The notes below the pieces were generated by a model. It made no database searches. It was not told where the DNA came from and was given only the letters and a program-made list of their open reading frames with translations. Both the position numbers and the translations under genes were made by a program. Of a stretch of 64,000 nucleotides of DNA, positions 1 to 64,000 are shown piece by piece. Positions within the stretch are counted from its first letter, which is position 1; each line of letters starts with the position of its first letter. Source of the stretch: Thermoplasmata archaeon (lineage in GTDB: Archaea; Thermoplasmatota; Thermoplasmata; Methanomassiliicoccales; Methanomethylophilaceae); contig SUTB01000001.1 in the NCBI GenBank assembly GCA_015063125.1, positions 682,001 to 746,000 of the forward strand, given 5' to 3'.

Positions 1-298
1 TGTCCAGGATCCCCTGCTGGAATCCGTTCACATCCGTGCCTGCGGTGACATAGCTGTCCATGCCCAGGCGCTTGACGATGGCGTCGACCGATTTCGAGAA
101 TCCGCTGATTACACCCATTCCTGACGTGATGGGAACGACTGCGACCCTGACCTTGGAGAAATCCACATCGTGATCCACTCCGGCACCCTCCAGCGCCAGC
201 TGCTTCACGGTCTTTCCGCACATCTTCATCAGCCTGGAATCCAGGTCCAGCTTGTCATCGGGTACGCCTTCAATCAGATCGGGTGTTAGCCTTGTCAT
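1..298 (-). CDS. pylD: PylD, pyrrolysine-forming dehydrogenase (partial, C-terminus outside window)
   Basis: The last step of pyrrolysine synthesis oxidises L-lysine-Ne-3R-methyl-D-ornithine, which then cyclises to pyrrolysine. Only about the first 99 residues are present; the gene runs off the left edge. The visible start is MTRLTPDLIEG, followed by a stretch containing ITSGMGVISGFSKSVDAI, which matches the conserved N-terminal region of PylD as I know it. The ATG shares its A with the TGA stop of pylC (TGATG), so translation is coupled. Identity rests on this region plus the pylS-pylB-pylC order, which is the canonical operon in this order of methanogens. Confidence 0.93.
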   Translation of the reverse strand, partial: MTRLTPDLIEGVPDDKLDLDSRLMKMCGKTVKQLALEGAGVDHDVDFSKVRVAVVPITSGMGVISGFSKSVDAIVKRLGMDSYVTAGTDVNGFQQGILD

Positions 299-1458
299 CA
301 GATCATCTCCGGGGTTCCGTCGAGGAACCTCTCAATAGAACATTCGTCAAGGATCCTCTGGATGCAGGCATCGCATTTCTGGTCTACCTCCTGCTCCGTC
401 CTTCCTTTGACGATGAGGGTGGCATGCCACTCCTCCTTACCGTTTTCATAATCGGAAATGGTGTTGTCAGCACCGAACAGTCCCTTCTCGAACCTCGGTT
501 TCACCACATGTCCGAACTCCTTCTCTCCGCTCGACCTCAGGACACCGTCCTTGAAGTACACGTGACGGTAGATTGAGCATCCTTCCTCGGCCTTCCTGTC
601 CTTGGGCTTGCCAAGGGCGGTGGTGGTCAGCTCCTCCAAGAGATTGACTCCTGTAGCCGCCTCGATGGCCGCGGGGGTCTGGCTGGGGATACGGGCATCG
701 ATCTCCAGCACGCGGAGTCCCTTGGGTGTGAGGATGGCTTCCACATCCATGAGTGCATTGAGCTTAATCGCTTCAGCAACATCCTTTCCGATATCCGCGA
801 ACTTCCTGCATTCCTCATCGGACATTATGTTGGGGTTGCAGCGGACCATCTTGCAGTCGTAGTTGGAATCGAGGCAGACCTCGGTGGTGACGTATGATTT
901 TGCGGTCTCACCGTTGCCGATCACCTCGATTGAGACGCTCTTGCCGTGGACGAACTCCTGGATGACCGGTTCGTCTCCCAGGCCCCTGACGATCTGCAGA
1001 CCGTTCTCGAGGTCGTGCTCGTTATGGGCTACCGTGACACCGATGCTTCCGCTCTGGGATGCTGGTTTCACAATAGCAGGATAGCCGCAGTACGGCCAGG
1101 GTTCCGGAAGAGGTACTCCAACCGACGCCATGATGTTGTTCGATTTGTTCTTCGAACTCGAGATGTTGTATGATGCTAGGTCGAACAGAAGAGGAGCATC
1201 CATACGTCCTTTGATCGAGTCCAGCGTTGTCAGGAGATCCATCTCCTCGCATGCGGGAATCACCGCATCGCATCCTTTGAAGACCTCCAACGCAGCTTCC
1301 GCATCCTTGGTGGGGTCTAAGACTATCGGTTCGTCGCACAATGACATTGCCGGGGCGGATGCCTTCCTATCCAGGACGACGGTCTCGTAACCGGCGGCCT
1401 TGGCCAGTAGAACCGCTTCCATGCCCTGAAGGGCCCCGCCGACTATTGCGATCCTCAT
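298..1458 (-). CDS. pylC: PylC, 3R-methyl-D-ornithine:L-lysine ligase
   Basis: This ATP-grasp ligase joins 3R-methyl-D-ornithine to the epsilon amine of lysine, the second step of pyrrolysine synthesis in the cytoplasm. The 386-residue product opens with a pre-ATP-grasp Rossmann segment (MRIAIVGGALQGMEAVLLAK). It continues with an ATP-grasp core (YPAIVKPASQSGSIGVTVA near residue 130, LMDVEAILTPKGLRVLEIDA near residue 240) holding the metal-binding acidic residues. The length is usual for the family. The start codon overlaps the pylB stop (TGATG) and the stop overlaps the pylD start, so the gene is translationally coupled on both sides. Confidence 0.96.
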   Translation of the reverse strand: MRIAIVGGALQGMEAVLLAKAAGYETVVLDRKASAPAMSLCDEPIVLDPTKDAEAALEVFKGCDAVIPACEEMDLLTTLDSIKGRMDAPLLFDLASYNISSSKNKSNNIMASVGVPLPEPWPYCGYPAIVKPASQSGSIGVTVAHNEHDLENGLQIVRGLGDEPVIQEFVHGKSVSIEVIGNGETAKSYVTTEVCLDSNYDCKMVRCNPNIMSDEECRKFADIGKDVAEAIKLNALMDVEAILTPKGLRVLEIDARIPSQTPAAIEAATGVNLLEELTTTALGKPKDRKAEEGCSIYRHVYFKDGVLRSSGEKEFGHVVKPRFEKGLFGADNTISDYENGKEEWHATLIVKGRTEQEVDQKCDACIQRILDECSIERFLDGTPEMI

Positions 1459-2513
1459 CAGGCCACTCTCTTCGGGCGGTGTGCGTTCAGGAATGATTGG
1501 TATTCCGCGGATGATGCGTGGTGGTGGCCCATGTCCTCGAGAAGCTCGAACACGTGCTCGACGGAACGGTTTCCGTTCTCGATGTCCAGCTCGTGCTGCG
1601 CCACACCAGCGAGATGCTTGCTCGGAGGAACTATGGACGTGACCACGTTGGCTCCGGCGTTGATCCTTGTCTTTAGACCTGCGATGCCTTCAACGTCGAG
1701 GCTGCAGGGGATGAGCTTGTCCTGGTTCAGGAGCCTCATGATGGCGATGGCCTTCAGCTCCTCGGTGGAATCGTAGGGCGTGAAATCCTGCATGGGCGTT
1801 CCCACCTGGGGGACGAACGTCATGGCGCGGACCTGACCGCATCCCAGGGAGCTCATCTCTGCGATGGTCTCCGCACGGTCCCTGACGTTCTCTCCGAGTC
1901 CGATCATCATACCGTCCTCGGCCAGCAGTCCTGCCTCCATGGCCCAGATCTTCTGGTTCCTGCGGTCGTCGAAGCTCTGGTTGAGCCTCAGTGATTTGAA
2001 AAGCTGCCTGTTGTAGGTCTCCTGGTAGCATGCGTACCAGTCAGCCCCGGCGTCGCGCACCTTCGCGAACATCTCCTGAGGCAGGGCTCCGGGGGAGGCC
2101 ATGATGTTGATGCCGACCTCGTCGTGCACAGCGGAGATTATCTCAAGGAGGTTCTTGTAACCGTCCTTATACATCTGGGGATCCTCGCCCATGGTGAGAT
2201 CAGAGAGGTTGATACCTGCATCCTTCAGGCTTGCCGACAGCTCCACGATCTCCTCCTTGGTCTTGCGGTATCTGTCGATGCCGTTGTTGGTGGTCCTGTA
2301 ATAGCAGAAAGTGCAGTTGTTCTTGCAGTAGGTTGAGAAGTAGACGAAACCGTATGTGAAGATCTTCTTGCCGAAGTGCTTGTCCCTCACCCTGCGTGCG
2401 GCTGAGAACAGGCAGTCCAGTTCGTCCTTGTCCGATACGGACATCAGCTGGAAGATCTCGCCTACAGATAGCTTTCCTTCCTTCTCTCCCTTTGCGACGA
2501 TGTCCGCTATCAT
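1458..2513 (-). CDS. pylB: PylB, lysine 2,3-mutase-type methylornithine synthase (radical SAM)
   Basis: PylB rearranges L-lysine to 3R-methyl-D-ornithine, the first committed step of pyrrolysine synthesis. The radical SAM cluster motif is visible as YCKNNCTFCYYR near residue 65 (CxxxCxxC), followed by a TIM-barrel sequence of normal length (351 residues). I chose the ATG at 2513 (MIADIVAKGEK). A TTG at 2522 that overlaps the pylS stop would add three residues and cannot be excluded. The stop overlaps the pylC start, so it is the middle of a coupled pylSBCD unit. Confidence 0.95.
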   Translation of the reverse strand: MIADIVAKGEKEGKLSVGEIFQLMSVSDKDELDCLFSAARRVRDKHFGKKIFTYGFVYFSTYCKNNCTFCYYRTTNNGIDRYRKTKEEIVELSASLKDAGINLSDLTMGEDPQMYKDGYKNLLEIISAVHDEVGINIMASPGALPQEMFAKVRDAGADWYACYQETYNRQLFKSLRLNQSFDDRRNQKIWAMEAGLLAEDGMMIGLGENVRDRAETIAEMSSLGCGQVRAMTFVPQVGTPMQDFTPYDSTEELKAIAIMRLLNQDKLIPCSLDVEGIAGLKTRINAGANVVTSIVPPSKHLAGVAQHELDIENGNRSVEHVFELLEDMGHHHASSAEYQSFLNAHRPKRVA

Positions 2514-2518
2514 GAATA

Positions 2519-3340
2519 TCAATCCAATTTGTAACCGTTCAGGTACGTGATGCTCTTACCGGTCTTCCTGGCGTTGCTCCTTCCTGTCTTCATCATGAGG
2601 AGCCTCTCCAGACCGAAACCGATTCCTGCCCAAGGCTCATGGACGTCATGCGCGGGGTCGAGTTTGTGGGGTCCGATGGCCCCGGATGCGACCTCCGTGC
2701 CGTTGATCTCAACGTCTAGTGTCTCTACGTAGACGTCGGATTCCTCGCGGCAGGTGGTGTACTCGAGTCCGACAGCGTCCATGATGTCGCCGATGTACAT
2801 CTTCAGATGCTCCATTGCATCTCCGTCCGGTCCCATCTCCACCAGGTTCAGCATCGTGAACTCCTCGAGGTGGGTGGAGCTCTTGGACTCCTTCCTGAAG
2901 CATGATCCGATCTCGAATATCTTCACGGGGCCTTTTGTGTGGTCCCTGAGCTCCCTCATGACCTTGTAGAGGTTCATGGCGTGCATGGGCCTAAGAGCTC
3001 TCTTGTCATCTATCCAGAAGACCTGCTTGTACAGCGGGTGGTCCTCGGTGATGGTCATCTTTGCCAATGCGGCCTTGGAAACGAAAATGGGGGTGTGCAC
3101 CTCGATGAAACCCCTGGCCTTGAGCTTCTCCCTGATCCTGTTCTCCAGATCGGTAAGGTCGTTGCGGGGGTTGGCGATGATGTCCTTCAGACCCTTGTCG
3201 TTTGCCGACTTCATCTTGGAGAACTGACTGGAGAACTCCTTGTCCCTCGCTGCGGCGTCATCGAACTCCGCGTCGGACCAATCGACGTCTCCATATTCCA
3301 TCAGATGCTGGATCTGAGAATCAGTGAACTTTACACCCAT
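2519..3340 (-). CDS. pylS: PylS, pyrrolysyl-tRNA synthetase, class lacking the N-terminal domain
   Basis: PylS charges tRNA-Pyl(CUA) with pyrrolysine. The 273-residue protein is only the class II catalytic domain. Visible elements are the motif 2 region (GSCFRKESKSSTHLEEFTML, holding the Arg that contacts ATP), the pocket Asn in FTMLNLVEMG, the mobile-loop Tyr in SDVYVETLDV and motif 3 (WAGIGFGLERLL). The separate tRNA-binding PylSn domain of Methanosarcina enzymes is absent and no pylSn gene is seen here, which matches the host-associated Methanomassiliicoccales class. An open frame extends upstream into the tRNA gene, but the ATG at 3340, 17 bases after the tRNA 3' end, gives the family N-terminus (MGVKFTDSQIQ). 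Confidence 0.97.
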   Translation of the reverse strand: MGVKFTDSQIQHLMEYGDVDWSDAEFDDAAARDKEFSSQFSKMKSANDKGLKDIIANPRNDLTDLENRIREKLKARGFIEVHTPIFVSKAALAKMTITEDHPLYKQVFWIDDKRALRPMHAMNLYKVMRELRDHTKGPVKIFEIGSCFRKESKSSTHLEEFTMLNLVEMGPDGDAMEHLKMYIGDIMDAVGLEYTTCREESDVYVETLDVEINGTEVASGAIGPHKLDPAHDVHEPWAGIGFGLERLLMMKTGRSNARKTGKSITYLNGYKLD

Positions 3341-3357
3341 GATATCTACCGTAATGA

Positions 3358-3428
3358 TGGCGAAAGGCCGGGGGGTCGAACCCCGCTTACAGGTTTTAGA
3401 GACCCGTTTGCTCGCCGGAGCGCCCTCC
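3358..3428 (-). tRNA. pylT: tRNA-Pyl (anticodon CUA)
   Basis: This 71-base gene includes an encoded CCA. On the minus strand it folds as a 7-bp acceptor (GGAGGGC with GCCTTTC, including G-U pairs) and a 4-bp D stem GCTC/GAGC with a 4-base loop. Then come a 6-bp anticodon stem ACGGGT/ACCTGT around loop CTCTAAA (anticodon CUA), a 3-base variable region AAG and a 5-bp T stem. There is no linker base between acceptor and D stem. The long anticodon stem and short D loop and variable region are hallmarks of tRNA-Pyl. It lies directly in front of pylS and is probably its first co-transcribed element. Confidence 0.97.
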
Positions 3429-3452
3429 AACGGATGATGAGAGTTTATTTTT

Positions 3453-3461
3453 GTATATAAG
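3453..3461 (-). promoter_or_regulatory. TATA box for the pylT-pylSBCD unit
   Basis: On the minus strand CTTATATAC lies about 26-32 bases before the first base of tRNA-Pyl, the expected spacing for an archaeal TATA box, inside an AT-rich stretch. No other promoter-like element separates the tRNA from pylS. The 3429-3645 spacer otherwise holds no gene that I can identify. It contains an AT-rich inverted repeat at 3615-3640 (TACAAGT, 12 bases, ACTTGTA) that may help end the upstream mtmB transcript. Confidence 0.6.
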
Positions 3462-3645
3462 TTTTCCGCAAAAATTGGCGTTTATTTATATACATCAAAT
3501 TCATAGTATAGACTAGCTGCATCATTCATAATGTAATCTGCATAGGGTCGATTGAACCCCTGAGACCGATCTGAAAGCAGCCCGTCTACGCCTACATAAG
3601 TGGTCGTAATAGTTTACAAGTATAAAACAAGGGACTTGTAGCGGA

Positions 3646-5028
3646 TCAGAAGTCGATACCGCAGTTGGAAAGGACGTTCAGGGCACTGTCATAGATCGAG
3701 ACGTACTCCTCGGTAGGCTGGATGTCGTCGGTGTCGTAGCATTCCTGGAATTTCTTCCCCGCCGGAGCCTCAGCATAGATCTTCTCGTAGGTTGAGACTA
3801 TCCTGTCCAGAACGATGTTGACATCCTCGATGGACATGCCGCAAGCGGCCATCGATGCCTCACCCATCATCCTGGATTCCATACCGGTGACCTTGTCCAT
3901 CTGAACACCTTTGGCTGAGGCCACACCGGACAACAGCTCCCTTCCTGATGCCGTGTCGCACATGGCCTGGGCCGCGGTCTCCAGCAGATTCATCTCAGTG
4001 CAAGGTCCGGCCATCGCATAGTACTGGTTCGCCAGCAGTAGATCCGTGTTTGTATCCAACGCCATGGCGGTGTGGGCCGCCACCTGCAGGGACTGCCTGT
4101 TGGTTGTGGTACCCCATCTGATGTGGATCGGCCCTCCGAGATGGATGTCCCCGTTGAGCAGGGCGGAAGTAGCAATGGTAGTGGCGACATCGCAGATTGC
4201 GGTCTCCTCTATTCCTCCGGCATATCCGCCCACGATCGGCATCTGCTCGATCAGGATATTGTCTCCTGAAAGATGCCAACCAGCGACCATGTTCAGAAGG
4301 TTCATGTCGACCTTTATCTCGTTGAGCTGTGAAGCCTCATGGAGATCCGAATGCCTCATTCCAATCTGATCGTGGAGATTTGCAACGATGCGTCCTTGGA
4401 CGGTCAGAGGAGTCTGCGGGCCCTATACTCCCATACCCGGTCTTCCCGCATTGATCAGCGCATCCTTCACATATGATAGCTCCACGACCGTGGCCCTGAT
4501 CTCCCAAGGAGAGTTCTTGACGGAAGGGTGTCCCTTGACAGTCTCCAGTACACCGGACACGATGGTGTCCACAGTGGGTTCCTGAGCGTATGATTCAATC
4601 AGAGTGGTGTAGATGCTCTCAGAAACGGGAGCTCCTGTGGGGCCTCCTTCGATTATGGGCTTCGCCATGCTGTTCCCTCTGCGGGGCGTGCATTCCACCT
4701 GATCCTTCCCGCTGCCGATGTTGAGCTTCTTCGGAGCCATCTTGAGACCTTCGTAGATCTCGTCCTCGGTGATCTTCATGCGGGTTCCGGTATCCCTATT
4801 GTAAATTCCGGTTGAGATGAGCATATCTATCCCGGCGACGAACAGGCGGTCCACCATGTCCTGGTCCTCTGGGAGGATCTTGTCTCCGAAATTGATGTTG
4901 TAGCGTTTCTTCATCAAAGTGGCGGTGTTGGGAACGATGTAGTAATCCCAATCCTTCTCGGAAATCTTATCTCCGGACACGAAGCGGTTGTAGGCTTCGA
5001 AAACATCAACATACCTACGTGCCGTCAT
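3646..5028 (-). CDS. mtmB: Monomethylamine methyltransferase MtmB, solitary copy, with in-frame TAG (pyrrolysine 202)
   Basis: MtmB transfers the methyl group of monomethylamine to the Co(I) corrinoid of MtmC. The frame is open for 201 codons, meets TAG at 4425-4423, and continues in the same frame for 258 more residues to TGA, giving 460 residues with pyrrolysine at 202, the position known in Methanosarcina MtmB. Around the amber the sequence reads NAGRPGMGV-O-GPQTPLTVQG. An upstream ATG at 5037 exists. I prefer 5028 because it aligns with the start of the second copy and places Pyl at 202. This copy has no mtmC partner beside it and is transcribed away from the mtmC-mtmB pair, so it probably shares that MtmC. 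It is clearly diverged from the other copy (for example AGGIEETA here and CGQLEETA there). Confidence 0.95.
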
Positions 5029-5291
5029 CCTATCCAACTCCGCTTGTGAAAGGGGTGTATAAACCCTCGCTACCGATTGTTGAAATCGGATTTCATATTA
5101 TTAATAATGAGCCTAAAATCGATATAAAATTGGTTCGGCTCTGATTTATCATATTAATAGATAGCTATAGGCCAGCATATTATTATTTATTATAAATTAT
5201 CAGAAAGTGAAGAAACTATATGCTAGGAGATCAGACGAGGAGCTTGATTCTTGGAACGCCTCAAAAAATCTGTAGGAAAAAATGTCCACCC

Positions 5292-5304
5292 TTGGATGTA
5301 TCCT
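5292..5304. repeat. Dyad motif copy 1, TTGGATGTATCCT
   Basis: A 13-base match to the copy at 33961 (identical), centred on the imperfect palindrome GGAT-GT-ATCC. It lies in the mtmB-mtmC control region. It may be an operator for a methanogenesis regulator; no binding protein can be named from sequence alone. Confidence 0.45.
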
Positions 5305-5465
5305 ACCTTTTTGCTGCGATCCCTGAGATAATGATGAGTAATCAACATTTTTTACAGCCAGACATCTGAAAAATCGGTATTTGAACGTCTTTTTCAGAAT
5401 AAAGAATAGGAAAATTTGTCCGTTAACTCCAAATTTTTTACAATTTCTATATAAATTTTTGTCAG

Positions 5466-5478
5466 TTGGATGTATCAT
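5466..5478. repeat. Dyad motif copy 2, TTGGATGTATCAT
   Basis: Shares 11 contiguous bases (TTGGATGTATC) with copies 1 and 3. It starts roughly ten bases after a good TATA box (CTATATAAAT near 5447) in the mtmC upstream region, a position where an archaeal repressor could act. Confidence 0.45.
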
Positions 5479-5620
5479 TCAACACTAAGTTTAAATATGA
5501 TAAAATCAGAATTTTCAAAAATTAGAAACCTTTAAATACAGAACTTTTTAAACATGGATAAATCAACAATAAGTATTATATACTGACCATTTGCTAGTTA
5601 TTTTCAGACAACAGAAAACT

Positions 5621-5643
5621 GTTGCGGCGTCTATAGACGCAAC
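5621..5643 (+). promoter_or_regulatory. Leader hairpin before mtmC
   Basis: The 14-base palindrome GCGTCTATAGACGC, extended by GTT/AAC with a 3-base bulge, ends about seven bases before the strong ribosome site AAGGAGGA of mtmC. It would sit in the 5' leader if transcription starts from the TATA at 5574. Its function is unknown; stabilisation of the abundant transcript is one possibility. Confidence 0.35.
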
Positions 5644-5664
5644 AAAATAAGGAGGAATAAAAAA

Positions 5665-6303
5665 ATGGCAAATGAGGAAATTCTGGCGGATCTTAAGACA
5701 TCCGTCGAGACTTGGAACATCAAACTTGCACAGGAAGCTACCCAGAAGGCAATCGACGCAAAGATGGAAATCGGAACCATCATCGGAGAGGGCCTCGGAA
5801 AGGGAATGGAGACCATCGGAGTCAGGTTCGACAAGGCAGAGATCTACCTACCCCAGGTCGTTGCAGCATCCAAGACAATGGAGGCAGCACTCAACATCCT
5901 CAAGCCTCTCATGGAGAGCGGAGAGGGCAACCTGAAGGGAACCGTCGTCATGGGAACCGTCGAGGGAGACATCCACGAGATCGGAAAGAACGTCTGCTGT
6001 GCAATGCTCAGGGGAGCAGGATACAATGTTATCGACCTTGGACCTGACGCATCCGCAATGGACTTCATGGACGCTGCTGAGGAGAACAACGCATCCGTCT
6101 GCGGTGGATCTGCACTCATGACCACCACCCTTGAATCCCAGAGAGAACTGGTAGAAACCATTAAAGAGATGGAAGCCCCCTATAAAGCCATATTCGGTGG
6201 AGCACCCTGCTCGAAAGAGTGGTGCGACGAAATCGGAGCAGACGGTTACTCTGAGACTGCAAACGAGATCATCGGACTCGTCGACCAGCTCACTGGAAAC
6301 TGA
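5665..6303 (+). CDS. mtmC: Monomethylamine corrinoid protein MtmC
   Basis: MtmC carries the corrinoid that accepts the methyl group from MtmB and gives it to the coenzyme M methyltransferase. The 212-residue product has an all-helical cap (about residues 1-90) and a B12-binding Rossmann domain with the base-off/His-on motif DIHEIGKN at 102-109, where His is the lower cobalt ligand. A strong ribosome site (AAGGAGGA) precedes the ATG. mtmB follows after 34 bases and the pair ends at a hairpin near 7800, so this is the core mtm operon. Confidence 0.97.
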   Translation: MANEEILADLKTSVETWNIKLAQEATQKAIDAKMEIGTIIGEGLGKGMETIGVRFDKAEIYLPQVVAASKTMEAALNILKPLMESGEGNLKGTVVMGTVEGDIHEIGKNVCCAMLRGAGYNVIDLGPDASAMDFMDAAEENNASVCGGSALMTTTLESQRELVETIKEMEAPYKAIFGGAPCSKEWCDEIGADGYSETANEIIGLVDQLTGN

Positions 6304-6337
6304 TTTGGAAAAACAAACCCCAATAATAGGTGATAAA

Positions 6338-7777
6338 ATGGCAGCAACAAGGTTCTTGACCGTTACTGACGTGTACGAGAGATTCCTCAAGGGAAAGAAG
6401 GTCCCTGAGGCAGACTGGGATTACAAGATCATCCCTGAGACAGCGACAGCAATGAAAGAGAAGTACAAGCTCAACTTCGGCGACAAGTTCGTCCCCGAGG
6501 ACAACGAGACAAAGAACAACCTGTTCCAGGCTGGTCTCGAGATGCTCGTCACATGCGGATTCTACTGCCAGGACCTCGGCCGTGTAATGAAGTTCACGGA
6601 AGAGGAGATCTGGGAGGGAATCAAGAGGGCACCCAAAAAGCTGATCCTTGGAGAGGGAAGGGACATCGCAAGGTTCTACCCCAGACACGGAAACGCACCC
6701 ATCAAGCCCGTCATTCAGGGAGGACCTACCGGATCACCCGTCTCTGAGGACGTATTCATTCAGATCATGCAGTCCTACGCCCAGGAGGGAATCGTCGACG
6801 ACCTCGTTAACGGAGTTATGACTACCGTCGAGGGCAAGCCCGCAAAGTCCAAGACCCCCTACGAGGTCCGCGCGACAATGCAGGAGCTCAGGATGACCAA
6901 AGAGGCAAGGACCAGGGCCCAGAGGCCTGGACTCGGTGTCTAGGGACCCGAGACTCCTCTGTCCGAGGCAGCAAGGCTTGTCGCAGACTGCCCCAACGCC
7001 GGACACAGGATCACCGATGCCCACGAGTGCTCTCAGCTCAACGAGCTGAAGATGGATATGACCGGACTGAACATGCTCGCTGGCTGGACAATCTCCGGAG
7101 ACACCATCATGATCGAGCAGATGCCCATCTTCGGTGGATACTGCGGACAGCTCGAGGAGACCGCAATCTGTGATGTCGCTACGACACTCGCATCCTTCGG
7201 ACTCTTCTCCGGTAACTTCCACCTTGACGGACCTATCCACATCAGGTGGGGAACCACCATGGCTAAGGAGACCCTCGCAGTCGCAGGACACGCTTGCGCA
7301 GCAGTCGACAACAACACCGACCTGCTCCTCGCTAACCAGTACTACCCCGTTGCAGGACCCTGCACCGAGATGGGACTGATCGAGACCGCAGCCCAGGCAA
7401 TCTGTGACACCGCTTCCGGAAGAGAGCTCCTCTCCGGATCCGCAGTCGCAAAGGGAGTCGTACAGGACAAGATCACCGGAATGGAAGCCCGTGTAATGGG
7501 AGAGGCAGCCGCACAGACCGCAGGAATGAAGATCCCTGAGGTCAATGACCTGCTCAAGAAGTTCGTCGAGTGGTACGAGCCTCAGTACACCAGCGCCGAC
7601 CTCGGAAAGACCTTCCAGGAGTGTTACGACGTCAAGACCGTCAGGCCCACCAAGGAGTACCTCGAGGTCTACGACGCAGCTCTCGCCCGCATGGCCAGCT
7701 GGGGATTCGAGATCACCCCCTACAACACCGGTGTCATGTACGGCGGTTACGACGACCCCAAGAACTACAGATACTGA
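6338..7777 (+). CDS. mtmB: Monomethylamine methyltransferase MtmB, operon copy, with in-frame TAG (pyrrolysine 202)
   Basis: This is the same enzyme as the minus-strand copy at 3646. Translation from ATG 6338 (MAATRFLTVTDVYERF) gives 201 codons, TAG at 6941-6943, then 277 further residues to TGA, for 479 residues in total. The amber context is RAQRPGLGV-O-GPETPL. A longer upstream frame begins inside mtmC and is rejected in favour of this start, which places Pyl at 202. The C-terminus runs about 20 residues beyond the solitary copy (ending DDPKNYRY). It shares a transcript with mtmC and is followed by a GNRA-loop hairpin. Confidence 0.96.
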
Positions 7778-7791
7778 AACAAACTTTAACT

Positions 7792-7817
7792 GCCGGTGCC
7801 CCGCAAGGGGCGCTGGC
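7792..7817 (+). terminator. Hairpin at the end of mtmC-mtmB
   Basis: Stem GCCGGTGCCCC with GGGGCGCTGGC (two G-U pairs) and loop GCAA, a GNRA tetraloop, 15 bases after the mtmB stop and followed by a pyrimidine-rich tract (CTTCTTCTTTCTC). It probably marks or protects the transcript 3' end. Confidence 0.6.
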
Positions 7818-7946
7818 CCACTTCTTCTTTCTCTATTTTCTGACACACTGGCCACGCTTGTGTGAGTAGAGTTTTTCTTTCCTATCGTTCTGTTTATATG
7901 TAGCCAATCGGTTACCAGTCCCGGTTACAACCCCCAGAGGGATAAA

Positions 7947-9578
7947 ATGAGATATGGAATTGCATTGGACTTGGGTACAAGCGGATTCCGTTGTCAGGCA
8001 GTGGAGCTCGACTCCAAGAAGACTGTCGCGACCGCGATCACGGAACGCCACCCTATCCCCGGTATGAATGTCATCGATCACGTCAACTATGCTATCGAGG
8101 TAGGAGAAGACCTTGCGAACGGATTGATGGTCACCGCCGTCAACAACCTGTTCAAGGAGCTTGCAATCGACCTGTCCAAGGTCGAGACCGTCGCTGTTTG
8201 CGGTAACCCCTTCCAGCTGTCGCTCTTCCAGAACATCGAGATCAGGGACCTCGCCTACGCCGGAAAGAACAAGATCGAGGCTCTCGGAATCGTCTCACCC
8301 GACAGGGGCGGAGCGATCATCGATGCGTCCTCCATCGGACTCATCGGTATGCCCAACGCCAAAGTCATCATACCTCCCGCGGTCACACACGAGATCGGTG
8401 CTGATGCAATGGCCATGATGATGATGACCGACGTCCTCGAGGTCAACGAGCCTTGTCTGGTCGTCGACTACGGAACGAACGCCGAAATGGCTCTGGTCGT
8501 CAACGGAAACATCTACACAGGATCCGCCGCTGCAGGACCTGCCCTCGAGGGACAGCAGATCGAGAGGGGAATGCTCGCAGCACCCGGGGCACTCAGCGAG
8601 GTCATTATCACAGACAAGGGATGGAGATGCATCGTCCTCGACGACACCATCGCACCCCAGGAGGGAGACCTCATCGATCCCAAGACCGGAAAGGTCCTCG
8701 AAGAGGGACCCATGCACGGCAAGGCCGTCGGAATCACCGGAACAGGAGTCATCGCTGCTCTCGCCAACGGAATGAAGACAGGACTCATCCAGAGCTCCAA
8801 GATCATGACCGAGGACGGATTCCTCACACTCCAGGACGGAATCAGGATCAGCTCGGCAGATGTGGAGGAAGCCGGTAAGGCCATCGGAGCCCTGCGTTGC
8901 GGATTCCTCACTCTGATGGATGCCGCCGGACTGTGGGTAGACGATGTGAAGAAGGCATACATGTCCGGAGCATCTGGACTTTATGTGGATCCCATCAAGG
9001 CCATGGAGGTCGGAATGGTAACACCTGGTGCTACCGACATCACTCAGTTCGGAAACACCTCCATCGGAATGGCCAGGAAGATCATCTTCGGAGAGATCAC
9101 CATGGATGAGCTTAAGGCATTCGCCAAGAAGCTCCTGGCGCAGCACGTCATGTTCGCTACTTCGGACATCTTCAAGAACATCTACTCCATCGAGTACTCC
9201 TTCTGGTGCGGAGGAATGCCCTTCAGCGAGTACAACAACATGCTCGAAATGTACGGCATCAAGCCGTTGCCCAAGCTCCCCGATCCAGAGACTGTCGCCC
9301 ACAGGCGCCTCGCAGTCAGGGACCTGCCCGACACCGAGGACTGCAAGGTCCACATCATCACTGCAGGAACCGTTACCACCGGTAAACTGGACGGATGCAT
9401 AGACTGCCACAAGTGCATGAAGGAGTGTCCCGAGAAGGCACTCACCATTGTCACCAAGAACGGCGAGCAGTGGGCAGAGGTCAAGACGGACAAGTGCGGT
9501 GGAACCGCTTGCAGGAGATGCGAGAGGGTCTGCCCCAAGACCTGTCTGAACACCCTCAAACTCAGGCCTGTAGCCTGA
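7947..9578 (+). CDS. ramA: RamA, reductive activase of methylamine corrinoid proteins
   Basis: RamA uses ATP and two [4Fe-4S] clusters to reduce inactive Co(II) corrinoid proteins such as MtmC to the active Co(I) state. The 543-residue protein begins with an ASKHA-type ATPase signature (ALDLGTSGFRCQ) and has a second nucleotide-binding stretch (VVDYGTNAEMALV near residue 170). It ends with two ferredoxin-like cluster motifs, CIDCHKCMKECP and the cysteines in CGGTACRRCERVCP. The length and domain order are those of methanogen RamA. The ribosome site AGAGGG precedes the ATG, and a TATA-like TTTATATG lies near 7893, so it has its own promoter after the mtm terminator. Confidence 0.95.
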   Translation: MRYGIALDLGTSGFRCQAVELDSKKTVATAITERHPIPGMNVIDHVNYAIEVGEDLANGLMVTAVNNLFKELAIDLSKVETVAVCGNPFQLSLFQNIEIRDLAYAGKNKIEALGIVSPDRGGAIIDASSIGLIGMPNAKVIIPPAVTHEIGADAMAMMMMTDVLEVNEPCLVVDYGTNAEMALVVNGNIYTGSAAAGPALEGQQIERGMLAAPGALSEVIITDKGWRCIVLDDTIAPQEGDLIDPKTGKVLEEGPMHGKAVGITGTGVIAALANGMKTGLIQSSKIMTEDGFLTLQDGIRISSADVEEAGKAIGALRCGFLTLMDAAGLWVDDVKKAYMSGASGLYVDPIKAMEVGMVTPGATDITQFGNTSIGMARKIIFGEITMDELKAFAKKLLAQHVMFATSDIFKNIYSIEYSFWCGGMPFSEYNNMLEMYGIKPLPKLPDPETVAHRRLAVRDLPDTEDCKVHIITAGTVTTGKLDGCIDCHKCMKECPEKALTIVTKNGEQWAEVKTDKCGGTACRRCERVCPKTCLNTLKLRPVA

Positions 9579-9588
9579 TTATAATCAT

Positions 9589-9606
9589 GGCCCCCTTCCG
9601 GGGGCC
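9589..9606 (+). terminator. Terminator after ramA
   Basis: Perfect 7-bp stem GGCCCCC/GGGGGCC with loop TTCC, ten bases after the stop and followed by TTTAATTTTT. Because the minus-strand gene at 9636 converges here, it may serve both. Confidence 0.75.
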
Positions 9607-9635
9607 TTTAATTTTTACAAAAATAGAATTGACGA

Positions 9636-10385
9636 TCAGTCGTTCTGATCGTAATCGTCACGGTTGCGGATTCCGAGACGGGCCATCATCTGCGCGAGCA
9701 TATCCTTCATCTCGTAGACGTCGCTCCTGACCATCGCGATCTGCGACTTCATGGAAGCGATGTCCTGCTCGTTCTTCATGACCTTGTCCTGGAATTCCTT
9801 ACTGACACCAGATGCGGTGGCGGAACGTGCACCCTCGGCTTTCAGGGCCTTGATCTTGTTGATGGTGTTGTCACGCCTGAACTGAAGCTTGTTCTTCTCC
9901 TCTGTCAGCCTGGAGAGCTCACCTGCATCGTCGTTCATGTCTGCCTCGACGATCTTCTCCTCCATAACCTTGAGGGATTCCGTCATGGACTTCACCATGT
10001 CGTTCAGCTCGTCTATGTCGTCCGTGTCCGGGACCTCATAGCCCTCATAGGCTTTCGCTGCCTCGGCGTTCCTTGCGTTGGTCTCGTCGATGACAAGCTT
10101 CCTGTAATCCCTTCCAACGGGCTCAAAGGAGACACCGATGGGGTAGACGCTTGCGTTGAGATTCCTGCTGGCGAGTGGAAGCTCTAGTCCTGCCTCGATG
10201 TACGAATCCTCGATCTCCTTTTTGCGGTCAAGGTACTGCCTGATGGTTCTATCGATCTCTTCCACACAGGACTTGTCCGCATCGGAAAGCTCGCCTTTCG
10301 CTAAGATGCAGTCCTTCTAGGCTGCAAGATGGTCGGCCTGCTTCCCAAGGAAACGGATCTCCCTTTCGTACTTGCTCGATGTCAT
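9636..10385 (-). CDS. Uncharacterised coiled-coil protein with in-frame TAG at codon 23 (candidate pyrrolysine protein)
   Basis: I do not recognise the family. From ATG 10385 the frame reads MTSSKYEREIRFLGKQADHL and then AA, meets TAG at 10319-10317 (codon 23), and continues in frame through KDCILAKGELSDADKSC and 209 further residues to TGA, 249 in all. A ribosome-site-like GAGGAAAGG and a TATA box (CTATATATAG near 10415) both point to ATG 10385, not to the GTG at 10265, the first possible start after the amber. The rest is highly charged, with heptad-like stretches (about residues 105-165 and 190-235) suggesting coiled coils. It converges on ramA in the methylamine neighbourhood. The alternative is a 22-codon leader followed by a shorter GTG-started protein; I consider amber decoding more likely. 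Confidence 0.75.
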
Positions 10386-10405
10386 TTCCTTTCCTCTGGA
10401 TTCAG

Positions 10406-10421
10406 TATAGTATGCATCTAT
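10406..10421 (-). promoter_or_regulatory. TATA box of the amber-containing coiled-coil gene
   Basis: On the minus strand CTATATATAG is the only strong promoter element before the gene. It lies about 25-35 bases upstream of the ATG at 10385 and more than 130 bases before the GTG at 10265, which supports the longer reading that contains the TAG. Confidence 0.55.
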
Positions 10422-10486
10422 ATATAGAAGTCCTACCTCATTCTTTTCTTCGAACCGCCATCGTTAATATGTCTGGATTGTGATTT

Positions 10487-10840
10487 ATGTGCATGGATGA
10501 ACTCTGCTCCAAGAGTGCCTATGACGATACCGATCTCCAGCTGAAGGTGGAGACTTTTCTGAAGGACAGGAGCATCGATGCCGTTACAGGGATCAGACGC
10601 ATGGGCAGAGAGAATCTCGTCGACTTCGTTGCCGAGATGGCGAACGGTCTAGGAATAGGGTGCTCGGTATATCCCGACACCTCTGGCAAGGATGCCGTCA
10701 TATTCTACAGCTGGGAGATCATGAAGGATCCTGCTGAATCGCTTCTCAGAGAAAGACCCGGATTGGATGTGCTGCACGGACAGGACCTATGCCATCAGGT
10801 GCCTGCATTAGTCAGATACAATAAGAAAAAGAGGGATTGA
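10487..10840 (+). CDS. Hypothetical protein, 117 residues
   Basis: Not recognised. It is a soluble, acidic, mixed alpha/beta sequence without signal peptide or membrane segment. Its middle (DFVAEMANGLGIGCSVYPDT) resembles a compact alpha/beta fold. Two in-frame starts lie two codons apart (10487 and 10493). A TATA-like TTAATATG at 10464-10471 would place transcription near 10493, making the second start a leaderless candidate. It stands alone between divergent and convergent neighbours; no operon partner suggests a role. Confidence 0.6.
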   Translation: MCMDELCSKSAYDDTDLQLKVETFLKDRSIDAVTGIRRMGRENLVDFVAEMANGLGIGCSVYPDTSGKDAVIFYSWEIMKDPAESLLRERPGLDVLHGQDLCHQVPALVRYNKKKRD

Positions 10841-10876
10841 AAGGGTTTGACGTGTAATGGATTACACGTAACGATT

Positions 10877-11038
10877 TCACTCGATAGCGCCTGAGGGGCA
10901 CTCGTCGATGCATGCTCCGCAGTCGGTGCAAACACTGGCGTCGATGACTGCGACGTCACCGATGGTGATAGCGCCTGAGGGGCAAGCATCTGCACATGCT
11001 CCGCATGAGACACACTCTGATTCAATGATTTTGGGCAT
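10877..11038 (-). CDS. Small 2[4Fe-4S] ferredoxin
   Basis: This 53-residue cytoplasmic electron carrier has two complete cluster motifs, CVSCGACADACPSGA and CTDCGACIDECPSGA, each CxxCxxCxxxCP. The ATG at 11038 (MPKIIESE) is preceded by AGAGGT at suitable spacing and by a TATA box (TTTTAAATATA near 11075). In hydrogen-dependent methylotrophic methanogens such ferredoxins couple the heterodisulfide reductase/hydrogenase complex to the Fpo-like complex. That role here is inference. Confidence 0.93.
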   Translation of the reverse strand: MPKIIESECVSCGACADACPSGAITIGDVAVIDASVCTDCGACIDECPSGAIE

Positions 11039-11189
11039 TTGAGTAACCTCTGAGCAACTGAACAGTTGGACTATATTTAAAATGATTGATGATTTGAACG
11101 TGTGATCATAGATTTTTAGTGAATCCTAACATTTTTTCACTGGCTATATTTAAAAATGCTCGTCAGAAGTCCAAAGTGAAGGTGTTTGA

Positions 11190-11208
11190 AGAGGGGCTGT
11201 CCCCCTCT
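11190..11208 (-). terminator. Hairpin after the TerB/flavin-fold gene
   Basis: Minus-strand stem AGAGGGG/CCCCTCT with a 5-base loop, five bases after the stop codon at 11213. No long T tract follows directly, so it may be an end-protecting hairpin and not a classical terminator. Confidence 0.5.
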
Positions 11209-11212
11209 GTTT

Positions 11213-12079
11213 TCAGAAGATCTTGATCTTCTGGTTGCTGACGTTGACGACCTCTGCGCTTCCGCCCTCGAGAGTGAAGAATCCGAAGGACCATCCCATG
11301 TCGAAGTACATCTGCGCCAGCTCGGGCATGACTGCCTTCAGCATCGGCAGGAGCCTGGGGTCATCGGAGAACACGGCCTTTCCATCCCAGCGGAGGAAGT
11401 CCATTCCTACTGATGCGAGGATCTCGCATTTGGGGTTGGCCTTCAGCTGCTTGTAGACGTCCTTGAAGGTTCCGACACCGAAGTAGATCTTGTCGTCAAG
11501 GTTCAGCTTGAGCCCCAAGATCCTCATCCTAGGCTGGTCGCCGTCCGTTGTGGCGAGGGTGAATACCTGGGCCTTGGTCAGGAATGCATCGATGTACTCC
11601 ATGGGGGTGACATCGATTGTGAGAGGGAGGGCCAGCTGTGCGATCCACTCCTTCTCCTTCTGAGTGACCTCTCCGTCGATGGCGCATACCAGGAGACAGA
11701 GCATGATGATGTCGTCCTTGGTCTTCTCCGATACCAGGCCGATGACGTCGACCATGGTGTCGATGATCTCCTTGTATGCATCCGGAGAGTCCAGGCCCAT
11801 GTTCTTGAAGATCGAGACTCCCTCCTGGTATGTGGTGTCCTCCTCGGTGATCATGTCGAAGATGGGCTTCAAGAGCTCGAATTCCTCCTCGGAGAGCTTT
11901 CCATCGGCCGCTACGGTGGCCAGTATGAACTGGAGGTAGGACTCCAAGGCATCTCCGCCGTCGAGGGTGATCTTCGCCATTTCGTTGATGACTTCCACTG
12001 AGAGCTCGTTGAAGATCTCTGTGAAAGTCTCGGGATCCATAGCTTCCAACTGCTTGCAAAGTGTATCGAAATCGCTCAT
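11213..12079 (-). CDS. TerB-like domain fused to a pyridoxamine 5'-phosphate oxidase-type flavin-binding domain
   Basis: The 288-residue product has two parts. Residues about 40-165 form a helical TerB-like region with the paired acidic signatures ATVAADGKLSEEE and VCAIDGEVTQKEKEW typical of that family. Residues about 165-288 form a split-beta-barrel domain (VFTLATTDGDQPRMRILGL, then IYFGVGTFKDVYKQLKANPK), the fold of FMN- or F420-binding oxidoreductases such as PNPOx-like proteins. The natural substrate is unknown; flavin binding by the second half is inferred from family resemblance. It is monocistronic, with the start at ATG 12079. Confidence 0.8.
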   Translation of the reverse strand: MSDFDTLCKQLEAMDPETFTEIFNELSVEVINEMAKITLDGGDALESYLQFILATVAADGKLSEEEFELLKPIFDMITEEDTTYQEGVSIFKNMGLDSPDAYKEIIDTMVDVIGLVSEKTKDDIIMLCLLVCAIDGEVTQKEKEWIAQLALPLTIDVTPMEYIDAFLTKAQVFTLATTDGDQPRMRILGLKLNLDDKIYFGVGTFKDVYKQLKANPKCEILASVGMDFLRWDGKAVFSDDPRLLPMLKAVMPELAQMYFDMGWSFGFFTLEGGSAEVVNVSNQKIKIF

Positions 12080-12156
12080 GATATCTGCATGGCGAATGAT
12101 TACGTCAGTTCTTAACAGTAGCGAGGAACGGTTCGGACGTTCCTATCATAATGGAA

Positions 12157-12792
12157 TCATCTGAATCTTCTCAGGACCTGCTTGCCTTTCGAAGTCACCT
12201 TCCAGGACAGGTTCCTGTTGGATCCCTCGCTGGTGATGAGCCCCATCCTCTCCAGTTCCTTGGTACGGTAGGACAGCGCGGGTGCGGAGAGGTCTCCCCT
12301 GAGCTCAGAGTTCGTCCTGGAATCGGACGATTTGAACATCATGAACGTGTCCAATACCTTCGTCTGGAGCCTCAATGAGGTCACTTCGGTGATCGAATCG
12401 CCGCCTATCTTGACAGCCCTTCCGTTCCTGATGTAGTAATAATCGGAATCATAGGGTTCCACGGCCTGCCTGAGGGCTATGACGCTTAAACTGTCTCCTG
12501 AGGTGAAATTGACATGGAAAAGCGCGTCCTCATGGGAACACCTCTCATCCTCCAGGATAGAGGCTATGATCGATTGGGTGTAGTCATAATCGTCAGGATC
12601 GATCTGAATGTCCGTGACGTCGCCTATCCCTACTGCGGATAATCCTGAAAGAAGTGTGTCCAGCACATCCTTGTGAACAGGATCGTCGTCGCATAGGAGG
12701 TAGATCCTGTCCACCTGTCTGTCGGACCTCAGGATGCCGAAAACAGACTCCGGTGAATCGCCGATTATGCACAGGTGCACGTCATAGCTCAT
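12157..12792 (-). CDS. CARF-type ligand-binding domain with C-terminal winged helix, transcription regulator
   Basis: This 211-residue putative regulator resembles the Csa3/DUF6293 group. The N-terminal half has a Rossmann-like pattern, with YDVHLCIIGDSPESVF at the start and HVNFTSGDSLSVIALRQAV near residue 95, matching the CARF signature loop. The C-terminal 75 residues look like a winged helix-turn-helix (TNSELRGDLSAPALSYRTKELERMGLI read in two parts, with a wing before KQVLRRFR). CARF regulators bind cyclic oligonucleotides or related nucleotides. No cas gene or CRISPR array is in this window, so a link to immunity is not shown. The probable promoter is flanked by an inverted repeat (12798-12834). 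Confidence 0.72.
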   Translation of the reverse strand: MSYDVHLCIIGDSPESVFGILRSDRQVDRIYLLCDDDPVHKDVLDTLLSGLSAVGIGDVTDIQIDPDDYDYTQSIIASILEDERCSHEDALFHVNFTSGDSLSVIALRQAVEPYDSDYYYIRNGRAVKIGGDSITEVTSLRLQTKVLDTFMMFKSSDSRTNSELRGDLSAPALSYRTKELERMGLITSEGSNRNLSWKVTSKGKQVLRRFR

Positions 12793-12797
12793 TATTA

Positions 12798-12834
12798 TTC
12801 CAAAACTATTTTAAATATTAAAATCATATTGGAA
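12798..12834. promoter_or_regulatory. Inverted repeat flanking the promoter of the CARF-HTH gene
   Basis: TTCCAA (12798-12803) and TTGGAA (12829-12834) are separated by 25 bases that contain the symmetric AT core ATTTTAAATATTAAAAT. That core can act as a TATA box in both directions: toward the regulator (leaderless, start 12792) and toward the RNA candidate at 12838. The arrangement suggests autoregulation by the adjacent winged-helix protein; this is inference. Confidence 0.45.
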
Positions 12835-12837
12835 AAT

Positions 12838-13002
12838 TGTAGAGCATAAGAGATGCGAATGGATAGCACATCTCAGAAGCTTGGTGAATGTCCGGGACGG
12901 ATAAGAGAAAGGCGCGAATCGTAACTTGGAACGCGTGATTCGCATCTGGATGGAATAGCGATTCTCTCGGAATGTTGGATAGATAGCAACGCCCCGGACA
13001 AT
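12838..13002 (+). ncRNA. Candidate structured RNA of unknown family
   Basis: No open frame covers this stretch, but nested complementary segments do: TGTCCGGG (12889-12896) with CCCGGACA (12993-13000), AGAGAA (12904-12909) with TTCTCT (12962-12967), and GCGAATC (12913-12919) with GATTCGC. Side hairpins are GAGATG/CATCTC (12850-12874) and GTTG/CAAC (12974-12990). In addition AGATGCGAAT (12851-12860) is a perfect complement of ATTCGCATCT (about 12938-12947), which would compete with the third stem. Three loops share a GGA-ATAGC-like sequence. A TATA-like core precedes it near 12813. The strand is chosen from that promoter and is not certain. It matches no RNA family I know. Confidence 0.5.
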
Positions 13003-13137
13003 TACTTCATTTTAGTCGAAGGTTATAATATTAACTATATTCCCCTCGAACGTTCGAATATGATTCGAATATTCGATCCATGGGGCTGAATCCTCATCAC
13101 CGCAACAACCTTTTTTACACCTACTCCATAAACTCAG

Positions 13138-13445
13138 AGCGTTAGGAGATGGAGGGTGGCCGACGGTAATCCGCAAGGATGGCTGAGGAAGTTCCCTCCT
13201 CCAAGGGCAAGATGGACAGGCGCAAGCCTGTACGGCGAGAGCCGTGGCAAGGGCCCAGAAACGACACAGACCCGGTAACAAGGATGATCCGTCAGACGGT
13301 GACGTTCCCGGGGATTTGGTGAAACGGCGACCCCCCATCGGAGCAAGTTCATACAACGGGGGAGACCTGCCCGGGACCCGTGGGTAGAACGCGAAGTTGA
13401 ATGCCACCTGAAACAGAAGGGGGGCTACTACCATCACCTGACGCT
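13138..13445 (+). ncRNA. rnpB: RNase P RNA
   Basis: This is the catalytic RNA that removes 5' leaders from pre-tRNAs. The ends pair as a 9-bp P1 helix (AGCGTTAGG at 13138 with CCTGACGCT ending at 13445). Conserved archaeal blocks are present: GAGGAAGTTCCCTCC near 13185, the central CCCAGAAACGACACAGACC segment near 13252, and near the 3' end ACAGAAGGGGGGCTAC (about 13413), the partner of the P4 helix. The length of 308 is in the normal range for type A archaeal RNAs. A weak TATA (TTTTTTACA near 13110) lies 25 bases upstream. Several small open frames over this gene are spurious. Confidence 0.95.
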
Positions 13446-13467
13446 ACTTTCCAGGAAGGATACGTAC

Positions 13468-14691
13468 ATGATGCTGCAGCGCTGTCCGAAATGCTCTAAG
13501 GAGACGGGGATCAGAGTCATCCCCACACAGGAGACCCTCGATAGGGTGCTTCCCCTGCTGGACAAGGCCGGCATGGGTGTTCCCGAGGACATCACCGCGA
13601 CAGACAACCTCGGCATACCCGTATTCTCCATCGACAGACAGAAGACCGCCCTAGGCAAACCCAAGTACTACAACGGAAAGGGCCCGACCGTGGAGCAGGC
13701 CAAGGCATCAGCGATAATGGAGGCCATCGAGAGGTACTCCGCAGAGCAGAGAGAGGATGACGAGGTCGTATACGGATCCTACAACGAGGCATCGGAGGTC
13801 ATGATGACCTGCAACCCCGTGGACATGATCCTTCCGCTGAGGGTGCTCGACATGTACAACAGGAACACGGAGATTGCATGGGTTGAGGCATTCGAGATGT
13901 TCAGAGGATGCCCCATCTGGGTGCCCGCATGCGCCGTGTACTATCCGTATTACCCCGAGGACGATCTACAGCTCTTCAGCTTCCACACAAACGGATTGGC
14001 CTCAGGAAACACAATAGAGGAAGCTATCCTGCATGCGCTGTTCGAGGACATCGAGAGGGATGCATGGAGCATAGCCGAGTACAACGACCGTGCCAATGCC
14101 GATGTCCTCATCAGGGACCAGGATTCAGTGCCTGCCAGGCTCATCAAGAAGTTCAATGACCAGGGTGTGGAGATCCACCTCAAGGACCTCACATCCGATA
14201 TCGGTATCCCCACTATCGGTGCGGCAGCAGATGATGTCAGGACCAAGGACCCCGAGATGCTCACCATCGGAGTGGGAACGCACCTCAACCCTGAGATCGC
14301 GGCCGTGAGGGCCATCACCGAGGTAGCTCAGAGCAGGACCACGCACAAGCACGGTATGAAGATCAACGCCCAGCTCCAGAAAGCAACCATCGAGATGGGA
14401 TACGAGAAGATCAAGAAACTCAACCACATGTGGTTCTCCGAGCACCCCAAGAAGGTGTACCTGGAGGATATGAAGGACAGATCGACTGATTATGTCCTCG
14501 ACGACATCGAGGTCGTGCTCCAGAGCTTGATGGATGCGGGGTTCGACCAAGTCATTTGCGCAGACCTCACCCGCCCCGAGCTGGGAGTCCCTTCGGTGAG
14601 GATGATCGTGCCCGGACTCGAGGTCTGCACGATGGATCCCGAGAGGGAGGGCGGAAGGCTGAGAGGCATGTGGCCTCCCCAGAGGCAGTGA
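13468..14691 (+). CDS. ycaO: YcaO-family ATP-dependent cyclodehydratase/thioamidation protein
   Basis: YcaO proteins activate a backbone amide with ATP. In methanogens the YcaO/TfuA pair is established as making the thioglycine of McrA, and the mcr operon in this window is the obvious client. The 407-residue product has an N-terminal Cys pair (CPKCSKETG) and the ATP-binding YcaO core (GPTVEQAKASAIMEAIERYS, then HALFEDIERDAW and AITEVAQSRTTH with the acidic Mg/ATP ligands). It ends GMWPPQRQ. AGGAAGG precedes the ATG at 13468. The next gene starts two bases after its stop. No tfuA is adjacent, so the partner must lie elsewhere. Confidence 0.88.
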   Translation: MMLQRCPKCSKETGIRVIPTQETLDRVLPLLDKAGMGVPEDITATDNLGIPVFSIDRQKTALGKPKYYNGKGPTVEQAKASAIMEAIERYSAEQREDDEVVYGSYNEASEVMMTCNPVDMILPLRVLDMYNRNTEIAWVEAFEMFRGCPIWVPACAVYYPYYPEDDLQLFSFHTNGLASGNTIEEAILHALFEDIERDAWSIAEYNDRANADVLIRDQDSVPARLIKKFNDQGVEIHLKDLTSDIGIPTIGAAADDVRTKDPEMLTIGVGTHLNPEIAAVRAITEVAQSRTTHKHGMKINAQLQKATIEMGYEKIKKLNHMWFSEHPKKVYLEDMKDRSTDYVLDDIEVVLQSLMDAGFDQVICADLTRPELGVPSVRMIVPGLEVCTMDPEREGGRLRGMWPPQRQ

Positions 14692-14693
14692 GG

Positions 14694-15365
14694 ATGTTCG
14701 AAGGAATCAAGGCAGTCGGATTCGATCTGGACGGGACCTTCCTGAACACTCATGTCGACTACGGCAAGATCAATATGGCTGACCAGAACGCCTGTGCTAG
14801 GCACGGCATCCCGTTCGATCAGCTGGTGTTCACAACAGAGAAGAGATTGAGGAGACCCATCCTTGATTGGCTCGCTGCCAACGGACGTGCGGATGAATTC
14901 CCGGCCATCTCTAAGGAGATCGACTCGGATCTGAACAGCATAGAGTTGGAATTCGTGGATGAGGCGAGGCCTTTCCCCGGTTCTCTGGAATGCGTAAGAC
15001 AGCTGAAATCCATGGGGCTCAAGGTCGGTCTCCTCACCAGGGGCAGTCATCGCTACGGAGTGACCGCTCTTACCAATGCAGGGGTGATCGACTGTTTCGA
15101 TGCTGTCGTAGGCAGGGATTATGCCGACTACGACGACGCCAAACCTTCACCCAAGGCGATGGTGTATTTCGCTGAGGAACTGGGCGTCCAGCCCTCCGAG
15201 ATCCTCTATCTGGGAGACAACAAGACGGATTATCATTCCGCCAGGGATGCTGGCGCTGTATTCGTGGGCGTCTGCTCCGGGTCCATGACCAGGGAAGGAT
15301 GGCTTAAAGAGGATCCGGACATGATCACAGTGCAATACGCCGGCGACGTCATCGGCCTATTGTGA
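14694..15365 (+). CDS. HAD-superfamily hydrolase (phosphoglycolate phosphatase-like)
   Basis: This 223-residue cytoplasmic phosphohydrolase has the HAD motifs in order: DLDGTFLNT (residues about 11-19, nucleophile Asp), LLTRGS (motif II), KPSP (motif III Lys) and GDNKTD (motif IV). An alpha-helical cap domain sits between motifs I and II, giving the type found in phosphoglycolate phosphatases and related enzymes. The substrate cannot be read from sequence. It starts at ATG 14694, two bases after the ycaO stop, so the two form an operon. Its 3' end overlaps the convergent ATPase gene by 17 bases. Confidence 0.85.
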   Translation: MFEGIKAVGFDLDGTFLNTHVDYGKINMADQNACARHGIPFDQLVFTTEKRLRRPILDWLAANGRADEFPAISKEIDSDLNSIELEFVDEARPFPGSLECVRQLKSMGLKVGLLTRGSHRYGVTALTNAGVIDCFDAVVGRDYADYDDAKPSPKAMVYFAEELGVQPSEILYLGDNKTDYHSARDAGAVFVGVCSGSMTREGWLKEDPDMITVQYAGDVIGLL

Positions 15366-16740
15366 TCGTTCCGTATCCGGTGATCAGCTCACCATTGTCG
15401 AACACGAGCGCATTGTGCCCATTCATTGCCGCAAGGGCAGCTTCTGTATACCCTGAAGCGGAGAAGAAGCAGAGGATCACCTCGTACTCTTTGAATGCTC
15501 TCAGATTGCTGCATGCGTCTACCAGGTGATTCACCACTTCTGCCCCTATCTTATCCTTCCTGTATTTGCATTCGCCAGCATACAGCGTCTTATTCTTCGA
15601 ATCTATGGCGACCACATCTATCTCTGTCTTGCCATCCCAATAGGATCCGTATGATGCTGCGATGGATTTGGACCTCAGATATCTTCTCAGCTCTGACCTA
15701 GATATGTCCTCGAAAACGAAAGCTACATGGGAATCGATGTAGTGATCGTTCAATTCGCGGACGGCCTCATCATTGATGCCCAGAGCGATATCGTTCTTGT
15801 ATGGGTACACGAACCTGTACCACATGGCTATGAACCTGTCTGAGATCGTATAGAGCCTGTTCCTGCTCTTCTCCGGAGACCTCTCCTTCTGTGATACCTT
15901 CGATTCCACCATGCCCATACCGATGAGCCTGCTAAGATATGGCATTACATCGGATGCCTTCAGCCTTGTAGCAGACGTAATGGATTCCATCTTGCGGTTA
16001 CCCTGGGCGATGGTCTTCAGGAGCGTATTGTATATGGCCGTATCCCTGAATTCCTCCTCCATGAGATAGGATATCTCCGTCATCAGGGGAGATCCGAGGC
16101 TCATGGTCAGACGCTCGATGTTGTCCAGAACAGGTCTTTCGCGATCCATCAGCTCCATGTAATGGGGAATGCCGCCCGTGAAGGCATACTCCTCGACGGC
16201 GTAACGGTAATCCTTCCCGCGGATGCAATCCCTGAACTTCAATGGAAGTACCGTGAGATCGCATGTGTTCCTGCCATAAAGCGCTCCGCCGTAATCAGTG
16301 AGGTCCTCCATCAGACCTTTGTACGAACCGCACAGTATGAACATCACGTCCTCTTTGCTGAGCGTATTATCCCATATGGATTGGAATTCCTTCTCTGCAT
16401 CCCTGTTGCTCTTGGTGATGTAAGTGAACTCATCGATGACCAAGATCTTCCTCCCTGGGCCGGACAGCTTGACGAACATCGATATTGAATCCTCCCAGGT
16501 ATCGGGATTGATGTTTACTCCCAGGTGTTTGGACAATGCAAGGTTGAACGATGATAGCAAGGAATGGGCGCTTTCCCTATTGGCCTGGAAGAAGAAGTTG
16601 GGCTTATCCTTGCAGAACTCCTTGATCAATCTGCTCTTGCCGACACGACGCCTTCCTTTGACGATTACCAAAGGATGCTCGACATGAAGGTATTGATTCT
16701 CAAGGAGCCTCATCTCCTTTTCCCTACCAATGAAGTCCAT
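15349..16740 (-). CDS. Archaeal AAA-type ATPase with C-terminal DUF234 nuclease-like domain
   Basis: This 463-residue protein belongs to the large archaeal ATPase family (Arch_ATPase). The N-terminal Walker A is VKGRRRVGKSRLIKE near residue 30 and Walker B is ILVIDEFTYI near residue 100. A winged-helix segment follows (about 255-310), then a DUF234 domain with a restriction-endonuclease-like core (GKTEIDVVAIDSKNKTLYAGECKY, D...ExK pattern). These genes are common, mobile in distribution and functionally obscure; roles in DNA transactions or as orphan defence/transposition-linked ATPases are proposed for relatives. It is monocistronic with an AT-rich promoter region (16741-16800). Confidence 0.85.
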   Translation of the reverse strand: MDFIGREKEMRLLENQYLHVEHPLVIVKGRRRVGKSRLIKEFCKDKPNFFFQANRESAHSLLSSFNLALSKHLGVNINPDTWEDSISMFVKLSGPGRKILVIDEFTYITKSNRDAEKEFQSIWDNTLSKEDVMFILCGSYKGLMEDLTDYGGALYGRNTCDLTVLPLKFRDCIRGKDYRYAVEEYAFTGGIPHYMELMDRERPVLDNIERLTMSLGSPLMTEISYLMEEEFRDTAIYNTLLKTIAQGNRKMESITSATRLKASDVMPYLSRLIGMGMVESKVSQKERSPEKSRNRLYTISDRFIAMWYRFVYPYKNDIALGINDEAVRELNDHYIDSHVAFVFEDISRSELRRYLRSKSIAASYGSYWDGKTEIDVVAIDSKNKTLYAGECKYRKDKIGAEVVNHLVDACSNLRAFKEYEVILCFFSASGYTEAALAAMNGHNALVFDNGELITGYGTITIGR

Positions 16741-16854
16741 GTTTTATTATCTGGATGATTCTATATAATCGTAATTATAATAATTTAGATTATATTAATT
16801 GAGCAATGAATAAGGAAGGATCGGAACGATAGACGATACAAAATGAAGAAAAAC

Positions 16855-16871
16855 CTCCGGGAATCCCGGAG
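16855..16871 (-). terminator. Terminator of the double FAD oxidase gene
   Basis: Minus-strand stem CTCCGGG/CCCGGAG closed by a short loop and followed by GTTTTTC, 21 bases after the stop codon. The flanking 16741-16854 spacer holds only AT-rich promoter sequence for the neighbouring ATPase. Confidence 0.7.
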
Positions 16872-16892
16872 TAAATGGTTTCTTGATCTTGC

Positions 16893-19619
16893 TTACTGGC
16901 TTCCGTCACCGAGCTTGTGGTGCCTGTCCAGGACCTTCAGGTGCTCCATGTCGTTGTACCTGAACCTCTTGAGGTTGTTCTGGAAGGTCTTGTCCTTGGG
17001 GAACATCTTCTTGACGGTCTGGAGCATAATGCTTCCCAGAGACATGATGGGCTTGCCGAGGTTGATTCCGAACCTGGTCATTCCGCATACGACGTGTCCG
17101 GGGTTGATCACATCATGGTGGTCGAGAACTGTCTTGAGCTCCCTCATCTTCTTGACGGTGGGTGCGTTGTGGATGACATCCAGCTGCCATGCGAAGAACA
17201 CTCCGAGACCGGTGGACCTTCCGCCGAACTCGGCTGCCTTGTCTCCCATGTAGAAGTTGAATCCGAAGGGCAGCATTCCGGTCAAGAGCTCGTCGTCCTT
17301 GAAGTAGTAGGGCATGAACAGGGTTGTGGACCTGTCGACCATGACTCCGATGACTCCTCCGGGCTCCATGTTCATGGCGTCGAATCCCTGGTAACAGATG
17401 TCCACGTACTCTCCCCAGTTGTGGGTGGGTACGATGACCTCTGCGGGGATCTCTCCGACTCCGACCTTCCTTGCACGGAACTCGTAGCACCTCTCCTCCC
17501 ACTCGTGCTCTGCGACCTCACCGGCGATCTTCCTTCCGCCGAACTCCTCGGCAGTGAAGTCGGCGAACTGCTCGCCGAGATCGTTGTGGTCGGCGTCTCC
17601 CTGGAATGTCACCAGGAGGACGTTGGAAACGTTGGGTGCGTGGATTCCGGCCAGGCGCTGGTTCTCGAAGTGCTTGTAATCGGACCATGCGATGTGCAGG
17701 GGGATGACAGAGGGGTTCTTGACGATCTTCTGCAGCTGGGGGTCGGCGATGGCGAGTGCATCGTACTCGTATCCGGTGCACCTGATCTCTCCCATGGGGT
17801 AGATCCTGAATGTAACGGTTCCGAGGACTCCGAGGGTTCCCTCTGCTCCGGAGAAGAACTGGTTGAGGTTGTAGCTCATTCCGTAGGATCCCATTCCGTC
17901 GAATCCGGTCTGGACGACTGAACCGTCGTCGACGACGACGCAGGAGTTCAGGATGTTGTCCTTTGCGGATCCGTACTTGTAGGAACCGACTCCCATACCG
18001 TTGGTGGAGATCCATGCTCCGATGGTTCCCGCTGGGAAACTGGAGGGGTAGGATCCGATGATGTATCCCTTCTTCATGCATGCTTCGAGGAGCTTCTTCC
18101 ATGTGCATCCTGCCTGGACCTTGACGTACCTCTCCTCGGTGTTGATCTCCAGGACCTTGTTCATCTTGGAGGTCATGTCGATGATGATACCGGCGTTGGT
18201 GGGCATGCATCCTCCGAGACCCCATGTCGCGTTACCCCTGGGGGTGACGGGGATTCCGTGCTTGTACGCGATCTTGACGACCTCTGAGATCTGACAGACG
18301 TTCTCGGGCCTGACAATGACGTCAGGGATGCAGTTGAATGCGAGTCCGGCCTCCTTGGGGAGGGGTGCGAGGTCGTGGCAGTAGATGACTCTGTCCATTC
18401 CGTTGGTGTTGACGTTCTTGGCGCCTACGGCGGCCTTCAGCTCCTCGATGATCTCGGGTGTGACCTTCCTCATGAAGTTGGGCTCCTTGGGCTTGTAGCC
18501 GAGGAATCCGTCGGTGATCTTCTTGACGAATGCGTTGGTTGCGTCGGAGCGGTACTTGCTGCTGCACTTGCCTGCGTACCTTCCGCCGAGCTTCTCCGCC
18601 TCTGTGACCATCTTGTCGATCTTGGCGTCCTCGTTGTGCCTGAGCTTGACGGCGACCGTCGTGCAGTCAGGGACGTTTCCTGCTACCTTGTAGCCTGCGT
18701 CGACGGCTTCGTCGACGAACTTGGCGAAGTTCTTGACGGGGATGTAGAATGTGGGCGAGCTGGGGCACATGCATGCCGCTCCCTCGATTCCCTTCCAGAG
18801 GTCCTCCTCGAGCTTTGCTGCACCCTCGACGATCTCATCTGTCTTAGCGAGATCGAGGTCGACGAACTCTTCGTCTCCCTGGTATGCGAGGACGAGCTTG
18901 TTGCCGTTGAATGAGATGTGCAGGGGCTTGACTGAAGGCTCCTGTGCGATCTTCTCCAGGACCTTCTGGATGTCCTTTGAACCGCCGAGCTCGTAAGCGA
19001 CTGACTTGGTGACTCCTGCGGGGAACAGCTTAAGTGTGACCGCTGTGATGATTCCGATCCTTCCGGAGGATGCGACGTATGTCTGAGTGAGGTTGTATCC
19101 GGACATGTAGTATCCGATGATGTCGTAACCAGTCTCGATCGCTCCGCCGGTGTAGTCGACGGCGTAGACGTTGTAGACGGTGTCCTTGATGGTTCCGTAC
19201 TTGTAGGATCCGACTCCGGGGGCCTCTGAATAAACCCAGTCCTCGACGGTCATGTTGGCTCCAGCGGGGCGTACTCCGAGGGTGAATCCCTTCTCCTTGA
19301 CTGCCCTTGCAAGGTCGCAGATCTTGCATCCGACCTGGACCTTGACGGTCATGTTGACTGTGTCGATGCACTCGATGGCGTTCATCTTGCTGAAGTCGAG
19401 AACGACCTCGTCTTCCTCGCAGTGCTTGGCGACCTTTGTCGTGATCGCTCCGTTGGCCTCCATGACTGCCTTGACGGCTGCGGCGACGTCTGCCTGTGTT
19501 GCAGGTGTGATGATGATGTGCTCTCCGCTCTTGGAGATCTTTCCCTCTCCGATGGCGCTTCCGATGCGGTCGAGGACCTCGGGAGACAGGGGTTTGTTCT
19601 GGTAGTTCAATGATTTCAT
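16893..19619 (-). CDS. Tandem-duplicated FAD-linked oxidase (GlcD-like), 908 residues
   Basis: The protein contains two copies of an FAD-binding PCMH/GlcD-type oxidase unit in one chain. Copy one (about 1-400) shows RPAGANMTVEDW and GVGSYKYGTIKDTVYNV; copy two (about 400-908) shows TPRGNATWGLGGCMPT, SFPAGTIGAWISTNGMG and VGSYKYGSAKDNIL. The shared GVGSYKYG signature marks the internal duplication. GlcD-type proteins oxidise 2-hydroxy acids and often pass electrons to HdrD/GlcF-type iron-sulfur subunits. In Methanomassiliicoccales such proteins have been discussed as partners of HdrD, but the substrate is unknown. It has a ribosome site (GGAGG), its own TATA flanked by an inverted repeat, and a terminator. 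Confidence 0.82.
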   Translation of the reverse strand: MKSLNYQNKPLSPEVLDRIGSAIGEGKISKSGEHIIITPATQADVAAAVKAVMEANGAITTKVAKHCEEDEVVLDFSKMNAIECIDTVNMTVKVQVGCKICDLARAVKEKGFTLGVRPAGANMTVEDWVYSEAPGVGSYKYGTIKDTVYNVYAVDYTGGAIETGYDIIGYYMSGYNLTQTYVASSGRIGIITAVTLKLFPAGVTKSVAYELGGSKDIQKVLEKIAQEPSVKPLHISFNGNKLVLAYQGDEEFVDLDLAKTDEIVEGAAKLEEDLWKGIEGAACMCPSSPTFYIPVKNFAKFVDEAVDAGYKVAGNVPDCTTVAVKLRHNEDAKIDKMVTEAEKLGGRYAGKCSSKYRSDATNAFVKKITDGFLGYKPKEPNFMRKVTPEIIEELKAAVGAKNVNTNGMDRVIYCHDLAPLPKEAGLAFNCIPDVIVRPENVCQISEVVKIAYKHGIPVTPRGNATWGLGGCMPTNAGIIIDMTSKMNKVLEINTEERYVKVQAGCTWKKLLEACMKKGYIIGSYPSSFPAGTIGAWISTNGMGVGSYKYGSAKDNILNSCVVVDDGSVVQTGFDGMGSYGMSYNLNQFFSGAEGTLGVLGTVTFRIYPMGEIRCTGYEYDALAIADPQLQKIVKNPSVIPLHIAWSDYKHFENQRLAGIHAPNVSNVLLVTFQGDADHNDLGEQFADFTAEEFGGRKIAGEVAEHEWEERCYEFRARKVGVGEIPAEVIVPTHNWGEYVDICYQGFDAMNMEPGGVIGVMVDRSTTLFMPYYFKDDELLTGMLPFGFNFYMGDKAAEFGGRSTGLGVFFAWQLDVIHNAPTVKKMRELKTVLDHHDVINPGHVVCGMTRFGINLGKPIMSLGSIMLQTVKKMFPKDKTFQNNLKRFRYNDMEHLKVLDRHHKLGDGSQ

Positions 19620-19666
19620 TTCTTATCCTCCACTCAATAGCGTTGGCTTATGGAGTTGCCACTTGT

Positions 19667-19685
19667 TTCCTATAATATAAAGGAA
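19667..19685 (-). promoter_or_regulatory. Promoter of the double FAD oxidase with flanking inverted repeat
   Basis: TTCCT (19667-19671) and AGGAA (19681-19685) bracket the minus-strand TATA TTTATATTATAGG. The start codon lies about 50 bases downstream. A second dyad, TCTCATT-GGAA-AATGAGA (19696-19713), lies just behind the end of the DUF123 gene and may belong to its transcript end. Confidence 0.4.
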
Positions 19686-19723
19686 TAGCAGAGAATCTCA
19701 TTGGAAAATGAGAATATATGAGA

Positions 19724-20155
19724 TTACTTGCTGGGAGGCTCTGCCATCGATACGAATGGGAACATGCCACAGCGTTGTATGAATCCCTTCAGTACTTTGG
19801 TGTTCGTCTTGAACAGATGTGTATAGCATCTGCAGTCAGAGCAACCGAATCCTTTGCAGAACGGTTCCATCCCTTCCTCGACTGCGATGGCTGCGAGATC
19901 GCATTCGGGGATGAAATCCGGATACGAGATGTAGGCTTCGATAGAATCGGCTGCAGTGGTTATGTAATCTGCATGCCACTTCAGCTTCTTCTCCTTGGAA
20001 AGATGCCTGCTGACCCTCTGGTCTAGGCCGTTCATGGCGCTGCCCACATAGCAGTACAGCCCCTTTTTGAAGAATAAGGTGCCCAGGGCGCCGACTTGGA
20101 TCTCCTTGTCGGCCCCCAGGCTTATTGCGAGCACGTACGTGCCCTTGCGGATCAT
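19724..20155 (-). CDS. DUF123 / GIY-YIG-like nuclease-fold protein
   Basis: This 143-residue protein begins KGTYVLAISLGAD and continues with LGTLFFKKGLYCYVGSAMNG and LDQRVSRHL. That is the degenerate GIY-YIG core (YVL...YVG) of the DUF123 family, found in archaea and some bacteria and fused to endonuclease III in a few lineages. C-terminal Cys/His residues (CSDCRCYTHLF) resemble a metal site. Function is unknown. The start ATG overlaps the stop of mmp7 (ATGA), so it is the last gene of the atwA-marker operon, an unexpected place for a nuclease-like protein. Confidence 0.8.
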   Translation of the reverse strand: MIRKGTYVLAISLGADKEIQVGALGTLFFKKGLYCYVGSAMNGLDQRVSRHLSKEKKLKWHADYITTAADSIEAYISYPDFIPECDLAAIAVEEGMEPFCKGFGCSDCRCYTHLFKTNTKVLKGFIQRCGMFPFVSMAEPPSK

Positions 20156-21081
20156 TGTTTCAGTGAGTCCTCGAACTCGACCTGGGAACGGGTCTTGATG
20201 CGGATGATGACGCTGCTGTCGTCGATCCTCGAAGGCTCGATGAAGGCCACCTCTCCCAGCTTGCGGCCGTAGACGGTGACGTTCTCCAGGTACTCCTTGT
20301 GCTCGGCATAGGGGATCTTGATCCTCAGTCCGTCAAGATGGAGGACCATCGGGGCGGGCCTTAGGCACATGTCGATGGGTTCGTACTCCTGCAGGATCTG
20401 CTTGACCTCTGCGGGGTGGACGAACAGCGGATCCTCCTCTATGGAGACCTTCTTGTCCTTCAGAACATTCTCGACTGCATCGCAGATCTCGTCCAGCTTG
20501 TCCCTCTCCTCGGGGGACTTCATCCTGGCCGCCTTCCTTCCGACTCCCGTAACAAGTGCGTCGTAGGTGTCCTCGACGCCCTCGGGCTTCGGTCCGGAGA
20601 CGAGCACGACGGGGATGTGCAGGTCCTTGATCAGATCGGTCTTCTTCTCGACGCAGGGCTTGAAGTTTCCGAGGCATACGACGCATGCATCGTACTCGTC
20701 GATGATCCCTTTCTCCACCGCGGAGATCTGAGAGGTGTTCTTGCCCCTTCCCCTGGCGAGTCCCATGACCACTGTGACCGCTCCGGCCCTCCTGAGTATC
20801 TCCGCCACATCGCAGATCGGATGGGGCATGTGATGCCTTCCCAGGGTGGGTCCGACGACCGCGATCTCCGTACCTGCCAGAGGCACCTCCTTCACGGTTC
20901 CTCCAATCTCCGTGCAGAGCTTCGAGATCTCCTCCCTGTCCTCGGACGGGACGGACATAATGACAGTCAACATCTGAGAGCTCCTGTTCTTCTGGAGGAC
21001 CACTCCTCCGACGTCCTCGATCATCTCGAAGAGCTCGTCGGAACGGTAGATTCCTCCGTCGTACATCATGACCTCGAACAT
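20152..21081 (-). CDS. mmp7: Methanogenesis marker protein 7
   Basis: This methanogen-specific protein of 309 residues has unknown biochemistry; the family is found only with Mcr. The start is the ATG at 21081 (MFEVMMYDGGIYR), overlapping the stop of mmp17. Longer upstream frames give arginine-rich nonsense. The protein shows nucleotide- or cofactor-fold-like segments (IAVVGPTLGRHHMPHPICDV, TVVMGLARGRGKN) and no transmembrane segment. The tight operon with atwA and other markers supports a role in assembly, modification or activation of methyl-coenzyme M reductase. Confidence 0.88.
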   Translation of the reverse strand: MFEVMMYDGGIYRSDELFEMIEDVGGVVLQKNRSSQMLTVIMSVPSEDREEISKLCTEIGGTVKEVPLAGTEIAVVGPTLGRHHMPHPICDVAEILRRAGAVTVVMGLARGRGKNTSQISAVEKGIIDEYDACVVCLGNFKPCVEKKTDLIKDLHIPVVLVSGPKPEGVEDTYDALVTGVGRKAARMKSPEERDKLDEICDAVENVLKDKKVSIEEDPLFVHPAEVKQILQEYEPIDMCLRPAPMVLHLDGLRIKIPYAEHKEYLENVTVYGRKLGEVAFIEPSRIDDSSVIIRIKTRSQVEFEDSLKQ

Positions 21082-21641
21082 CAGGCTGCACCTCCCATGG
21101 ATGCGTGTACCTTCTTCCCTTCGTCCATGAACTCGGGCTGCATGAGCTCCTCTGTGGCGACCACGGTGATGACGCCGCCGTCGATCAGAGTGCGGCGGTT
21201 CTTGATCCCTTCGGGCATGGACCTCCATATGGCGCCCATGATCTCCCTCAGGTCCTGTTCGCCGGATGCGATGACCATCTCCTGCATCTCGGAGATCTTG
21301 GCTCCGGACACCTCGATGTCGAAACGGGTCTGCTGGACGACCTTGTTCCTCCCGTACTTCGTCCAGAGGGCCTTGAGGATGTCGGGGGCGTAGCGCTCCT
21401 GCGTGATGGTGATGTACGTCATGTTGGATTCCTCCCTGACGTTGGCAACGTCAACCACGGTCTTGTTGCCCGGATCGGCCTTCAGCACTATGGAGAAGAT
21501 GAACAGGGGCGTGGACGGCTTCAGAATGAGCTTGGCCTTGTCGATCAGAACGGCCTTGTTCAGGTCGCTCATGGTGTCCTCGAACAGCTTCCTGTAAGCC
21601 TCGTCCCCGAACTTGTCGTCTCCTACTACCTCTATGTCCAT
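21081..21641 (-). CDS. mmp17: Methanogenesis marker protein 17
   Basis: A 186-residue methanogen marker protein beginning MDIEVVGDDKFGDEAYRK. Members of this family occur in the same cluster as markers 7, 15, 5, 6 and 3. In Methanosarcina the cluster belongs with the AtwA-containing Mcr activation machinery. The ATG at 21641 was chosen because upstream sequence in this frame is arginine-rich shadow of mmp15. The stop overlaps the mmp7 start by one base. No catalytic motif can be named. Confidence 0.85.
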   Translation of the reverse strand: MDIEVVGDDKFGDEAYRKLFEDTMSDLNKAVLIDKAKLILKPSTPLFIFSIVLKADPGNKTVVDVANVREESNMTYITITQERYAPDILKALWTKYGRNKVVQQTRFDIEVSGAKISEMQEMVIASGEQDLREIMGAIWRSMPEGIKNRRTLIDGGVITVVATEELMQPEFMDEGKKVHASMGGAA

Positions 21642-21649
21642 ACAATCCC

Positions 21650-22876
21650 TCACAGGAATCCTGAACTCAGCAGTGCTCCGCCGACCGCTCCGATGTACTG
21701 GGAGTCCGGCGGGACTATGGGCTGCTCTCCGAGAACCTCTCCGATCTGCGTCACGAGTCCGGAGATCAGCGAGGTACCTCCGACCTGGATGATCGGATGC
21801 CTTACATCGATCTCCTGGAGCTGCTGCTCGTAGACCTGCTCGGCGACGGAGTGGCATGCTGCGCAGGCCACATCCTCGAACTTCTTTCCCTCTCCGAGGG
21901 TGGTGACCAGGTCCTGGATACCGAAGACGGAACAGTACGAGTTCATCTTGGCGTTCCTCCAGTCTCCCTTGTCAGCGAGTCTTCCGAGCTCGGTGATGTC
22001 GATCTTGAGCCTGTTCGATGTCATCTGAAGGAACCTTCCGGATGCTCCGGCACAGATTCCTCCCATGGTGAAGTTGTCGGGGATTCCGTCCCTGACGGTG
22101 ATGGCCTTGTTGTCCATTCCACCGATATCGATGATGGTGGCCTCTCCCTTCTGCCTGTTGGCAAGCCAGACGGCTCCCTTGGAGTTGACCGTCAGCTCCT
22201 CCTGGACCAGCTTCGCCTTGAAGTGCTCTCCGAGGGTGAAACGTCCGTAACCTGTCGTTCCGATGGCCTCGATCTGGTCAAGGGTGACACCTGCCTGCTC
22301 CAGTGCGTTGTTGAGCACCTGGGTGGCTGATTCGATGACGACCGCACCCGAAGGTGTCCAGTCCTTACCGATGATCTTGTTGTTCTCCATGACGACGGCC
22401 TTGGTGGTGGACGAACCGGAGTCCAGTCCGACCGTGAGACCGGTCTGCCTCTCCCTTGCGAGGAGCTCCTTCCTGGTGACGATGGTGACCAATGCCTCCA
22501 TCCTTGTCAGGAGCTGGGATGCCTTGAGCCTCTCCGTGAAGGAGTAGGTGACGACGGGCAGGTTGGTGTGCTCCTGGATGTACCTCCTGAGCTCGTTCCT
22601 GACCAGTGCGGCCTCTGCGCACCTGAAGCATGTGGTGATGAACACCGCGTCCGCCTCGTACCTTCCGGATGCGAGCTCGGCGGCCCTTGCTATCATCAGC
22701 TTGAGCTGTGGGGAACGGGGCTTGAATCCGAAGTCCTGGACGGCCTTGTCGATATCCGCCGAGGATACGTCGGGATAAACTATCGATGCACCGACGGACC
22801 TTGCTGCCTTCTCTATCTCATACTGGACACTGCTGTACTCCGTACCGCAGGACAGCTGCGCGATCTTGATTGTCAT
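21650..22876 (-). CDS. mmp15: Methanogenesis marker protein 15 (BadF/BcrA-type ATPase)
   Basis: This 408-residue protein has an N-terminal domain with Cys residues ([15 protein letters not shown]) and an ASKHA ATPase core. The phosphate-1 motif is [17 protein letters not shown] near residue 150, phosphate-2 is [14 protein letters not shown] near residue 250, and the cluster-type Cys segments are [12 protein letters not shown] and CACHS. It belongs to the BadF/BadG/BcrA/HgdC activator family, whose members hydrolyse ATP at a subunit interface to push low-potential electrons. In methanogens it is found in the Mcr activation complex context. Start ATG 22876 has the ribosome site GGAGGG and overlaps the mmp5 stop. 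Confidence 0.9.
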
Positions 22877-23307
22877 TTCAATCCCTCCATCCATTCCTTG
22901 GCCTGGGCCACGAAGTTGACCGCATCCTCGTCAGTCTCGGGGTACTTGACGTTCAGGACCGGGATTCCCTTCCTGTGGACCAGATACTTGATCATGAGGT
23001 TGGAACGCTCGCAGCCTACGCATCCGAAGCTGTAAGGGCAGTCCTCCATCACTATGGCTGCGTCTGCCTGCTCGATGAGGGGGCCCCAGAGGGCCAGCCT
23101 GCCCCTCACTCCGGAGGGGACCTCGATACCGGCGTACTTCAGTCCTTTGACCACATCATCGAGTGTGACGTTCATCGGCGGCATGTCAACCTCCAGATTG
23201 TCCACTCTCTCCTGGATGGCCGCCATCGTGCTGAGCGGCTCGTGCCCGAATCTCTCGACAAGGTCGAAGAGGACCAGGCTGTTTGGGGGATCTATGAAGA
23301 TCTTCAT
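22873..23307 (-). CDS. mmp5: Methanogenesis marker protein 5
   Basis: A 144-residue methanogen-specific protein beginning [21 protein letters not shown]. It contains a Cys motif [14 protein letters not shown] (C-x5-C-x2-C), which may bind a cluster or metal. The function is not established. The start ATG at 23307 overlaps the mmp6 stop (TGATG) and the stop overlaps the mmp15 start (ATGA), placing it firmly within the coupled operon. Confidence 0.86.
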
Positions 23308-23726
23308 CACTGCACCTCGCATATCTTCTTGAAAGCGTTTACGTCAAGACGTTTCCTGTCCTTCTCAGGACTGTATTTGGCCCCTTTCTCTACCTGCTCC
23401 AGTCCGTATTGGATCTTGGACAGGAGGGCCCATTCCTCCTCAAGCTGGGCGTACCCGGGCCTTGTTCCGTGCTGTGCGCGGCATCTCCTCGGGTCGCTGC
23501 ATCTGTAGGCCCTTATCTTCGAGAACACCTCGTTGGGGTATGTCTCCCTCACCTTGGCGAGGATCTCAAGGACCTCTTTCCTGGGTGCCTCCACGAGGCA
23601 GCCGTAGCAAGTCTCCTTTACCAGGGCCTTGTCCCCGAAGGAATGCACCATGCGGACCAGCTGGTCCGGGGTAAGCATGGACCTGGGGGATATCATGAAA
23701 AGCCTGGTCTCCCTCTCTTCACTCAT
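23307..23726 (-). CDS. mmp6: Methanogenesis marker protein 6
   Basis: A 139-residue protein beginning MSEERETRLFMISPRSM, with two Cys-containing segments (KETCYGCLVEAP and YRCSDPRRCRAQ). Marker 6 is restricted to methanogens and related Mcr-bearing archaea; its activity is unknown. Both ends overlap neighbours by one to four bases (ATGA with mmp3, TGATG with mmp5). Confidence 0.85.
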   Translation of the reverse strand: MSEERETRLFMISPRSMLTPDQLVRMVHSFGDKALVKETCYGCLVEAPRKEVLEILAKVRETYPNEVFSKIRAYRCSDPRRCRAQHGTRPGYAQLEEEWALLSKIQYGLEQVEKGAKYSPEKDRKRLDVNAFKKICEVQ

Positions 23727-25246
23727 AAATCCATCTCCCTAATGTAGACGACGTCATCGTCGTTCAGGTCCTTCATGAGCCTGTCGAGGTCGTCTTCGAA
23801 TCTTCCTATGATGTTTGTTCCGTAAGGCTCCTCGCCGGTCGGACCGTGCTCCTTGCTGTCCTCCAGCCTGATTCCCATCAGACCGTGGTAGGGCCTGGCC
23901 TGGTTGGTGATACCGATGTCACCGCGCTTGCACTTCTTGAACTGCTTATCGTGGGGGACGATGTCCTTTCCTTTCATCTCGTCTCCGTAGAAGGTGACCA
24001 TCGGCAAGCCCTCGAAGGTGAACTGGACCTTCATGGAGCCGATCGGCTTGTGGCTGAGTCCGGTGATCTTCCTGAAGTAGTGGACGCTCCTTGGATCCTC
24101 CTGCTGCTCCAGCTTGATCTTGAACACGCGGTCCTTGGGAACTCCCATGATCTCGGCCTTGGCGTCTGCCAGGGCGGTGACGGTCCTCTCGGGCGTCTGC
24201 TCCACGACGATGGCATCGTCTGATGTGTCCCCGGTCCTGGTGACCTTGATTCCAGCCGCCTTGAGGAACTCCTCTCCTTCCTTCATCGTCATTCCTACTG
24301 CCAGTGTCCTGGGCGGGTTGGTGGCGATGGTGAAGATGTCGTCCTTCTTCGCATACTCGATGATTGCGAGTCCGTTGGTGACCTGTCCGGCGATGTTGTG
24401 CGATACGGACTGCTGCCTGCGGTCCTTGAGGACGTACAGCCTTCCCTGTCCGACGCCTTCGGACCTAACCGCGACGCATCCCTTGTCCCTGACACCGCTG
24501 TCCTCCGGAGGGATCTCGACGTCGAGGTCTTCGGAACATGCGATGTAGCTTCCGGTCACGTCCGTGGCCTTCATGTATCCTTTCGATGAGAGCACCAGGA
24601 TGTGCTCTGCGGATGCGGGCGACTTCTTGTCCAGGTCTATGGAGACCATGGTCTCGATCTTGTAGCCGTCCTCCAGCTTGTAGCCCAGGTCCTTGGTGAC
24701 TATGACGTTCTCGGTGCTGATCTCCGACATCATGGGGCGGACGGTCATGATCTCGTCGCCCTCCCTGAACTTGTCCAGCAGATGCCTTCCGACCGTGATC
24801 CTTCCGATGACCGCCTTTCCGGCACCGTAAGTGCCCTTGTGGTTGTCCTTGGCGATCATCATGTATGTCGTGCTGCTGTCGAATCCTCCCAACGAGAGGA
24901 AGCAGTCGTACATCCTGTATCCGTGCTCCGACCTGTCCACCTTCAGCTCGGTCGGGAAAGAACCGAAAGCTGCGATGTTGTGGGTGATCCACCTGGCCGT
25001 GACTCCCTGCATGTTTGTGGACACCAGTGTCTTCCACAACCTGGCCTCTGGGGTGTCGTTCAGGTGCATCACGACCGTACCGCGGTTGGTGACGATCTCG
25101 AAGTCGCTGGTCTCCTGGACCAGCTTCTCCTCCGACAGGTGAACTGCTATGAGCGTGTCCTTGTAGTACGGCTCGTCGGCGATGGCGCTCTTCAAAGTGG
25201 CTCCCTTCTTGAGCTCCTTGGTCTTGCCGTTCACGATTACCTTCAT
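23723..25246 (-). CDS. mmp3: Methanogenesis marker protein 3
   Basis: This 507-residue member of the UPF0288/marker 3 family starts [19 protein letters not shown] with a beta-grasp/ubiquitin-like look. Later segments (RPMMSEISTENVIVTKDLGY and the cyclophilin-like TPEARLWKTLVSTNM and TITNQAR-type loops) suggest several beta-rich domains; the family is often annotated as a putative cyclophilin/peptidyl-prolyl isomerase relative. It is conserved with atwA and mcrC across methanogens. The start overlaps the mcrC stop (TGATG). Confidence 0.86.
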   Translation of the reverse strand: MKVIVNGKTKELKKGATLKSAIADEPYYKDTLIAVHLSEEKLVQETSDFEIVTNRGTVVMHLNDTPEARLWKTLVSTNMQGVTARWITHNIAAFGSFPTELKVDRSEHGYRMYDCFLSLGGFDSSTTYMMIAKDNHKGTYGAGKAVIGRITVGRHLLDKFREGDEIMTVRPMMSEISTENVIVTKDLGYKLEDGYKIETMVSIDLDKKSPASAEHILVLSSKGYMKATDVTGSYIACSEDLDVEIPPEDSGVRDKGCVAVRSEGVGQGRLYVLKDRRQQSVSHNIAGQVTNGLAIIEYAKKDDIFTIATNPPRTLAVGMTMKEGEEFLKAAGIKVTRTGDTSDDAIVVEQTPERTVTALADAKAEIMGVPKDRVFKIKLEQQEDPRSVHYFRKITGLSHKPIGSMKVQFTFEGLPMVTFYGDEMKGKDIVPHDKQFKKCKRGDIGITNQARPYHGLMGIRLEDSKEHGPTGEEPYGTNIIGRFEDDLDRLMKDLNDDDVVYIREMDL

Positions 25247-25869
25247 CAGTGCTCACGCTCCGGTAGCATCGACTGTACCTTGGAAACGATCTCGTCCAGC
25301 TTGTCCTGGGAACATGTTACTCCCCTGACCACGCCGTTGACGATCTCGACGATCGTTCCCTTCGTGTCTATCTTGTCCTCTGGGGGCATGACCATCTTGG
25401 TCTTCACCCCTACGGATGCGAAATCCTCGTAGTCCACGGGACACTGCGCGACGATGATAGCGGGGATGTCCACGTTCCTGAGGATCAACCTTGCTTTGTA
25501 GATGATGTGCATGCGGACGTTGCCGAGATGGATCAGGGCTACCTTGAACTGCTGTATCCTCTCCACCTCGATGGGGTCCAGTCCGAAGTAGCTTCCCGTC
25601 GTCATGTCGGGCGCGTCTGCGGGAACTCCGGATCCTGCGTTGACCACCATGACACTCGTGTCGATACCTTCCTCGCGGAGGGCGTATGTGATCTCGCACA
25701 CGGGCTTGGTGATGTGCCTCCTGCTGGGGCCCATAGCGATAGCTATTACATCCTTGCCGGACTCGGAAAGGGTCGCCCTTGCGGCCAGACCTCCTCCGGC
25801 CCCCAGACCCATCGACTCCCTGCACTCTACGAAGCTGAGATGTCTTCCCATCTTCTGCTTCATGATCAT
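25246..25869 (-). CDS. mcrC: McrC, methyl-coenzyme M reductase accessory protein
   Basis: A 207-residue protein beginning [20 protein letters not shown], with [17 protein letters not shown] and [18 protein letters not shown] as family signatures. McrC is part of the ATP-dependent activation complex that reduces the nickel of F430 to Ni(I). In many methanogens it lies inside the mcr operon. Here it lies between atwA and mmp3, and the mcr operon lacks it. The ATG at 25869 overlaps the atwA stop (ATGA); ATG codons two and six codons in are possible alternatives. Confidence 0.92.
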
Positions 25870-27473
25870 TCACCTTCTGGAACCGGCTCCTTCTCGAATG
25901 ATTCGAGGATCTCCTTGGGATCTCCGATGGCCATGACCTTTCCGTTCTTCATGAACGCAGCGCGGTCACAGCAGTTGAGGACGAAGTCCATGTCGTGGCT
26001 GACGACCACGAATGTCTCTCCCAGTGTGTCCCTGGCCCTGATCACTGACTTCGCGATGATGGTCTTGGTGATGGGGTCCATGGTTCCTGTGGGCTCGTCC
26101 AGAATGATGATACGGGGCTCCTTGATGAGCACCTGTGCGAACGCGATCCTCTGACATTCTCCCACAGACAGGGAGTCGGGGTACGAGTAGAGGATCTTCT
26201 CGATGTCGCTCTTGGGGAATCCGACGCTGATGAGAACCTGGATGGCCTTGACTTTGGCCAGCTCTGCGGGCATCTTCATTCCGATGCATGTGCTCAGGTT
26301 CTGCAGGACGGTGTCGAACGGGTAGAGCGTGTACTCCTGGTGGAGGAATCCTATGTAGGGGGTTGCCCTTCCCTTACCCATGTATCCCTCCTCGGACATG
26401 TTGACCCAATCCTCTCCGATCCTGACCTTGACCTCTCCGCCGGTTGCGGGGGACATCCCTGCGATCATACGGGATGTTGTGGTCTTTCCGGCTCCGGAGT
26501 AACCGACCAGGGCGAAGATCTCCTTCTCCTTGATGTCCAGGTTGATTCCGTCGACGGCCTTGACGACTCCTCTGACAACAGAGAAGTAGTGCTTCTTGGC
26601 ATCGTTGCAGACGATCAGGGAATCACCCACAGTGGTGTGGCTGGACTTCTCGAAGTGGTAGTCCTTCATGAATGCCTCGGAGATCTCCTTGGGGCTGCCC
26701 TGCATCTTCACGTTTCCGGCGTCCAGCAGAATGGCCTCGTCCGCCATCCTCTCGATGGCCTCGGGCCAGTGGGATGCGAACACCATTGCGATGCCGTTGC
26801 TCTTGACGTAGTCGATGAGTCCCTTGTGGACTGTCTCGGCTGTTGTAGGGTCCAGTGTTCCCGTGGGCTCGTCTGCGAGGAAGAACAGGGGCTTCTTCGC
26901 CAGCTGCCTTGCCATGACGACACGCTGCTTCTCTCCTCCGGAGAGGTCCCTTGCGATGTGGGTTGTCCTGTGCGTCATATCGACGAGTTCGAGCATCTCG
27001 ATTGCGCGCTTGATCCTGTCATCACCCTTGACGTCCTCGGGGATAGCCTCCATGACGTTCTCGATGACGGACATGTCACCGAAGAGGGCGAATGTCCTCT
27101 GGAGCATGATCGAGATGCGTCCCTTGATCTCCTGTCTGAGGGGGTCGTCCTGCTTGAGGGACCAGAAGTCGATCGACTTCGTGTCTGTAGCACCGCCGCA
27201 CTTCGTACAGGGTGCTCCCTTGTATGGGAGGTCCAGGTTTCCGCATTTTTTACACTGGTTGAGGTTGTAGATCACACGTCCGGAATCGGGCTTGTAATCA
27301 TCGTTTCCCCTGAGAATATGGATGAGAACGCTCTTTCCCGCAGCGCTCTTTCCTATCAATCCCATGATTTTTCCAGTAGTTAACTTCGCACTTACATTGT
27401 TGAGAGTGACACGACCGTCGAAGGTCTTGGTCACGTTCTCGATAACCAGAAGTTCTACCGACTCTTGAGCCAT
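25866..27473 (-). CDS. atwA: AtwA (component A2), ATP carrier for methyl-CoM reductase activation
   Basis: AtwA is a soluble ABC-type protein that supplies ATP for Mcr activation. The 535 residues hold two nucleotide-binding domains. Domain 1 has Walker [14 protein letters not shown], signature [16 protein letters not shown] and Walker [15 protein letters not shown]. Domain 2 has Walker [16 protein letters not shown], signature [15 protein letters not shown] and Walker [14 protein letters not shown]. Between Walker A and the Q-loop of domain 1 is a zinc-ribbon-like insert ([20 protein letters not shown]). It is the first gene of the eight-kilobase marker operon and is divergent from the DUF4443/DUF2111 regulator at 27601. 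Confidence 0.95.
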
Positions 27474-27600
27474 AGCGCTGGTTACTCGTTCCGACCATAT
27501 ATAGTCGCGCTCGTTAATTTAAAAACTATGGAAGCCGAGCATGAAGTTGGATGGATGCATCGTAAAAGCATTTTTAAATTGGATACAAGATTCATCCATC
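27474..27600. promoter_or_regulatory. Divergent promoter region between atwA and the DUF4443/DUF2111 gene
   Basis: This 127-base spacer serves two directions. On the plus strand TTTTTAAATT (27569-27578) lies about 25-30 bases before ATG 27601, giving a leaderless start. On the minus strand the atwA promoter lies in the AT-rich TTAATTTAAAAAC area. GTTGGATGGATGCATC near 27546 partly resembles the TTGGATGTATCC motif found beside mtmC and mcr. Confidence 0.5.
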
Positions 27601-28554
27601 ATGATCTCCAGCAGCTCAAGGGTCGGCGGCCCTATTCCGAAATTCAATGATTATCACATCTGGAAGACGTTGTACTACCTCGACAACGAGGAAGCAATCG
27701 GAAGGAAGAAGCTGTCATCGCTGCTGGATATCGGAGAAGGAAGCACCAGGACTATTATCGCCCTGCTCCAGACCCATGGGATCATCAGCATCAACAAGAG
27801 CGGAATCATACTGACCAGCTCCGGAATGGATCTGAAGAAGAAGACACGTATGGACCTTGGACCCATAACCATCAAGGACCTCACCATAGGCGAATACAAC
27901 GTAGCCGTGAGGATCCCCAGAACTGCTCACATGGTATCATTCGGATGCGAGGAGAGGGACAAGGCTATCGAGGCCGGGGCCACTGGTGCGACCACGCTGG
28001 TGTTCACCGACGGGAAGCTTATGTTCCCTGGTTCAGAGTATCTTGTCGATCCGACCACTGAGAATGAGATCAAATCGGTCTTCAACCTGAAGAACGAGGA
28101 TGTCGTCGTGATAGGAACCGGAAAGACGATGCAATCTGCAGAGATCGGTGCCGTCATTGCGGGAATTAACATCATGGGCGGATTGAAACTCGCCCGCGGA
28201 ATTAAGGATGTCATCTCCCCCAGGAGCGACAATTCCGAACTTCTGTCGCTGGCCTTCGCCATCCATGACCTCGTCGGTGGTCTGCCGGTATGCGCAAAGA
28301 ACAGGGACAACCTCGGAGTTAGGATCGAGAACGGTGCGGTCATAGACAACGCATACACCGGTGAGGTCCTCGAGGAGGTCATCAGAAGCGGAACGACCAT
28401 CAGGAGGGTCGCCACATCCGGACCCTACAAGGGTATCAGAGTAATCGTTACTCCGATAGAACTCGATAACCGCACCATAGCTGTGATCGGCGTGGTGGAC
28501 ATACGCTCGATGGCAGGCGTTGACAATCTGATCAGACTCAATGAGGATGAGTAA
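27601..28554 (+). CDS. Winged-helix DUF4443 domain fused to DUF2111, putative regulator
   Basis: Residues about 10-75 form a winged helix (FNDYHIWKTLYYLDNEEAIG, IGEGSTRTIIALLQTHGIIS) of the DUF4443 type. The middle (about 80-190) is the alpha/beta part of that family. The C-terminal 120 residues (LAFAIHDLVGGLPVCAKNRD, GPYKGIRVIVTPIE, IAVIGVVDIRSM) match DUF2111, a methanogen-associated domain. It is 317 residues from ATG 27601, which the TATA spacing supports; an upstream ATG at 27541 is rejected. Its divergence from atwA suggests that it senses some state and controls the Mcr-activation operon. That is inference. A shorter paralogue lies at 53827. Confidence 0.8.
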   Translation: MISSSSRVGGPIPKFNDYHIWKTLYYLDNEEAIGRKKLSSLLDIGEGSTRTIIALLQTHGIISINKSGIILTSSGMDLKKKTRMDLGPITIKDLTIGEYNVAVRIPRTAHMVSFGCEERDKAIEAGATGATTLVFTDGKLMFPGSEYLVDPTTENEIKSVFNLKNEDVVVIGTGKTMQSAEIGAVIAGINIMGGLKLARGIKDVISPRSDNSELLSLAFAIHDLVGGLPVCAKNRDNLGVRIENGAVIDNAYTGEVLEEVIRSGTTIRRVATSGPYKGIRVIVTPIELDNRTIAVIGVVDIRSMAGVDNLIRLNEDE

Positions 28555-28584
28555 GTGCCAGATGCACGAATGAGGTGTGAAGAA

Positions 28585-29142
28585 ATGGCAAAAGATTTGG
28601 ATGCAGGACTCGATAAACCGCTGGAGATCGTCCGCGGTCTCAAGGGTGTAAAATGGGCATTCTACCTTGACAGAGAGATATTAGAGAAGCTCAGGGTCGA
28701 GGAATCCACAGTCAGGTCCATGGGGAGCATCCCTGTTGACAATCAGGGCTTCCTCCAGGCATTGGATAGGGATGCAGTAATCTGTATTGTGAAGGACCCC
28801 AGGTTCAGACCCCCGCCGGAACCCACAGTCATCCTTGTCGGAGCTAACGGCAATCTGCTCGGCGAAGAGGTGTTCCCCTTCACCATGCACAAGTACGACG
28901 GCCGCAACGACATCGTTTGGATGGGTGACGGATTCGTCTGTTTCCTCGGAGTCGAGGCAGGAGGATCCGAGCAGTTCGTCATGCCCCCGGTATCGTTCCC
29001 TGAACTTAACGAGAGTAACGGATGCAAGGACGTCATCTCATGCAGCCCAGCGCCTACCAGCGACAAGATGATGAGACTCTATTACGGCCTCGATGACGAC
29101 TCCAGATACGCATCAGTTCTCGTAGCGTTCAACAGGATCTGA
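28585..29142 (+). CDS. Conserved hypothetical protein, 185 residues, downstream of the DUF4443/DUF2111 gene
   Basis: I do not recognise a family. It is soluble, without membrane segments, with a PPPEPTVILVGANGNLLGEE loop and Gly-rich strands (WMGDGFVCFLGVEAGGSEQF). The start ATG at 28585 follows GAGGTG at good spacing and lies 30 bases after the preceding stop; upstream in-frame starts (28555, 28570) are less well placed. It probably shares the transcript with the regulator and ends at a clear terminator. Confidence 0.7.
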   Translation: MAKDLDAGLDKPLEIVRGLKGVKWAFYLDREILEKLRVEESTVRSMGSIPVDNQGFLQALDRDAVICIVKDPRFRPPPEPTVILVGANGNLLGEEVFPFTMHKYDGRNDIVWMGDGFVCFLGVEAGGSEQFVMPPVSFPELNESNGCKDVISCSPAPTSDKMMRLYYGLDDDSRYASVLVAFNRI

Positions 29143-29155
29143 AAACAATCCTTAC

Positions 29156-29169
29156 GTCCCTTCGGGGAC
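29156..29169 (+). terminator. Terminator after the 28585 gene
   Basis: Stem GTCCC/GGGAC with the very stable TTCG loop, 13 bases after the stop, followed by a T-rich tract with TTTGTTTTTT. Confidence 0.75.
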
Positions 29170-29239
29170 GATCATCTCTTTGTTTTTTAATCGGCATCAA
29201 CCGGGTCATTTTCTAAAAATCACAATAAAAAAATAAGGT

Positions 29240-29257
29240 ACCTCCCCGAAGGGAGGT
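29240..29257 (-). terminator. Terminator of the mcr operon
   Basis: On the minus strand stem ACCTCCC/GGGAGGT (loop TTCG-like on that strand) lies 18 bases after the DUF2098 stop and is followed by TTATTTTTTTATT. It faces the plus-strand terminator at 29156, so the two transcription units are insulated from each other. Confidence 0.8.
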
Positions 29258-29275
29258 AAATGGTTTCAGGATGGA

Positions 29276-29551
29276 TCATCCGCCTCCTGAGGGCATCATC
29301 TCCGATATGTCGACCTCTTGAGTCTCCCTCTTGATGTCTTCAATGGATTTCATGCCCCTCTCGAAGGACGAACGCTCCTTGAATGAGACCTCGATGTACT
29401 CCGACGGATCTGCCGGGACAAGATTTACCGCGTCGTAGTACAGGTCAGTGTAATCCAGTCTAACCCAGGTTACTCCGTCCTTCTCCTTGATGTCGGTGAT
29501 CTTGCCGACGGTCGAGGTCGGCATGTACTTCACGAGGTCCCCGTTCTCCAA
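29276..29551 (-). CDS. DUF2098 family protein, last gene of the mcr transcript
   Basis: A 91-residue protein reading LENGDLVKYMPTSTVGKITD at its start, the pattern of the methanogen DUF2098 family (small SH3-like beta barrel: short strands around GKITDIKEKDGVTWVRLDY). No ATG is available in frame downstream of the mcrA stop. TTG 29551, four bases after that stop and preceded by AAGGGATG, is the best start; an extended frame reaching back into mcrA is rejected. Being on the mcr transcript suggests a role in the enzyme's synthesis or assembly, but this is not established. Confidence 0.72.
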   Translation of the reverse strand: MENGDLVKYMPTSTVGKITDIKEKDGVTWVRLDYTDLYYDAVNLVPADPSEYIEVSFKERSSFERGMKSIEDIKRETQEVDISEMMPSGGG

Positions 29552-29555
29552 GTGA

Positions 29556-31214
29556 TCATCCCTTGATGACTGCGGATCTCTCTCCGGCAGGCTGGAATTC
29601 CCTGAGGGCTCCACGGCCGATCTCCTTCGTGACGTTGGCGAAGTCGAAGACCAGTGCGGGATCTGCGAATGCGACACGTACGTAGGGGTTGGCGGTCCAT
29701 GCGTCCTTCCTTGCAGCGTGGGCTGCCTTGGGGATTCCGGTGTATCCGGAAAGGTGACCGACGTTCATTGCGTAGTTGGGGTAGTTGGGTCCACGTACCT
29801 CTGCGGGCAGTCCCTCATCGGACCTGTACGCGAAGGAGTTGGCGGATCCACACTGGTCCTGCAGGTCGAATCCGTAGAATCCGAGCCTTCCGGTCCTCTC
29901 CTTGTGCTGGAGCATGGACAGGTACCAGCAGTTCAGACCGCAGTCTGCAACTCCGGTTGCCATGGATCCGGCGACTCCGGTTGCTGCTGCAGCGACTGTT
30001 GCCCTCTGGGATCCACCGAAGTGAGCCTCCATGATGGCGGGGTACTTCTCGTACATCTCGAGAGCGTACGAGTTGATGTCGTCTCCGAGCTTCATGAGCT
30101 TGTCCATGTCCTTGGGGTCGAGTTTGCACAGGCCGCCATACTTGGACTTGATCTGGTCGATTGCGTAGTAGACGTAATCCTCGAGGATGTTGTCGGTGTA
30201 TGCAGCGGTTGCATACTGTGTGAATCCGACTCCTCCGGACATGTATCCACCGAGGTAGACCTGGTCGAAGACTGCTGCTCCGAGTGCGACTGCCTCGAGA
30301 GCTGCACGGCCGGGGTCGTCAGGGTAGACACGGTCAGACTGTACCATGTCGGCCATGAATCCGAAGGGGATTCCTCCGGGCTCGTTGGGTCCCCTTGCAC
30401 GCCTTGCGGGCATCATGGTTCCCATGTTGATCGAAAGGTGCTTTGCAGAGTATGCGAAGTCTGCGATTGCTGCCTCTCCTGCTGCGAGTTTGTAGGAGGA
30501 GATGAAAGCCATGGAGATCTGCATTGCTGCGTGCCTGGATGTGGTTGCTCCATCCATGATCCTTCCACAGATTGTGGGGACACGGACAGCCTGCATCAGG
30601 GTCTTTCCGATTGCCTTCTTCAGCTGTTCTGCCTGGTCCTTGGGGAAGAGCTTGTTGATGTCGATGACGAATCTCTTGTCGATCTCATCAATGAGCTCGT
30701 CGTCTCCGGAGTAGACCTTGACGTACGAGTCGTATGCGAGGGCGGGGTTGATCTCAGCCATGTGCTCCTGAACGACTGCTCCTCCAGGCATTGTGTGGTT
30801 GACGGTCTCGAGGTAAGCGTTGATTGTCTCAGGTGTTACCTCTTTTCCGAGCCTTCTCTCGATAGTCTGGTGGGGGGAGTCGAGTCCGACGAGGACTGTC
30901 CTCCTGATGTCGTCCCATGCCTGCTGGATGGCTGTGTTGTTCACACAGTGCAGGTCATCTGCCTCTGCGTAGATGTCAGTGTGGGACAGCTGGTAGGGCA
31001 TCCAGGACCTCTGTCCGAGGGGAACTCCGATGTCCTCGTTGAGCATGGGGATTCCACGCTTCTTGGCGATTGCCTGTGCTGTCTTCTGGAACTCGACTTT
31101 GGACTTGGACTGTTTCCATCCACCAAAGCAGTAGTATTTGGTGGAGATGTCAGTGGGTTCCTCTTTGAACTTCTTCTTACATGCATCCATGAATAACTTC
31201 TGTTTTGTTGCCAT
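29556..31214 (-). CDS. mcrA: Methyl-coenzyme M reductase alpha subunit
   Basis: McrA is the catalytic subunit that reduces methyl-CoM with coenzyme B to methane, using nickel F430. The 552-residue product has the expected modified-residue and active-site regions: [20 protein letters not shown] (methyl-Arg region), [16 protein letters not shown] (tyrosine near F430) and [15 protein letters not shown] (thioglycine region, the presumed YcaO target). The start is ATG 31214 with AAGGAGTGA at good spacing; a GTG three codons upstream is not needed. It follows mcrG after five bases. Base composition and codon use look like those of the highly expressed genes around it. Confidence 0.98.
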
Positions 31215-31219
31215 GTAAA

Positions 31220-31990
31220 TCACTCCTTAAATGCCCAAGGCTGGTAACCGCCGAGTGTCCTCAGCTTGTGGATCCTGAGTCCGTACATGGTTACTTCCTT
31301 GTCGTCTCTCATGTCGACGCCGTCTGCTCTGAAGATTGTTGTCCTCTTCTTGAGGTCAGCGGCTGCTGCGGGCTTTCCGACGGAGATCTTCCTGTCGAGG
31401 GGGATTGCGACCTGGTCCTTGACGTAGACGACTTCCTTCTTCTTTGCGTCCCACTGGTACCTCTGCCATCCGTCGAACATCAGTCCGTTCTCATCGAGAC
31501 GGCATGCGTGTCCGTGAACGGTTGCTCCCCTGATTCCTGTAAGGGCGGGGTCAAAGGTCTCGTTGTCGATCATTTCTTTTGCCATGACCTCGAGGTTCCT
31601 CTCACGGACCTCGATGATCTGCCTTCCGGAAAGTGTTCCGGTGTCGACTCCTCTGTACCTGGAGAGGTACATCCATGCCCTCTGATAGGGGGAGATGGGT
31701 GCGAAGTAGACTGAATCTGTGAACTGGATGTACCTGATACGGTCACCGGTCTTTGCTCCCTCGATGGGGACGACGAGCTTCCTGATCGGGCACTCGGGCT
31801 CCTTGCCCTCCTGGATTGGGGGGTGGATGGACTTGTAGTCCTCTCCGGGGTTCCTGTGTCCCATGATCCTGATGACATCGTCCATAGGAACGTCGCGGAG
31901 CTTCTTCAATTTGACTTTGGGATCCATGTATCTGCGCCTGTTCTTGGCAGGTGTTGAGTTACCGGGATAGAACTGTCTCTTGTATGCCAT
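31220..31990 (-). CDS. mcrG: Methyl-coenzyme M reductase gamma subunit
   Basis: A 256-residue structural subunit of Mcr. Signature stretches are [19 protein letters not shown] at the start and [20 protein letters not shown] in the middle, ending with [12 protein letters not shown]. The ATG at 31990 lies one base after the mcrD stop and uses AGGAGTGA within mcrD as ribosome site; the long upstream frame is an mcrD shadow. Gene order is mcrB-mcrD-mcrG-mcrA. Confidence 0.97.
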
Positions 31991-31991
31991 T

Positions 31992-32420
31992 TTATTCACT
32001 CCTATAATCATGAAGTGTGGGCTTGTATTTCGTGTATCTACCGACGTTGAGAACGTAACCGAACTCGATGCATTGATTGCACGCGCTCTCGATCTCTTCC
32101 AGCTTGGCGTCGAGTTCATCCTCGTCCTCCACCTCGAGCTCGATGTAAAGAGCACCGACGAGGTAACGGAGTTCGACCTCACGGCCGTTGACGTTGATGA
32201 TCCTGCGCTCCGAATGATTGTTGGGAAGTCCCTTACCAGGTCCGCTGTTGATTGTCTTCGGAATGCTCTCACCGGTCATCTGAATCTGCCTGATGCCATC
32301 GATGACATCGAGCTTGTTCAGGAGTACTTCCGTGGTTTCTGCACTCAGAAGGCGGTTGGTGATGATCTGTACTTCCGGGAGCGGAGCGCCCGCGTAATCT
32401 GATGGAGGGTTAGATACCAT
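31992..32420 (-). CDS. mcrD: McrD, methyl-coenzyme M reductase operon protein
   Basis: A 142-residue accessory protein, not part of the purified enzyme. Work on other methanogens implies a role in Mcr maturation or F430 delivery. Family features are PEVQIITNRLLSAETTEVLL near the start, the GPGKGLPNNHSERRII loop and the C-terminal INVGRYTKYKPTL-like region. It is the second gene of the mcr operon, nine bases after mcrB and one base before mcrG. Confidence 0.94.
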   Translation of the reverse strand: MVSNPPSDYAGAPLPEVQIITNRLLSAETTEVLLNKLDVIDGIRQIQMTGESIPKTINSGPGKGLPNNHSERRIINVNGREVELRYLVGALYIELEVEDEDELDAKLEEIESACNQCIEFGYVLNVGRYTKYKPTLHDYRSE

Positions 32421-32429
32421 ACAAGGGCC

Positions 32430-33752
32430 TCACAGTTTCTTCTTCACCTTCTTTGCCTCTGCAGCGACACACTGCATAGGTCTGGCGAACTCCTCGACGT
32501 CTCCAAAGACCTCTTTGAAGAGACCGGATGTGGCCTCTGCGGAGAAGGTCTGTGTTCCTCCATCGAGACAGTTGGCGGCTGTTACTGCAGGGATGAGAAC
32601 TCCCTTCGAGTGCCTGGTTACGACGTGGTTTCCGTGGAACAGACCAGGTCCTCCTCCTCCGTAAATGGAGTGAGAGAAGAATGACATACCGACTCCTACT
32701 CCCTCGGAACGACCGTAGTCGACACCAGGAAGTCCGGACTCGTGCTCGAGCAGATCGTTGTAGTACAGGACGGTTCCGGGAACTCCCTGTGCTGCCCTTG
32801 CTGCTCCGATGTTGACCATAACTGCTGCGACCATTCCGGTTGCTGCGTATGCGTTCCAGAGAGGGAGATCCTTTGTCGTGTAGACTTTGTATCCGCTGGG
32901 GAGTGTCTCCTTCACTTTGATGACGCCGTCGGCAATTGCCCTGTCCATTAGGGACTCGATAACAGTTCCGACAGTTCCGGTCTTTCCGTTCTTCTTGACA
33001 AGTGTGTAAAGCATGTTGTTGGCGTTGAGTCCCTCGTATGCGAGAGCGAGAAGTCCTCCCCTCTCGAAGTTTCCGATAAGGTCTCCCATCTCGTAGGATC
33101 CGCACTGCTCGAAGATAGCCGAGAGGGCTGTTCCCTGCATTGCGTTCCTGTTGACGAGAGCAACAACGTGGTTTGCCATGATGTTCCTGAGTGCGAATCC
33201 AGCACCCTCGTTGTTCTGGGGAACCTCGAGGATTGACTTGACGTTTGCGCCCTGGAATGTGATGGTCTGGGGGTATCTTCCCCAAACGGCTGCCTTAACC
33301 ATGTTGGCCTCATACATCGGAATCTTGAACTCATCGATGATGGCCTCTGTAACGGCTGCTGCAACCGATGTGAATCCTGTTGTGTACTCGATTCCAGCGT
33401 CCATCCTTGCTTCAGGTACAATGACGACGAGCCTGTTGCCCTTAACGGTAACCTCTGTACCGTCGCCGTCGAAGACCTGGACCTTCTCTTTTACGATCTT
33501 GGCGATCTTGTTCGCGTTCTTGACAAGAGCGATGTCGATCTCTTTTCCTTTGATCATCGCGCCTGCTACTGCACCGGACTTGAGACCCTTCTCAATTCCA
33601 GCGAGGTCGACTGCGATTGTCCTCTTTGTCAGAGACACGATCTTCTTGATCGCTTCGTTGCGCAACGGACTGATGGCCTCCAACGGAATGTCTTTCGCGA
33701 TGCGCTTTCCGTTGTCGTCATACAAGTCAATTACGTCCTCGTATTTTGGCAT
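32430..33752 (-). CDS. mcrB: Methyl-coenzyme M reductase beta subunit
   Basis: A 440-residue subunit, first gene of the mcr operon, beginning MPKYEDVIDLYDDNGKRI. The C-terminal half has the active-site loops of McrB (FFSHSIYGGGGPGLFHGNHV, with Phe and Tyr residues lining the substrate channel). A strong AAGGAGGT ribosome site precedes the ATG at 33752. McrC, which lies inside this operon in many methanogens, is found instead behind atwA here. Confidence 0.98.
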   Translation of the reverse strand: MPKYEDVIDLYDDNGKRIAKDIPLEAISPLRNEAIKKIVSLTKRTIAVDLAGIEKGLKSGAVAGAMIKGKEIDIALVKNANKIAKIVKEKVQVFDGDGTEVTVKGNRLVVIVPEARMDAGIEYTTGFTSVAAAVTEAIIDEFKIPMYEANMVKAAVWGRYPQTITFQGANVKSILEVPQNNEGAGFALRNIMANHVVALVNRNAMQGTALSAIFEQCGSYEMGDLIGNFERGGLLALAYEGLNANNMLYTLVKKNGKTGTVGTVIESLMDRAIADGVIKVKETLPSGYKVYTTKDLPLWNAYAATGMVAAVMVNIGAARAAQGVPGTVLYYNDLLEHESGLPGVDYGRSEGVGVGMSFFSHSIYGGGGPGLFHGNHVVTRHSKGVLIPAVTAANCLDGGTQTFSAEATSGLFKEVFGDVEEFARPMQCVAAEAKKVKKKL

Positions 33753-33780
33753 TTCATACCTCCTTGTTCAATAATTTTCT

Positions 33781-33800
33781 GCGAAATATCGCTATTTCGC
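33781..33800 (-). promoter_or_regulatory. 5' leader hairpin of the mcr operon
   Basis: A perfect 8-bp stem GCGAAATA/TATTTCGC closing on GCGA (GNRA tetraloop on the minus strand), about 30 bases before the mcrB start. With the TATA-like CTTATATTC at 33833-33841 as promoter it would sit in the transcribed leader. It could protect the transcript 5' region or tune translation. Confidence 0.45.
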
Positions 33801-33832
33801 ATACCCCTTGCGTGCGGAAGTATATTTTTTCT

Positions 33833-33841
33833 GAATATAAG
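33833..33841 (-). promoter_or_regulatory. Probable TATA box of the mcr operon
   Basis: Minus-strand CTTATATTC lies about 85 bases before the mcrB ATG. A second candidate, AAATATAC, lies near 33822-33829. The flanking spacer 33842-34003 contains an AT-rich tract and a copy of the TTGGATGTATCC motif at 33961. Confidence 0.5.
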
Positions 33842-33960
33842 GGAGATGGTTTGCTGGCTAACTGAAGTGCTGTTAAATCTATGGTTTTTAGGTGTCAAAT
33901 CGCCATTTTCTGCCAAAATCAAAAGTGGTTTCAATGGGTTTTATTTAATGATTTGGTGAG

Positions 33961-33973
33961 TTGGATGTATCCT
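33961..33973. repeat. Dyad motif copy 3, TTGGATGTATCCT
   Basis: Identical over 13 bases to the copy at 5292 in the mtm control region. It lies in the spacer upstream of the mcr promoter and downstream of the DUF169 gene. On the minus strand a TATA-like TATATAAAT lies about 14 bases before it. Confidence 0.45.
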
Positions 33974-34003
33974 CTTTTTCCATTTATATACTGTAGCAAA
34001 AAG

Positions 34004-34035
34004 GGAGAATCGGAGTAACACTACCCCGATTCTCC
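34004..34035 (-). terminator. Terminator of the DUF169 gene
   Basis: A perfect 10-bp stem (GGAGAATCGG / CCGATTCTCC) with a 12-base loop, followed on the minus strand by CTTTTTGC, nine bases after the DUF169 stop. Confidence 0.75.
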
Positions 34036-34044
34036 GCGAAAAGA

Positions 34045-34755
34045 TCACTCTCTCTTCGCCTTCTGCATGACGCCTTCGTTGTACTTCTTGAGGTGTCCGA
34101 CGAAGCCCGGGATCATGTTGTAAGGTATGCCGCAAGCCATCTCGTCGGGGCGCATATCGGTCTTCTTCCTGCAGCCGAAGCATCCCAAGGAGATATTCGG
34201 AAGACCGGTGCATACGGGCATCGCAACTACATCCTCACAAGCGCATTGGAAGGGCGATGTGCTGAACTCGACACGTCCTCCTTTCTCTGCTGTGGTGAGG
34301 GGTACGATCCAATAGATCCTTTCGGGGATATCGTCGATGGCGACCACATCAGGCTCGAAATCTGCGTCCTTGAGGGGGCAGACGATCTCGCCTATGGTCT
34401 TGAACGGCACGATCTTACGATCCGTGATCATCTTACCGGCAGCCTGGATAGTGTCGTGCATGCCGATACCTGCGTGAAATTCCCCAGACTTGATCTTGTC
34501 TGAGGTCTCCACCATGTTCAGCGCGGATGCTCCGACCATGCAGCTGTGGCAGGCCAGTGGCATCTTGAAGGATGCTCCGTCCTTGGCCCTGAATATGGCC
34601 TGGCAGTGACTCTGCTGCTCAGTGGGCTCGTTGTATCCCTCAGGGAACTCCTCTCCCTCTTTGACAAGCTTGATGGCCACAGGCTCATGGCGCAACTTCA
34701 TGACTTCCTTCATGACCTCTGCGTATTCCTTGTTCTTCTCGAGAAATTCTGACAT
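34045..34755 (-). CDS. DUF169 family protein
   Basis: A 236-residue protein of the DUF169 family, common in methanogens and anaerobes. Visible features are RHEPVAIKLVKEGEEFPEGY near the start, a Cys-rich middle (LACHSCMVGASALNM) and CFGCRKKTDMRPDEMACGIP near the end, which may bind metal or cluster. The biochemical role is unknown. ATG 34755 gives MSEFLEKNKEYAEVMK; a start seven codons upstream is less likely. It stands between the methyltransferase gene at 34841 and the mcr promoter, each with its own terminator. Confidence 0.82.
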   Translation of the reverse strand: MSEFLEKNKEYAEVMKEVMKLRHEPVAIKLVKEGEEFPEGYNEPTEQQSHCQAIFRAKDGASFKMPLACHSCMVGASALNMVETSDKIKSGEFHAGIGMHDTIQAAGKMITDRKIVPFKTIGEIVCPLKDADFEPDVVAIDDIPERIYWIVPLTTAEKGGRVEFSTSPFQCACEDVVAMPVCTGLPNISLGCFGCRKKTDMRPDEMACGIPYNMIPGFVGHLKKYNEGVMQKAKRE

Positions 34756-34809
34756 GAGGTGGGAATGCCCATCCACACTATAAACCTATAATGATAAGAA
34801 ATAGGGGAA

Positions 34810-34827
34810 CCCCCCGGTTAAGGGGGG
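34810..34827 (-). terminator. Terminator of the coenzyme M methyltransferase gene
   Basis: Six G-C pairs (CCCCCC/GGGGGG) with a 6-base loop, about 13 bases after the stop codon on the minus strand. Confidence 0.65.
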
Positions 34828-34840
34828 AATGAGTTTGAAA

Positions 34841-35878
34841 TCAGAGAGACTTAATGGCGTTAACCATTGCGGTGTAGTTCTCGTCGGGTGTTCCGGGTGC
34901 GATACCGCATCCAGAGGAGATGATGTTGAATCCGGCCTTTGCAGAGCGGATTGCAGCCTCCTTACACTGCTCAGGTGTTCCCTGGAACAGAGGCATAACT
35001 GATCCGACGTTTCCAACCATACAGGTCTTTCCGCCGACCTTTCCGCAAGCGACTTCGGGCTCGACCTTCTCCTCGATGGAGATTCCGGTGACTCCGGTTG
35101 CGACCATCATCTCAAGGATGGGCTCGGTGTTTCCACAGATGTGGAGGATGGAGTACTTGTCGTTTCCGGGCTTGAGTGCAGGACCGACGTACTGTCCGAC
35201 GTACTGGTCGAACATGTCGGGTGCGAGCATGTCGGTGGATCCGGTAGGCTCCGAGCACTGAACGACGTCTGCTCCGGCTGCCCACAGGGCCTCGGTGTAT
35301 GTCCTTACGTAGGGGGTCATGTACTTGAGCCACTTCGCGACATCGTCGGGGCACATGAGGATTCCGAAGATGATGTTCTCTGTGTTGCACAGGTTTCCGG
35401 TGAGTGTGATGACTCCGGTGTTTCCTGCGATGACGGGGTACTCGGATCCGTACTTCTCCTTCAGGATCTTGACGGAATCGATGACGACCTTGGGCCTTCC
35501 CTTGCTGATCATTTCCTCGGGCTTGATGAGCTTCTCTTCGAGGTTGTCGAACTCGCCCATCATTGCATCGAAGTGCAGGGGGTGCTCCTTGATCATGGGT
35601 GCTGCATCCTTCTTGTCGACTGCGACTGTTGCTCCGAGGCACTCGGTCTCTGCTGTCAGACAGAATGCGGCCCTGACTCCCTCGGCACCGTTGACGGTTG
35701 CCTGGGCTGCTGCCAGTGTTGCCATGAGGTTGGGATCTTTGTGTGCGTCAGGCCATGCTGCTCCGACTTTGTCCATCTGTGCAACTGTTGCTGACTGTGT
35801 AAATACTGCGACTGGGGGTCTGTCAAGGGACTCCTGTTTCAGTGCAGCAAGTACTCTCTCTCTAGGTGTCATTGCCAT
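34841..35878 (-). CDS. mtbA: Methylcobalamin:coenzyme M methyltransferase (MtbA/MtaA family)
   Basis: This enzyme transfers the methyl group from methylated corrinoid proteins such as MtmC to coenzyme M. The 345-residue UroD-fold protein shows the zinc ligands of the family, His and Cys in LHICGNTEP (about residue 230) and a Cys in SSGCGIAPGTPDEN near the C-terminus. ATG 35878 (MAMTPRERVLAALKQESLDR) has the ribosome site AGGAG, and a TATA box (TTATATAG, 35912-35919) lies too close for the longer upstream frame to be real. MtbA (methylamines) and MtaA (methanol) are hard to separate by eye; the methylamine context favours MtbA. Confidence 0.88.
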   Translation of the reverse strand: MAMTPRERVLAALKQESLDRPPVAVFTQSATVAQMDKVGAAWPDAHKDPNLMATLAAAQATVNGAEGVRAAFCLTAETECLGATVAVDKKDAAPMIKEHPLHFDAMMGEFDNLEEKLIKPEEMISKGRPKVVIDSVKILKEKYGSEYPVIAGNTGVITLTGNLCNTENIIFGILMCPDDVAKWLKYMTPYVRTYTEALWAAGADVVQCSEPTGSTDMLAPDMFDQYVGQYVGPALKPGNDKYSILHICGNTEPILEMMVATGVTGISIEEKVEPEVACGKVGGKTCMVGNVGSVMPLFQGTPEQCKEAAIRSAKAGFNIISSGCGIAPGTPDENYTAMVNAIKSL

Positions 35879-35911
35879 AATGAAAACTCCTGATGTTTGC
35901 ATACCTTTCAT

Positions 35912-35919
35912 CCTATATA
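35912..35919 (-). promoter_or_regulatory. TATA box of the coenzyme M methyltransferase gene
   Basis: Minus-strand TTATATAG lies about 35-40 bases before the chosen ATG at 35878, giving a short leader that holds the AGGAG ribosome site. Confidence 0.6.
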
Positions 35920-35988
35920 AGAAAAGAGGGAAGTTATAGACCGCAGTTATGACCATAGCTTAACTTTTAGGGCTTGTTGGGTGCCATC

Positions 35989-36013
35989 CGAGTTGTATGT
36001 ATCCGCCAACTCG
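35989..36013. repeat. Inverted repeat containing a near-copy of the dyad motif
   Basis: CGAGTTG (35989-35995) and CAACTCG (36007-36013) enclose 11 bases; the stretch TTGTATGTATCCG (35993-36005) differs at one of the first 12 positions from the motif seen at 5292 and 33961. It lies between the coenzyme M methyltransferase promoter and the end of the phosphoesterase gene, so it could be an operator or a transcript-end hairpin. Confidence 0.45.
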
Positions 36014-36019
36014 TTTTCA

Positions 36020-36742
36020 TCACAATGTGACGTCAGAAATGTCTGCCAGGGTCCCCAGGTCCATCAGTCCCATGTCCGTAACGCCGTAAAGACGGGCGTT
36101 GGGGTAGTCCGCATCCTTCAATGCGGGGGCCATGACCGCATCCTTGTCAAGGACAAGATCGTTTCCCGAGGCGAATGGGCTGAAAGGCGGAAGGACGATC
36201 ACACCCTCCTTCTCCGCATGGACGAAGCATTGAATCTTCAGGCCGCCGCCCACGCTCCCCGGGATCCTCACGGAAGGGTGCTCGTGCCCTATTATAACCG
36301 GTCTCACACCGGAATCCACATGCCCGTGCTCCAGGCGGAAGCCCATTATATCGATGTAATCGACCACCAGGAATCCGAGATCGGCCACGATGTTCTGCAG
36401 ATAATTGTCGTGGTTTCCTTTGATGGCTACGACCTGCGCCGCCTCGGCAAGAAGGTTGAATATCTTCCTGACCTCCTTCTTCTCCTCGTAACCGGCACGC
36501 TTGAAGTCGTGCTTAATGTCCCCGAGGAGAACGATCCTCTTCGGTTCGTACCTGGACAATATGTCGTTGAGGCATTCCCTTATGGATTCGGTATTGATGC
36601 GTGGAAGGTACATCCCCTCCTGCTCGAGCGCCCTCTCGTAACCTAGATGAAGGTCTCCGAGAACAACCGTGGGGCCTTCATCGAGGACCAGACACCTGTC
36701 GCTGGTGATCCTCACTCCCGGCAGTATCTCCTTGGCCCTCAT
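36020..36742 (-). CDS. Metallophosphoesterase, SbcD/Mre11-related archaeal type
   Basis: A 240-residue calcineurin-like phosphoesterase with the metal-binding motifs in order: GDLHLGYERALEQEG (residues about 28-42), GDIKHD, GNHDN and GHEHPS. This is the pattern of the archaeal SbcD-related phosphoesterases often found next to repair genes. The substrate is unknown, possibly nucleic acid. ATG 36742 (MRAKEILPGVRITSDRCL) fits the family N-terminus; 21 upstream codons in frame are non-homologous. It is divergent from the RNase H-like gene at 36794. Confidence 0.82.
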   Translation of the reverse strand: MRAKEILPGVRITSDRCLVLDEGPTVVLGDLHLGYERALEQEGMYLPRINTESIRECLNDILSRYEPKRIVLLGDIKHDFKRAGYEEKKEVRKIFNLLAEAAQVVAIKGNHDNYLQNIVADLGFLVVDYIDIMGFRLEHGHVDSGVRPVIIGHEHPSVRIPGSVGGGLKIQCFVHAEKEGVIVLPPFSPFASGNDLVLDKDAVMAPALKDADYPNARLYGVTDMGLMDLGTLADISDVTL

Positions 36743-36793
36743 GACCGCCCTTAGAGAATAGGGATTAAAACCGTTTACGCATATGCGGGAGCG

Positions 36794-37555
36794 ATGATCG
36801 AACACACCTTCCAGATTCTGCCTTCAGTGGGTGCCAAGAAGGAGAGGAGCATCTGGGAATCGGGCATACTTGATTGGGACGATTTCCTATCGTCCGACAG
36901 CATCGGCTGCGTCAAGCCTGCCCTGAAGGAGAAATCGGATCCGATCATCATGCAGGCTGCGGAACTTCTGAAGGAAGAGAATGCCTGCGCATTGTCCGAT
37001 CTTGTGCCCAAATCTGAGCATTGGAGGATGTACGACCGCTTCAAGGACGATGCAGCATACCTCGATATCGAGACCGACGGTCTGAGCAGGGATGCGCTCG
37101 TCACGGTGGTCACGGTCCATAGGAAGGATAGGACTTACACTCTGACGGAGGGATTCGACCTGGATTCCGAATCACTGTCGGATGCCCTGAAGGGTGCGAA
37201 GATGCTCGTCACGTTCAACGGGAGCTGCTTCGATGTTCCCGTTCTAAGGAACAGCTTCCCCGAGGTGGATTTCGATATCCCTCAGTACGACCTACGCTTC
37301 GCATCGAGGAAGGTGGGATTCAAGGGAGGACTGAAACCCCTGGAGATCGAGCTCGGCATAACAAGGGCCGAGGAGATCGAGGGAGTGGACGGCGCTGAGG
37401 CCGTCCATCTTTGGCATATGTGGAAGAGGCACGGTGACGAGGATGCACTGAACATCCTGCAGGAATACAACCGTGCAGATACCATCAATCTCGAATACAT
37501 CGCCGGAGTGATCTACGGCAAACTCGTGAGGGAACATGCCGGATACAAATGGTGA
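36794..37555 (+). CDS. RNase H-like 3'-5' exonuclease domain protein (YprB type)
   Basis: A 253-residue protein. After about 85 N-terminal residues comes an exonuclease fold with acidic motifs AYLDIETDGLS (Exo I, about residue 88), LVTFNGSCFDVPVLRNSF (Exo II) and a C-terminal region with EYNRADTINLEY (Exo III-like Asp). This is the pattern of YprB/RNase_H_2 family predicted nucleases. It overlaps the following RecJ-like gene by 20 bases, so the two are probably co-expressed in DNA or RNA processing. Confidence 0.8.
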   Translation: MIEHTFQILPSVGAKKERSIWESGILDWDDFLSSDSIGCVKPALKEKSDPIIMQAAELLKEENACALSDLVPKSEHWRMYDRFKDDAAYLDIETDGLSRDALVTVVTVHRKDRTYTLTEGFDLDSESLSDALKGAKMLVTFNGSCFDVPVLRNSFPEVDFDIPQYDLRFASRKVGFKGGLKPLEIELGITRAEEIEGVDGAEAVHLWHMWKRHGDEDALNILQEYNRADTINLEYIAGVIYGKLVREHAGYKW

Positions 37556-38948
37556 CCTTGGACGTATGGAGCGCGACCTGGCCACTGCGGCTGCGGGCCT
37601 CAAGAAGGCGAAGAGCATACTCATCGTCTCCCACATAGATGCGGACGGGATAACGGCCGGTTCCATCGCGACGATAACGGCCGACCGTCTCGGAGCGGAG
37701 CACCGCACTGTTTTCGTGCCTAAGATCACCGAGGAGACCATCGCTATGGTCAATGACGCTCCGGAGGACTACGTTTGGATCTGCGACCTCGGAAGCGGAT
37801 ACCTGTCCGAATTCTCCAGGTCCAATCTTGTGATCACCGATCATCACGTTCCCGATCCCAAATGGAGGAAGAAGCAGACATCTCTGGACAACTTCGTATC
37901 CGTGGACCATCTCAATCCCCACGTGTACGGGTTCGACGGCTCCTTCGAGACCTGCGGTGCAGGTATGACCTATCTGTTATCGAAGGCAGTGGATCCCGCC
38001 AATATCGATCTCGCCTACCTCGCCATAGTCGGTGCGGTGGGGGACTTCCAGGACACCAATCAATCCAAGCTCGTCAGCATAAACCGCATGATAGTCAACG
38101 ATGCCGTCGCGAACGACGACCTGGTGATAGAGCAGGACCTGAGGCTCTTCGGAAGGGAGACCCGCCCCATCATACAGTTCTTCCAATACTGCAACGAGCC
38201 CCGCTTGGAAGGGCTCACGGACAACCCCAACGGATGCATGGACATGCTGGAGTTCCTGCACGTCCCGCTCAAGAAGAACGGCGAATGGAGGTCTTGGAAC
38301 GATCTGGACCCCTCGGAGAAGGAGAGGGTTACGGATAACGTTCTGGAGCTTGTGTGCCTCGAGGACCAGAAGAGGATCTATGGGGAGGTCTACACCCTGC
38401 CGAAGTTCGAACACGGGACCGGACTCAGGGATGCTAAGGAATTCGCCACCGTCCTGAACTCCTGCGGAAGATACGACGATGCGGAGACAGGGATGAGGAT
38501 ATGCTGCGGGGACACGACCGCGCTGAAGGATGCGGAGAAGAACCGTGCCGACCACAGGAGGCACATCTCGTCAGCGTTATCTTACGTTAAGGACAACCAT
38601 CTGATCAGGGAGCGCAGGTTCATCCAGTACTTCGATGCCGGGGATAAGATAAGGGACACTGTGGTCGGTATCGTGGCCGGTATGCTCTTGAACTCTCCCG
38701 AATGCAGGCACAACCTGCCGATAATCGCCTTCGTCGATTCGGATGACGGCGTGAAGGTCTCCGCCAGGGCGAACAGGGATCTGGTCGACAGGGGCCTGGA
38801 CCTCTCTGTGGTTATGAAGACCGCCTCCGGACTCGTTGGAGGGTACGGCGGAGGTCACAGCGTCGCTGCGGGAGCGACCATTCCGGAAGAAAAGAAGGAG
38901 GAGTTCCTCGACATAGTCGAGGATATTGTCTCCTCCCAGGTGAATTGA
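37536..38948 (+). CDS. Archaeal RecJ-like DHH phosphoesterase
   Basis: A 470-residue single-strand-specific exonuclease-type protein of the DHH/DHHA1 superfamily. Metal-binding motifs are SHIDADGITAG (about residue 32), DLGSGY and ITDHHVPD (the DHH motif, about residue 101). The C-terminal DHHA1 signature is GYGGGHSVAAGA. Archaeal members include GINS-associated nuclease (GAN), linking them to replication and repair, and 3'-5' RNA/DNA exonucleases. ATG 37536 overlaps the previous gene; ATG 37566 (MERDLATAAAGL) is an alternative start after its stop. Confidence 0.88.
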   Translation: MPDTNGDLGRMERDLATAAAGLKKAKSILIVSHIDADGITAGSIATITADRLGAEHRTVFVPKITEETIAMVNDAPEDYVWICDLGSGYLSEFSRSNLVITDHHVPDPKWRKKQTSLDNFVSVDHLNPHVYGFDGSFETCGAGMTYLLSKAVDPANIDLAYLAIVGAVGDFQDTNQSKLVSINRMIVNDAVANDDLVIEQDLRLFGRETRPIIQFFQYCNEPRLEGLTDNPNGCMDMLEFLHVPLKKNGEWRSWNDLDPSEKERVTDNVLELVCLEDQKRIYGEVYTLPKFEHGTGLRDAKEFATVLNSCGRYDDAETGMRICCGDTTALKDAEKNRADHRRHISSALSYVKDNHLIRERRFIQYFDAGDKIRDTVVGIVAGMLLNSPECRHNLPIIAFVDSDDGVKVSARANRDLVDRGLDLSVVMKTASGLVGGYGGGHSVAAGATIPEEKKEEFLDIVEDIVSSQVN

Positions 38949-38955
38949 GTTTTGT

Positions 38956-39876
38956 TCAGCCCTTCATCAGGGTGTACAGGACTGCCTTCTGTGCGTGCAG
39001 CCTGTTCTCTGCCTGATCGAAGACCACGCTGTGGGGTCCTTCCATGACCTCGTTGGTGATCTCCTGACCGCGATGTGCGGGAAGGCAGTGCATTACGATG
39101 CATGTGGGCTTCGCCAATGCGACGATGTCGTCGTTGATCTGGTAGGGCTTGAAGATCCTGATGGCCTCTTCCTCGGACGTGGTGTCTCCCATGGAGATCC
39201 ATGTGTCCGTGTACAGGACATCGGCATCCACGCAGGCCTTCTCGGGCTCATGGGATGCGATGATCTTGGATCCGTTGGCCTCGGCGATCTTAGTGGCGTT
39301 CCACATGATCTCCGCGTTGGGCATCCTGATAGCAGGACAGCATGCCACCATATCGATTCCCATGATAGCGCATGCGTAGAGCAGGGAGTTGCAGACGTTG
39401 TTTCCGTCTCCAAGGTACACGAGCTTCTTTCCCCTGAATCCTCCGAGCTTCTCCTTGATTGTGACCATATCGGCCAATGCCTGGCAGGGGTGCTCGAGGT
39501 TGTCCAGTCCGCTGACTACGGGAACGGATGCCCAGTCTCCGAGCTTGTCCATCATCTTGTAGTCATTCGCACGGTACATGATGGCGTGGACGAAGCGGCT
39601 CATGACGCGGGCCGTGTCCTCCATGGTCTCGCTGTGGACTCCGATCTGCATCTTGGACTCGTCCAGATAGACTGCGTGTCCTCCGAGCTCGGTGATCGCC
39701 ACATCGAAGGAGATCCTGGTCCTTGTGCTGGGCTTCTCGAAGATCATACCGAGGGACTTTCCCTTCAGGGGGTCTCCGTGGTGTCCGCGCTCTGCCTTGA
39801 GCTTGATTGCGAGGTCGACAAGGTCGGGCCACTCGTCCTTCATGTCGACTACCGAAATCAGATTCTTCTTTGCCAT
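38956..39876 (-). CDS. argF: Ornithine carbamoyltransferase
   Basis: Forms citrulline from ornithine and carbamoyl phosphate in arginine synthesis. The 306-residue protein carries the carbamoyl phosphate loop EKPSTRTRISFDVA (STRTR), HPCQALADM (HPxQ) and the ornithine/Cys loop HCLPAHRGQE. Its length is normal for an anabolic enzyme. The TATA-like AT stretch near 39895-39905 lies close to the ATG, so the start is nearly leaderless. It is convergent with the RecJ-like gene and not clustered with other arg genes. Confidence 0.96.
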   Translation of the reverse strand: MAKKNLISVVDMKDEWPDLVDLAIKLKAERGHHGDPLKGKSLGMIFEKPSTRTRISFDVAITELGGHAVYLDESKMQIGVHSETMEDTARVMSRFVHAIMYRANDYKMMDKLGDWASVPVVSGLDNLEHPCQALADMVTIKEKLGGFRGKKLVYLGDGNNVCNSLLYACAIMGIDMVACCPAIRMPNAEIMWNATKIAEANGSKIIASHEPEKACVDADVLYTDTWISMGDTTSEEEAIRIFKPYQINDDIVALAKPTCIVMHCLPAHRGQEITNEVMEGPHSVVFDQAENRLHAQKAVLYTLMKG

Positions 39877-39998
39877 GAAGGTGCGTCATTATTACTGTAT
39901 TTAAAAAATGATGGTAAGAGAGGATTTGGGTTATTGGGGCCGGCAATCCGACTATAGCCGGACCCTTGTTCCAAGAACAGTTATTGGTTAACTCCCAT

Positions 39999-40520
39999 TC
40001 AATATTTGTTTTTCGATAATGAGAGCTGCCATGCCCCTATCAGGATCATGGCCATTGTTATAACCAACACCAGGATGGGGGCGGCGATTGAGCCCGAATT
40101 GGCTGGATCGATGAAACTGATCGGAACGTTCACCGTGGTTATGTAAATCTTCAAAGGATAGGTCATGGGAGCGAAGATTGCTATGAGGTATGAGACGAGG
40201 TACAGCACTGCCCCGCCCTTTGCCCACAAGGAGTTGACTGCTCCCAACAGGATCATCAATACCGATATGACGAACAATACAAGCAGCAACACTCCAGGGA
40301 TGCTGCCGTCGAAGATACTGATGCCGTCAGCGATGAGTTTGTAGATTGTCGCGCTTTCCAAGGGTAACGAATACTCACTCTCTCCCAGGTACAGAGGGTA
40401 GTTGTATCCGAACACCATGAAGATCACCATGGCCACTGCCGCGATTAGGAAGACGATTCCAATCCAACGGCGTGATGAATCATCTAGATTCTGATTCCCG
40501 TATTTCCTCCAGTTAGTCAT
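39999..40520 (-). CDS. Predicted integral membrane protein, four transmembrane segments
   Basis: The 173 residues include four hydrophobic stretches, roughly 21-40 (WIGIVFLIAAVAMVIFMVFG), 83-107 (IPGVLLLVLFVISVLMILLG), 114-135 and 148-168. The first and second are separated by an extracellular-type loop. No family is recognised. ATG 40520 (MTNWRKYGNQ) is preferred to one 16 codons upstream, which falls in the AT-rich promoter sequence. It is a lone gene. The following 40521-40807 spacer contains promoter sequence for tRNA-His and nothing else I can identify. Confidence 0.65.
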   Translation of the reverse strand: MTNWRKYGNQNLDDSSRRWIGIVFLIAAVAMVIFMVFGYNYPLYLGESEYSLPLESATIYKLIADGISIFDGSIPGVLLLVLFVISVLMILLGAVNSLWAKGGAVLYLVSYLIAIFAPMTYPLKIYITTVNVPISFIDPANSGSIAAPILVLVITMAMILIGAWQLSLSKNKY

Positions 40521-40807
40521 GATTGCGGATTTATATACTCGTTTATAAAGTATTGCGATACTGAACACCGTTCAGCTCCGCATTGTCTCATACTCTATAG
40601 TCGGTGCTTCAAAATTATATCAAAAATCGATGACAACACCACTGAAATGGTACGCGAGAAAATATCCGTCGCCCTTAGGCATCATAAGTTCATTGGACTA
40701 GTCCCTTGTTACCCTGGCGTTTTTCATAGATTCAGCATAGGTTTCCAACAGGATGATGAATCCCGATATGTTTATGTAAGGGAATCTGATTGCCCGAATT
40801 ACAAAAT

Positions 40808-40882
40808 GGCCGGGATAGGGTAGCTTGGTTATCCTAGGGGACTGTGGATCCCTTGACTCGGGTTCAAATCTCGGTCCCGGCC
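40808..40882 (+). tRNA. tRNA-His (anticodon GUG)
   Basis: Cloverleaf: acceptor GCCGGGA/TCCCGGC with an extra 5' G (G-1, base 40808) opposite discriminator C, the identity element of tRNA-His. The D stem is GGGT/TCCT-type, the anticodon stem GGGGA/TCCCT has loop CTGTGGA (anticodon GUG), and the T arm is TCGGG-TTCAAAT-CTCGG. There is no intron. The full CCA is not encoded (CCT follows). The rtcB start codon lies only about 30 bases downstream. Confidence 0.95.
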
Positions 40883-40912
40883 CCTATTGTGTTTCTAATC
40901 TGGTGCATCATC

Positions 40913-42364
40913 ATGTCGTGGGAGGGCAAGCTCAACAAGATCGACGACAACAGATGGGAGATCCCCATGGACGAGAGCCTGGGGATGAAGACCAATGCCG
41001 TCATCTATGCGAGCGAGGAGATGCTCTCTCAGATACGTTCTGACAATGCACCCATGCAGGCCGCCAATGTCGCATGCCTCCCCGGTATAGTCGGGAGCTC
41101 GATGGCCATGCCGGACATCCACTGGGGATACGGTTTCCCCATCGGCGGAGTGGCCGCTGTGGACGAGTACGAGGGATCGATCTCCCCCGGAGGAATCGGA
41201 TTCGACATCAACTGCGGTGTTAGACTTATCAAAACGGACCTCACGCTGGAGGATCTCGGCGACAAGAAGAACGAGCTCATCGACGAGCTCTACAGGAACG
41301 TCCCGTCTGGACTGGGTTCCAAGGGACTGACCAAGGTCGGGTACAAGGAACTTGATGACATCCTATCCGTGGGATCGGAATGGGCGGTCGAGAACGGATA
41401 CGGATGGGAGAAGGACCTGGAAGTGACCGAGGAGTTCGGACACATGAAGGACGCGGACACATCCGTGGTCAACGATAAGGCCAGGAAGAGAGGGCTTCCG
41501 CAGCTGGGATCGCTCGGTTCCGGGAACCACTTCCTGGAGGTCGACCTGGTTGAGAACGTCTTCGATGAGAGAACGGCTAAGGTATACGGCCTGAAGCAGG
41601 GCACTCTTGCCATCACCGTACACTGCGGATCCAGAGGATGCGGGCATCAGATCGCAACGGATTACCTTCAGGAGATGGAGCGCTACATCAAGACCAACTC
41701 CGTCAACCTCCCGGACAGGCAGCTAGCCTGTGCACCCATGGACTCCAAGCTCGGTGAGGACTACTACAAGGCCATGTGCTGCGGTGCCAACTATGCCTGG
41801 GCCAACAGGCAGATGATCACACACTGGGCCAGGGAATCCTTCGAGAAGGTTCTGGGAGATTCTGGCGAGAACATGGGAATGGATGTTGTCTACGATGTCG
41901 CGCACAACATCGCCAAGAAGGAGAGGCACGACATCGACAGGCATCACGATGATGTTCTGGTCCACAGGAAGGGTGCCACACGTGCGTTCGCTCCCGGAAG
42001 GTCCGAGATCACACTGCGCTACAGGGATGTAGGACAGCCCGTCATCATCCCCGGCAACATGAAGGTAGGTACCTATGTCCTCGCAGGAAGGAAGGGCTCC
42101 ATGGAGCAGACCTTCGGTTCAACCTGCCACGGGGCAGGAAGACAGATGTCCAGATCGACAGCGATAAAGACGCTGTCCATGGACTCTATCCTGAACGAGA
42201 TGGCATCAAACGACATCTATCTGAGGAACGGTTCTAGGGAAGGTGTGCTCGAAGAGGCGCCCGGCGCATACAAGAACGTGGATCAGGTCATCGAGGTCGT
42301 CTGCAACGCAGGACTCAGTGAGAAAGTCGCCAAGCTCACGCCCATCGGTGTCATCAAGGGCTGA
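40913..42364 (+). CDS. rtcB: RtcB, RNA-splicing ligase
   Basis: Joins tRNA exon halves (2',3'-cyclic phosphate to 5'-OH) in a GTP- and manganese-dependent reaction. The 483-residue protein has the active-site features FDINCGVRLIK (metal-binding Cys), SLGSGNHFLEVD, HCGSRGCGHQ and the nucleotidyl-His motif STCHGAGRQMSR. ATG 40913 (MSWEGKLNKIDDN) starts the homologous region; the longer frame begins inside tRNA-His. Given the 30-base spacing, it may be co-transcribed with that tRNA. No intein is present. Confidence 0.95.
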   Translation: MSWEGKLNKIDDNRWEIPMDESLGMKTNAVIYASEEMLSQIRSDNAPMQAANVACLPGIVGSSMAMPDIHWGYGFPIGGVAAVDEYEGSISPGGIGFDINCGVRLIKTDLTLEDLGDKKNELIDELYRNVPSGLGSKGLTKVGYKELDDILSVGSEWAVENGYGWEKDLEVTEEFGHMKDADTSVVNDKARKRGLPQLGSLGSGNHFLEVDLVENVFDERTAKVYGLKQGTLAITVHCGSRGCGHQIATDYLQEMERYIKTNSVNLPDRQLACAPMDSKLGEDYYKAMCCGANYAWANRQMITHWARESFEKVLGDSGENMGMDVVYDVAHNIAKKERHDIDRHHDDVLVHRKGATRAFAPGRSEITLRYRDVGQPVIIPGNMKVGTYVLAGRKGSMEQTFGSTCHGAGRQMSRSTAIKTLSMDSILNEMASNDIYLRNGSREGVLEEAPGAYKNVDQVIEVVCNAGLSEKVAKLTPIGVIKG

Positions 42365-43666
42365 TCACAGTCCGAGGACTTTCTTTGCTGCCTTTTCCGC
42401 GGATTCCCTGAACATCGATGGTGCGGAAACCAATATCGCCCAGCTGTACGGGTTGCGTGCCTGAAGGGCTCTGGCGATCTGTGAGAATCTTGCCAATGAC
42501 ATGACCTTGCCCCCGTCGTCGATGATGGACACGTCGGTCTTGCCGATGTTGATGGACGACTGGAGGTTGCTCTTGGAGGTTATCTCGACACCGACGTTGA
42601 AGACATCCATATCCGCCTGGTCGGCGATCTCCTGCTCGAGACGCTTGGTGCCTTCCCTGTTGGCGTATCCGATGAGCTTCGAGGCCACCTCTTCGTCGAC
42701 ATCGGTGCTGTAGACAGCGAAGGCCTTCTTGTTGATGTCACGGTTGAGGACGCGCCTGATGCAGTTGGAGCTCTTGCCGCCGGAATCGATTACCTTCTGG
42801 ACAAGGTCGTAATCCGTCCAGAGGTAGATGTCGGAGAGATCGAGCCCTGAATGCTCCACGGATTTGCACAGCATCTTCTCGGCTATCCTGGTGGTCTCAT
42901 GGAAGTAGACCGATGTGTACATGAGCGACCTGGATACCATCAGACCCTCGGCGGCGGTGATCCCGCCCCTGCGGATCATGATGCGGTCGTTGTGGACGGT
43001 CATGGTGTTGATCAGCCTGTCGCAGTCGATATCGCCGTGTGTTATCCCTGTGTAGTGGGCATCCCTCATCAGGTAGTCCATCTGGTCGGCATCAACAGGG
43101 CCGTGTATGATCTGATGGGCGTAATCCCTGGAAGGGAAATGGTCCTTGCCCATGAATGAATCCAGATTCTCGCTGTGTGAATTCTCATAAGCGATGAGGT
43201 CGCAGACCTCTTTGGGATCGATGCCTTCTCTCGCGATCTCGTCACCTATCGGCCTTAGGCCGTCGAAAAGGTCATCGTCCACTTTCTTGTGGTTGGGGAG
43301 CTTGCCTGTTATGAGCGCACGGGCCAGCTCCATGTGGTCCAGTCCCGTGGCATCCTCCATTATGGATTCCAGGCAATGGGAGAAGGGTGCGTGGCAGACA
43401 TCGTGGAGAAGACCTGCCATCCTCACCGTCTTGGATTCGTCCTCGCCGAGACCTATGGCGTTCGCCATGCGTCCGGCCAGATGGTAAGTTCCTAGACAAT
43501 GCTCGAAGCGGGTGTGATTGGCACCGGGGAACACAAGGTATCCTAGACCGAGCTGCTTCACGGTCCTCAGCCTCTGCATCTCAGGACGGTCCGTTATGTC
43601 CTGGTAGATGCCGTCGACGATGATGTTTCCGTGAACGGGATCCTGGATTACCTTGCCGCTGCGCAT
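42365..43666 (-). CDS. HD-domain phosphohydrolase (dGTPase/SAMHD1-like)
   Basis: A 433-residue protein with the HD metal ligands in order: TRFEHCLGTYHLAG (H), AGLLHDVCHAPFSH (HD) and the Asp in VDADQMDYLMRDAHYTG. The start DPVHGNIIVDG is typical of this family, which includes archaeal and bacterial homologues of SAMHD1. Members hydrolyse (d)NTPs; the actual substrate is not known. ATG 43666 follows the PUA-gene stop by one base; an upstream frame inside that gene is rejected. It is convergent with rtcB, whose stop adjoins. Confidence 0.88.
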   Translation of the reverse strand: MRSGKVIQDPVHGNIIVDGIYQDITDRPEMQRLRTVKQLGLGYLVFPGANHTRFEHCLGTYHLAGRMANAIGLGEDESKTVRMAGLLHDVCHAPFSHCLESIMEDATGLDHMELARALITGKLPNHKKVDDDLFDGLRPIGDEIAREGIDPKEVCDLIAYENSHSENLDSFMGKDHFPSRDYAHQIIHGPVDADQMDYLMRDAHYTGITHGDIDCDRLINTMTVHNDRIMIRRGGITAAEGLMVSRSLMYTSVYFHETTRIAEKMLCKSVEHSGLDLSDIYLWTDYDLVQKVIDSGGKSSNCIRRVLNRDINKKAFAVYSTDVDEEVASKLIGYANREGTKRLEQEIADQADMDVFNVGVEITSKSNLQSSINIGKTDVSIIDDGGKVMSLARFSQIARALQARNPYSWAILVSAPSMFRESAEKAAKKVLGL

Positions 43667-43667
43667 A

Positions 43668-44159
43668 TCATTCTCCGGACTTCCAGAGCTTGTCGCCCAC
43701 ATAGTGGATGGTCTTGATGGCCTTTCCGCCTGCCTTGTTCTTCAACTCGGAACCGGAGCGCAATGCCTTTCCGATGGCGAGCGGGGCGCCGTTCTTGATG
43801 TCCTTGATCCAAACAAGGTCTCCCTCGGCCACGTTCTCGTCGGCATCGGTTATTCCGGGGCCCATGACATCTGCACCGTTGGTGACGAAGGGTACTGCCC
43901 CCATGTCAACGGTGACCGATCTGGCGGTGGGCCTGTACTTCAGGATTCCCCTGATGGTCAGGAAGGGTTTCTCCTCATAGACGAGTCCGAGGATGTCCTG
44001 TCCCACGAAAATGACGTTGAAATCCGAACTCTCGGCCATGTCCACCGGATCCCTCTCATCGAAGACCGGAACGCCGAAAAGCTCCTGGAGATTCTTGGAC
44101 AGGACCTTGATCTCCTTCTCTCTCATCCTCTTCCTTTTCCTGATCATAATGTCGGACAT
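43668..44159 (-). CDS. PUA-domain RNA-binding protein
   Basis: A 163-residue protein with a basic N-terminus (MIRKRKRMREKEIKVLSKNL) and a PUA domain in the C-terminal half (AVPFVTNGADVMGPGITDAD, then EGDLVWIKDIKNGAPLAIGK), as in the archaeal MCT-1/Tma20-like family linked to translation initiation and ribosome recycling. ATG 44159 gives MSDIMIRKRKR; ATG 44147 is an alternative. It forms a pair with the HD gene. Confidence 0.82.
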   Translation of the reverse strand: MSDIMIRKRKRMREKEIKVLSKNLQELFGVPVFDERDPVDMAESSDFNVIFVGQDILGLVYEEKPFLTIRGILKYRPTARSVTVDMGAVPFVTNGADVMGPGITDADENVAEGDLVWIKDIKNGAPLAIGKALRSGSELKNKAGGKAIKTIHYVGDKLWKSGE

Positions 44160-44413
44160 TGAACTCCGTATGGAAGTCCAGATAAAAGATATCATTGATG
44201 GAAAAAACCTGATGGCACCGGGGGATAGGATAGGATGGATGGATTTCCGGTGCCATCTGGAGGATTGTGCCTTTGGGGATGCACTTCTTCTCCTCTGATT
44301 ACACCATCCACCCGGGAGTATTTAAAGTTCAGAAGGGGAGGTGGCCGAAAGTGGAACCTACGATTTTGATGTCTGGCTAGCAGAAAAATCGACTGAAAGT
44401 GGAAATGAAAATG

Positions 44414-44429
44414 AGGGGCCGAAGCCCCT
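44414..44429 (-). terminator. Terminator of ileS
   Basis: Minus-strand stem AGGGGC/GCCCCT closed by TTCG, nine bases after the ileS stop and followed by a T-rich CATTTTCATTT tract. The 44160-44413 spacer beyond it holds promoter sequence for the PUA gene and no recognisable gene. Confidence 0.7.
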
Positions 44430-44437
44430 GAGTTTGC

Positions 44438-47386
44438 TCACTCCTTGGGAGTGATTCCGATGGTGATCATCTTGCCGGTGACGTCCCACTCCTTGACCTC
44501 GGTTCCCTTTGGTTCCGAGGTGAAGACGAGCTTCTCGGCCCTGACCTCTGAGGAGATGTGCTCCTTCCAGGTCTCGAACAGACCTACGAGGCGCTCCTCC
44601 GATGCCACGTCGACATCGATGAACTGCTCCACCTTGAGCTTCATGTCCTTACGCATCTGCTGGATACGTCTGATGAGCTCCCTGGCGTAGCCCTCCGCCT
44701 CGATCTCGGGGGTGACGTTGAAGTCGATGAAGATTGTTCCCTCGTCGAACTCCACAGGCTCGATGTCCTTCTCAACGGAGGGGATCTCATCCTTTCCGAG
44801 GTACTGGACCTTCTTGATGTTACCCTGATCCGCGAGGACGTCGTCGAATAGCTTGACGGCCTTGTTGACGTCTGCGTCGTTACCGCGGACGAAGACCTGA
44901 AGCAAAGGCCACCTGAGCTTGGATCCCATCTTCGCCCTCTCGGCGGCGATGATGTCCACGATGTTCCTGACGAGTGACATGCTGTGCTCGATGTCCTCGT
45001 CGATGAGCTTCTCGTCGCAGACGGGCCAGTCCTCCATGTGGATGGACAGCTTCTTTCCGCCCATGTGCTGGTAGACCTCCTCTGCGATGTGGGGCGCGAT
45101 GGGTGCGAGCACAAGTGCGGTCTTCATGATCGCATAGTATAGGGTGAAGTATGTGGCGTTCTTGTCGGCCTCAGCATCTGCTCCCTCGGACCATGACCTG
45201 TCCCTGACGAGACAGACGTACCACCTTGAGAGGTCCTCGAGGATGTAGTTCTCCAGCTCGCGTGCGACGATGTGCAGCTCCCTGGTCTCGAGGTACTGTG
45301 TGACGGTCTTCACGATCTTCTCGGTCCTGGAGATCATCCAGCGATCCTCGTCCCTGAGGAAGGGAGAGATGGACTCGATGGTGAACTTCTCGGGGTCGAA
45401 CTTGTCCAGGATCATATACGTGGATGCGAAGTTGACTACGTTCCAATAGGTGTTCAGGACCTTCCTGGCGTTCCTGGGGCCGTCCTTCTGGAATGCGGTA
45501 TCCTCCCAGGGAGCGTTGCTCTTGATCATGTAGTACCTGACGGAGTCCGCACCTACCTGGTCGATGAGCTCCAAGGGCTCGATGACGTTTCCTAGGGATT
45601 TGGACATCTTCTGTCCCTTGGGATCCAACACCCATCCGTGCATCATAACCTCGTCGTAGGGTGCACGGTCGAAGGAGATCACTCCGGCTCCCAGCTGAGA
45701 GTAGAACCATCCCCTTGTCTGGTCATGTGCCTCGACTATGAAGTCGCCGGGCCACCACTTGTCGAATTCCTCCTTGTGGTGAGGGTATCCGAGGGATGCC
45801 CATGCAGCTACTCCGGAATCGAACCAAACATCAAGGACATCAGGAACCCTGTGCATGGTCTTGCCGCACTTGGGGCACTTGAATGTCACTCCGTCGATCC
45901 AAGGCCTGTGGGTGTCCATGCCGTCGGTGTATCCCTCTCCGGCCTTCAGCTCCTCGTACTGGCCGACGACCTTCTTCTCACCGCACTCGCACTCCCAGAC
46001 GGGCATTGGGATTCCCCAATACCTCTGCCTGGAGATGCACCAGTCCCTTGCGCCTTCGACCCAGTTCTTCTCCCTGGTGCTTCCGGCCCAGTCGGGGACC
46101 CATTTCGCACGATCGATCTCTGCGAGCATCTCGTCCTTGACCTTCGGGACCTCCACGAACCACTGGCGGGTGTTCCTGTAGATGATGGGTGATTTGCATC
46201 TCCAGCAGTGCCCGTACCTGTGCTTGATCTTGCTGGAGTTGAACAGCTTGCCGTTCTCGTCCAGATACTTGATGACATCGTCGTGGACGGTCTTGACCTT
46301 CTTTCCCACCATCAGGGGGAACTCGTCGGTGTACCTTCCGTTCTCCGCCACGGGACAGAAGGGTGCGATGCCGTACCTCTTTCCGGTCTCGTAATCGTCG
46401 GGACCGTGTCCGGGTGCGGTGTGGACCAATCCGGTGTTGTCCTGCTCCACATATGTGGCGGTGACGACCTTGTAATTCCAATCTGCCTTGGGGACGTCCA
46501 GCTGGAATACGGGCTCGTACTCGATGCCCTCCAGCTCCTGTCCCTTCATCCTCTTGAGGACCTCGAACTTCTCGTATCCGCCCTTCTGCATGACGTAATC
46601 CGCCTGCGACTCCAGGATGATGAGCTCCTCCTCGCCCTTGGCTCCGGACATCTTCACCCTTGCGTAGTCGAAGTCGGGGTGGACCGCCACGGCCATGTTG
46701 GCTGCCAATGTCCAGGGGGTTGTGGTCCAGATGAGCAGGGATGCCGTATCGCCTTTGATGGGGAACCTTACCATTATGGAAGGATCGGTCTCATCCCAGT
46801 ACTCGATCTCTGCCTCTGCCAGTGCTGTCTCGCACCTGGGGCACCATGTCACGACTCTGCTGGAATCCTTCAGGAGTCCCTTCTCGTATGCCCTCTGGAG
46901 GGTCCACCATGCGGACTCGATGTAGTCCAGCTTGATGGTCTGGTAGGGGTTGTCCCAATCCATCCACACTCCGAGCTGCTTGAACTGCTCGGTCATATCG
47001 GCATGGAGTCCAAGCGCGAACTCCTTGCAGGTGTTGACGAACTTGTCTATTCCGAGCTCCTCGATGTCCTTCTTGGAGTGGACACCGATGTTCTTCTCGA
47101 CCTTGACCTCGATGGGGAGACCGTGCATATCGAATCCGGGCTGGTCGCGGATGTTGTACCCGTTCATGGACCAGTACCTGATCATGATGTCCTTGACGGT
47201 CTTGTTCATCGCGGTTCCCAGGTGGATAGCGCCGGTGGTGTAGGGCGGTCCGTCGACGAAGTAGAACTTCTTGCCACCCTTCCTGGCTTCCCTGGTCTTC
47301 TCATAAGCATGCTCGGACTTCCAATACTCCTGGACGTCCTTCTCGATACCCTTGGCATCATAATTGGCGCGGATCGGCGTTATCAT
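44438..47386 (-). CDS. ileS: Isoleucyl-tRNA synthetase
   Basis: A 982-residue class I synthetase. The HIGH motif appears as GAIHLGTAMNKT near residue 55 and the KMSKS motif as QKMSKSLGNVIEP near residue 600. The editing domain (TTTPWTLAANMAVAV) and zinc-type Cys pairs (WCPRCETA, CECGEKK, CPKCGKTMH) are present. The anticodon-binding C-terminal helices are complete. This is the eukaryote-like archaeal type by overall look. The start ATG 47386 gives MITPIRANYDAKGIEK. It is monocistronic, with a TATA-like CCTATTTTAAC near 47450. Confidence 0.96.
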   Translation of the reverse strand: MITPIRANYDAKGIEKDVQEYWKSEHAYEKTREARKGGKKFYFVDGPPYTTGAIHLGTAMNKTVKDIMIRYWSMNGYNIRDQPGFDMHGLPIEVKVEKNIGVHSKKDIEELGIDKFVNTCKEFALGLHADMTEQFKQLGVWMDWDNPYQTIKLDYIESAWWTLQRAYEKGLLKDSSRVVTWCPRCETALAEAEIEYWDETDPSIMVRFPIKGDTASLLIWTTTPWTLAANMAVAVHPDFDYARVKMSGAKGEEELIILESQADYVMQKGGYEKFEVLKRMKGQELEGIEYEPVFQLDVPKADWNYKVVTATYVEQDNTGLVHTAPGHGPDDYETGKRYGIAPFCPVAENGRYTDEFPLMVGKKVKTVHDDVIKYLDENGKLFNSSKIKHRYGHCWRCKSPIIYRNTRQWFVEVPKVKDEMLAEIDRAKWVPDWAGSTREKNWVEGARDWCISRQRYWGIPMPVWECECGEKKVVGQYEELKAGEGYTDGMDTHRPWIDGVTFKCPKCGKTMHRVPDVLDVWFDSGVAAWASLGYPHHKEEFDKWWPGDFIVEAHDQTRGWFYSQLGAGVISFDRAPYDEVMMHGWVLDPKGQKMSKSLGNVIEPLELIDQVGADSVRYYMIKSNAPWEDTAFQKDGPRNARKVLNTYWNVVNFASTYMILDKFDPEKFTIESISPFLRDEDRWMISRTEKIVKTVTQYLETRELHIVARELENYILEDLSRWYVCLVRDRSWSEGADAEADKNATYFTLYYAIMKTALVLAPIAPHIAEEVYQHMGGKKLSIHMEDWPVCDEKLIDEDIEHSMSLVRNIVDIIAAERAKMGSKLRWPLLQVFVRGNDADVNKAVKLFDDVLADQGNIKKVQYLGKDEIPSVEKDIEPVEFDEGTIFIDFNVTPEIEAEGYARELIRRIQQMRKDMKLKVEQFIDVDVASEERLVGLFETWKEHISSEVRAEKLVFTSEPKGTEVKEWDVTGKMITIGITPKE

Positions 47387-47523
47387 TGCTAGTCCTCATT
47401 GGCGGGAGCTATCTTGTCCCGCGTATGTCCGCGTGTATGCGCAACTTGTTAAAATAGGATTTGAAGAAAATCCGCTTCAGAGGCTGATGTATAGCTGAAT
47501 AAGCTGCCCCGCACCCATCGCGA

Positions 47524-48231
47524 TTACGTCCTATCCCTGCAGATGAACTTGATGGCCTCGTTGGCCAAGGTCATGCCGAAAACCCCGGGGACAGTCGGCA
47601 ACGATCCCAGGACGCTCTTCCCGTGGTCGTCCCTCTCCGACGGCTTCGCCACCGGGGGCTCCACCGAATAGACGGCAGTGATCTTCGATGTATCGCAATC
47701 CCTGAGCGATTTCCTGAGCTATGCCGCGATCGGGCAGACGCTGGTCTTCATGAGCGGTGATACTCTGACCGATTGCGTATCGATATGAAGTGCGGCACCC
47801 ATTGATGAAAATGTGACTATGCCTTTCTCGGAAGCATGCCTCAGAAGCGCGGTCTTGTTGCGAACGGTGTCGATCGCGTCGATCAGGATATCATAATCGC
47901 CTTGCAGTATGCCAGGGACGGTCTCCTCGGTGACCAGTGCATCTATCCCTTCTATCTCAATGTCCGGATTGATGGATCTGGCCCTCTCGCAGGCGGCCTC
48001 GACCTTCGATCTGCCGATCGTATCATGTGTGGCCAGGATCTGACGGTTCAGATTGCTGTCTGAGAACACATCGTGGTCCACGACCCTTATCCGGCCTATT
48101 CCTGCGCGTACTAGTCCTTCGAGGACATACCCTCCGACAGCTCCGCATCCGACTAGGATTACAGATGCATCCTTCAGCTTCTGTATGCCTTCCTCTCCCA
48201 GGATCAGTTCCGTCCTCTGTGACATGCTCAT
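47524..48231 (-). CDS. ThiF/TcdA-family E1-like adenylating protein with in-frame TAG at codon 171 (candidate pyrrolysine protein)
   Basis: The first 170 codons encode a ThiF-type fold: ATP loop VGCGAVGGYVLEGLVRAGIG (residues about 26-45), VVDHDVFSDSNLNRQILA and YDILIDAIDTVRNKTALL, as in tRNA threonylcarbamoyladenosine dehydratase TcdA. TAG lies at 47721-47719. The same frame then continues for 64 residues to TAA and is still clearly the family: LRKSLRDCDTSKITAVYSVE, then GSLPTVPGVFGMTLANEAIK. The amber sits in CPIAA-O-LRKSLR, aligned by eye with the DPLAKRLRERL segment of bacterial TcdA, so no residues are missing. Total 235 residues. TcdA forms cyclic t6A in tRNA; that activity is inferred here. 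It overlaps the TatD-like gene and has AGGAGG as ribosome site. It could instead be a recent nonsense mutation, but the intact tail argues for decoding. Confidence 0.82.
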
Positions 48232-48920
48232 GGGAACAGCCTCCTCAGATTCTCCTCTGCCGTAGCGATTAGGTCGTCCGCCGGTTTACCGATAATGCTG
48301 CCGAGCCTCTCTGCGAAATCCCGCATGCCCTTGAAGTCCTTCCCGCATACCGGGGAATCCGTCTCCAGGAGCAATCTGTCCTCCGGGATCGCCCCCACTA
48401 GCCTCTGGACCCTTATGTCCGATCTGGACAGAAGTCTGGGGGAGATGGAGAAATAGCATTCCAGCTCCGAATATGACTTCACATAGCTGTCGGAGCCGTA
48501 GGAATGCAGGATGGCCTTCAGTTTCCTGCCCTTGAGCGAATCGAGGACCATCTTCTCACATCCTACGTCGTGTATCGAGACAACCCTGCCGAAGTACTCT
48601 GCAAGGTCCAGCTGTTGGATCATGACCATGGTCTGGAAGAGGATCTTGCCTCCCCTCTTGGAGTCCAGTCCGATCTCTCCCACATGTGCGTCGGGATCGT
48701 CCTTCAGGATGTTGTAGAGCCTTGACTTGCTCTCAACCGTCCATTCCTCCCCGTACCACGGATGTACTCCGTAGCACTTGATCATCCTGGGGTCGTCGAT
48801 CTGCATCTGCCTGTCCCACTCGTCAGGCTTGGCCACGCAGGATACGATGCGCGATAATTCAGAGAAATCGCCGTATCCCTCCGGGACCTGCTCGATGCCG
48901 TGCAAGTGGGAATCGATCAT
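48228..48920 (-). CDS. TatD-family metal-dependent hydrolase
   Basis: A 230-residue TIM-barrel hydrolase with the family's metal-binding residues: MIDSHLHG at the start, GVHPWYGEE, VGEIGLDSK, VSIHDVG, LHSYG and LLETDSPV. TatD proteins are deoxyribonucleases or related amidohydrolases. It overlaps the TcdA-like gene by four bases and lies four bases after the fen stop, so fen-tatD-tcdA look like one transcript. Confidence 0.86.
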   Translation of the reverse strand: MIDSHLHGIEQVPEGYGDFSELSRIVSCVAKPDEWDRQMQIDDPRMIKCYGVHPWYGEEWTVESKSRLYNILKDDPDAHVGEIGLDSKRGGKILFQTMVMIQQLDLAEYFGRVVSIHDVGCEKMVLDSLKGRKLKAILHSYGSDSYVKSYSELECYFSISPRLLSRSDIRVQRLVGAIPEDRLLLETDSPVCGKDFKGMRDFAERLGSIIGKPADDLIATAEENLRRLFP

Positions 48921-48924
48921 GGTA

Positions 48925-49953
48925 TCAGAACCAAGCGTCCAAGGACCTCTGCTTCTTCCTGTTGGCCTCGGCCTTCCTGGCGGTCTCGATCTTGTTGATC
49001 ACGTTGACCACCCTGTCCTCGGAGAACTCGTACTCGTTCATCAGGTCCAGGATGCCTTCCCTGTCGATGTCTCCGACCTTGACGCTGTAGTCGTCGGACC
49101 TGGGGCCGTTTAGGAAGATCTCCCTGACCTCCTCGTACTCGGGGATGTCTATGTCGGTCTCCTCCATGACCTTCTCCAGGGACCCGTGCTTCTGGATGAG
49201 CTTCAGCCCCTTCTTGGGTCCGATGCCCTGTACCCCTGTGTTGAAATCCGTTCCGATCATCATGCAGACGTCCACAAGCTGCTCCCTAGTCACTCCGAGG
49301 GACTCAAGCATCTGCTTGGAATCTATCAGCTCGGTCTTCACGTCCCTGTAGATCTGCTTGCCGGGGACCTTCCTCCTGCCTGTGATGGTCATGTTCCTGA
49401 CCAGCAGGGGTGCCCCGAACAGTATGGAATCGAAATCCTGGGATGCGGCTGCGTAGACGTCTCCCTTGCTGCACATGTATGCGGCCTGGGCCTCTCCGTC
49501 GCTGGGCGCCTGCACTATGGGCAATCCCATGAGCGTGATGAGCTTCTTGGATGTCTCCAGGATCTCCGGGGTCATCCTCGCAGTCTGCTGGGCCTTGGAG
49601 AACGCCTTCTTCATATCGCCTTCGGCCAGGGCCTGCTCGTACTCCTGCTTGGCCTTCTCCCTCCTGGCGATCCTCTCCTCGATGGTCCCCGCCTTCAGCT
49701 CGTTAGGCTTGCCATCGAAGACGAATGATGGTTCTATGCCAGCCTCGATGAGATTGGCCGTGCGGTACAAGATACCCGTGAGGTGGGATGTCACCCTCCC
49801 TTGGGAATCCATCAGAGGCTTTCCGTCGGGCTGCCTTATGATCGATAGGAATTGGAATATGGTGTTGAAGGCATCTACTGCCACGGTCTTCCCGCGGAGC
49901 TCCTCGAGCTCTATCTCCTTCGCGGTCACAATGGGCGATAGGTTTACTCCCAT
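48925..49953 (-). CDS. fen: Flap endonuclease 1
   Basis: Removes 5' flaps in Okazaki fragment maturation and repair. The 342-residue protein has the N-terminal nuclease region (AVDAFNTIFQFLSIIRQ), the internal region with clustered acids (APSDGEAQAAYM, ASQDFDSILFG), the helix-hairpin-helix (GIGPKKGLKLI) and a C-terminal PCNA-binding box QRSLDAWF. Start ATG 49953 gives MGVNLSPIVTAKEIE, as usual. It follows rpe by nine bases. Confidence 0.96.
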   Translation of the reverse strand: MGVNLSPIVTAKEIELEELRGKTVAVDAFNTIFQFLSIIRQPDGKPLMDSQGRVTSHLTGILYRTANLIEAGIEPSFVFDGKPNELKAGTIEERIARREKAKQEYEQALAEGDMKKAFSKAQQTARMTPEILETSKKLITLMGLPIVQAPSDGEAQAAYMCSKGDVYAAASQDFDSILFGAPLLVRNMTITGRRKVPGKQIYRDVKTELIDSKQMLESLGVTREQLVDVCMMIGTDFNTGVQGIGPKKGLKLIQKHGSLEKVMEETDIDIPEYEEVREIFLNGPRSDDYSVKVGDIDREGILDLMNEYEFSEDRVVNVINKIETARKAEANRKKQRSLDAWF

Positions 49954-49962
49954 GCTAGCACC

Positions 49963-50610
49963 TCAACTCTGATGCCATTCGGCTATCGTCGGGGACATGT
50001 CATCCATCTTGAACAGATAGGAACCTGCTACGAGGATGTCTACTCCCGCATCTACGCATACCTTGGCGGTGTCCTTGTTGACCCCTCCGTCCACCGAGAC
50101 CAGTATCTCCTTCCCGTTCTTCTTGGCCCATTCCTTGACCCATGAGATCTTAGGAACGCAGTCAGCTATGAACGACTGGCCACCGAATCCCGGGTGGACC
50201 GTCATGACCAGGACGAGGTCTACCTCCGGAAGGAATTCCTCGAGGGCGGTGACCTCCGTCTCCGGATTGATGGAGATACCAGGCTTGATCCCTTTGGATT
50301 TGATCTTCTCTATGGCTCCGTGGATATCCCCCTCTGCCTCACAGTGTACGGTGATGAGGTCGCAGCCGGCATCGGCGAAAGCGTCGATGTAACGGATGGG
50401 GTCCTCGATCATCAGATGCGCATCGAAGGGGATCTTCGAATACCTCCTTATGGCTTTGATAACAGGCGGACCGAATGTGATGTTGGGAACGAATGCGCCG
50501 TCCATGACATCGAGATGCGCCCAGTCCGCGCCAGCCTTCTCCACGCGTACCAGCTCCTCTCCGAGCCTTGAGAAATCCGCCGAGAGCATCGACGGGGATA
50601 CGAGGGTCAT
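49963..50610 (-). CDS. rpe: Ribulose-phosphate 3-epimerase
   Basis: Interconverts ribulose 5-phosphate and xylulose 5-phosphate. The 215-residue TIM barrel shows SPSMLSADFSRLGEE, the two signature segments HLDVMDGAFVPNITFGPP and VMTVHPGFGGQSF, and the phosphate-binding VDGGVNKDTA. First gene of the rpe-fen-tatD-tcdA run on the minus strand. A complete oxidative pentose phosphate pathway is not expected in this group; the enzyme probably serves non-oxidative pentose supply. Confidence 0.94.
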   Translation of the reverse strand: MTLVSPSMLSADFSRLGEELVRVEKAGADWAHLDVMDGAFVPNITFGPPVIKAIRRYSKIPFDAHLMIEDPIRYIDAFADAGCDLITVHCEAEGDIHGAIEKIKSKGIKPGISINPETEVTALEEFLPEVDLVLVMTVHPGFGGQSFIADCVPKISWVKEWAKKNGKEILVSVDGGVNKDTAKVCVDAGVDILVAGSYLFKMDDMSPTIAEWHQS

Positions 50611-50730
50611 ACTATCCAGTATGACTGCCGGATATAAGGTAGGTTGGTTCGTTCGGTGATCGTCGATAGCCCCTCACCTGTCAATCTAACAAGCGTTGAT
50701 TATTTAGTCCAGTGAATCGATTCAGTCAGT

Positions 50731-50946
50731 ATGGCACTAGCAAAGCACAACGTCGCACCGGCAAAGTGCGATGTCAAGGGATGCGAGAACGACGCTGAGA
50801 GGTCGTTCAACATAAAACAGGTCTCGAAGACCGACTTCACTCTGAAGAGCGGCGACCTCCGCAACGTGCACCTGTGCAAGGAGCACTACAAGGAGTTCAA
50901 GAAGCAGACCAAGACCGACAGGAAGCTCGACTCGATCTACGAATGA
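50731..50946 (+). CDS. Small conserved protein with a CxxxC...C/H metal-binding pattern
   Basis: A 71-residue basic protein with cysteines in PAKCDVKGCENDAERSF and a later CKEHYKEF motif, a likely single zinc site (C-x4-C ... C-x2-H). Function unknown; small zinc proteins of this kind in archaea often bind nucleic acid or ribosomes. It lies ten bases before the RNase Z gene and probably shares its promoter (TTATTTAG near 50698). Confidence 0.7.
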   Translation: MALAKHNVAPAKCDVKGCENDAERSFNIKQVSKTDFTLKSGDLRNVHLCKEHYKEFKKQTKTDRKLDSIYE

Positions 50947-50955
50947 AACGATACC

Positions 50956-51870
50956 ATGTTGGAACTGCTCTTCCTAGGCACAGGCGCCAGCGTCCCCTCG
51001 AGGGAGAAGGCCACGTCCTGCATAGCCGTCAGGAGCGGTTCCGACATCGTCCTCATGGACTGCGGCGAGGGATCCCAGAGACAGATCATGGTCTCGCCTT
51101 TCTCGTTCATGAGGATCAAAACCATTCTGATAACGCATCTGCACGGGGACCATGTGTTCGGTCTTCCCGGACTCCTCCAGACGATGAGCCTATCCGGAAG
51201 GAAGGAGCCTTTGACGGTCTACGGGCCGAAAGGCATCATCGAATGTGTGGATGCGTTCATGACGGCGACGGAGGGGGAGACCGTCTATCCTTTGGAAGTG
51301 AAGGAGGTTTCCGGAGGGGAGTCATTCACCGCCGGGAACATGAACGTGACCGTCTATCCCACCGAGCATAACATCACGTCCGTCGGCTACACAGTGAGCG
51401 AGAAGGACAGACCCGGAAAGCTGGACAGGGAGAAGGCCATATCCTTGGGCATCAAGGACGGACCGGACATGTCGAGGCTCAAGAACGGGGAGACCGTCAA
51501 CGGCGTATCACCCGATCAGGTCCTGGGGCCCGTGATCAAAGGGATATCCGTCTCCTACACCGGGGACACGAAGTACTGCCAATCGGTTATCGACGGCTCC
51601 AGAGGCTGCAACGTCCTGATCCATGAGTCTACATACATGGAATCCGAGGCTGACCTTGCAGTGGAGCATTCCCACTCGACGGCCTTGCAGGCTGCGAAAG
51701 TTGCTAAGGAGGCCGGGGTCGGAAACCTGATCCTCACGCACATCAGCAACCGTTACAACGAGACGTCCGTTGTCGAGGACGAGGCCAAGAGTATATTCAA
51801 TAATACTGTAGCAGCGAAGGACATGGACCTTTTCGAGATCAGGCAGGACGGAATGTCCCTGAAGCAGTGA
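50956..51870 (+). CDS. rnz: Ribonuclease Z
   Basis: A metallo-beta-lactamase-fold endonuclease that trims tRNA 3' trailers. The 304-residue protein has the metal motif THLHGDHVFGLPG (near residue 62), the dinuclear ligands in SYTGDTKYC and the C-terminal EHSHST plus LTHISNRY. Length and N-terminus (MLELLFLGTGASVP) are typical. tRNA genes in the window without encoded CCA (tRNA-His) would be its substrates. Confidence 0.95.
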   Translation: MLELLFLGTGASVPSREKATSCIAVRSGSDIVLMDCGEGSQRQIMVSPFSFMRIKTILITHLHGDHVFGLPGLLQTMSLSGRKEPLTVYGPKGIIECVDAFMTATEGETVYPLEVKEVSGGESFTAGNMNVTVYPTEHNITSVGYTVSEKDRPGKLDREKAISLGIKDGPDMSRLKNGETVNGVSPDQVLGPVIKGISVSYTGDTKYCQSVIDGSRGCNVLIHESTYMESEADLAVEHSHSTALQAAKVAKEAGVGNLILTHISNRYNETSVVEDEAKSIFNNTVAAKDMDLFEIRQDGMSLKQ

Positions 51871-52434
51871 TCAGATCAGCTTCAGCATGTCTGCCTTGGT
51901 GATCATTCCTTTTATCGATCCTTTATCGGAGACCAGAACTGCATTGCAGCTGCTCATCATACCCGCCACCGTGGAGATGGGCGTGGTACCGGAGACTACA
52001 GGGAACGAATCCCCCATTGCGTTAGATACTGTGAGCCTGTAGACCTCGTCGATCATCCTTCCGCTGCTGATCAGGTCGAAGATGTCCCTCTCGGAGATGC
52101 TTCCTACGGGATTGGTGCCGTTGAATACGGGGAACTGCGAGTACCCCGTCTCCTCCATCAAACGCGCTGCGGACTGGATGGTCTCATCGCTCTGGATGGA
52201 GACCACTGATTTTGAGCACACATCGGCGGCAGTGAGTCCCTTACCGATGTCGTGCCTCATAGCCTCCAGGGTGTTGAAAAGAGAGACAACGGTCTCGTAA
52301 CTTGCAGAGATCTTCCCGCGTTCAATCTTCGCTATGGTGCTCTGACTGATGCCGGACCTTGCAGCCAGATCGGACTGGGTTATATCCATTCCGATCCTGA
52401 TTTTGCGGATGTCCGTAGCCGGGGGGAAGTTCAT
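51871..52434 (-). CDS. XRE-type HTH regulator with a pair of CBS domains
   Basis: A 187-residue protein: an N-terminal helix-turn-helix (QSDLAARSGISQSTIAKIER) followed by two CBS motifs (SVVSIQSDETIQSAARLMEE with FNGTNPVGSISERDIFDL, then PISTVAGMMSSCNAVLVSDK with GMITKADML). CBS pairs bind adenosyl ligands such as AMP, ATP or SAM, so a role in sensing SAM or energy state is possible, especially since metK diverges from it. ATG 52434 (MNFPPATDIRKIRIG) is chosen because the promoter dyad lies just upstream; the longer frame runs back through the metK promoter. Confidence 0.85.
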   Translation of the reverse strand: MNFPPATDIRKIRIGMDITQSDLAARSGISQSTIAKIERGKISASYETVVSLFNTLEAMRHDIGKGLTAADVCSKSVVSIQSDETIQSAARLMEETGYSQFPVFNGTNPVGSISERDIFDLISSGRMIDEVYRLTVSNAMGDSFPVVSGTTPISTVAGMMSSCNAVLVSDKGSIKGMITKADMLKLI

Positions 52435-52447
52435 GCACGGACGATAA

Positions 52448-52467
52448 AATATTCCTATAAGAATATT
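52448..52467. promoter_or_regulatory. Inverted repeat in the HTH-CBS/metK divergent promoter
   Basis: AATATTC (52448-52454) and GAATATT (52461-52467) are perfect arms around a 6-base core CTATAA that forms part of a minus-strand TATA box 14-33 bases before the HTH-CBS start. The position suggests autoregulation. metK has a separate TATA (ATATATAAATA, about 52480-52490), 20-30 bases before its leaderless ATG at 52510, so the same site could also affect it. Confidence 0.5.
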
Positions 52468-52509
52468 ATCATCAATAACATATATAAATAAGAAAATAAT
52501 CGGCCTTCT

Positions 52510-53739
52510 ATGGCTAAAGCTAAAAACGTCTATGTAGAGGGACTCAACGAGATCCCCGCACCTATGAAGAAAGTCGAGATCGTCGAGAGGAAGGGAATCG
52601 GACACCCCGACTCCGTCGCTGACGCTCTCGGAGAGGAAGTCTCAAAGGCTCTCTGCAAGATGTACATCAAAGAGGTCGGACACGTTCTCCACCACAACAC
52701 CGACGAGACACAGCTCGCAGCTGGTAACGCCGCACCCAAGTTCGGCGGCGGATACATCATCGACCCCGTTTACATGCTCCTGGTCGGCCGTGCCACCACA
52801 TTCATCGACGACGGAAAGGTTGTCAAGGACCTGCCCTGCAAGCCCACAGCTCTGGCAGCAGCACGCAAGTACCTGAAGAAGACCTTCCCCAACCTCGATG
52901 TCGACTCCGAGGTCATCCTCGATGCGAAGATCGGAATGGGATCCGACGACCTCACCGGCGTCTACAAGACATCCGGTATCCTCGCGAACGACACCTCCTT
53001 CGGTGTCGGATACGCACCCTACTCCATCACTGACAAGCTCACACTCGAGACCGAGAAGTACATCAACGGTGCGATGAAGAAGAAGCTGCCCGAGACAGGA
53101 CAGGACGTCAAGGTCATGTGCTCCAGGATCGACAACAAGGTCACAATGACCATCGCATGCGCAATGGTCGACAAGTACATCCCCGACGCAGACGCATACA
53201 AGTCCGCCATCGAGCAGATGTACGACCTCGTCACTGACAACGCCCTGAAGATCATCGGAAAGGATGACATCAAGTTCAAGCTGGACATCAACACCGGTGA
53301 CAACTACAAGAAGGGAATCTACTACCTGACCTGTACCGGACTCTCCCAGGAGATGGGAGACGACGGATCCGTCGGAAGGGGTAACAGGTGCAACGGTCTG
53401 ATCACACCCTACAGGCCCATGTCCATGGAGGCTACCTCCGGAAAGAACCCCATCACCCACATCGGAAAGATCTACAACGTCATGTCCAAGCTCATCGCCG
53501 AGGACGTTGCGAAGAAGGTCACCAACGAGGCAGAGGTCAGGGTCAGGATCCTCTCGCAGATCGGAAAGCCCGTGTCGCAGCCCCTGAACTGTTCCGTTCA
53601 GATCGTGCTCCCCAACGCGGACAAGAACCCCAACCTCAAGAAGTGGTCCAAGGAGGCCGACGCAATCGCTTGCGATTGGCTCGACAACGTCGACAAAGTC
53701 TCCAACATGATCATCGAAGGCAAGGTCAAGACCTTCTGA
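52510..53739 (+). CDS. metK: Archaeal S-adenosylmethionine synthetase
   Basis: Makes SAM from methionine and ATP. The 409-residue product is of the archaeal type (distinct from bacterial MetK), with EIVERKGIGHPDSVADALGE near the start, HHNTDETQLAAG and GDDGSVGRGNRCNGLITPYR with the active-site acidic and basic residues. It is probably leaderless with TATA 52480-52490. SAM demand in this organism includes PylB and other radical SAM enzymes and Mcr residue methylation. Ends at a strong terminator. Confidence 0.96.
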   Translation: MAKAKNVYVEGLNEIPAPMKKVEIVERKGIGHPDSVADALGEEVSKALCKMYIKEVGHVLHHNTDETQLAAGNAAPKFGGGYIIDPVYMLLVGRATTFIDDGKVVKDLPCKPTALAAARKYLKKTFPNLDVDSEVILDAKIGMGSDDLTGVYKTSGILANDTSFGVGYAPYSITDKLTLETEKYINGAMKKKLPETGQDVKVMCSRIDNKVTMTIACAMVDKYIPDADAYKSAIEQMYDLVTDNALKIIGKDDIKFKLDINTGDNYKKGIYYLTCTGLSQEMGDDGSVGRGNRCNGLITPYRPMSMEATSGKNPITHIGKIYNVMSKLIAEDVAKKVTNEAEVRVRILSQIGKPVSQPLNCSVQIVLPNADKNPNLKKWSKEADAIACDWLDNVDKVSNMIIEGKVKTF

Positions 53740-53753
53740 TTTTCTAAACCCCT

Positions 53754-53775
53754 GGGGGGCATAGCCCCCTTTTTT
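53754..53775 (+). terminator. Terminator of metK
   Basis: Stem GGGGGC/GCCCCC with a 3-base loop ATA followed directly by TTTTTTT. Confidence 0.8.
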
Positions 53776-53826
53776 CATCACTATTTAAATAGATTTAAAC
53801 CCATCCAACTAACGCTGGTGGTATAG

Positions 53827-54411
53827 ATGAAGATAATTGATGCACCTCAGTTCGGCCCTATGTTCAGGTTCAATGACGCAAACGTCTATTGGACTATGTA
53901 CATCCTATCGAACGGAAAACGCATAGGCCGTAAAAGACTGGCCGACGAAGTCGGAATCGGAGAGGGAAGCATGCGCAGGATCCTGGACACGCTCCAGGAT
54001 TGGGACTACATCTCCATCAAGCAGACAGGCATCATGATCACCAAGGCTGGTCAGACTTTCTTGGACCAGATCCCCATCCAGCCTGTTGACATCTTCCTCG
54101 AGGGCTCCGTCATCGGACAGGAGCAGCAGGGAGTCATCGTCAAGGGTGTCGCCAACAAGGTGAACAACGGTATGGAGCAGAGAGATGCCGGAATCAAGGT
54201 GGGGGCCGAAGGATGCACCACGATCGTCTACAGGGACGGAGCGCTCTGCATCCCGCCGGACTGGAACCTCGACACAGAGAGGCCCGACGTCGCCAAGAAG
54301 ATCCGTGACGAGTACGGCATGAAGCCAGAGGACGCCATGATCATCGGCGGAGGCAACACCAAGCAGTCCGCCATCGTGGCCGCGGTGTCCGCAGCCCTAG
54401 AGCTGTTCTGA
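53827..54411 (+). CDS. DUF4443 winged-helix protein, putative regulator
   Basis: A 194-residue protein whose first 70 residues (FRFNDANVYWTMYILSNGKR, GIGEGSMRRILDTLQDWDYI) match the winged helix of the larger regulator at 27601. Its C-terminal half is the short alpha/beta DUF4443 part and lacks the DUF2111 domain. The shared RxFND...IGEGS pattern makes them paralogues. TATA-like TATTTAAATAG lies near 53782-53792 with CCCATCCAACTAAC just behind, a partial match to the TTGGATG motif on the minus strand. Its stop overlaps the start of the following gene (TGATG). Confidence 0.75.
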   Translation: MKIIDAPQFGPMFRFNDANVYWTMYILSNGKRIGRKRLADEVGIGEGSMRRILDTLQDWDYISIKQTGIMITKAGQTFLDQIPIQPVDIFLEGSVIGQEQQGVIVKGVANKVNNGMEQRDAGIKVGAEGCTTIVYRDGALCIPPDWNLDTERPDVAKKIRDEYGMKPEDAMIIGGGNTKQSAIVAAVSAALELF

Positions 54412-55349
54412 TGAAGCACCTGTTCAGTTATTCAGTCTATCAGGAACTGGACGACCTAGGGAAGGATTTGGGAGCTATATTCCAAAGCCTCAGATGCGAT
54501 GGCCTGGAGCTCCTGACCTCCCACGAACCCGTCGACCCCAAATATTCTCAGTACACCGTATCGGTGCACCTCCCCTATACCACGGATTGGCTGGCGGCTT
54601 GGGAGGGCAGACCGTATGAGATGTCCGACCACTTCGCCAGATACTACATGTACGGCAAGGACAAGGAGTCCGTCTGCGAGACCGTCAGGAACATGATCAA
54701 CAGCGTTGCACCGCTCAAACCGGCCCACGGTGTGATCCATGCCTGCAACGTAAACATCCCCGACCTGTGCAAGAGGAACTATTCCGGGGACTGCAGGGAC
54801 ATCCTGCTGAAGTTCTGCGAGATGATCAACACGGCGATCTCCGGATTCCCGAAGGGGGAGCCCCCGGTGAAACTGGCCTTCGAGAACCTCTGGTGGCCGG
54901 GACTCAGGCTGAAGGATGATTCCGACTACCGCATTCTCGAGAAGCACCTGGAGTTCGAGAACTGGGGAATCTGCCTTGATACGGGTCACCTCATGAACTG
55001 CCTGCCAGGAATCTACACCGAGCAGGACGGGATAGAGGCTTTGCTGAGGATATTCGACGGTTACAGCCAAGACCTCAAGGACGCCATAGGGGCGATGCAC
55101 TTCCACTACAGCGCTTCAGCCAAGTACCGCGAATCCTTCGAGGAGAAGGAGTACACAGGCGGACCAATAACCGACTTCATCAACGGATGCTACCACCACA
55201 TCAATACCCTGGACCAGCATCTGCCCTATTCGGATCCCCGCTGCAGAGAGCTGATCGAGGCCATACAGCCTGAACTGGTGATCCACGAGCTGCCGGGACA
55301 CGGCCATAATCCTCTGGATGACTTCGCTCAGCAGAGGTCCCTGCTCTGA
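54411..55349 (+). CDS. Xylose isomerase-like TIM-barrel protein
   Basis: A 312-residue protein of the AP endonuclease 2/xylose isomerase-like superfamily. Typical metal-site segments are [20 protein letters not shown] (Glu), [11 protein letters not shown] (Asp/His) and AMHFHYSA (His). The substrate is unknown; relatives are sugar isomerases or epimerases and endonuclease IV. It is translationally coupled to the DUF4443 gene (overlap TGATG), a possible functional link between regulator and enzyme. Confidence 0.78.
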
Positions 55350-55405
55350 TTCTCTCCTTATTTTTATATAGTAAATCCCTAATCGGGAATTCAGAGGAAT
55401 ATCGA

Positions 55406-55555
55406 ATGGCACGTTTCAAAGAGGCTGAGGCCAGGCTCCTTGACAAGACTGTATGCATGAACTGCTATGCTACAAACCCCAAGAAGGCAACCAAGTGCAG
55501 GAAGTGCGGATACAGCAACCTCAGGCCCAAAGCCAAAGAGAGCAGGAAGCAGTGA
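55406..55555 (+). CDS. rpl40e: Ribosomal protein eL40 (L40e)
   Basis: A 49-residue zinc protein of the large ribosomal subunit: [12 protein letters not shown] at the start, then the zinc motif [19 protein letters not shown] (CxxC...CxxC) and a basic tail ending ESRKQ. ATG 55406 is preceded by AGAGG, and a TATA (TTTTTATATAG) lies near 55362. It is too short for simple gene finders. Confidence 0.94.
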
Positions 55556-55586
55556 TTACTGCTTCGTATTGATTTTTACGGCCTAA

Positions 55587-55637
55587 TGGCCGGATACCTT
55601 CGGTTTAGCGTTAGCTATGCAAGGTACCGGCCGGCCA
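55587..55637 (+). repeat. Long GC-rich inverted repeat after rpl40e
   Basis: GGCCGGATACCTT (55588-55600) pairs with AAGGTACCGGCC (55621-55632), 12 bp with one bulged A and a 20-base loop containing AGCGTTAGCT. A smaller competing hairpin CGGCC-TAAT-GGCCG overlaps its left arm. It may be the rpl40e transcript end or a leader element of the response-regulator gene; no T tract follows. Confidence 0.5.
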
Positions 55638-55692
55638 TTTATCGTGAGTGTCAAATACCCTGTAGTCGGTATCCCGAACGGAGTTGCTAAGG

Positions 55693-56664
55693 ATGAAGGT
55701 CCTGGTAGTCGATGACAACATTGCGATTCAAGAGATCCTGAAGGACATCCTCATTCAGGAAGGACACGTCGTAAGGATAGCTGGTTCCATAGACGAGGCT
55801 GTCGATTCCATCCTGGAATTCAAACCGAACGCCATCCTTCTGGATACCATCATCAACGATGAGGACGGACTGCAGGTCCTGGTCCGTGCACACGAGCAGG
55901 ACCACGAGGTCGATCTCAATGCGGTGCTCATCAAGGGGGTGAACGACGAGGCTCCCACCGACAACTCGTTCATAAAGGCGATTGTGAACAAGCCTTTCAA
56001 GTCCTCGGACATCTCCGCCGCCCTATCCGTTCTGGTAGCGACCAAAGAGGCCCAGATGGTAGAGGCAGCGACCAGCGCCAAGCCCAAGAAAGGGCTGTTT
56101 GGCTTCATAAAGAAGAAGCAGCTGCAGCCCGCGACCCCACCCGCTCCCGCGGAACACATCGATACCGACGAGACAGCGATCATCGCAGAGTACATCTCAT
56201 CTGAAGGTCCGATGTACGGAAGGTCCTACGTGTTCTTCGAGAAGGAACCCTCCAAGATCTTCGATTTCCTAGACATCTTCAACCCTTCCGACTACAACAT
56301 ACTGGTCATATCCTCGGAGAACTCAAAGGCCGTGAAGCAGAACTACGGGAAGGACAACCTCGAGGTAGCCACGCTCTCCGCCGGTGTCAGGGGGAGATCC
56401 CTGGACATCAACGCGCTGGGAACGCTCACGGTGTTCATCAAGGACTACATCAGGAATCATGACAGACCGATCGTCATGATAGAGAATTTCACAGACATCA
56501 TAGATAACAACGGCCTCAACCACAGCCTGGTGTTCCTGCACCAGCTGGTGAAGGCCAACATCAATGACAAGAGGACCACCTTCGTGGTCTCCGTCGATCC
56601 TTCGATCCTCACGACGAAGGACCGCAACATCCTGCTCGGGGACATGTCCGAGTACTCCAACTGA
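55693..56664 (+). CDS. Response-regulator receiver domain with C-terminal DUF835
   Basis: A 323-residue protein. Residues 1-115 form a receiver domain: acidic pocket VLVVDDN, a phospho-acceptor-type Asp in AILLDTI near residue 53 and the conserved Lys in IVNKPFKS. A basic linker follows (about 125-150). The C-terminal 165 residues (GRSYVFFEKEPSKIFDFL ... FVVSVDPSILT) match DUF835, an archaeal signalling-associated domain. There is no DNA-binding domain and no histidine kinase nearby. ATG 55693 (MKVLVVDDNIAIQ) is chosen; a TTG three codons earlier is also open. It lies nine bases before eno. Confidence 0.85.
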   Translation: MKVLVVDDNIAIQEILKDILIQEGHVVRIAGSIDEAVDSILEFKPNAILLDTIINDEDGLQVLVRAHEQDHEVDLNAVLIKGVNDEAPTDNSFIKAIVNKPFKSSDISAALSVLVATKEAQMVEAATSAKPKKGLFGFIKKKQLQPATPPAPAEHIDTDETAIIAEYISSEGPMYGRSYVFFEKEPSKIFDFLDIFNPSDYNILVISSENSKAVKQNYGKDNLEVATLSAGVRGRSLDINALGTLTVFIKDYIRNHDRPIVMIENFTDIIDNNGLNHSLVFLHQLVKANINDKRTTFVVSVDPSILTTKDRNILLGDMSEYSN

Positions 56665-56673
56665 GGGAGAGAA

Positions 56674-57939
56674 ATGCAGATAGAGAAGGTATGGGCAAGG
56701 GAAGTCCTGGATTCCAGAGGCAACCCCACGGTAGAAGCAGAGATCACAGTCGGCGGCCACAAGATATCCGCCATCGCTCCCTCTGGAGCATCCACGGGAT
56801 CGTGGGAGGCCCACGAGCTCCGCGACGGCGGGAACAGGTACGGCGGAAAGGGAGTGCTGAAGGCGGTCGAGAACGTCCGCGGACCCATCGCCAAGAGGAT
56901 CACAGGCATGGACCCTACCGATCAGGAAGGTATCGACAGGGCAATGATCGAGCTCGACGGCACCGAGAACAAGACCAACCTCGGCGGAAACGCCACCGTA
57001 GCCGTGTCCCTCGCAGTCGCTAGGGCCGGTGCCATGTGCAACAACATCCCCGTCTACCAGCACATCGGGAAGGACCACGTCACACTCCCTGTGCCCATGC
57101 TCAACATCATCAACGGCGGAAAGCACGCCGGAGGCAACCTGAAGATTCAGGAATGCATGATCATCCCCGCCGGAGCCAAATCGTTCTCGGATTGTCTGCA
57201 GATGTCGTCCGAGGTCTACATGCATCTCAAATCCATACTGAAGAAGAAGTACGGGGTAGGAGCCATCAACATCGGCGACGAGGGAGGATTCGCTCCCCCG
57301 CTCGATACGGTCGATGAGGCCCTGTCCACCATCGTATCCGCAATATCCGATGCAGGTTACACTCCCGGAAAGGACGTGTTCCTTGCGATCGACGCTGCTT
57401 CCTCAGAGTTCTTCAGCGACGGCGTCTACGACGTCGACGGAATGAAGCTCTCCGCCGGAGAGCTCGCTGACCACTATATGCAGCTCACCAAGGACCACCC
57501 GCTCATCAGCATCGAGGACCCGTTCTTCGAGGATGACTTCGAGACCACGGCCGAGCTCACCAAGAAGGTCGGCAACAAGGTCCAGATCGTAGGTGACGAT
57601 CTGTTCGTCACCAACTCCAAGCGCCTCTGCAAGGGAATCAAGCAGGGAGCTGCCAACGCACTCCTGCTGAAGGTCAACCAGATCGGAACCATCACCGAAT
57701 CCGGAGAAGCTGCGCAGATGAGCTTCGACCACGGATACAACGTCGTCGTTTCCCACAGGTCCGGAGAGTCCGAGGACACCACCATCGCCGACCTCTCGGT
57801 CGGATGGGGATCCGGAGAGATCAAGACCGGAGCTCCCGCCAGGGGAGAGAGGACTGCCAAGTACAACCGCCTTCTCAGGATCGAGGAGGAGCTGGGATCC
57901 AAGGCTGTCTTCCCCGGAATCAAGAAATTCCACATCTGA
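56674..57939 (+). CDS. eno: Enolase
   Basis: Interconverts 2-phosphoglycerate and phosphoenolpyruvate. The 421-residue protein has REVLDSRGNPTVEAE at the start, PSGASTGSWEAHELRD, the metal-binding Asp/Glu/Asp residues (LAIDAASSEFF, SIEDPFFEDD, IVGDDLFVTN), LLLKVNQIGT and SHRSGESEDTTIADL. GGAG precedes the ATG. The gene sits between the response regulator and pncB with spacings under ten bases, so the three may form one transcript. Confidence 0.97.
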   Translation: MQIEKVWAREVLDSRGNPTVEAEITVGGHKISAIAPSGASTGSWEAHELRDGGNRYGGKGVLKAVENVRGPIAKRITGMDPTDQEGIDRAMIELDGTENKTNLGGNATVAVSLAVARAGAMCNNIPVYQHIGKDHVTLPVPMLNIINGGKHAGGNLKIQECMIIPAGAKSFSDCLQMSSEVYMHLKSILKKKYGVGAINIGDEGGFAPPLDTVDEALSTIVSAISDAGYTPGKDVFLAIDAASSEFFSDGVYDVDGMKLSAGELADHYMQLTKDHPLISIEDPFFEDDFETTAELTKKVGNKVQIVGDDLFVTNSKRLCKGIKQGAANALLLKVNQIGTITESGEAAQMSFDHGYNVVVSHRSGESEDTTIADLSVGWGSGEIKTGAPARGERTAKYNRLLRIEEELGSKAVFPGIKKFHI

Positions 57940-57948
57940 GGACTAGAG

Positions 57949-59388
57949 ATGGATTACCAAAGGAACATCCCCCTGCTGTGCGACTACTATGAGTACACGA
58001 TGTCCAACGGGTACCTGGAGAAGGGTCTGGGAGACCGCATGGTCTACTTCGACATATTCTTCAGGACTGTGCCGGACAAGGGCGGATTCGTGGTGTTCGC
58101 AGGCTTGGAGCAGCTGGTGGACTACATCACCAACCTCCGTTTCACCGAGGAGGACATCGAGTTCATGCGCTCCAAGGGAACGTTCGGGGAGAAGTTCCTG
58201 GATTTCCTCAAGGACTTCCATTTCACCGGGGATGTGTGGGCGATACCCGAAGGAACGGCTGTGTTCCCCGGAGAGCCCCTCATCACCATCAGGGCCCCCA
58301 TTGCCCAAGCACAGATCCTGGAGACCTTCGCTCTCCTGACGATCAACCATCAATCCCTTATCGCCACCAAGGCCAACCGTATTGTGAGGGCTGCAAAGGG
58401 CAGGACCGTACTGGAGTTCGGCTCCAGAAGGGCCCAGGGAACCGATGCGGCCATATTGGGTGCTAGGGCAGCATACATCGCAGGATGCGGCGGAACGGCA
58501 TGCACTGTGAGCGATGAGCTTTTCGGAGTGCCCGCGAGCGGGACCATGGCCCACTCTTGGGTGATGATGTTCGATTCGGAGCTCGAGGCATTCAAGGCGT
58601 TCTGCGAGCTATATCCTGACAACGCCACCCTTCTGGTGGATACCTACGATACTATCAACAGCGGAATCCCCAACGCCATAAAGGCGATCAAGGAGGTGCT
58701 CATCCCCAAGGGGATAACCAAATGCGCCATCCGCCTGGATTCTGGTGACTTCGCTTTCCTCACCAAGAAGGCAAGGAAGATGCTAGACGATGCCGGTCTC
58801 ACGAACTGCAAGATAGTCGTATCCAATGCCCTCGATGAGAATCTGATCAAGGATCTGCTCAACCAGGGTGCCGTAATAGACGCTTTCGGTGTAGGCGACA
58901 ATCTGATCACCTCCCACAGCGACCCTGTGCTGAACGGTGTGTTCAAGCTCGTCGCCATGGAGGAGGACGGCAAGATAGTTCCTAAGATCAAGATCTCCGA
59001 CAACGTAGAGAAGATCACCACACCCCATTTCAAGAAAGTCTACAGGGTCTATGACGACAAAGGCATGGCCATTGCCGATCAGATCTGCGTTTACGACGAG
59101 ACCATCGACACGGATGCGCCGTTGGAGCTTTTCGACCCCTCCGCGACTTGGAAGAGGAAGACCCTAGAGAACTACTCCGTCAAGGAACTCATGGTCAAAG
59201 TCATAGAGAACGGAAAGCTTGTGTACGATCTCCCCTCCTTGGAGGATATCAGGAAACACTGTGCCGAGGAGACGGATACCCTTTGGGACGAGGTCAAGCG
59301 TTTCTCCAACCCTCATCAATATTATGTCGATATGTCGGAGAAGTTATGGAACGTCCGTAACGATCTGATTAACCAATCTAGGCAGTAA
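57949..59388 (+). CDS. pncB: Nicotinate phosphoribosyltransferase
   Basis: Makes nicotinate mononucleotide from nicotinate and PRPP for NAD salvage. The 479-residue product contains LCDYYEYTMSNGYLEKG near the N-terminus, EFGSRRAQGTDAAILGARAA (active-site region), CAIRLDSGDF and FGVGDNLITSHSDP (PRPP/phosphate loop). The length is that of the archaeal/long form. Nine bases separate it from eno. The following 59389-59654 spacer is AT-rich with promoter elements for the 59655 gene and an imperfect hairpin around GGTCTAAACG and TCTATAGACC. Confidence 0.93.
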   Translation: MDYQRNIPLLCDYYEYTMSNGYLEKGLGDRMVYFDIFFRTVPDKGGFVVFAGLEQLVDYITNLRFTEEDIEFMRSKGTFGEKFLDFLKDFHFTGDVWAIPEGTAVFPGEPLITIRAPIAQAQILETFALLTINHQSLIATKANRIVRAAKGRTVLEFGSRRAQGTDAAILGARAAYIAGCGGTACTVSDELFGVPASGTMAHSWVMMFDSELEAFKAFCELYPDNATLLVDTYDTINSGIPNAIKAIKEVLIPKGITKCAIRLDSGDFAFLTKKARKMLDDAGLTNCKIVVSNALDENLIKDLLNQGAVIDAFGVGDNLITSHSDPVLNGVFKLVAMEEDGKIVPKIKISDNVEKITTPHFKKVYRVYDDKGMAIADQICVYDETIDTDAPLELFDPSATWKRKTLENYSVKELMVKVIENGKLVYDLPSLEDIRKHCAEETDTLWDEVKRFSNPHQYYVDMSEKLWNVRNDLINQSRQ

Positions 59389-59654
59389 CGAATTCCGTGG
59401 CGAAATTACGAATTTCGTTCCATCTATCTGCTTTATATACGCTTGGATGAGCGAAATATCCCACATTTCCTATATATAAAACTAACTATCCAAAAACGTA
59501 CAAAAATTGTCGGTCTAAACGAACTAACGTCGTTAATCTATAGACCCTAAACTAAGGGTTTATATGGGGTGTTTGCGTAGCCCTATCAGTAGAAGAAATC
59601 GGGCAATTATGACCAATTAACTCCGATATCTTCACAGGTTGGGGGACTCGTAAT

Positions 59655-59921
59655 ATGAGCGATGAAAAGACTGCGGAATGCGGCAGCTACGCGCGCCGTA
59701 AGCCATCCAGCATTCGTCTGGACAGGCTGGATCTCGAGAACGAGATGTGTGTGTACTGCGCCTGCGGCCGTATCGTCGCCCTCGATAGGTCCGAAATGCA
59801 GTTGAAGTTATCACTTGGCAAAGAGCTCCAATGCACCGAGTGCCGCAACCGCAGAATCTCGGAAGAAATTGACTTCCTCAACAACCTCTACGATGGCTTT
59901 ATCGACGAGGAAAGTTACTGA
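59655..59921 (+). CDS. Small zinc-finger-like protein, 88 residues
   Basis: The product has one likely zinc site: CVYCACGRIV and, 30 residues later, LQCTECRNRR (CxxCxC ... CxxC), after a basic segment (YARRKPSSIRLDRLDL). The C-terminus is acidic (SEEIDFLNN ... GFIDEESY). I know no family name; the pattern suggests a small nucleic-acid- or protein-binding factor. A promoter (GTTTATATGG near 59560) lies about 95 bases upstream, leaving an unusually long leader for this window. Confidence 0.65.
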   Translation: MSDEKTAECGSYARRKPSSIRLDRLDLENEMCVYCACGRIVALDRSEMQLKLSLGKELQCTECRNRRISEEIDFLNNLYDGFIDEESY

Positions 59922-59938
59922 TTTTAGAAACTAAGAAA

Positions 59939-59965
59939 GTAACACGAAATATCCTTTAGTGTTAC
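59939..59965. promoter_or_regulatory. Perfect inverted repeat GTAACAC-N13-GTGTTAC next to a TATA box
   Basis: GTAACAC (59939-59945) and GTGTTAC (59959-59965) with a 13-base spacer; the right arm abuts CTATATAAAA (59965-59974). The half-site GTGTTAC also abuts the nikR promoter at 62878 and resembles half-sites reported for NikR in Geobacter, although the arms are in the opposite order here. The site lies between two converging genes, so the promoter would read toward topA from its 3' side; no gene for it is evident. Confidence 0.4.
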
Positions 59966-60033
59966 TATATAAAACGGCAAAGTTAGCTTTAAATTATAGT
60001 ATGTAAAAAATGAAAATTGCCGCTCGGAACGCA

Positions 60034-62322
60034 TCATTCCGAGGCGGTCTTCTTAGCGGGTTTGGTTGTGCGAGCTGCCTTCTTCTTTCCGGGGCAGTCG
60101 GGATTGATGCATTCCTCGAGATTTCCTACCTTGACCATGGGCGCCTTACAGATCGCACAGGGCTTGCCTAGGGGAGTGATGACTCCTCTCGGCCTGAGAG
60201 GGTAGGTCTGAGTGCATGTGGGCCACGAAGAGCATCCTGCGAACCTCCTGCCGGCCTTGGAGAACATCACCCTTATGTGACCGTTGTTGCAGGTAGGGCA
60301 GAGTCCCAAGTCGTTGAGAGCGACGTTGCTCGTACACTTGGGGTCGATGCACTGCACAGAGGGCGGGTTGCCCTTTCTGATGATCTTGAGCTGAGGAAGG
60401 CCGCAGACAGGGCATTTGGAATCCACAGTCTGCACCAAAGCTCCCCTGGGGAGCGGATATGCGCGCTTGCACTCGGGGTATCCGTCGCATCCGATGAAGT
60501 TACCGTTCTTCGACCTCTTGACGGACATGTTGTTCCCGCATGACGGACAGATGCCGATGTGCTGCTGAGAGTGCAGCGCGTCCTTGATCTCCTTTCCGAT
60601 GTCGTCGGACTCCTCAGAGATCTTGACCGCCACATCGTGGAGCATGTCCTGCGATTCCTTGACGACGGAATCCAATGTGCGTGCCCCCTCGGAGATGCTA
60701 AGCATGTCCGATTCCAGCTTCGCGGTCATGTCCGGCTCCGTGATGCCTCCGCCGTGCTTCTCCAGCGACTTCGTGAGCGCGATTCCGCTGGGAGTGGGGA
60801 TCATGTAATTGCCCTGGACATAGTTCCTTGAGAACAGCTTGCCGATGATGTCGTGCCTAGTACTCTTGGTACCGAGCTGCAGCCTGTCCATCTCCTGGAT
60901 GAGCGAACCCTGGTTGTACCTGTACGGGGGCTTGGTCTCGGACTCGACGATGGCCATGGACCTCACGTCGACCTCCTCGCCCTCCTTCAGGACCGGGAGC
61001 CTGCTCTCGTTCGCGGGCAGGTACTTCTTGTAGTACTTCTTCCAGCCGGGATCCGTGAGAACGTATCCGTCGGAGAGGAAGTTCTCGCCCTCCACCTCGA
61101 TCACGCACTTGGTGACCTCGGCCTTGGCGTTGGGCGCGACCGTTGCCAGGAATCTCCTGACGATGAGCTCGTAGAGCTTCCACTTGTCGCCCTTCATCTT
61201 GTCCTGCGTGGCCCCTGCCGTGGGGTAGATAGGCGGATGGTCCGTTGTGCTCCTCTTTCCCTTGGAGGGATAGATCTTCTCCTGGGCGAGGATCTCGTTG
61301 ACCTCTGCCTTGAACTCCGAGTCCTTGAGCTTATCGAGCACCGACCTCAGGTTGAGGCTCTTCGGGTACTCGGTATTCTCGGTACGTGGATATGAGATGT
61401 AACCTCCGGTGTACAGATCCTCGGCCAGCTTCATGGCCGTGGTTGGGGGGATACCGATCTTGTTGGCCTCCACCTGCATCATCGTGGTGTCGAACGGCGC
61501 CGGCCTGTACTCCTCCTTGATCTCCGAGGAGTATTTGGCGACGGTACCTGTCTTTGTTGACTTGACTTTCGAGAGTACGGCCTCCGCCTCCTCCTTCTTC
61601 CAGAACGGGTTGTCCTCGTGCTCTCCTTTGAAAGCAAGCATGCCGAACTTTCCCACCAGGTTCCAATAGGGGACAGGGACGAAGTTCTCGATCTCCTCGT
61701 GCCTATCTACCAGGAGCTTGAGAGTGGGGCTCTGGACCCTTCCCACGGACATGAAGTTGTTCCCAACCTGTCCGGATGACAATGAAATCAATCTTGTGAG
61801 GACGGCTCCCCAGGACAGATCCACGATCTGCCTTGCCTCTGCGGCATCGGCGAGCTTCTCGTCGGGGTCGGTGAGGTTCTTGAATGCTGCCTCCACCTCT
61901 CCCTTGGTGAGGGCGCTGAACTTGGCCCTCTTGACCTTGCTCATATCGGCACCGATGGCCTTGACGGTCTCCATACCGATGAGCTCTCCCTCCCTATCAT
62001 AGTCGGTAGCGATGATGATCTCGTCCGACTCGGAGGCGATGTCCTTGATGGTGTTGAGGATGGATTTCACACGCACCGATTTGACCTGCGGGGCGTAGAC
62101 CAGCTCGGCAGGCTTGATTGCACCCCAGTCGTTGTACTCCTTGGGGTAGTCCAGCTCTATGATGTGTCCCCTGAGGCTCACTACGTTGTAGTCGTCGCCT
62201 CCGGCCGTGAACTTGATGACGGTGGCACCGTTAGCTGAAGAAGATTGCGATTTTCCGTCCGAAAGGATGGTGGAGATCCTCCTGGCGGCGTTCGCTTTCT
62301 CGGTGATGATCAATTTCCTCAT
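60034..62322 (-). CDS. topA: DNA topoisomerase I (type IA)
   Basis: Relaxes negatively supercoiled DNA through a 5'-phosphotyrosine. The 762-residue protein begins with a Toprim domain (LIITEKANAARRI, then IIATDYDREGELIGME with the DxD-type acids). The catalytic Tyr is in GGYISYPRTENTEYP near residue 310. The C-terminal third has four Cys4 zinc ribbons (CPSCGNNMSV, CPVCGLPQ, CPTCNNGH, CAICKAPM and partners). It ends in a basic tail (KKKAARTTKPAKKTASE). The stop codon lies within a hairpin (60019-60048) followed by T-rich sequence on the minus strand, a likely terminator. Confidence 0.96.
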   Translation of the reverse strand: MRKLIITEKANAARRISTILSDGKSQSSSANGATVIKFTAGGDDYNVVSLRGHIIELDYPKEYNDWGAIKPAELVYAPQVKSVRVKSILNTIKDIASESDEIIIATDYDREGELIGMETVKAIGADMSKVKRAKFSALTKGEVEAAFKNLTDPDEKLADAAEARQIVDLSWGAVLTRLISLSSGQVGNNFMSVGRVQSPTLKLLVDRHEEIENFVPVPYWNLVGKFGMLAFKGEHEDNPFWKKEEAEAVLSKVKSTKTGTVAKYSSEIKEEYRPAPFDTTMMQVEANKIGIPPTTAMKLAEDLYTGGYISYPRTENTEYPKSLNLRSVLDKLKDSEFKAEVNEILAQEKIYPSKGKRSTTDHPPIYPTAGATQDKMKGDKWKLYELIVRRFLATVAPNAKAEVTKCVIEVEGENFLSDGYVLTDPGWKKYYKKYLPANESRLPVLKEGEEVDVRSMAIVESETKPPYRYNQGSLIQEMDRLQLGTKSTRHDIIGKLFSRNYVQGNYMIPTPSGIALTKSLEKHGGGITEPDMTAKLESDMLSISEGARTLDSVVKESQDMLHDVAVKISEESDDIGKEIKDALHSQQHIGICPSCGNNMSVKRSKNGNFIGCDGYPECKRAYPLPRGALVQTVDSKCPVCGLPQLKIIRKGNPPSVQCIDPKCTSNVALNDLGLCPTCNNGHIRVMFSKAGRRFAGCSSWPTCTQTYPLRPRGVITPLGKPCAICKAPMVKVGNLEECINPDCPGKKKAARTTKPAKKTASE

Positions 62323-62406
62323 TGCCTTTCAGAAACTGGCCCGATGGTATAAATTGATTGGCCTGGGCAGTCGGGTGGCCGCCCGGGCCGATGAGTGTGA
62401 AAAAGA

Positions 62407-62847
62407 TCAGTGCCTGTGGCCGATGTGGTGCATATTGCCCGAGGAGGGCGCTACCATGGTGAGCCTTCCCCTTAGGACGCCTTTGAGGCTGGTGATCTCG
62501 GAGGCGAACTCCTTGAGGGAAGCGAGCTTGTCCTCGCAGATGAGGATCTCCATGCACTTGGAATCGTCCAGGTGTATGTGGACAGAGGTCTTCACGAGCC
62601 CCTGGTGATGGTGCTCGAGGTCGGTGATCTTCTCTCCGACCGCGGAAGCCGTATGATCGTAGACGATCACGACTGTACCGACCATCCACTCGTCATCGTT
62701 CTTCCACTCGTTCTCTGCGAGGGAATCGCGGACCAGATCGCGCAATGCTTCTGATCTGCTGCTGTATCCTTTCTTCGCGATGTCCGCGTCGAAAGCTTCC
62801 AAAAGATTGGGCTCGAGTGATACGCCGATACGGGTGACGCCTGTCAT
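62407..62847 (-). CDS. nikR: NikR, nickel-responsive transcription regulator
   Basis: A 146-residue ribbon-helix-helix regulator: RHH domain at the start (RIGVSLEPNLLEAFDADIAK, SSRSEALRDLVRDSL) and an ACT-like nickel domain. All four high-affinity nickel ligands are visible with canonical spacing: the His in EHHHQ and His, His, Cys in SVHIHLDDSKC. It ends in a His-rich tail (MHHIGHRH). Nickel control matters here because F430 in Mcr and the hydrogenases need it. The TATA at about 62865-62875 gives a leaderless start, and a GTGTTAC half-site touches it. Confidence 0.94.
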   Translation of the reverse strand: MTGVTRIGVSLEPNLLEAFDADIAKKGYSSRSEALRDLVRDSLAENEWKNDDEWMVGTVVIVYDHTASAVGEKITDLEHHHQGLVKTSVHIHLDDSKCMEILICEDKLASLKEFASEITSLKGVLRGRLTMVAPSSGNMHHIGHRH

Positions 62848-62875
62848 GAGTTTTGTTATTATCTCTAAATATAAA

Positions 62876-62919
62876 TAGTGTTACTGATAGTATAAAAAAC
62901 AGCGTTTCCGATAACACTA
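62876..62919. promoter_or_regulatory. Inverted repeat in the nikR promoter region
   Basis: TAGTGTTA (62876-62883) and TAACACTA (62912-62919) are perfect 8-base arms separated by 28 bases. The left arm adjoins the minus-strand TATA of nikR (TATTTATATTTA). Autoregulation by NikR is the simplest reading; the spacing is wider than in published bacterial sites. Confidence 0.5.
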
Positions 62920-63003
62920 GTTCGATATTCATGACGACCTATGTGTCAGATTCTCTGGTTCCGCATGGCACGTTATTTAAGGTCATTCAGCAATCACAGT
63001 CAC

Positions 63004-63798
63004 ATGTCCGTTGAAATCGACAATCTCCAGAACGCGCTCGTTTCGGCAATCAAGAGCCAAGTCCAGGGCGAGGACATCGCTGTGGCATTCTCCGGAGGAT
63101 TGGACTCCGGTCTCGTGGCTGCGATAGCGAAAGAGTACGCAAGATCCGTGACCCTGTACACGTCCGGTAAGGACCAGTCATACGACGTGGTCATGGCACA
63201 GGAGATGTCGGAGAGGCTCGGCCTACCCTGGCTTCACATCCCCCTCACCGAGGATAACATCGAGGCCAGGCTCAGGGAGATGATCTCGATTACCGGGACT
63301 TCCAGCCCTCTTACCCTCTCGTTCGAGCTCCCGCTGTTCTTCGTATGCAGGACCGTCCGCGAGAAGTACGTGCTAAGCGGACAGGGATCTGACGAGCTCT
63401 TCGCCGGATACTCGAAGTACATCGGACTCTCCATAGAGGAACTGGATAGGATGAGGAAGGCGGACCTCGGAAAGCTCATTTCCTCTACCATCCCTCACGA
63501 GACCAAGGTCGCCGACCACTTCGGAAGGAAGGTCCTGTACCCCTACATGGATTCCATCGTCACCATGCAGGTCAACGCACTGGACCTCAACGAGCTGAAG
63601 CCCGCCGATGCGGATCACAGGAAGATGCTCCTCAGGCAGGTAGCGACCAACCTCGGATACCCCTTCATCGCTGAAAAGAAGAAGAAGGCAGCTCAGTACG
63701 GATCCGGAACCATGGACCTCGTCCGCAAGGTGGCCGAGAACAAGGGCATGACCTACGCCGAGCTCGTCGACAGCATTTATAAGGAAATCTTCGAGTGA
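63004..63798 (+). CDS. Asparagine synthase-like ATP-pyrophosphatase (no glutaminase domain)
   Basis: A 264-residue PP-loop protein: AVAFSGGLDSGLVAAI (SGGxDS motif, about residue 25) and LSGQGSDELFAGYSKYIGLS, as in the synthetase half of AsnB. The N-terminal glutamine amidotransferase domain is missing. Such stand-alone archaeal proteins have unclear substrates. ATG 63004 (MSVEIDNLQNALVS) is chosen because TTATTTAAGG at 62973-62982 places the transcript start right at it; an upstream ATG at 62941 would precede the promoter. Its 3' end overlaps the ATP-grasp gene by 22 bases, convergently. Confidence 0.85.
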   Translation: MSVEIDNLQNALVSAIKSQVQGEDIAVAFSGGLDSGLVAAIAKEYARSVTLYTSGKDQSYDVVMAQEMSERLGLPWLHIPLTEDNIEARLREMISITGTSSPLTLSFELPLFFVCRTVREKYVLSGQGSDELFAGYSKYIGLSIEELDRMRKADLGKLISSTIPHETKVADHFGRKVLYPYMDSIVTMQVNALDLNELKPADADHRKMLLRQVATNLGYPFIAEKKKKAAQYGSGTMDLVRKVAENKGMTYAELVDSIYKEIFE

Positions 63799-64000
63799 GC
63801 GACGTACTCCATGTACATCCTGGCCGGATCGAGATCCGTGAGCGAGTAGAGCATCCTGGTGCCCACCACATCCTCAATCTCGTTCAGGTAAACCTTCCCG
63901 TCCCCGAACACGAAGTCTATGCCGATGAAATCGGCCATGAGTTCGGGGACTATCCTTCTCACAATATCGACGGCTTCTGATGGAGGCTCGACCAGTTCTG
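63777..64000 (-). CDS. ATP-grasp family protein (partial, N-terminus outside window)
   Basis: The frame is open to the right edge. The visible 74 residues read ELVEPPSEAVDIVRRIVPEL at the cut end, then DFIGIDFVFGDGKVYLNEIE and DVVGTRMLYSLTDL. The D..VF.DGKVYLNEIED pattern with its metal-binding Glu/Asn is the end of an ATP-grasp domain, as in RimK-like ligases. What it ligates cannot be read from this fragment. Confidence 0.7.
   Translation of the reverse strand, partial: ELVEPPSEAVDIVRRIVPELMADFIGIDFVFGDGKVYLNEIEDVVGTRMLYSLTDLDPARMYMEYVAHSKISL

Follow-up and report, generated by a model that had tools for sequence, protein, structure and literature searches.

The window, by which we mean the whole stretch of 64,000 nucleotides that was analysed, carries pylC, pylB, pylS and a tRNA-Pyl gene within positions 298-3428. 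The three pyl genes were named by NCBIfam (pylS at 2519-3340, minus strand, TIGR02367), and the tRNA-Pyl, with the anticodon CTA (3358-3428, minus strand), was found by ARAGORN. A corrinoid protein gene is flanked by two genes with a TAG at codon 202; NCBIfam gave no match for these, and they were taken as mtmB from their context and sequence. Tail-to-tail with ramA (7947-9578, plus strand; TIGR04270, 684 bits, E=1e-205) lies the gene studied here (9636-10385, minus strand), which would encode a Pyl-containing helical-hairpin/coiled-coil protein of 249 amino acids when its TAG is counted as a residue. The initial annotation had placed this gene in an mtm/ramA block, and the placement held: ramA is convergent with it in the window and in 8/8 genomes of the clade called A below, and the link to methylamine genes is conserved. 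A gene of 117 amino acids (10487-10840, plus strand), for which Pfam and NCBIfam gave no match, is divergent from the Pyl gene and kept beside it in clade A. Further on, the archaeal RNase P RNA was found at 13144-13439 of the plus strand (Rfam RF00373, 202 bits).

Reading frame and start of the gene

The frame from ATG 10385 to the TGA stop at 9636 is open save for a single TAG at codon 23 (10317-10319, minus strand). AGAGGAAAGG precedes the ATG, and the purine-rich ribosome site before it (10388-10398, minus strand) is kept in nearly all close relatives. A TATA-like box, CTTCTATATATAG (CTTCTATATATA, ~10430), lies at 10418-10430 of the minus strand, at an equal distance to the ATG in 6/7 clade-A orthologues, and this CTTCTATATATA promoter box is strongly conserved in clade A. 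Both elements had been proposed from the sequence of the window, together with a start at ATG 10385 and coding through the TAG to the end. The frame, the conservation of the N terminus and the selection on codons 1-22 agree with that proposal. The full-length homologues with a sense codon have an equivalent start, run uninterrupted through position 23 and have SKY[ED]RE[IL]RF in common; conservation ahead of the TAG extends to every full-length homologue, these included. Codons 1-22 are under purifying selection, with pS/pN of 0.73/0.17 in clade A and 0.60/0.10 in clade B, and coding conservation was found in one frame on both flanks of the TAG, the pattern that places a gene among those for Pyl proteins.

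If the TAG were a stop, the gene would yield a peptide of 22 amino acids and a separate protein starting at GTG 10265 (codon 41), which is, as had been annotated, the next possible start after the amber codon. The presence of this GTG in our genome favours such a reading, but codon 41 encodes V, I, M or L among the relatives, so that the start is not conserved, the full-length sense-codon homologues are read through without a break and the upstream codons are selected at the protein level. We find this reading hardly credible. Homologues that all begin at the GTG, with no conserved coding region upstream, were named in the initial annotation as the pattern that would speak against reading through the TAG, and they were not seen. 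TAG23 is, to judge from these sequence comparisons, crossed by ribosomes that start at ATG 10385, and pyrrolysine is presumably inserted there. A recent report with proteomics reportedly proposes that every TAG codon of some archaea is read as pyrrolysine, and if so the insertion of Pyl23 may already be in its data.

Distribution of the family and a short Pyl-Cys paralogue

Homologues were found in 26/31 genomes of the genus, of which 29/31 have PylS, and weak matches were found in a second genus. The family is, as far as found, confined to a single genus of the Methanomassiliicoccales (most likely Methanomethylophilus); its distant kin in the second genus have sense codons. The TAG-type copies form one clade (support 98/96) and occur at two kinds of loci. 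In clade A (G000, G120, G003, G007, G009, G012, G013 and G024) the gene and ramA are tail-to-tail. In clade B (G001, G018, G025, G026 and G029) the gene directly precedes a ChlI/ChlD-like AAA+/VWA pair; ramA is a few genes off in 4/5, and genes for a corrinoid protein and a TAG-containing trimethylamine methyltransferase are present in 3/5, the ends of contigs limiting the rest. The ChlI-like gene was rejected as a fixed partner of the family everywhere, since there are several copies of it per genome.

The sense-codon copies are found in a separate locus with Sel1-repeat and trypsin-like protease genes. They resemble the Pyl protein in their homologous hairpin and coiled coil and in their SKYERELRF N terminus, but they have Q, E, K, Y, A or G at position 23 and no cysteine at position 40. 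The copy in this locus is shortened to about 156 amino acids in M. alvus-like genomes; one paralogue of 156 amino acids (L087, 9659-10129, minus strand) is without the conserved N terminus.

A profile search with the TAG clade detected a diverged protein of about 142 amino acids in six genomes (G000, G120, G007, G009, G013 and G022), encoded divergently from the ChlI-like member of a ChlI/ChlD-like AAA+/VWA pair. This short paralogue has a TAG at codon 21-23, a cysteine exactly 21 residues further on and then [IVL]-x-x-I-D (in G120 according to a motif scan), and the Pyl...Cys-x3-I-D motif is present in 6/6 of these genomes. The profile alignment of the short and long forms matched the two Pyl positions with each other, and likewise the two Cys positions, with a probability of 98.2% and E=3.7e-14. 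In the genome that holds the window, the short form is encoded outside the window (L140, 6099-6527, plus strand), and by its size it is absent from the published list of Pyl proteins. Scanning for the motif O-[KR]-x(12-19)-C-[VILM]-x-x-I-D returned 16 distinct sequences, all of them members of the family.

The Pyl protein had no match above the cut-off in Pfam or NCBIfam and no homology to MtmB, MtbB or MttB, and a Foldseek search gave nothing significant (best E=0.46). Matches to FlaC, SMC and Uds1 were set aside as weak coiled-coil noise. A match in another genus of the same taxonomic family (G148) was also set aside; it is exosome-subunit-like by sequence and has no TAG. No relative of the family was found in the viral contigs searched. 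Table 7 of Borrel 2014, the list of M. alvus Pyl proteins, has no entry of matching size and description, and in the literature searched there was no paper describing the family and no mention of the coupling with a cysteine.

Retention of TAG23 and its co-variation with Cys40

The homologue search at the TAG site that the initial annotation had called for gave a TAG in the same column in 11/13 TAG-type orthologous sequences (10 species), a GAG in the other two, G012 and G013, and various sense codons in the paralogues of the Sel1-repeat locus. Both G012 and G013 keep PylS and the ramA-side locus, and G013 also has a TAG-containing mtmB. Neutral simulations, whose branch lengths came from 4-fold degenerate sites (total 12.3, a noisy value since it is near saturation), kept the TAG in 11 tips in 0/20,000 runs, with P = 0.004 at a quarter of the rate. 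Column 23 showed 2 changes, compared with a mean of 2.7 per column. Pyl23 thus seems to behave like an average constrained residue, and TAG23 is, on these counts, retained by selection; a neutral codon would not have lasted. The orthologue of G012 (L003) has an in-frame TAA at codon 224, near the C terminus, and the gene may be decaying or misassembled there (a truncation or an assembly error).

The loss of the TAG was accompanied by a change at residue 40 (TGT codon, 10266-10268, minus strand). This residue is Cys in the 11 TAG carriers and Arg in G012 and G013 only, so that the substitutions of Pyl23 by Glu and of Cys40 by Arg occur together in these two genomes and nowhere else. Among the 56 columns invariant in the 11 TAG carriers, only two were changed in G012 (23 and 40) and three in G013 (23, 40 and 206). 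With columns 23 and 40 masked, a joint clade of G012 and G013 was rejected by the AU test (p=0.0002), which makes the two losses independent. Gene conversion or recombination between them as a source of the common Glu and Arg was also rejected, as there was no excess of local identity. Twelve columns have exactly two deviating species, and positions 23 and 40 are the only non-sister pair seen twice. By our estimate, the chance of such a coincidence, given two independent losses and a pairing noticed post hoc, is about 0.14 from the two-deviator columns alone, and it is of the order of 0.001-0.01, again estimated post hoc, when it is also required that the replacements be identical and that the two positions face each other. 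The cysteine is kept with Pyl despite an intervening loop that varies by -3 to +4 residues. When both paralogues are pooled, Cys is present in 17/17 TAG-bearing sequences, and the two TAG-less ones are without it. G013 has Glu-Arg in its long form and keeps Pyl-Cys in its short paralogue.

The possibility was considered that drift, in a genome where TAG is reassigned, gave rise to an ordinary sense codon for Pyl, that the residue has no special role and that Cys40 co-varies by coincidence. Pyl codons do turn over in these archaea. In the window, a ThiF-family (TcdA-like) gene (47524-48231, minus strand) has an in-frame TAG171 in this genome only, with none in the same-species G120 or in the other orthologues found; here a conserved enzyme gene has newly acquired a Pyl codon, at the level of the strain. 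The genes of an unnamed family, F16 (L087, 6280-7041; L091, 12636-13397; L092, 5632-6345; L093, 10779-11540) are a natural comparator, with a TAG at codon 54 and/or 77, sites that shift among four close relatives, and none in more distant genomes. A neutral origin was also argued for the Pyl of Thg1 (Heinemann 2009, as cited in PMC4153887). Against drift, however, are the simulations, which exclude neutral retention of the TAG in 11/13 sequences, the presence of the same Pyl and Cys in a diverged paralogue and the loss of both together on two occasions. Drift is an unlikely explanation here, with a small chance of being correct. The putative Pyl proteins already listed for Ca. M. alvus (Table 7) and Thg1 likewise have a TAG inside a non-methyltransferase gene of a Pyl-using archaeon, but theirs is sporadic or argued to be neutral, with relatives that have no TAG, whereas the TAG of the hairpin gene has been kept in 10 species and in both paralogues, and another residue co-varies with it.

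Predicted hairpin and possible role of pyrrolysine

A shallow AlphaFold2 model, made from 5 sequences and with Lys in place of Pyl, predicted a helical hairpin of residues 3-28 and 35-65 with a turn at 29-34 (10191-10379, minus strand). Its mean pLDDT was 71.5 and its pTM 0.32, and local confidence was good, with pLDDT blocks of 87-92 for residues 11-60. The centre of the modelled turn, 31.5, is the midpoint of residues 23 and 40, which are equidistant from it. Hydrophobic heptads run through residues 10, 13, 17, 20, 24 and 27 and through 41, 44, 48, 51, 55 and 58, and residues 23 and 40 would then both be at g positions. In antiparallel coiled coils, g positions are a usual place of salt bridges. 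Glu-Arg would be, according to the model, a natural replacement for Pyl-Cys, and the side chains of Pyl23 and Cys40 may be in contact.

The explanation that we prefer, to which we give a probability of roughly 60%, is that Pyl23 is an ordinary sense residue, kept for the pairing of its side chain with Cys40 on the other arm of the hairpin, and that Glu and Arg can stand in for the two. Translation would begin at ATG 10385, with TAG23 decoded as pyrrolysine as is ordinary for the host. The N-terminal hairpin would be antiparallel, with Pyl23 on its first helix and Cys40 on its second. The pair would most likely be a clasp that keeps the hairpin together. It could do so by packing, or the thiol might add reversibly to the pyrroline imine. 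Such an adduct is possible because the imine carbon of Pyl is electrophilic and takes up amines, sulfite and other nucleophiles (PMC9842639, PMC2933860); packing would explain the data just as well. The reading frame, the conservation, the co-variation, the second paralogue with the motif and the linkage to ramA and to the AAA+/VWA pair are the part of this account that is drawn from sequence; the insertion of Pyl, the contact between the two side chains and their chemistry are what we infer. The gene neighbourhood suggests a possible role in the upkeep of the methylamine/corrinoid machinery, by reactivation of corrinoid proteins or by AAA+/VWA remodelling.

The same reactivity of the imine, and the setting of the genes in methylamine clusters with ramA or ChlI/ChlD-like genes as neighbours, would also suit a reactive site. 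There the imine would bind an amine, ammonia or a sulfur nucleophile, with Cys40 as a competitor or a helper, and the hairpin would pass on the state of methylamine or redox to RamA or to the AAA+/VWA partner. Both losses led to a Glu-Arg charge pair, however, which points to structure rather than to chemistry, and no ligand pocket is evident; we regard this reading as improbable.

The initial annotation had suggested that so early an amber codon makes the protein a sensor or switch that couples its output to the supply of pyrrolysine. In its favour, both paralogues have their TAG at codon 21-23, and they are located in methylamine loci, with the sense-codon paralogue elsewhere. But the amber codon is not retained wherever the gene and the Pyl machinery coexist, as it became GAG in the two Pyl-competent species, and a switch based on a stop codon has no need of a coupled change at residue 40. 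The supply of Pyl also looks constitutive, because only 1.6% of the genes of M. alvus, which is probably the host organism, end with TAG and its 16 further Pyl genes include that of a core lipid enzyme, digeranylgeranylglyceryl phosphate synthase, from which Borrel et al. inferred constitutive use (PMC4153887). The early position is explained by the hairpin alone, since the hairpin lies at the N terminus. No consensus structure of a cis RNA element was found near or after the UAG (z=-0.35). A sensor or switch for pyrrolysine status is thus very unlikely.

The pairing of Pyl23 with Cys40 can be compared with known uses of rare residues. MtmB, MtbB and MttB likewise have an in-frame TAG kept by selection, a constrained Pyl and the same gene neighbourhoods, but they are catalytic TIM barrels whose active site contains the Pyl, whereas the protein described here is a helical hairpin that does not look enzymatic and in which Pyl has a Cys as partner. 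The selenocysteine-cysteine pairs of selenoproteins also join a rare encoded residue to a cysteine, an analogy only, with a different chemistry and no homology.

Outside the methylamine methyltransferases, Pyl has so far been regarded as sporadic or neutral. The Pyl codon described here combines retention far beyond neutral expectation, recurrence in a paralogue and co-variation with one cysteine, and would be, within the literature searched, the first sign of a selected job for Pyl outside the methylamine enzymes, in a methane-making gut archaeon. A bolder proposal, to which we assign a low probability, is that the Pyl ring acts as a reversible covalent clasp on the cysteine, opened by methylamine, ammonia or sulfur nucleophiles, and so reports the state of substrate or redox to RamA or the AAA+/VWA pair; if true, this would be a second, non-methyltransferase biological job for pyrrolysine. 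The question of why pyrrolysine is used becomes testable in a small protein, and our results suggest a motif of the Pyl-thiol or Pyl-packing type, which other proteins may share and which may be engineered into them.

What the first reader, a model, noticed from the sequence alone, without database searches (positions are those of the whole stretch)
47524..48231. ThiF/TcdA-family gene interrupted by a single in-frame TAG: likely pyrrolysine outside methyltransferases
The 170 codons before the TAG and the 64 after it are in one frame and both match the E1-like/TcdA fold. The downstream part keeps the family ending (GSLPTVPGVFGMTLANEA) with no gap, frameshift or decay, and the position falls in a surface helix (CPIAA-O-LRKSLR). 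In a genome with pylT, pylS and pylBCD this predicts a pyrrolysine in a tRNA-modifying or related adenylating enzyme. A purely neutral insertion of Pyl and a functional one would both be new to me for this family.
Basis: partly seen in the sequence, partly recalled or inferred. Interest (0 to 1): 0.82.

Follow-up and report, generated by a model that had tools for sequence, protein, structure and literature searches.

The report
Strain-specific pyrrolysine codon in TcdA-like gene
A methane-making archaeon whose machinery reads the "stop" triplet TAG as the rare amino acid pyrrolysine has, by one recent base change, gained such a triplet inside an otherwise intact TcdA-like enzyme gene; this is very probably a harmless swap, one of more than a dozen like it in this genus, and not a new function.

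Summary
The gene is on the minus strand (48231..47524, 235 codons plus TAA), with one in-frame TAG at codon 171 (47721-47719). Read through, it gives a complete TcdA-like protein; the predicted structure matches E. coli TcdA end to end.

A same-species genome (97% identical) has TCG (Ser) there, and the 27 other orthologues aligned have varied sense codons. The TAG is therefore one recent C-to-A change at an unconserved position, not a conserved pyrrolysine site.

Pseudogene or Pyl codon? I compared ~0.83 Mb with that strain and a sister species. Between the strains, 9 conserved genes carry a strain-specific in-frame TAG and none a TAA or TGA. Of ~480 conserved genes per genome, I found none that truly ends in TAG. 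The sister species has a TAG in its only DNA ligase. A Na/Pi-PhoU transporter keeps its TAG in 9 genomes. So TAG behaves as a sense codon in this genus, and tcdA most likely makes a full-length protein with a neutral Pyl.

The kind is known: Borrel et al. 2014 predicted 16 non-methyltransferase Pyl proteins in Ca. M. alvus. Pyl was not observed directly.

The parts
47524..48231 (-). TcdA-like (ThiF/E1 superfamily) gene, 235 codons + TAA, with an in-frame TAG
   Evidence: full-length orthologues; AlphaFold model matches E. coli TcdA 4d7a over 234 columns, TM 0.85
47719..47721 (-). in-frame TAG, codon 171; TCG (Ser) in the same-species genome G077
47722..48231 (-). part before the TAG, 170 codons (the truncated product if TAG terminates): Rossmann/ATP-binding part
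47524..47718 (-). part after the TAG, 64 codons + TAA: rest of helix 167-175, strand 184-189, helix 213-232; conserved family ending
3358..3428 (-). pylT, tRNA-Pyl with CUA anticodon
   Evidence: ARAGORN
2519..3340 (-). pylS, pyrrolysyl-tRNA synthetase (PylSc type, 273 aa)
   Evidence: TIGR02367 260 bits, above cut-off
1458..2522 (-). pylB
   Evidence: TIGR03910 443.7 bits, above cut-off
298..1458 (-). pylC
   Evidence: TIGR03909 333.4 bits, above cut-off
1..298 (-). pylD, its first part (5' end); continues beyond the window (own genome C4:681489-682298)
   Evidence: TIGR03911 186.4 bits, above cut-off
3646..5037 (-). methylamine methyltransferase gene with the conserved in-frame TAG at 4425-4423 (RPGMGV-O-GPQTPL): positive control for Pyl decoding
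   Evidence: methyltransferase identity from the known MtmB motif, not from a profile search
6131..7777 (+). second methylamine methyltransferase gene with the same in-frame TAG at 6941-6943: positive control (the listed start may be too early)
   Evidence: same caveat

Best explanation
The gene encodes a TcdA-like adenylating enzyme. In this strain one C-to-A change turned Ser codon 171 (TCG) into TAG. In this genus tRNA-Pyl, charged by PylS with Pyl made by PylBCD, reads TAG as a sense codon at essentially every site. The ribosome therefore inserts pyrrolysine at a variable position of a helix and goes on to the TAA, giving a full-length, probably working enzyme. The change is a near-neutral Ser-to-Pyl substitution. 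Shown here: the intact gene, the strain-specific single base change, the variable column, the complete Pyl cassette, and the genus-wide treatment of TAG as sense. Inferred: that Pyl is actually inserted at this codon, and that the protein works.
For: (1) The same-species genome G077 has TCG at codon 171; 27 further orthologues have S/A/R/K/I/T codons and Bacteroidales relatives have L or M. (2) No visible decay: 26 synonymous and 5 amino-acid differences besides the TAG; the 2 after the TAG are conservative (K183 for R, G216 for A, the latter also seen in Bacteroidales relatives), and the family ending is intact. (3) Complete pylTSBCD. (4) Between the two strains, in genes whose frame is confirmed by the sister species, in-frame stops are 9 TAG, 0 TAA, 0 TGA over ~162,000 codons; all 10 apparent TGA cases lie in wrong or doubtful frames. 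Adding 4 in the sister species G073 (aconitase, DNA ligase, SfsA, VTC) gives 13:0. (5) Of ~480 conserved genes per genome, about 2% stop first at TAG; in own and G077 genomes each genuine one continues in frame into homologous sequence, including the clamp-loader large subunit whose PCNA-box-like ending lies after the TAG. (6) G073 has a TAG at codon 46 of its only DNA ligase; no NAD-type ligase was found. (7) Nine genomes share one TAG in a Na/Pi-PhoU transporter whose part after the TAG stays conserved. (8) The read-through model has pLDDT 88 and matches TcdA end to end.
Against: No protein-level evidence. TAG is the easiest stop to reach by one base change here (60-67% of opportunities), so 9:0 alone is weak (chance roughly 0.01-0.03) and 13:0 moderate (roughly 0.001-0.006). 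The gene has no close match in many relatives of the family, so loss would be tolerable. Only 64 codons follow the TAG and the strains are close, so early decay could be missed. A base-call error in the 8-contig assembly cannot be excluded.
Confidence: 0.86

Rival explanations
1. The TAG terminates: this strain has a fresh loss-of-function allele giving a 170-residue fragment without the C-terminal part of the fold.
For: All relatives have sense codons; many family members have no close orthologue; a single strain-specific nonsense change is how a pseudogene starts.
Against: TAG does not terminate other conserved genes in this genome or its same-species partner; TAA or TGA interruptions of confirmed genes were not found, so the excess is specific to TAG; TAG sits inside single-copy aconitase and the only DNA ligase of close relatives; no visible decay after the TAG.
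Confidence: 0.07
2. The TAG is a sequencing or assembly error and the true codon is TCG.
For: One base differs from the same-species genome; the assembly is in 8 contigs; reads were not available.
Against: Similar strain-specific TAGs occur in the single-contig relatives G077 and G073, and errors should also have produced TAA or TGA in confirmed genes, which were not seen.
Confidence: 0.04
3. Pyl-171 is functional or regulatory: full-length enzyme is made only when Pyl is available, tying tRNA hypermodification to methylamine supply.
For: Decoding requires Pyl; a TcdA-type enzyme would act on tRNA (established knowledge of TcdA).
Against: Not conserved even within the species; variable column; the same kind of TAG occurs in unrelated genes.
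Confidence: 0.02

Closest known systems
Predicted non-methyltransferase Pyl proteins of Ca. Methanomethylophilus alvus (Borrel et al. 2014, PMC4153887)
   Same: Same order; TAG-interrupted genes with homology on both sides, sense codons in relatives, very low TAG-stop usage (1.6%), complete Pyl cassette; read as tolerated amber mutations.
   Different: Their Table 7 lists no TcdA/ThiF protein; the species differs; here the strain-level ancestry (TCG to TAG) and the TAG versus TAA/TGA contrast are shown.
Pyl in tRNA-His guanylyltransferase, 'by neutral evolution' (Heinemann et al. 2009; known here from its title in PMC4153887 and a mention in PMC8211752, the paper itself is not held)
   Same: A Pyl in a tRNA-related enzyme, attributed to neutral evolution.
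   Different: Different enzyme and order (Methanosarcinales).
Archaeal genetic code with all TAG as pyrrolysine (a 2025 report, recalled from memory; not in the searchable library)
   Same: As I recall it, some archaea use TAG only as Pyl, with proteomic support; the pattern here fits.
   Different: I could not check whether this genus or this gene is covered.
E. coli TcdA/CsdL (PDB 4d7a, 4d79, 4yed)
   Same: Best sequence and structure match; TM 0.85 over nearly the whole protein.
   Different: 33% identity, shorter C-terminal part; scores 126.6 bits against the TcdA cut-off of 304.

Membership tests
ThiF/E1-like superfamily (PF00899) | Score over the Pfam gathering cut-off | tested here: met
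   150.9 bits against 28.1
TcdA (ct6A synthase, NF011696) | Score over the curated equivalog cut-off | tested here: not met
   126.6 bits against 304: filed as TcdA-like only
TcdA | TcdA fold along the whole chain | tested here: met
   Foldseek top 15 are all E. coli TcdA, TM about 0.85, 234-242 columns
TcdA | Dehydration of t6A to ct6A on tRNA | not testable with these tools
   Needs biochemistry; the review PMC9654439 tabulates ct6A for bacteria and eukaryotes
Pyl-containing proteins | In-frame TAG with homologous coding sequence on both sides | tested here: met
Pyl-containing proteins | Complete pylT, pylS, pylBCD in the genome | tested here: met
Pyl-containing proteins | Pyl detected at the residue | not testable with these tools
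   Needs mass spectrometry
Functionally conserved Pyl site (as in MtmB/MtbB/MttB) | TAG kept at the same column among orthologues | tested here: not met
   No other orthologue has TAG; the same species has TCG
TAG fully reassigned to Pyl | TAG essentially unused as terminator | tested here: met
   No true TAG terminator found among ~480 conserved genes each in half of the own genome and of G077; the other half and release factor aRF1 were not examined

The most novel reading that the evidence does not exclude
Full-length TcdA-like enzyme in this strain is made only when pyrrolysine is available, so codon 171 acts as a methylamine-dependent switch on a tRNA hypermodification.
Probability: 0.02. 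Interest if true: 0.8.

Novelty: new member of a known kind. Interest (0 to 1): 0.33.

Why it matters
Taken alone it is one neutral Ser-to-Pyl change. Its value is in the set: strain pairs in which TAG, but neither TAA nor TGA, appears inside conserved genes show amber codons being captured as sense codons over short times. Once single-copy genes such as DNA ligase or aconitase carry TAG, the Pyl cassette should be hard to lose even without methylamines, which can be tested by genetics and proteomics.

Tried and rejected
Reading the interval on the plus strand: no gene. First counts of interrupting stops were swamped by antisense and over-extended frames, so TAA and TGA looked common; requiring third-position changes around each stop, checked against the sister species, removed them. 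One possible decayed accessory gene with a TGA (C4:643009) remains unassigned and was not counted. The read-through ORF list was likewise dominated by antisense frames and used only for TAGs in confirmed genes. One script failed part-way, with its stop counts already printed. The DNA alignment put opposite strands together and is meaningless; the pairwise comparison replaces it. The TGA in L032 is that gene's own terminator, not decay. The residue was at first expected to be a conserved Lys from the E. coli motif; the alignment shows a variable column. G077 lacks the TAA used here (CAA instead) and runs about 24 residues on; other orthologues end near this strain's TAA, so the unusual ending is G077's.

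Full report
WHAT IS THERE. The open frame lies on the minus strand, 48231..47524. It starts with ATG, runs 170 codons to TAG (47721-47719), then 64 codons to TAA (47526-47524). Gene order on that strand is an rpe-like gene, a FEN1-like nuclease, a TatD-like gene, this gene (its ATG overlaps the end of the TatD-like gene), then an isoleucyl-tRNA synthetase-like gene (some names by eye). With the TAG read through, the protein matches Pfam ThiF over residues 10-233 with 150.9 bits, against 133.9 for the first part alone. Its best curated family is TcdA, but it scores far under the cut-off (126.6 against 304), and its best solved relatives are E. coli TcdA structures. An AlphaFold model of the read-through protein (pLDDT 88) matches TcdA along nearly the whole chain (TM 0.85). 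I call it TcdA-like; the tRNA reaction is not shown.

WHERE THE TAG CAME FROM. Of 147 genomes of the order, about 50 have a close full or partial orthologue; the only one with a TAG inside is the window's own. The same-species genome G077 (97% identical protein) has TCG at the column; the other orthologues aligned have S, A, R, K, I or T, and Bacteroidales relatives have L or M. The TAG thus arose from TCG by one C-to-A change in this strain or its recent ancestors. The column is unconserved and falls in a helix (167-175); solvent exposure was not computed.

IS THE GENE DECAYING? Against G077 there are 32 differing codons: 26 synonymous, 5 amino-acid changes and the TAG. After the TAG there are 4 synonymous and 2 amino-acid changes. 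Both are mild: Lys183 where G077 has Arg, and Gly216 where G077 and nearly all archaeal orthologues have Ala but most of the Bacteroidales relatives have Gly. The family ending is intact. The power of this test is small because the strains are close.

HOW DOES THE GENUS TREAT TAG? I took 833 kb of the own genome (the contig holding the window), the syntenic 844 kb of G077 and 1.1 Mb of a sister species G073 (synteny checked). Genes were accepted as real when they aligned to the sister species with mostly synonymous, third-position changes. Between own and G077, about 470 such genes (~162,000 codons) hold 9 strain-specific in-frame TAGs: 3 in own (this gene, a glyoxalase-fold protein, an FMN reductase) and 6 in G077 (aconitase, Hel308-like helicase, a second ThiF-family protein, clamp-loader large subunit, a small P-loop GTPase, a coiled-coil protein) (the last three named by eye). 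The ten TGA cases lie in wrong or doubtful frames (mostly first- or second-position changes, usually with a better frame over them), and there were no TAA cases. G073 adds aconitase at another site, DNA ligase, SfsA and a VTC-domain protein. One-step mutation to a stop would give TAG 60-67% of the time here, so 9 of 9 has a chance of about 0.01-0.03 and 13 of 13 about 0.001-0.006: moderate by itself.

TERMINATION. The stronger evidence is termination. TAG is the first stop in about 2% of conserved genes (11 of 461-482). Each genuine case in own and G077 genomes continues in frame: four methyltransferases with their known Pyl site, the strain-specific cases above, a Na/Pi-PhoU transporter and a UvrD/RecB-like helicase with the TAG also in the sister species. 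The helicase has few synonymous changes near its TAG, so it is the least certain of these. Two other own-genome cases (C4:509549, C4:435358) look like shadow frames, as does the 509549 counterpart in G077 (313784). The sister species' DNA ligase with TAG at codon 46 is its only ATP-type ligase, and no NAD-type ligase was found. The transporter's TAG is shared by nine genomes at 77-98% identity while the sequence after it stays conserved. A terminator would not give these patterns.

MECHANISM. The cassette pylT, pylS, pylB, pylC is in the window and pylD adjoins it. A review reports no obligatory mRNA element for Pyl insertion, and proposes only competition of tRNA-Pyl with the release factor (PMC8211752). 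The simplest account is that UAG-171 is decoded as Pyl like the others, giving a full-length enzyme with a tolerated substitution. Insertion at this codon and enzyme activity are inferred.

KNOWN OR NEW. Borrel et al. 2014 (PMC4153887) reported 16 predicted non-methyltransferase Pyl proteins in Ca. M. alvus, 1.6% TAG stops, and argued that in-frame amber mutations become stable in such a context. Their table has no TcdA/ThiF protein. Neutral Pyl in tRNA-His guanylyltransferase is cited there. From memory, a 2025 report describes archaea that use all TAG codons as Pyl; it is not in the searchable library, so I could not check overlap. This is a new member of a known kind.

LIMITS. There are no proteomic data and no reads; only half of the own genome was compared; the chance estimates assume equal mutation rates apart from a transition bias and independence of sites; and manual judgement entered the frame assignment.

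Noticed in passing
own genome C4:800038-801714 (minus; L125:38-1714), outside the window: Na/Pi-cotransporter with PhoU domain carries one in-frame TAG (codon 399) in 9 genomes of the genus (77-98% identity), and none in the 23 more distant homologues listed (41-65%). A clade-conserved in-frame TAG outside methyltransferases, a better candidate for a retained Pyl than the gene in the finding (same site checked only in own, G077 and G073).
   Followed up: partly
own genome C4:578830-581734 (minus), outside the window: A 968-residue UvrD/RecB-like protein (named by eye from its motifs) has an in-frame TAG at codon 418 in own, G077 and G073 genomes.
   Followed up: no
G073 DNA ligase (L198:12542-14305, minus): The only DNA ligase found in this single-contig genome has a TAG at codon 46.
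   Followed up: partly
G077 clamp-loader large subunit (position 254893-256294 of the joined G077 stretches): The TAG lies 15 codons before the end, ahead of a PCNA-binding-like ending QASLFDF, where this strain has GAA.
   Followed up: no
G077 ThiF-family paralogue (own C4:675359-675983) and G079:C36:15326-15712: Other ThiF-family genes in the genus also carry an in-frame TAG, in G077 at a different position of a different paralogue.
   Followed up: no
L005 (G077 tcdA): G077 has CAA where this strain has its TAA stop and runs about 24 residues on; most orthologues end near this strain's TAA.
   Followed up: no
window 47524-48231 and L040-L047: Outside the order, the nearest relatives found are from Bacteroidales (about 40% identity), and the gene is patchy within its own family, which may point to lateral transfer.
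   Followed up: no
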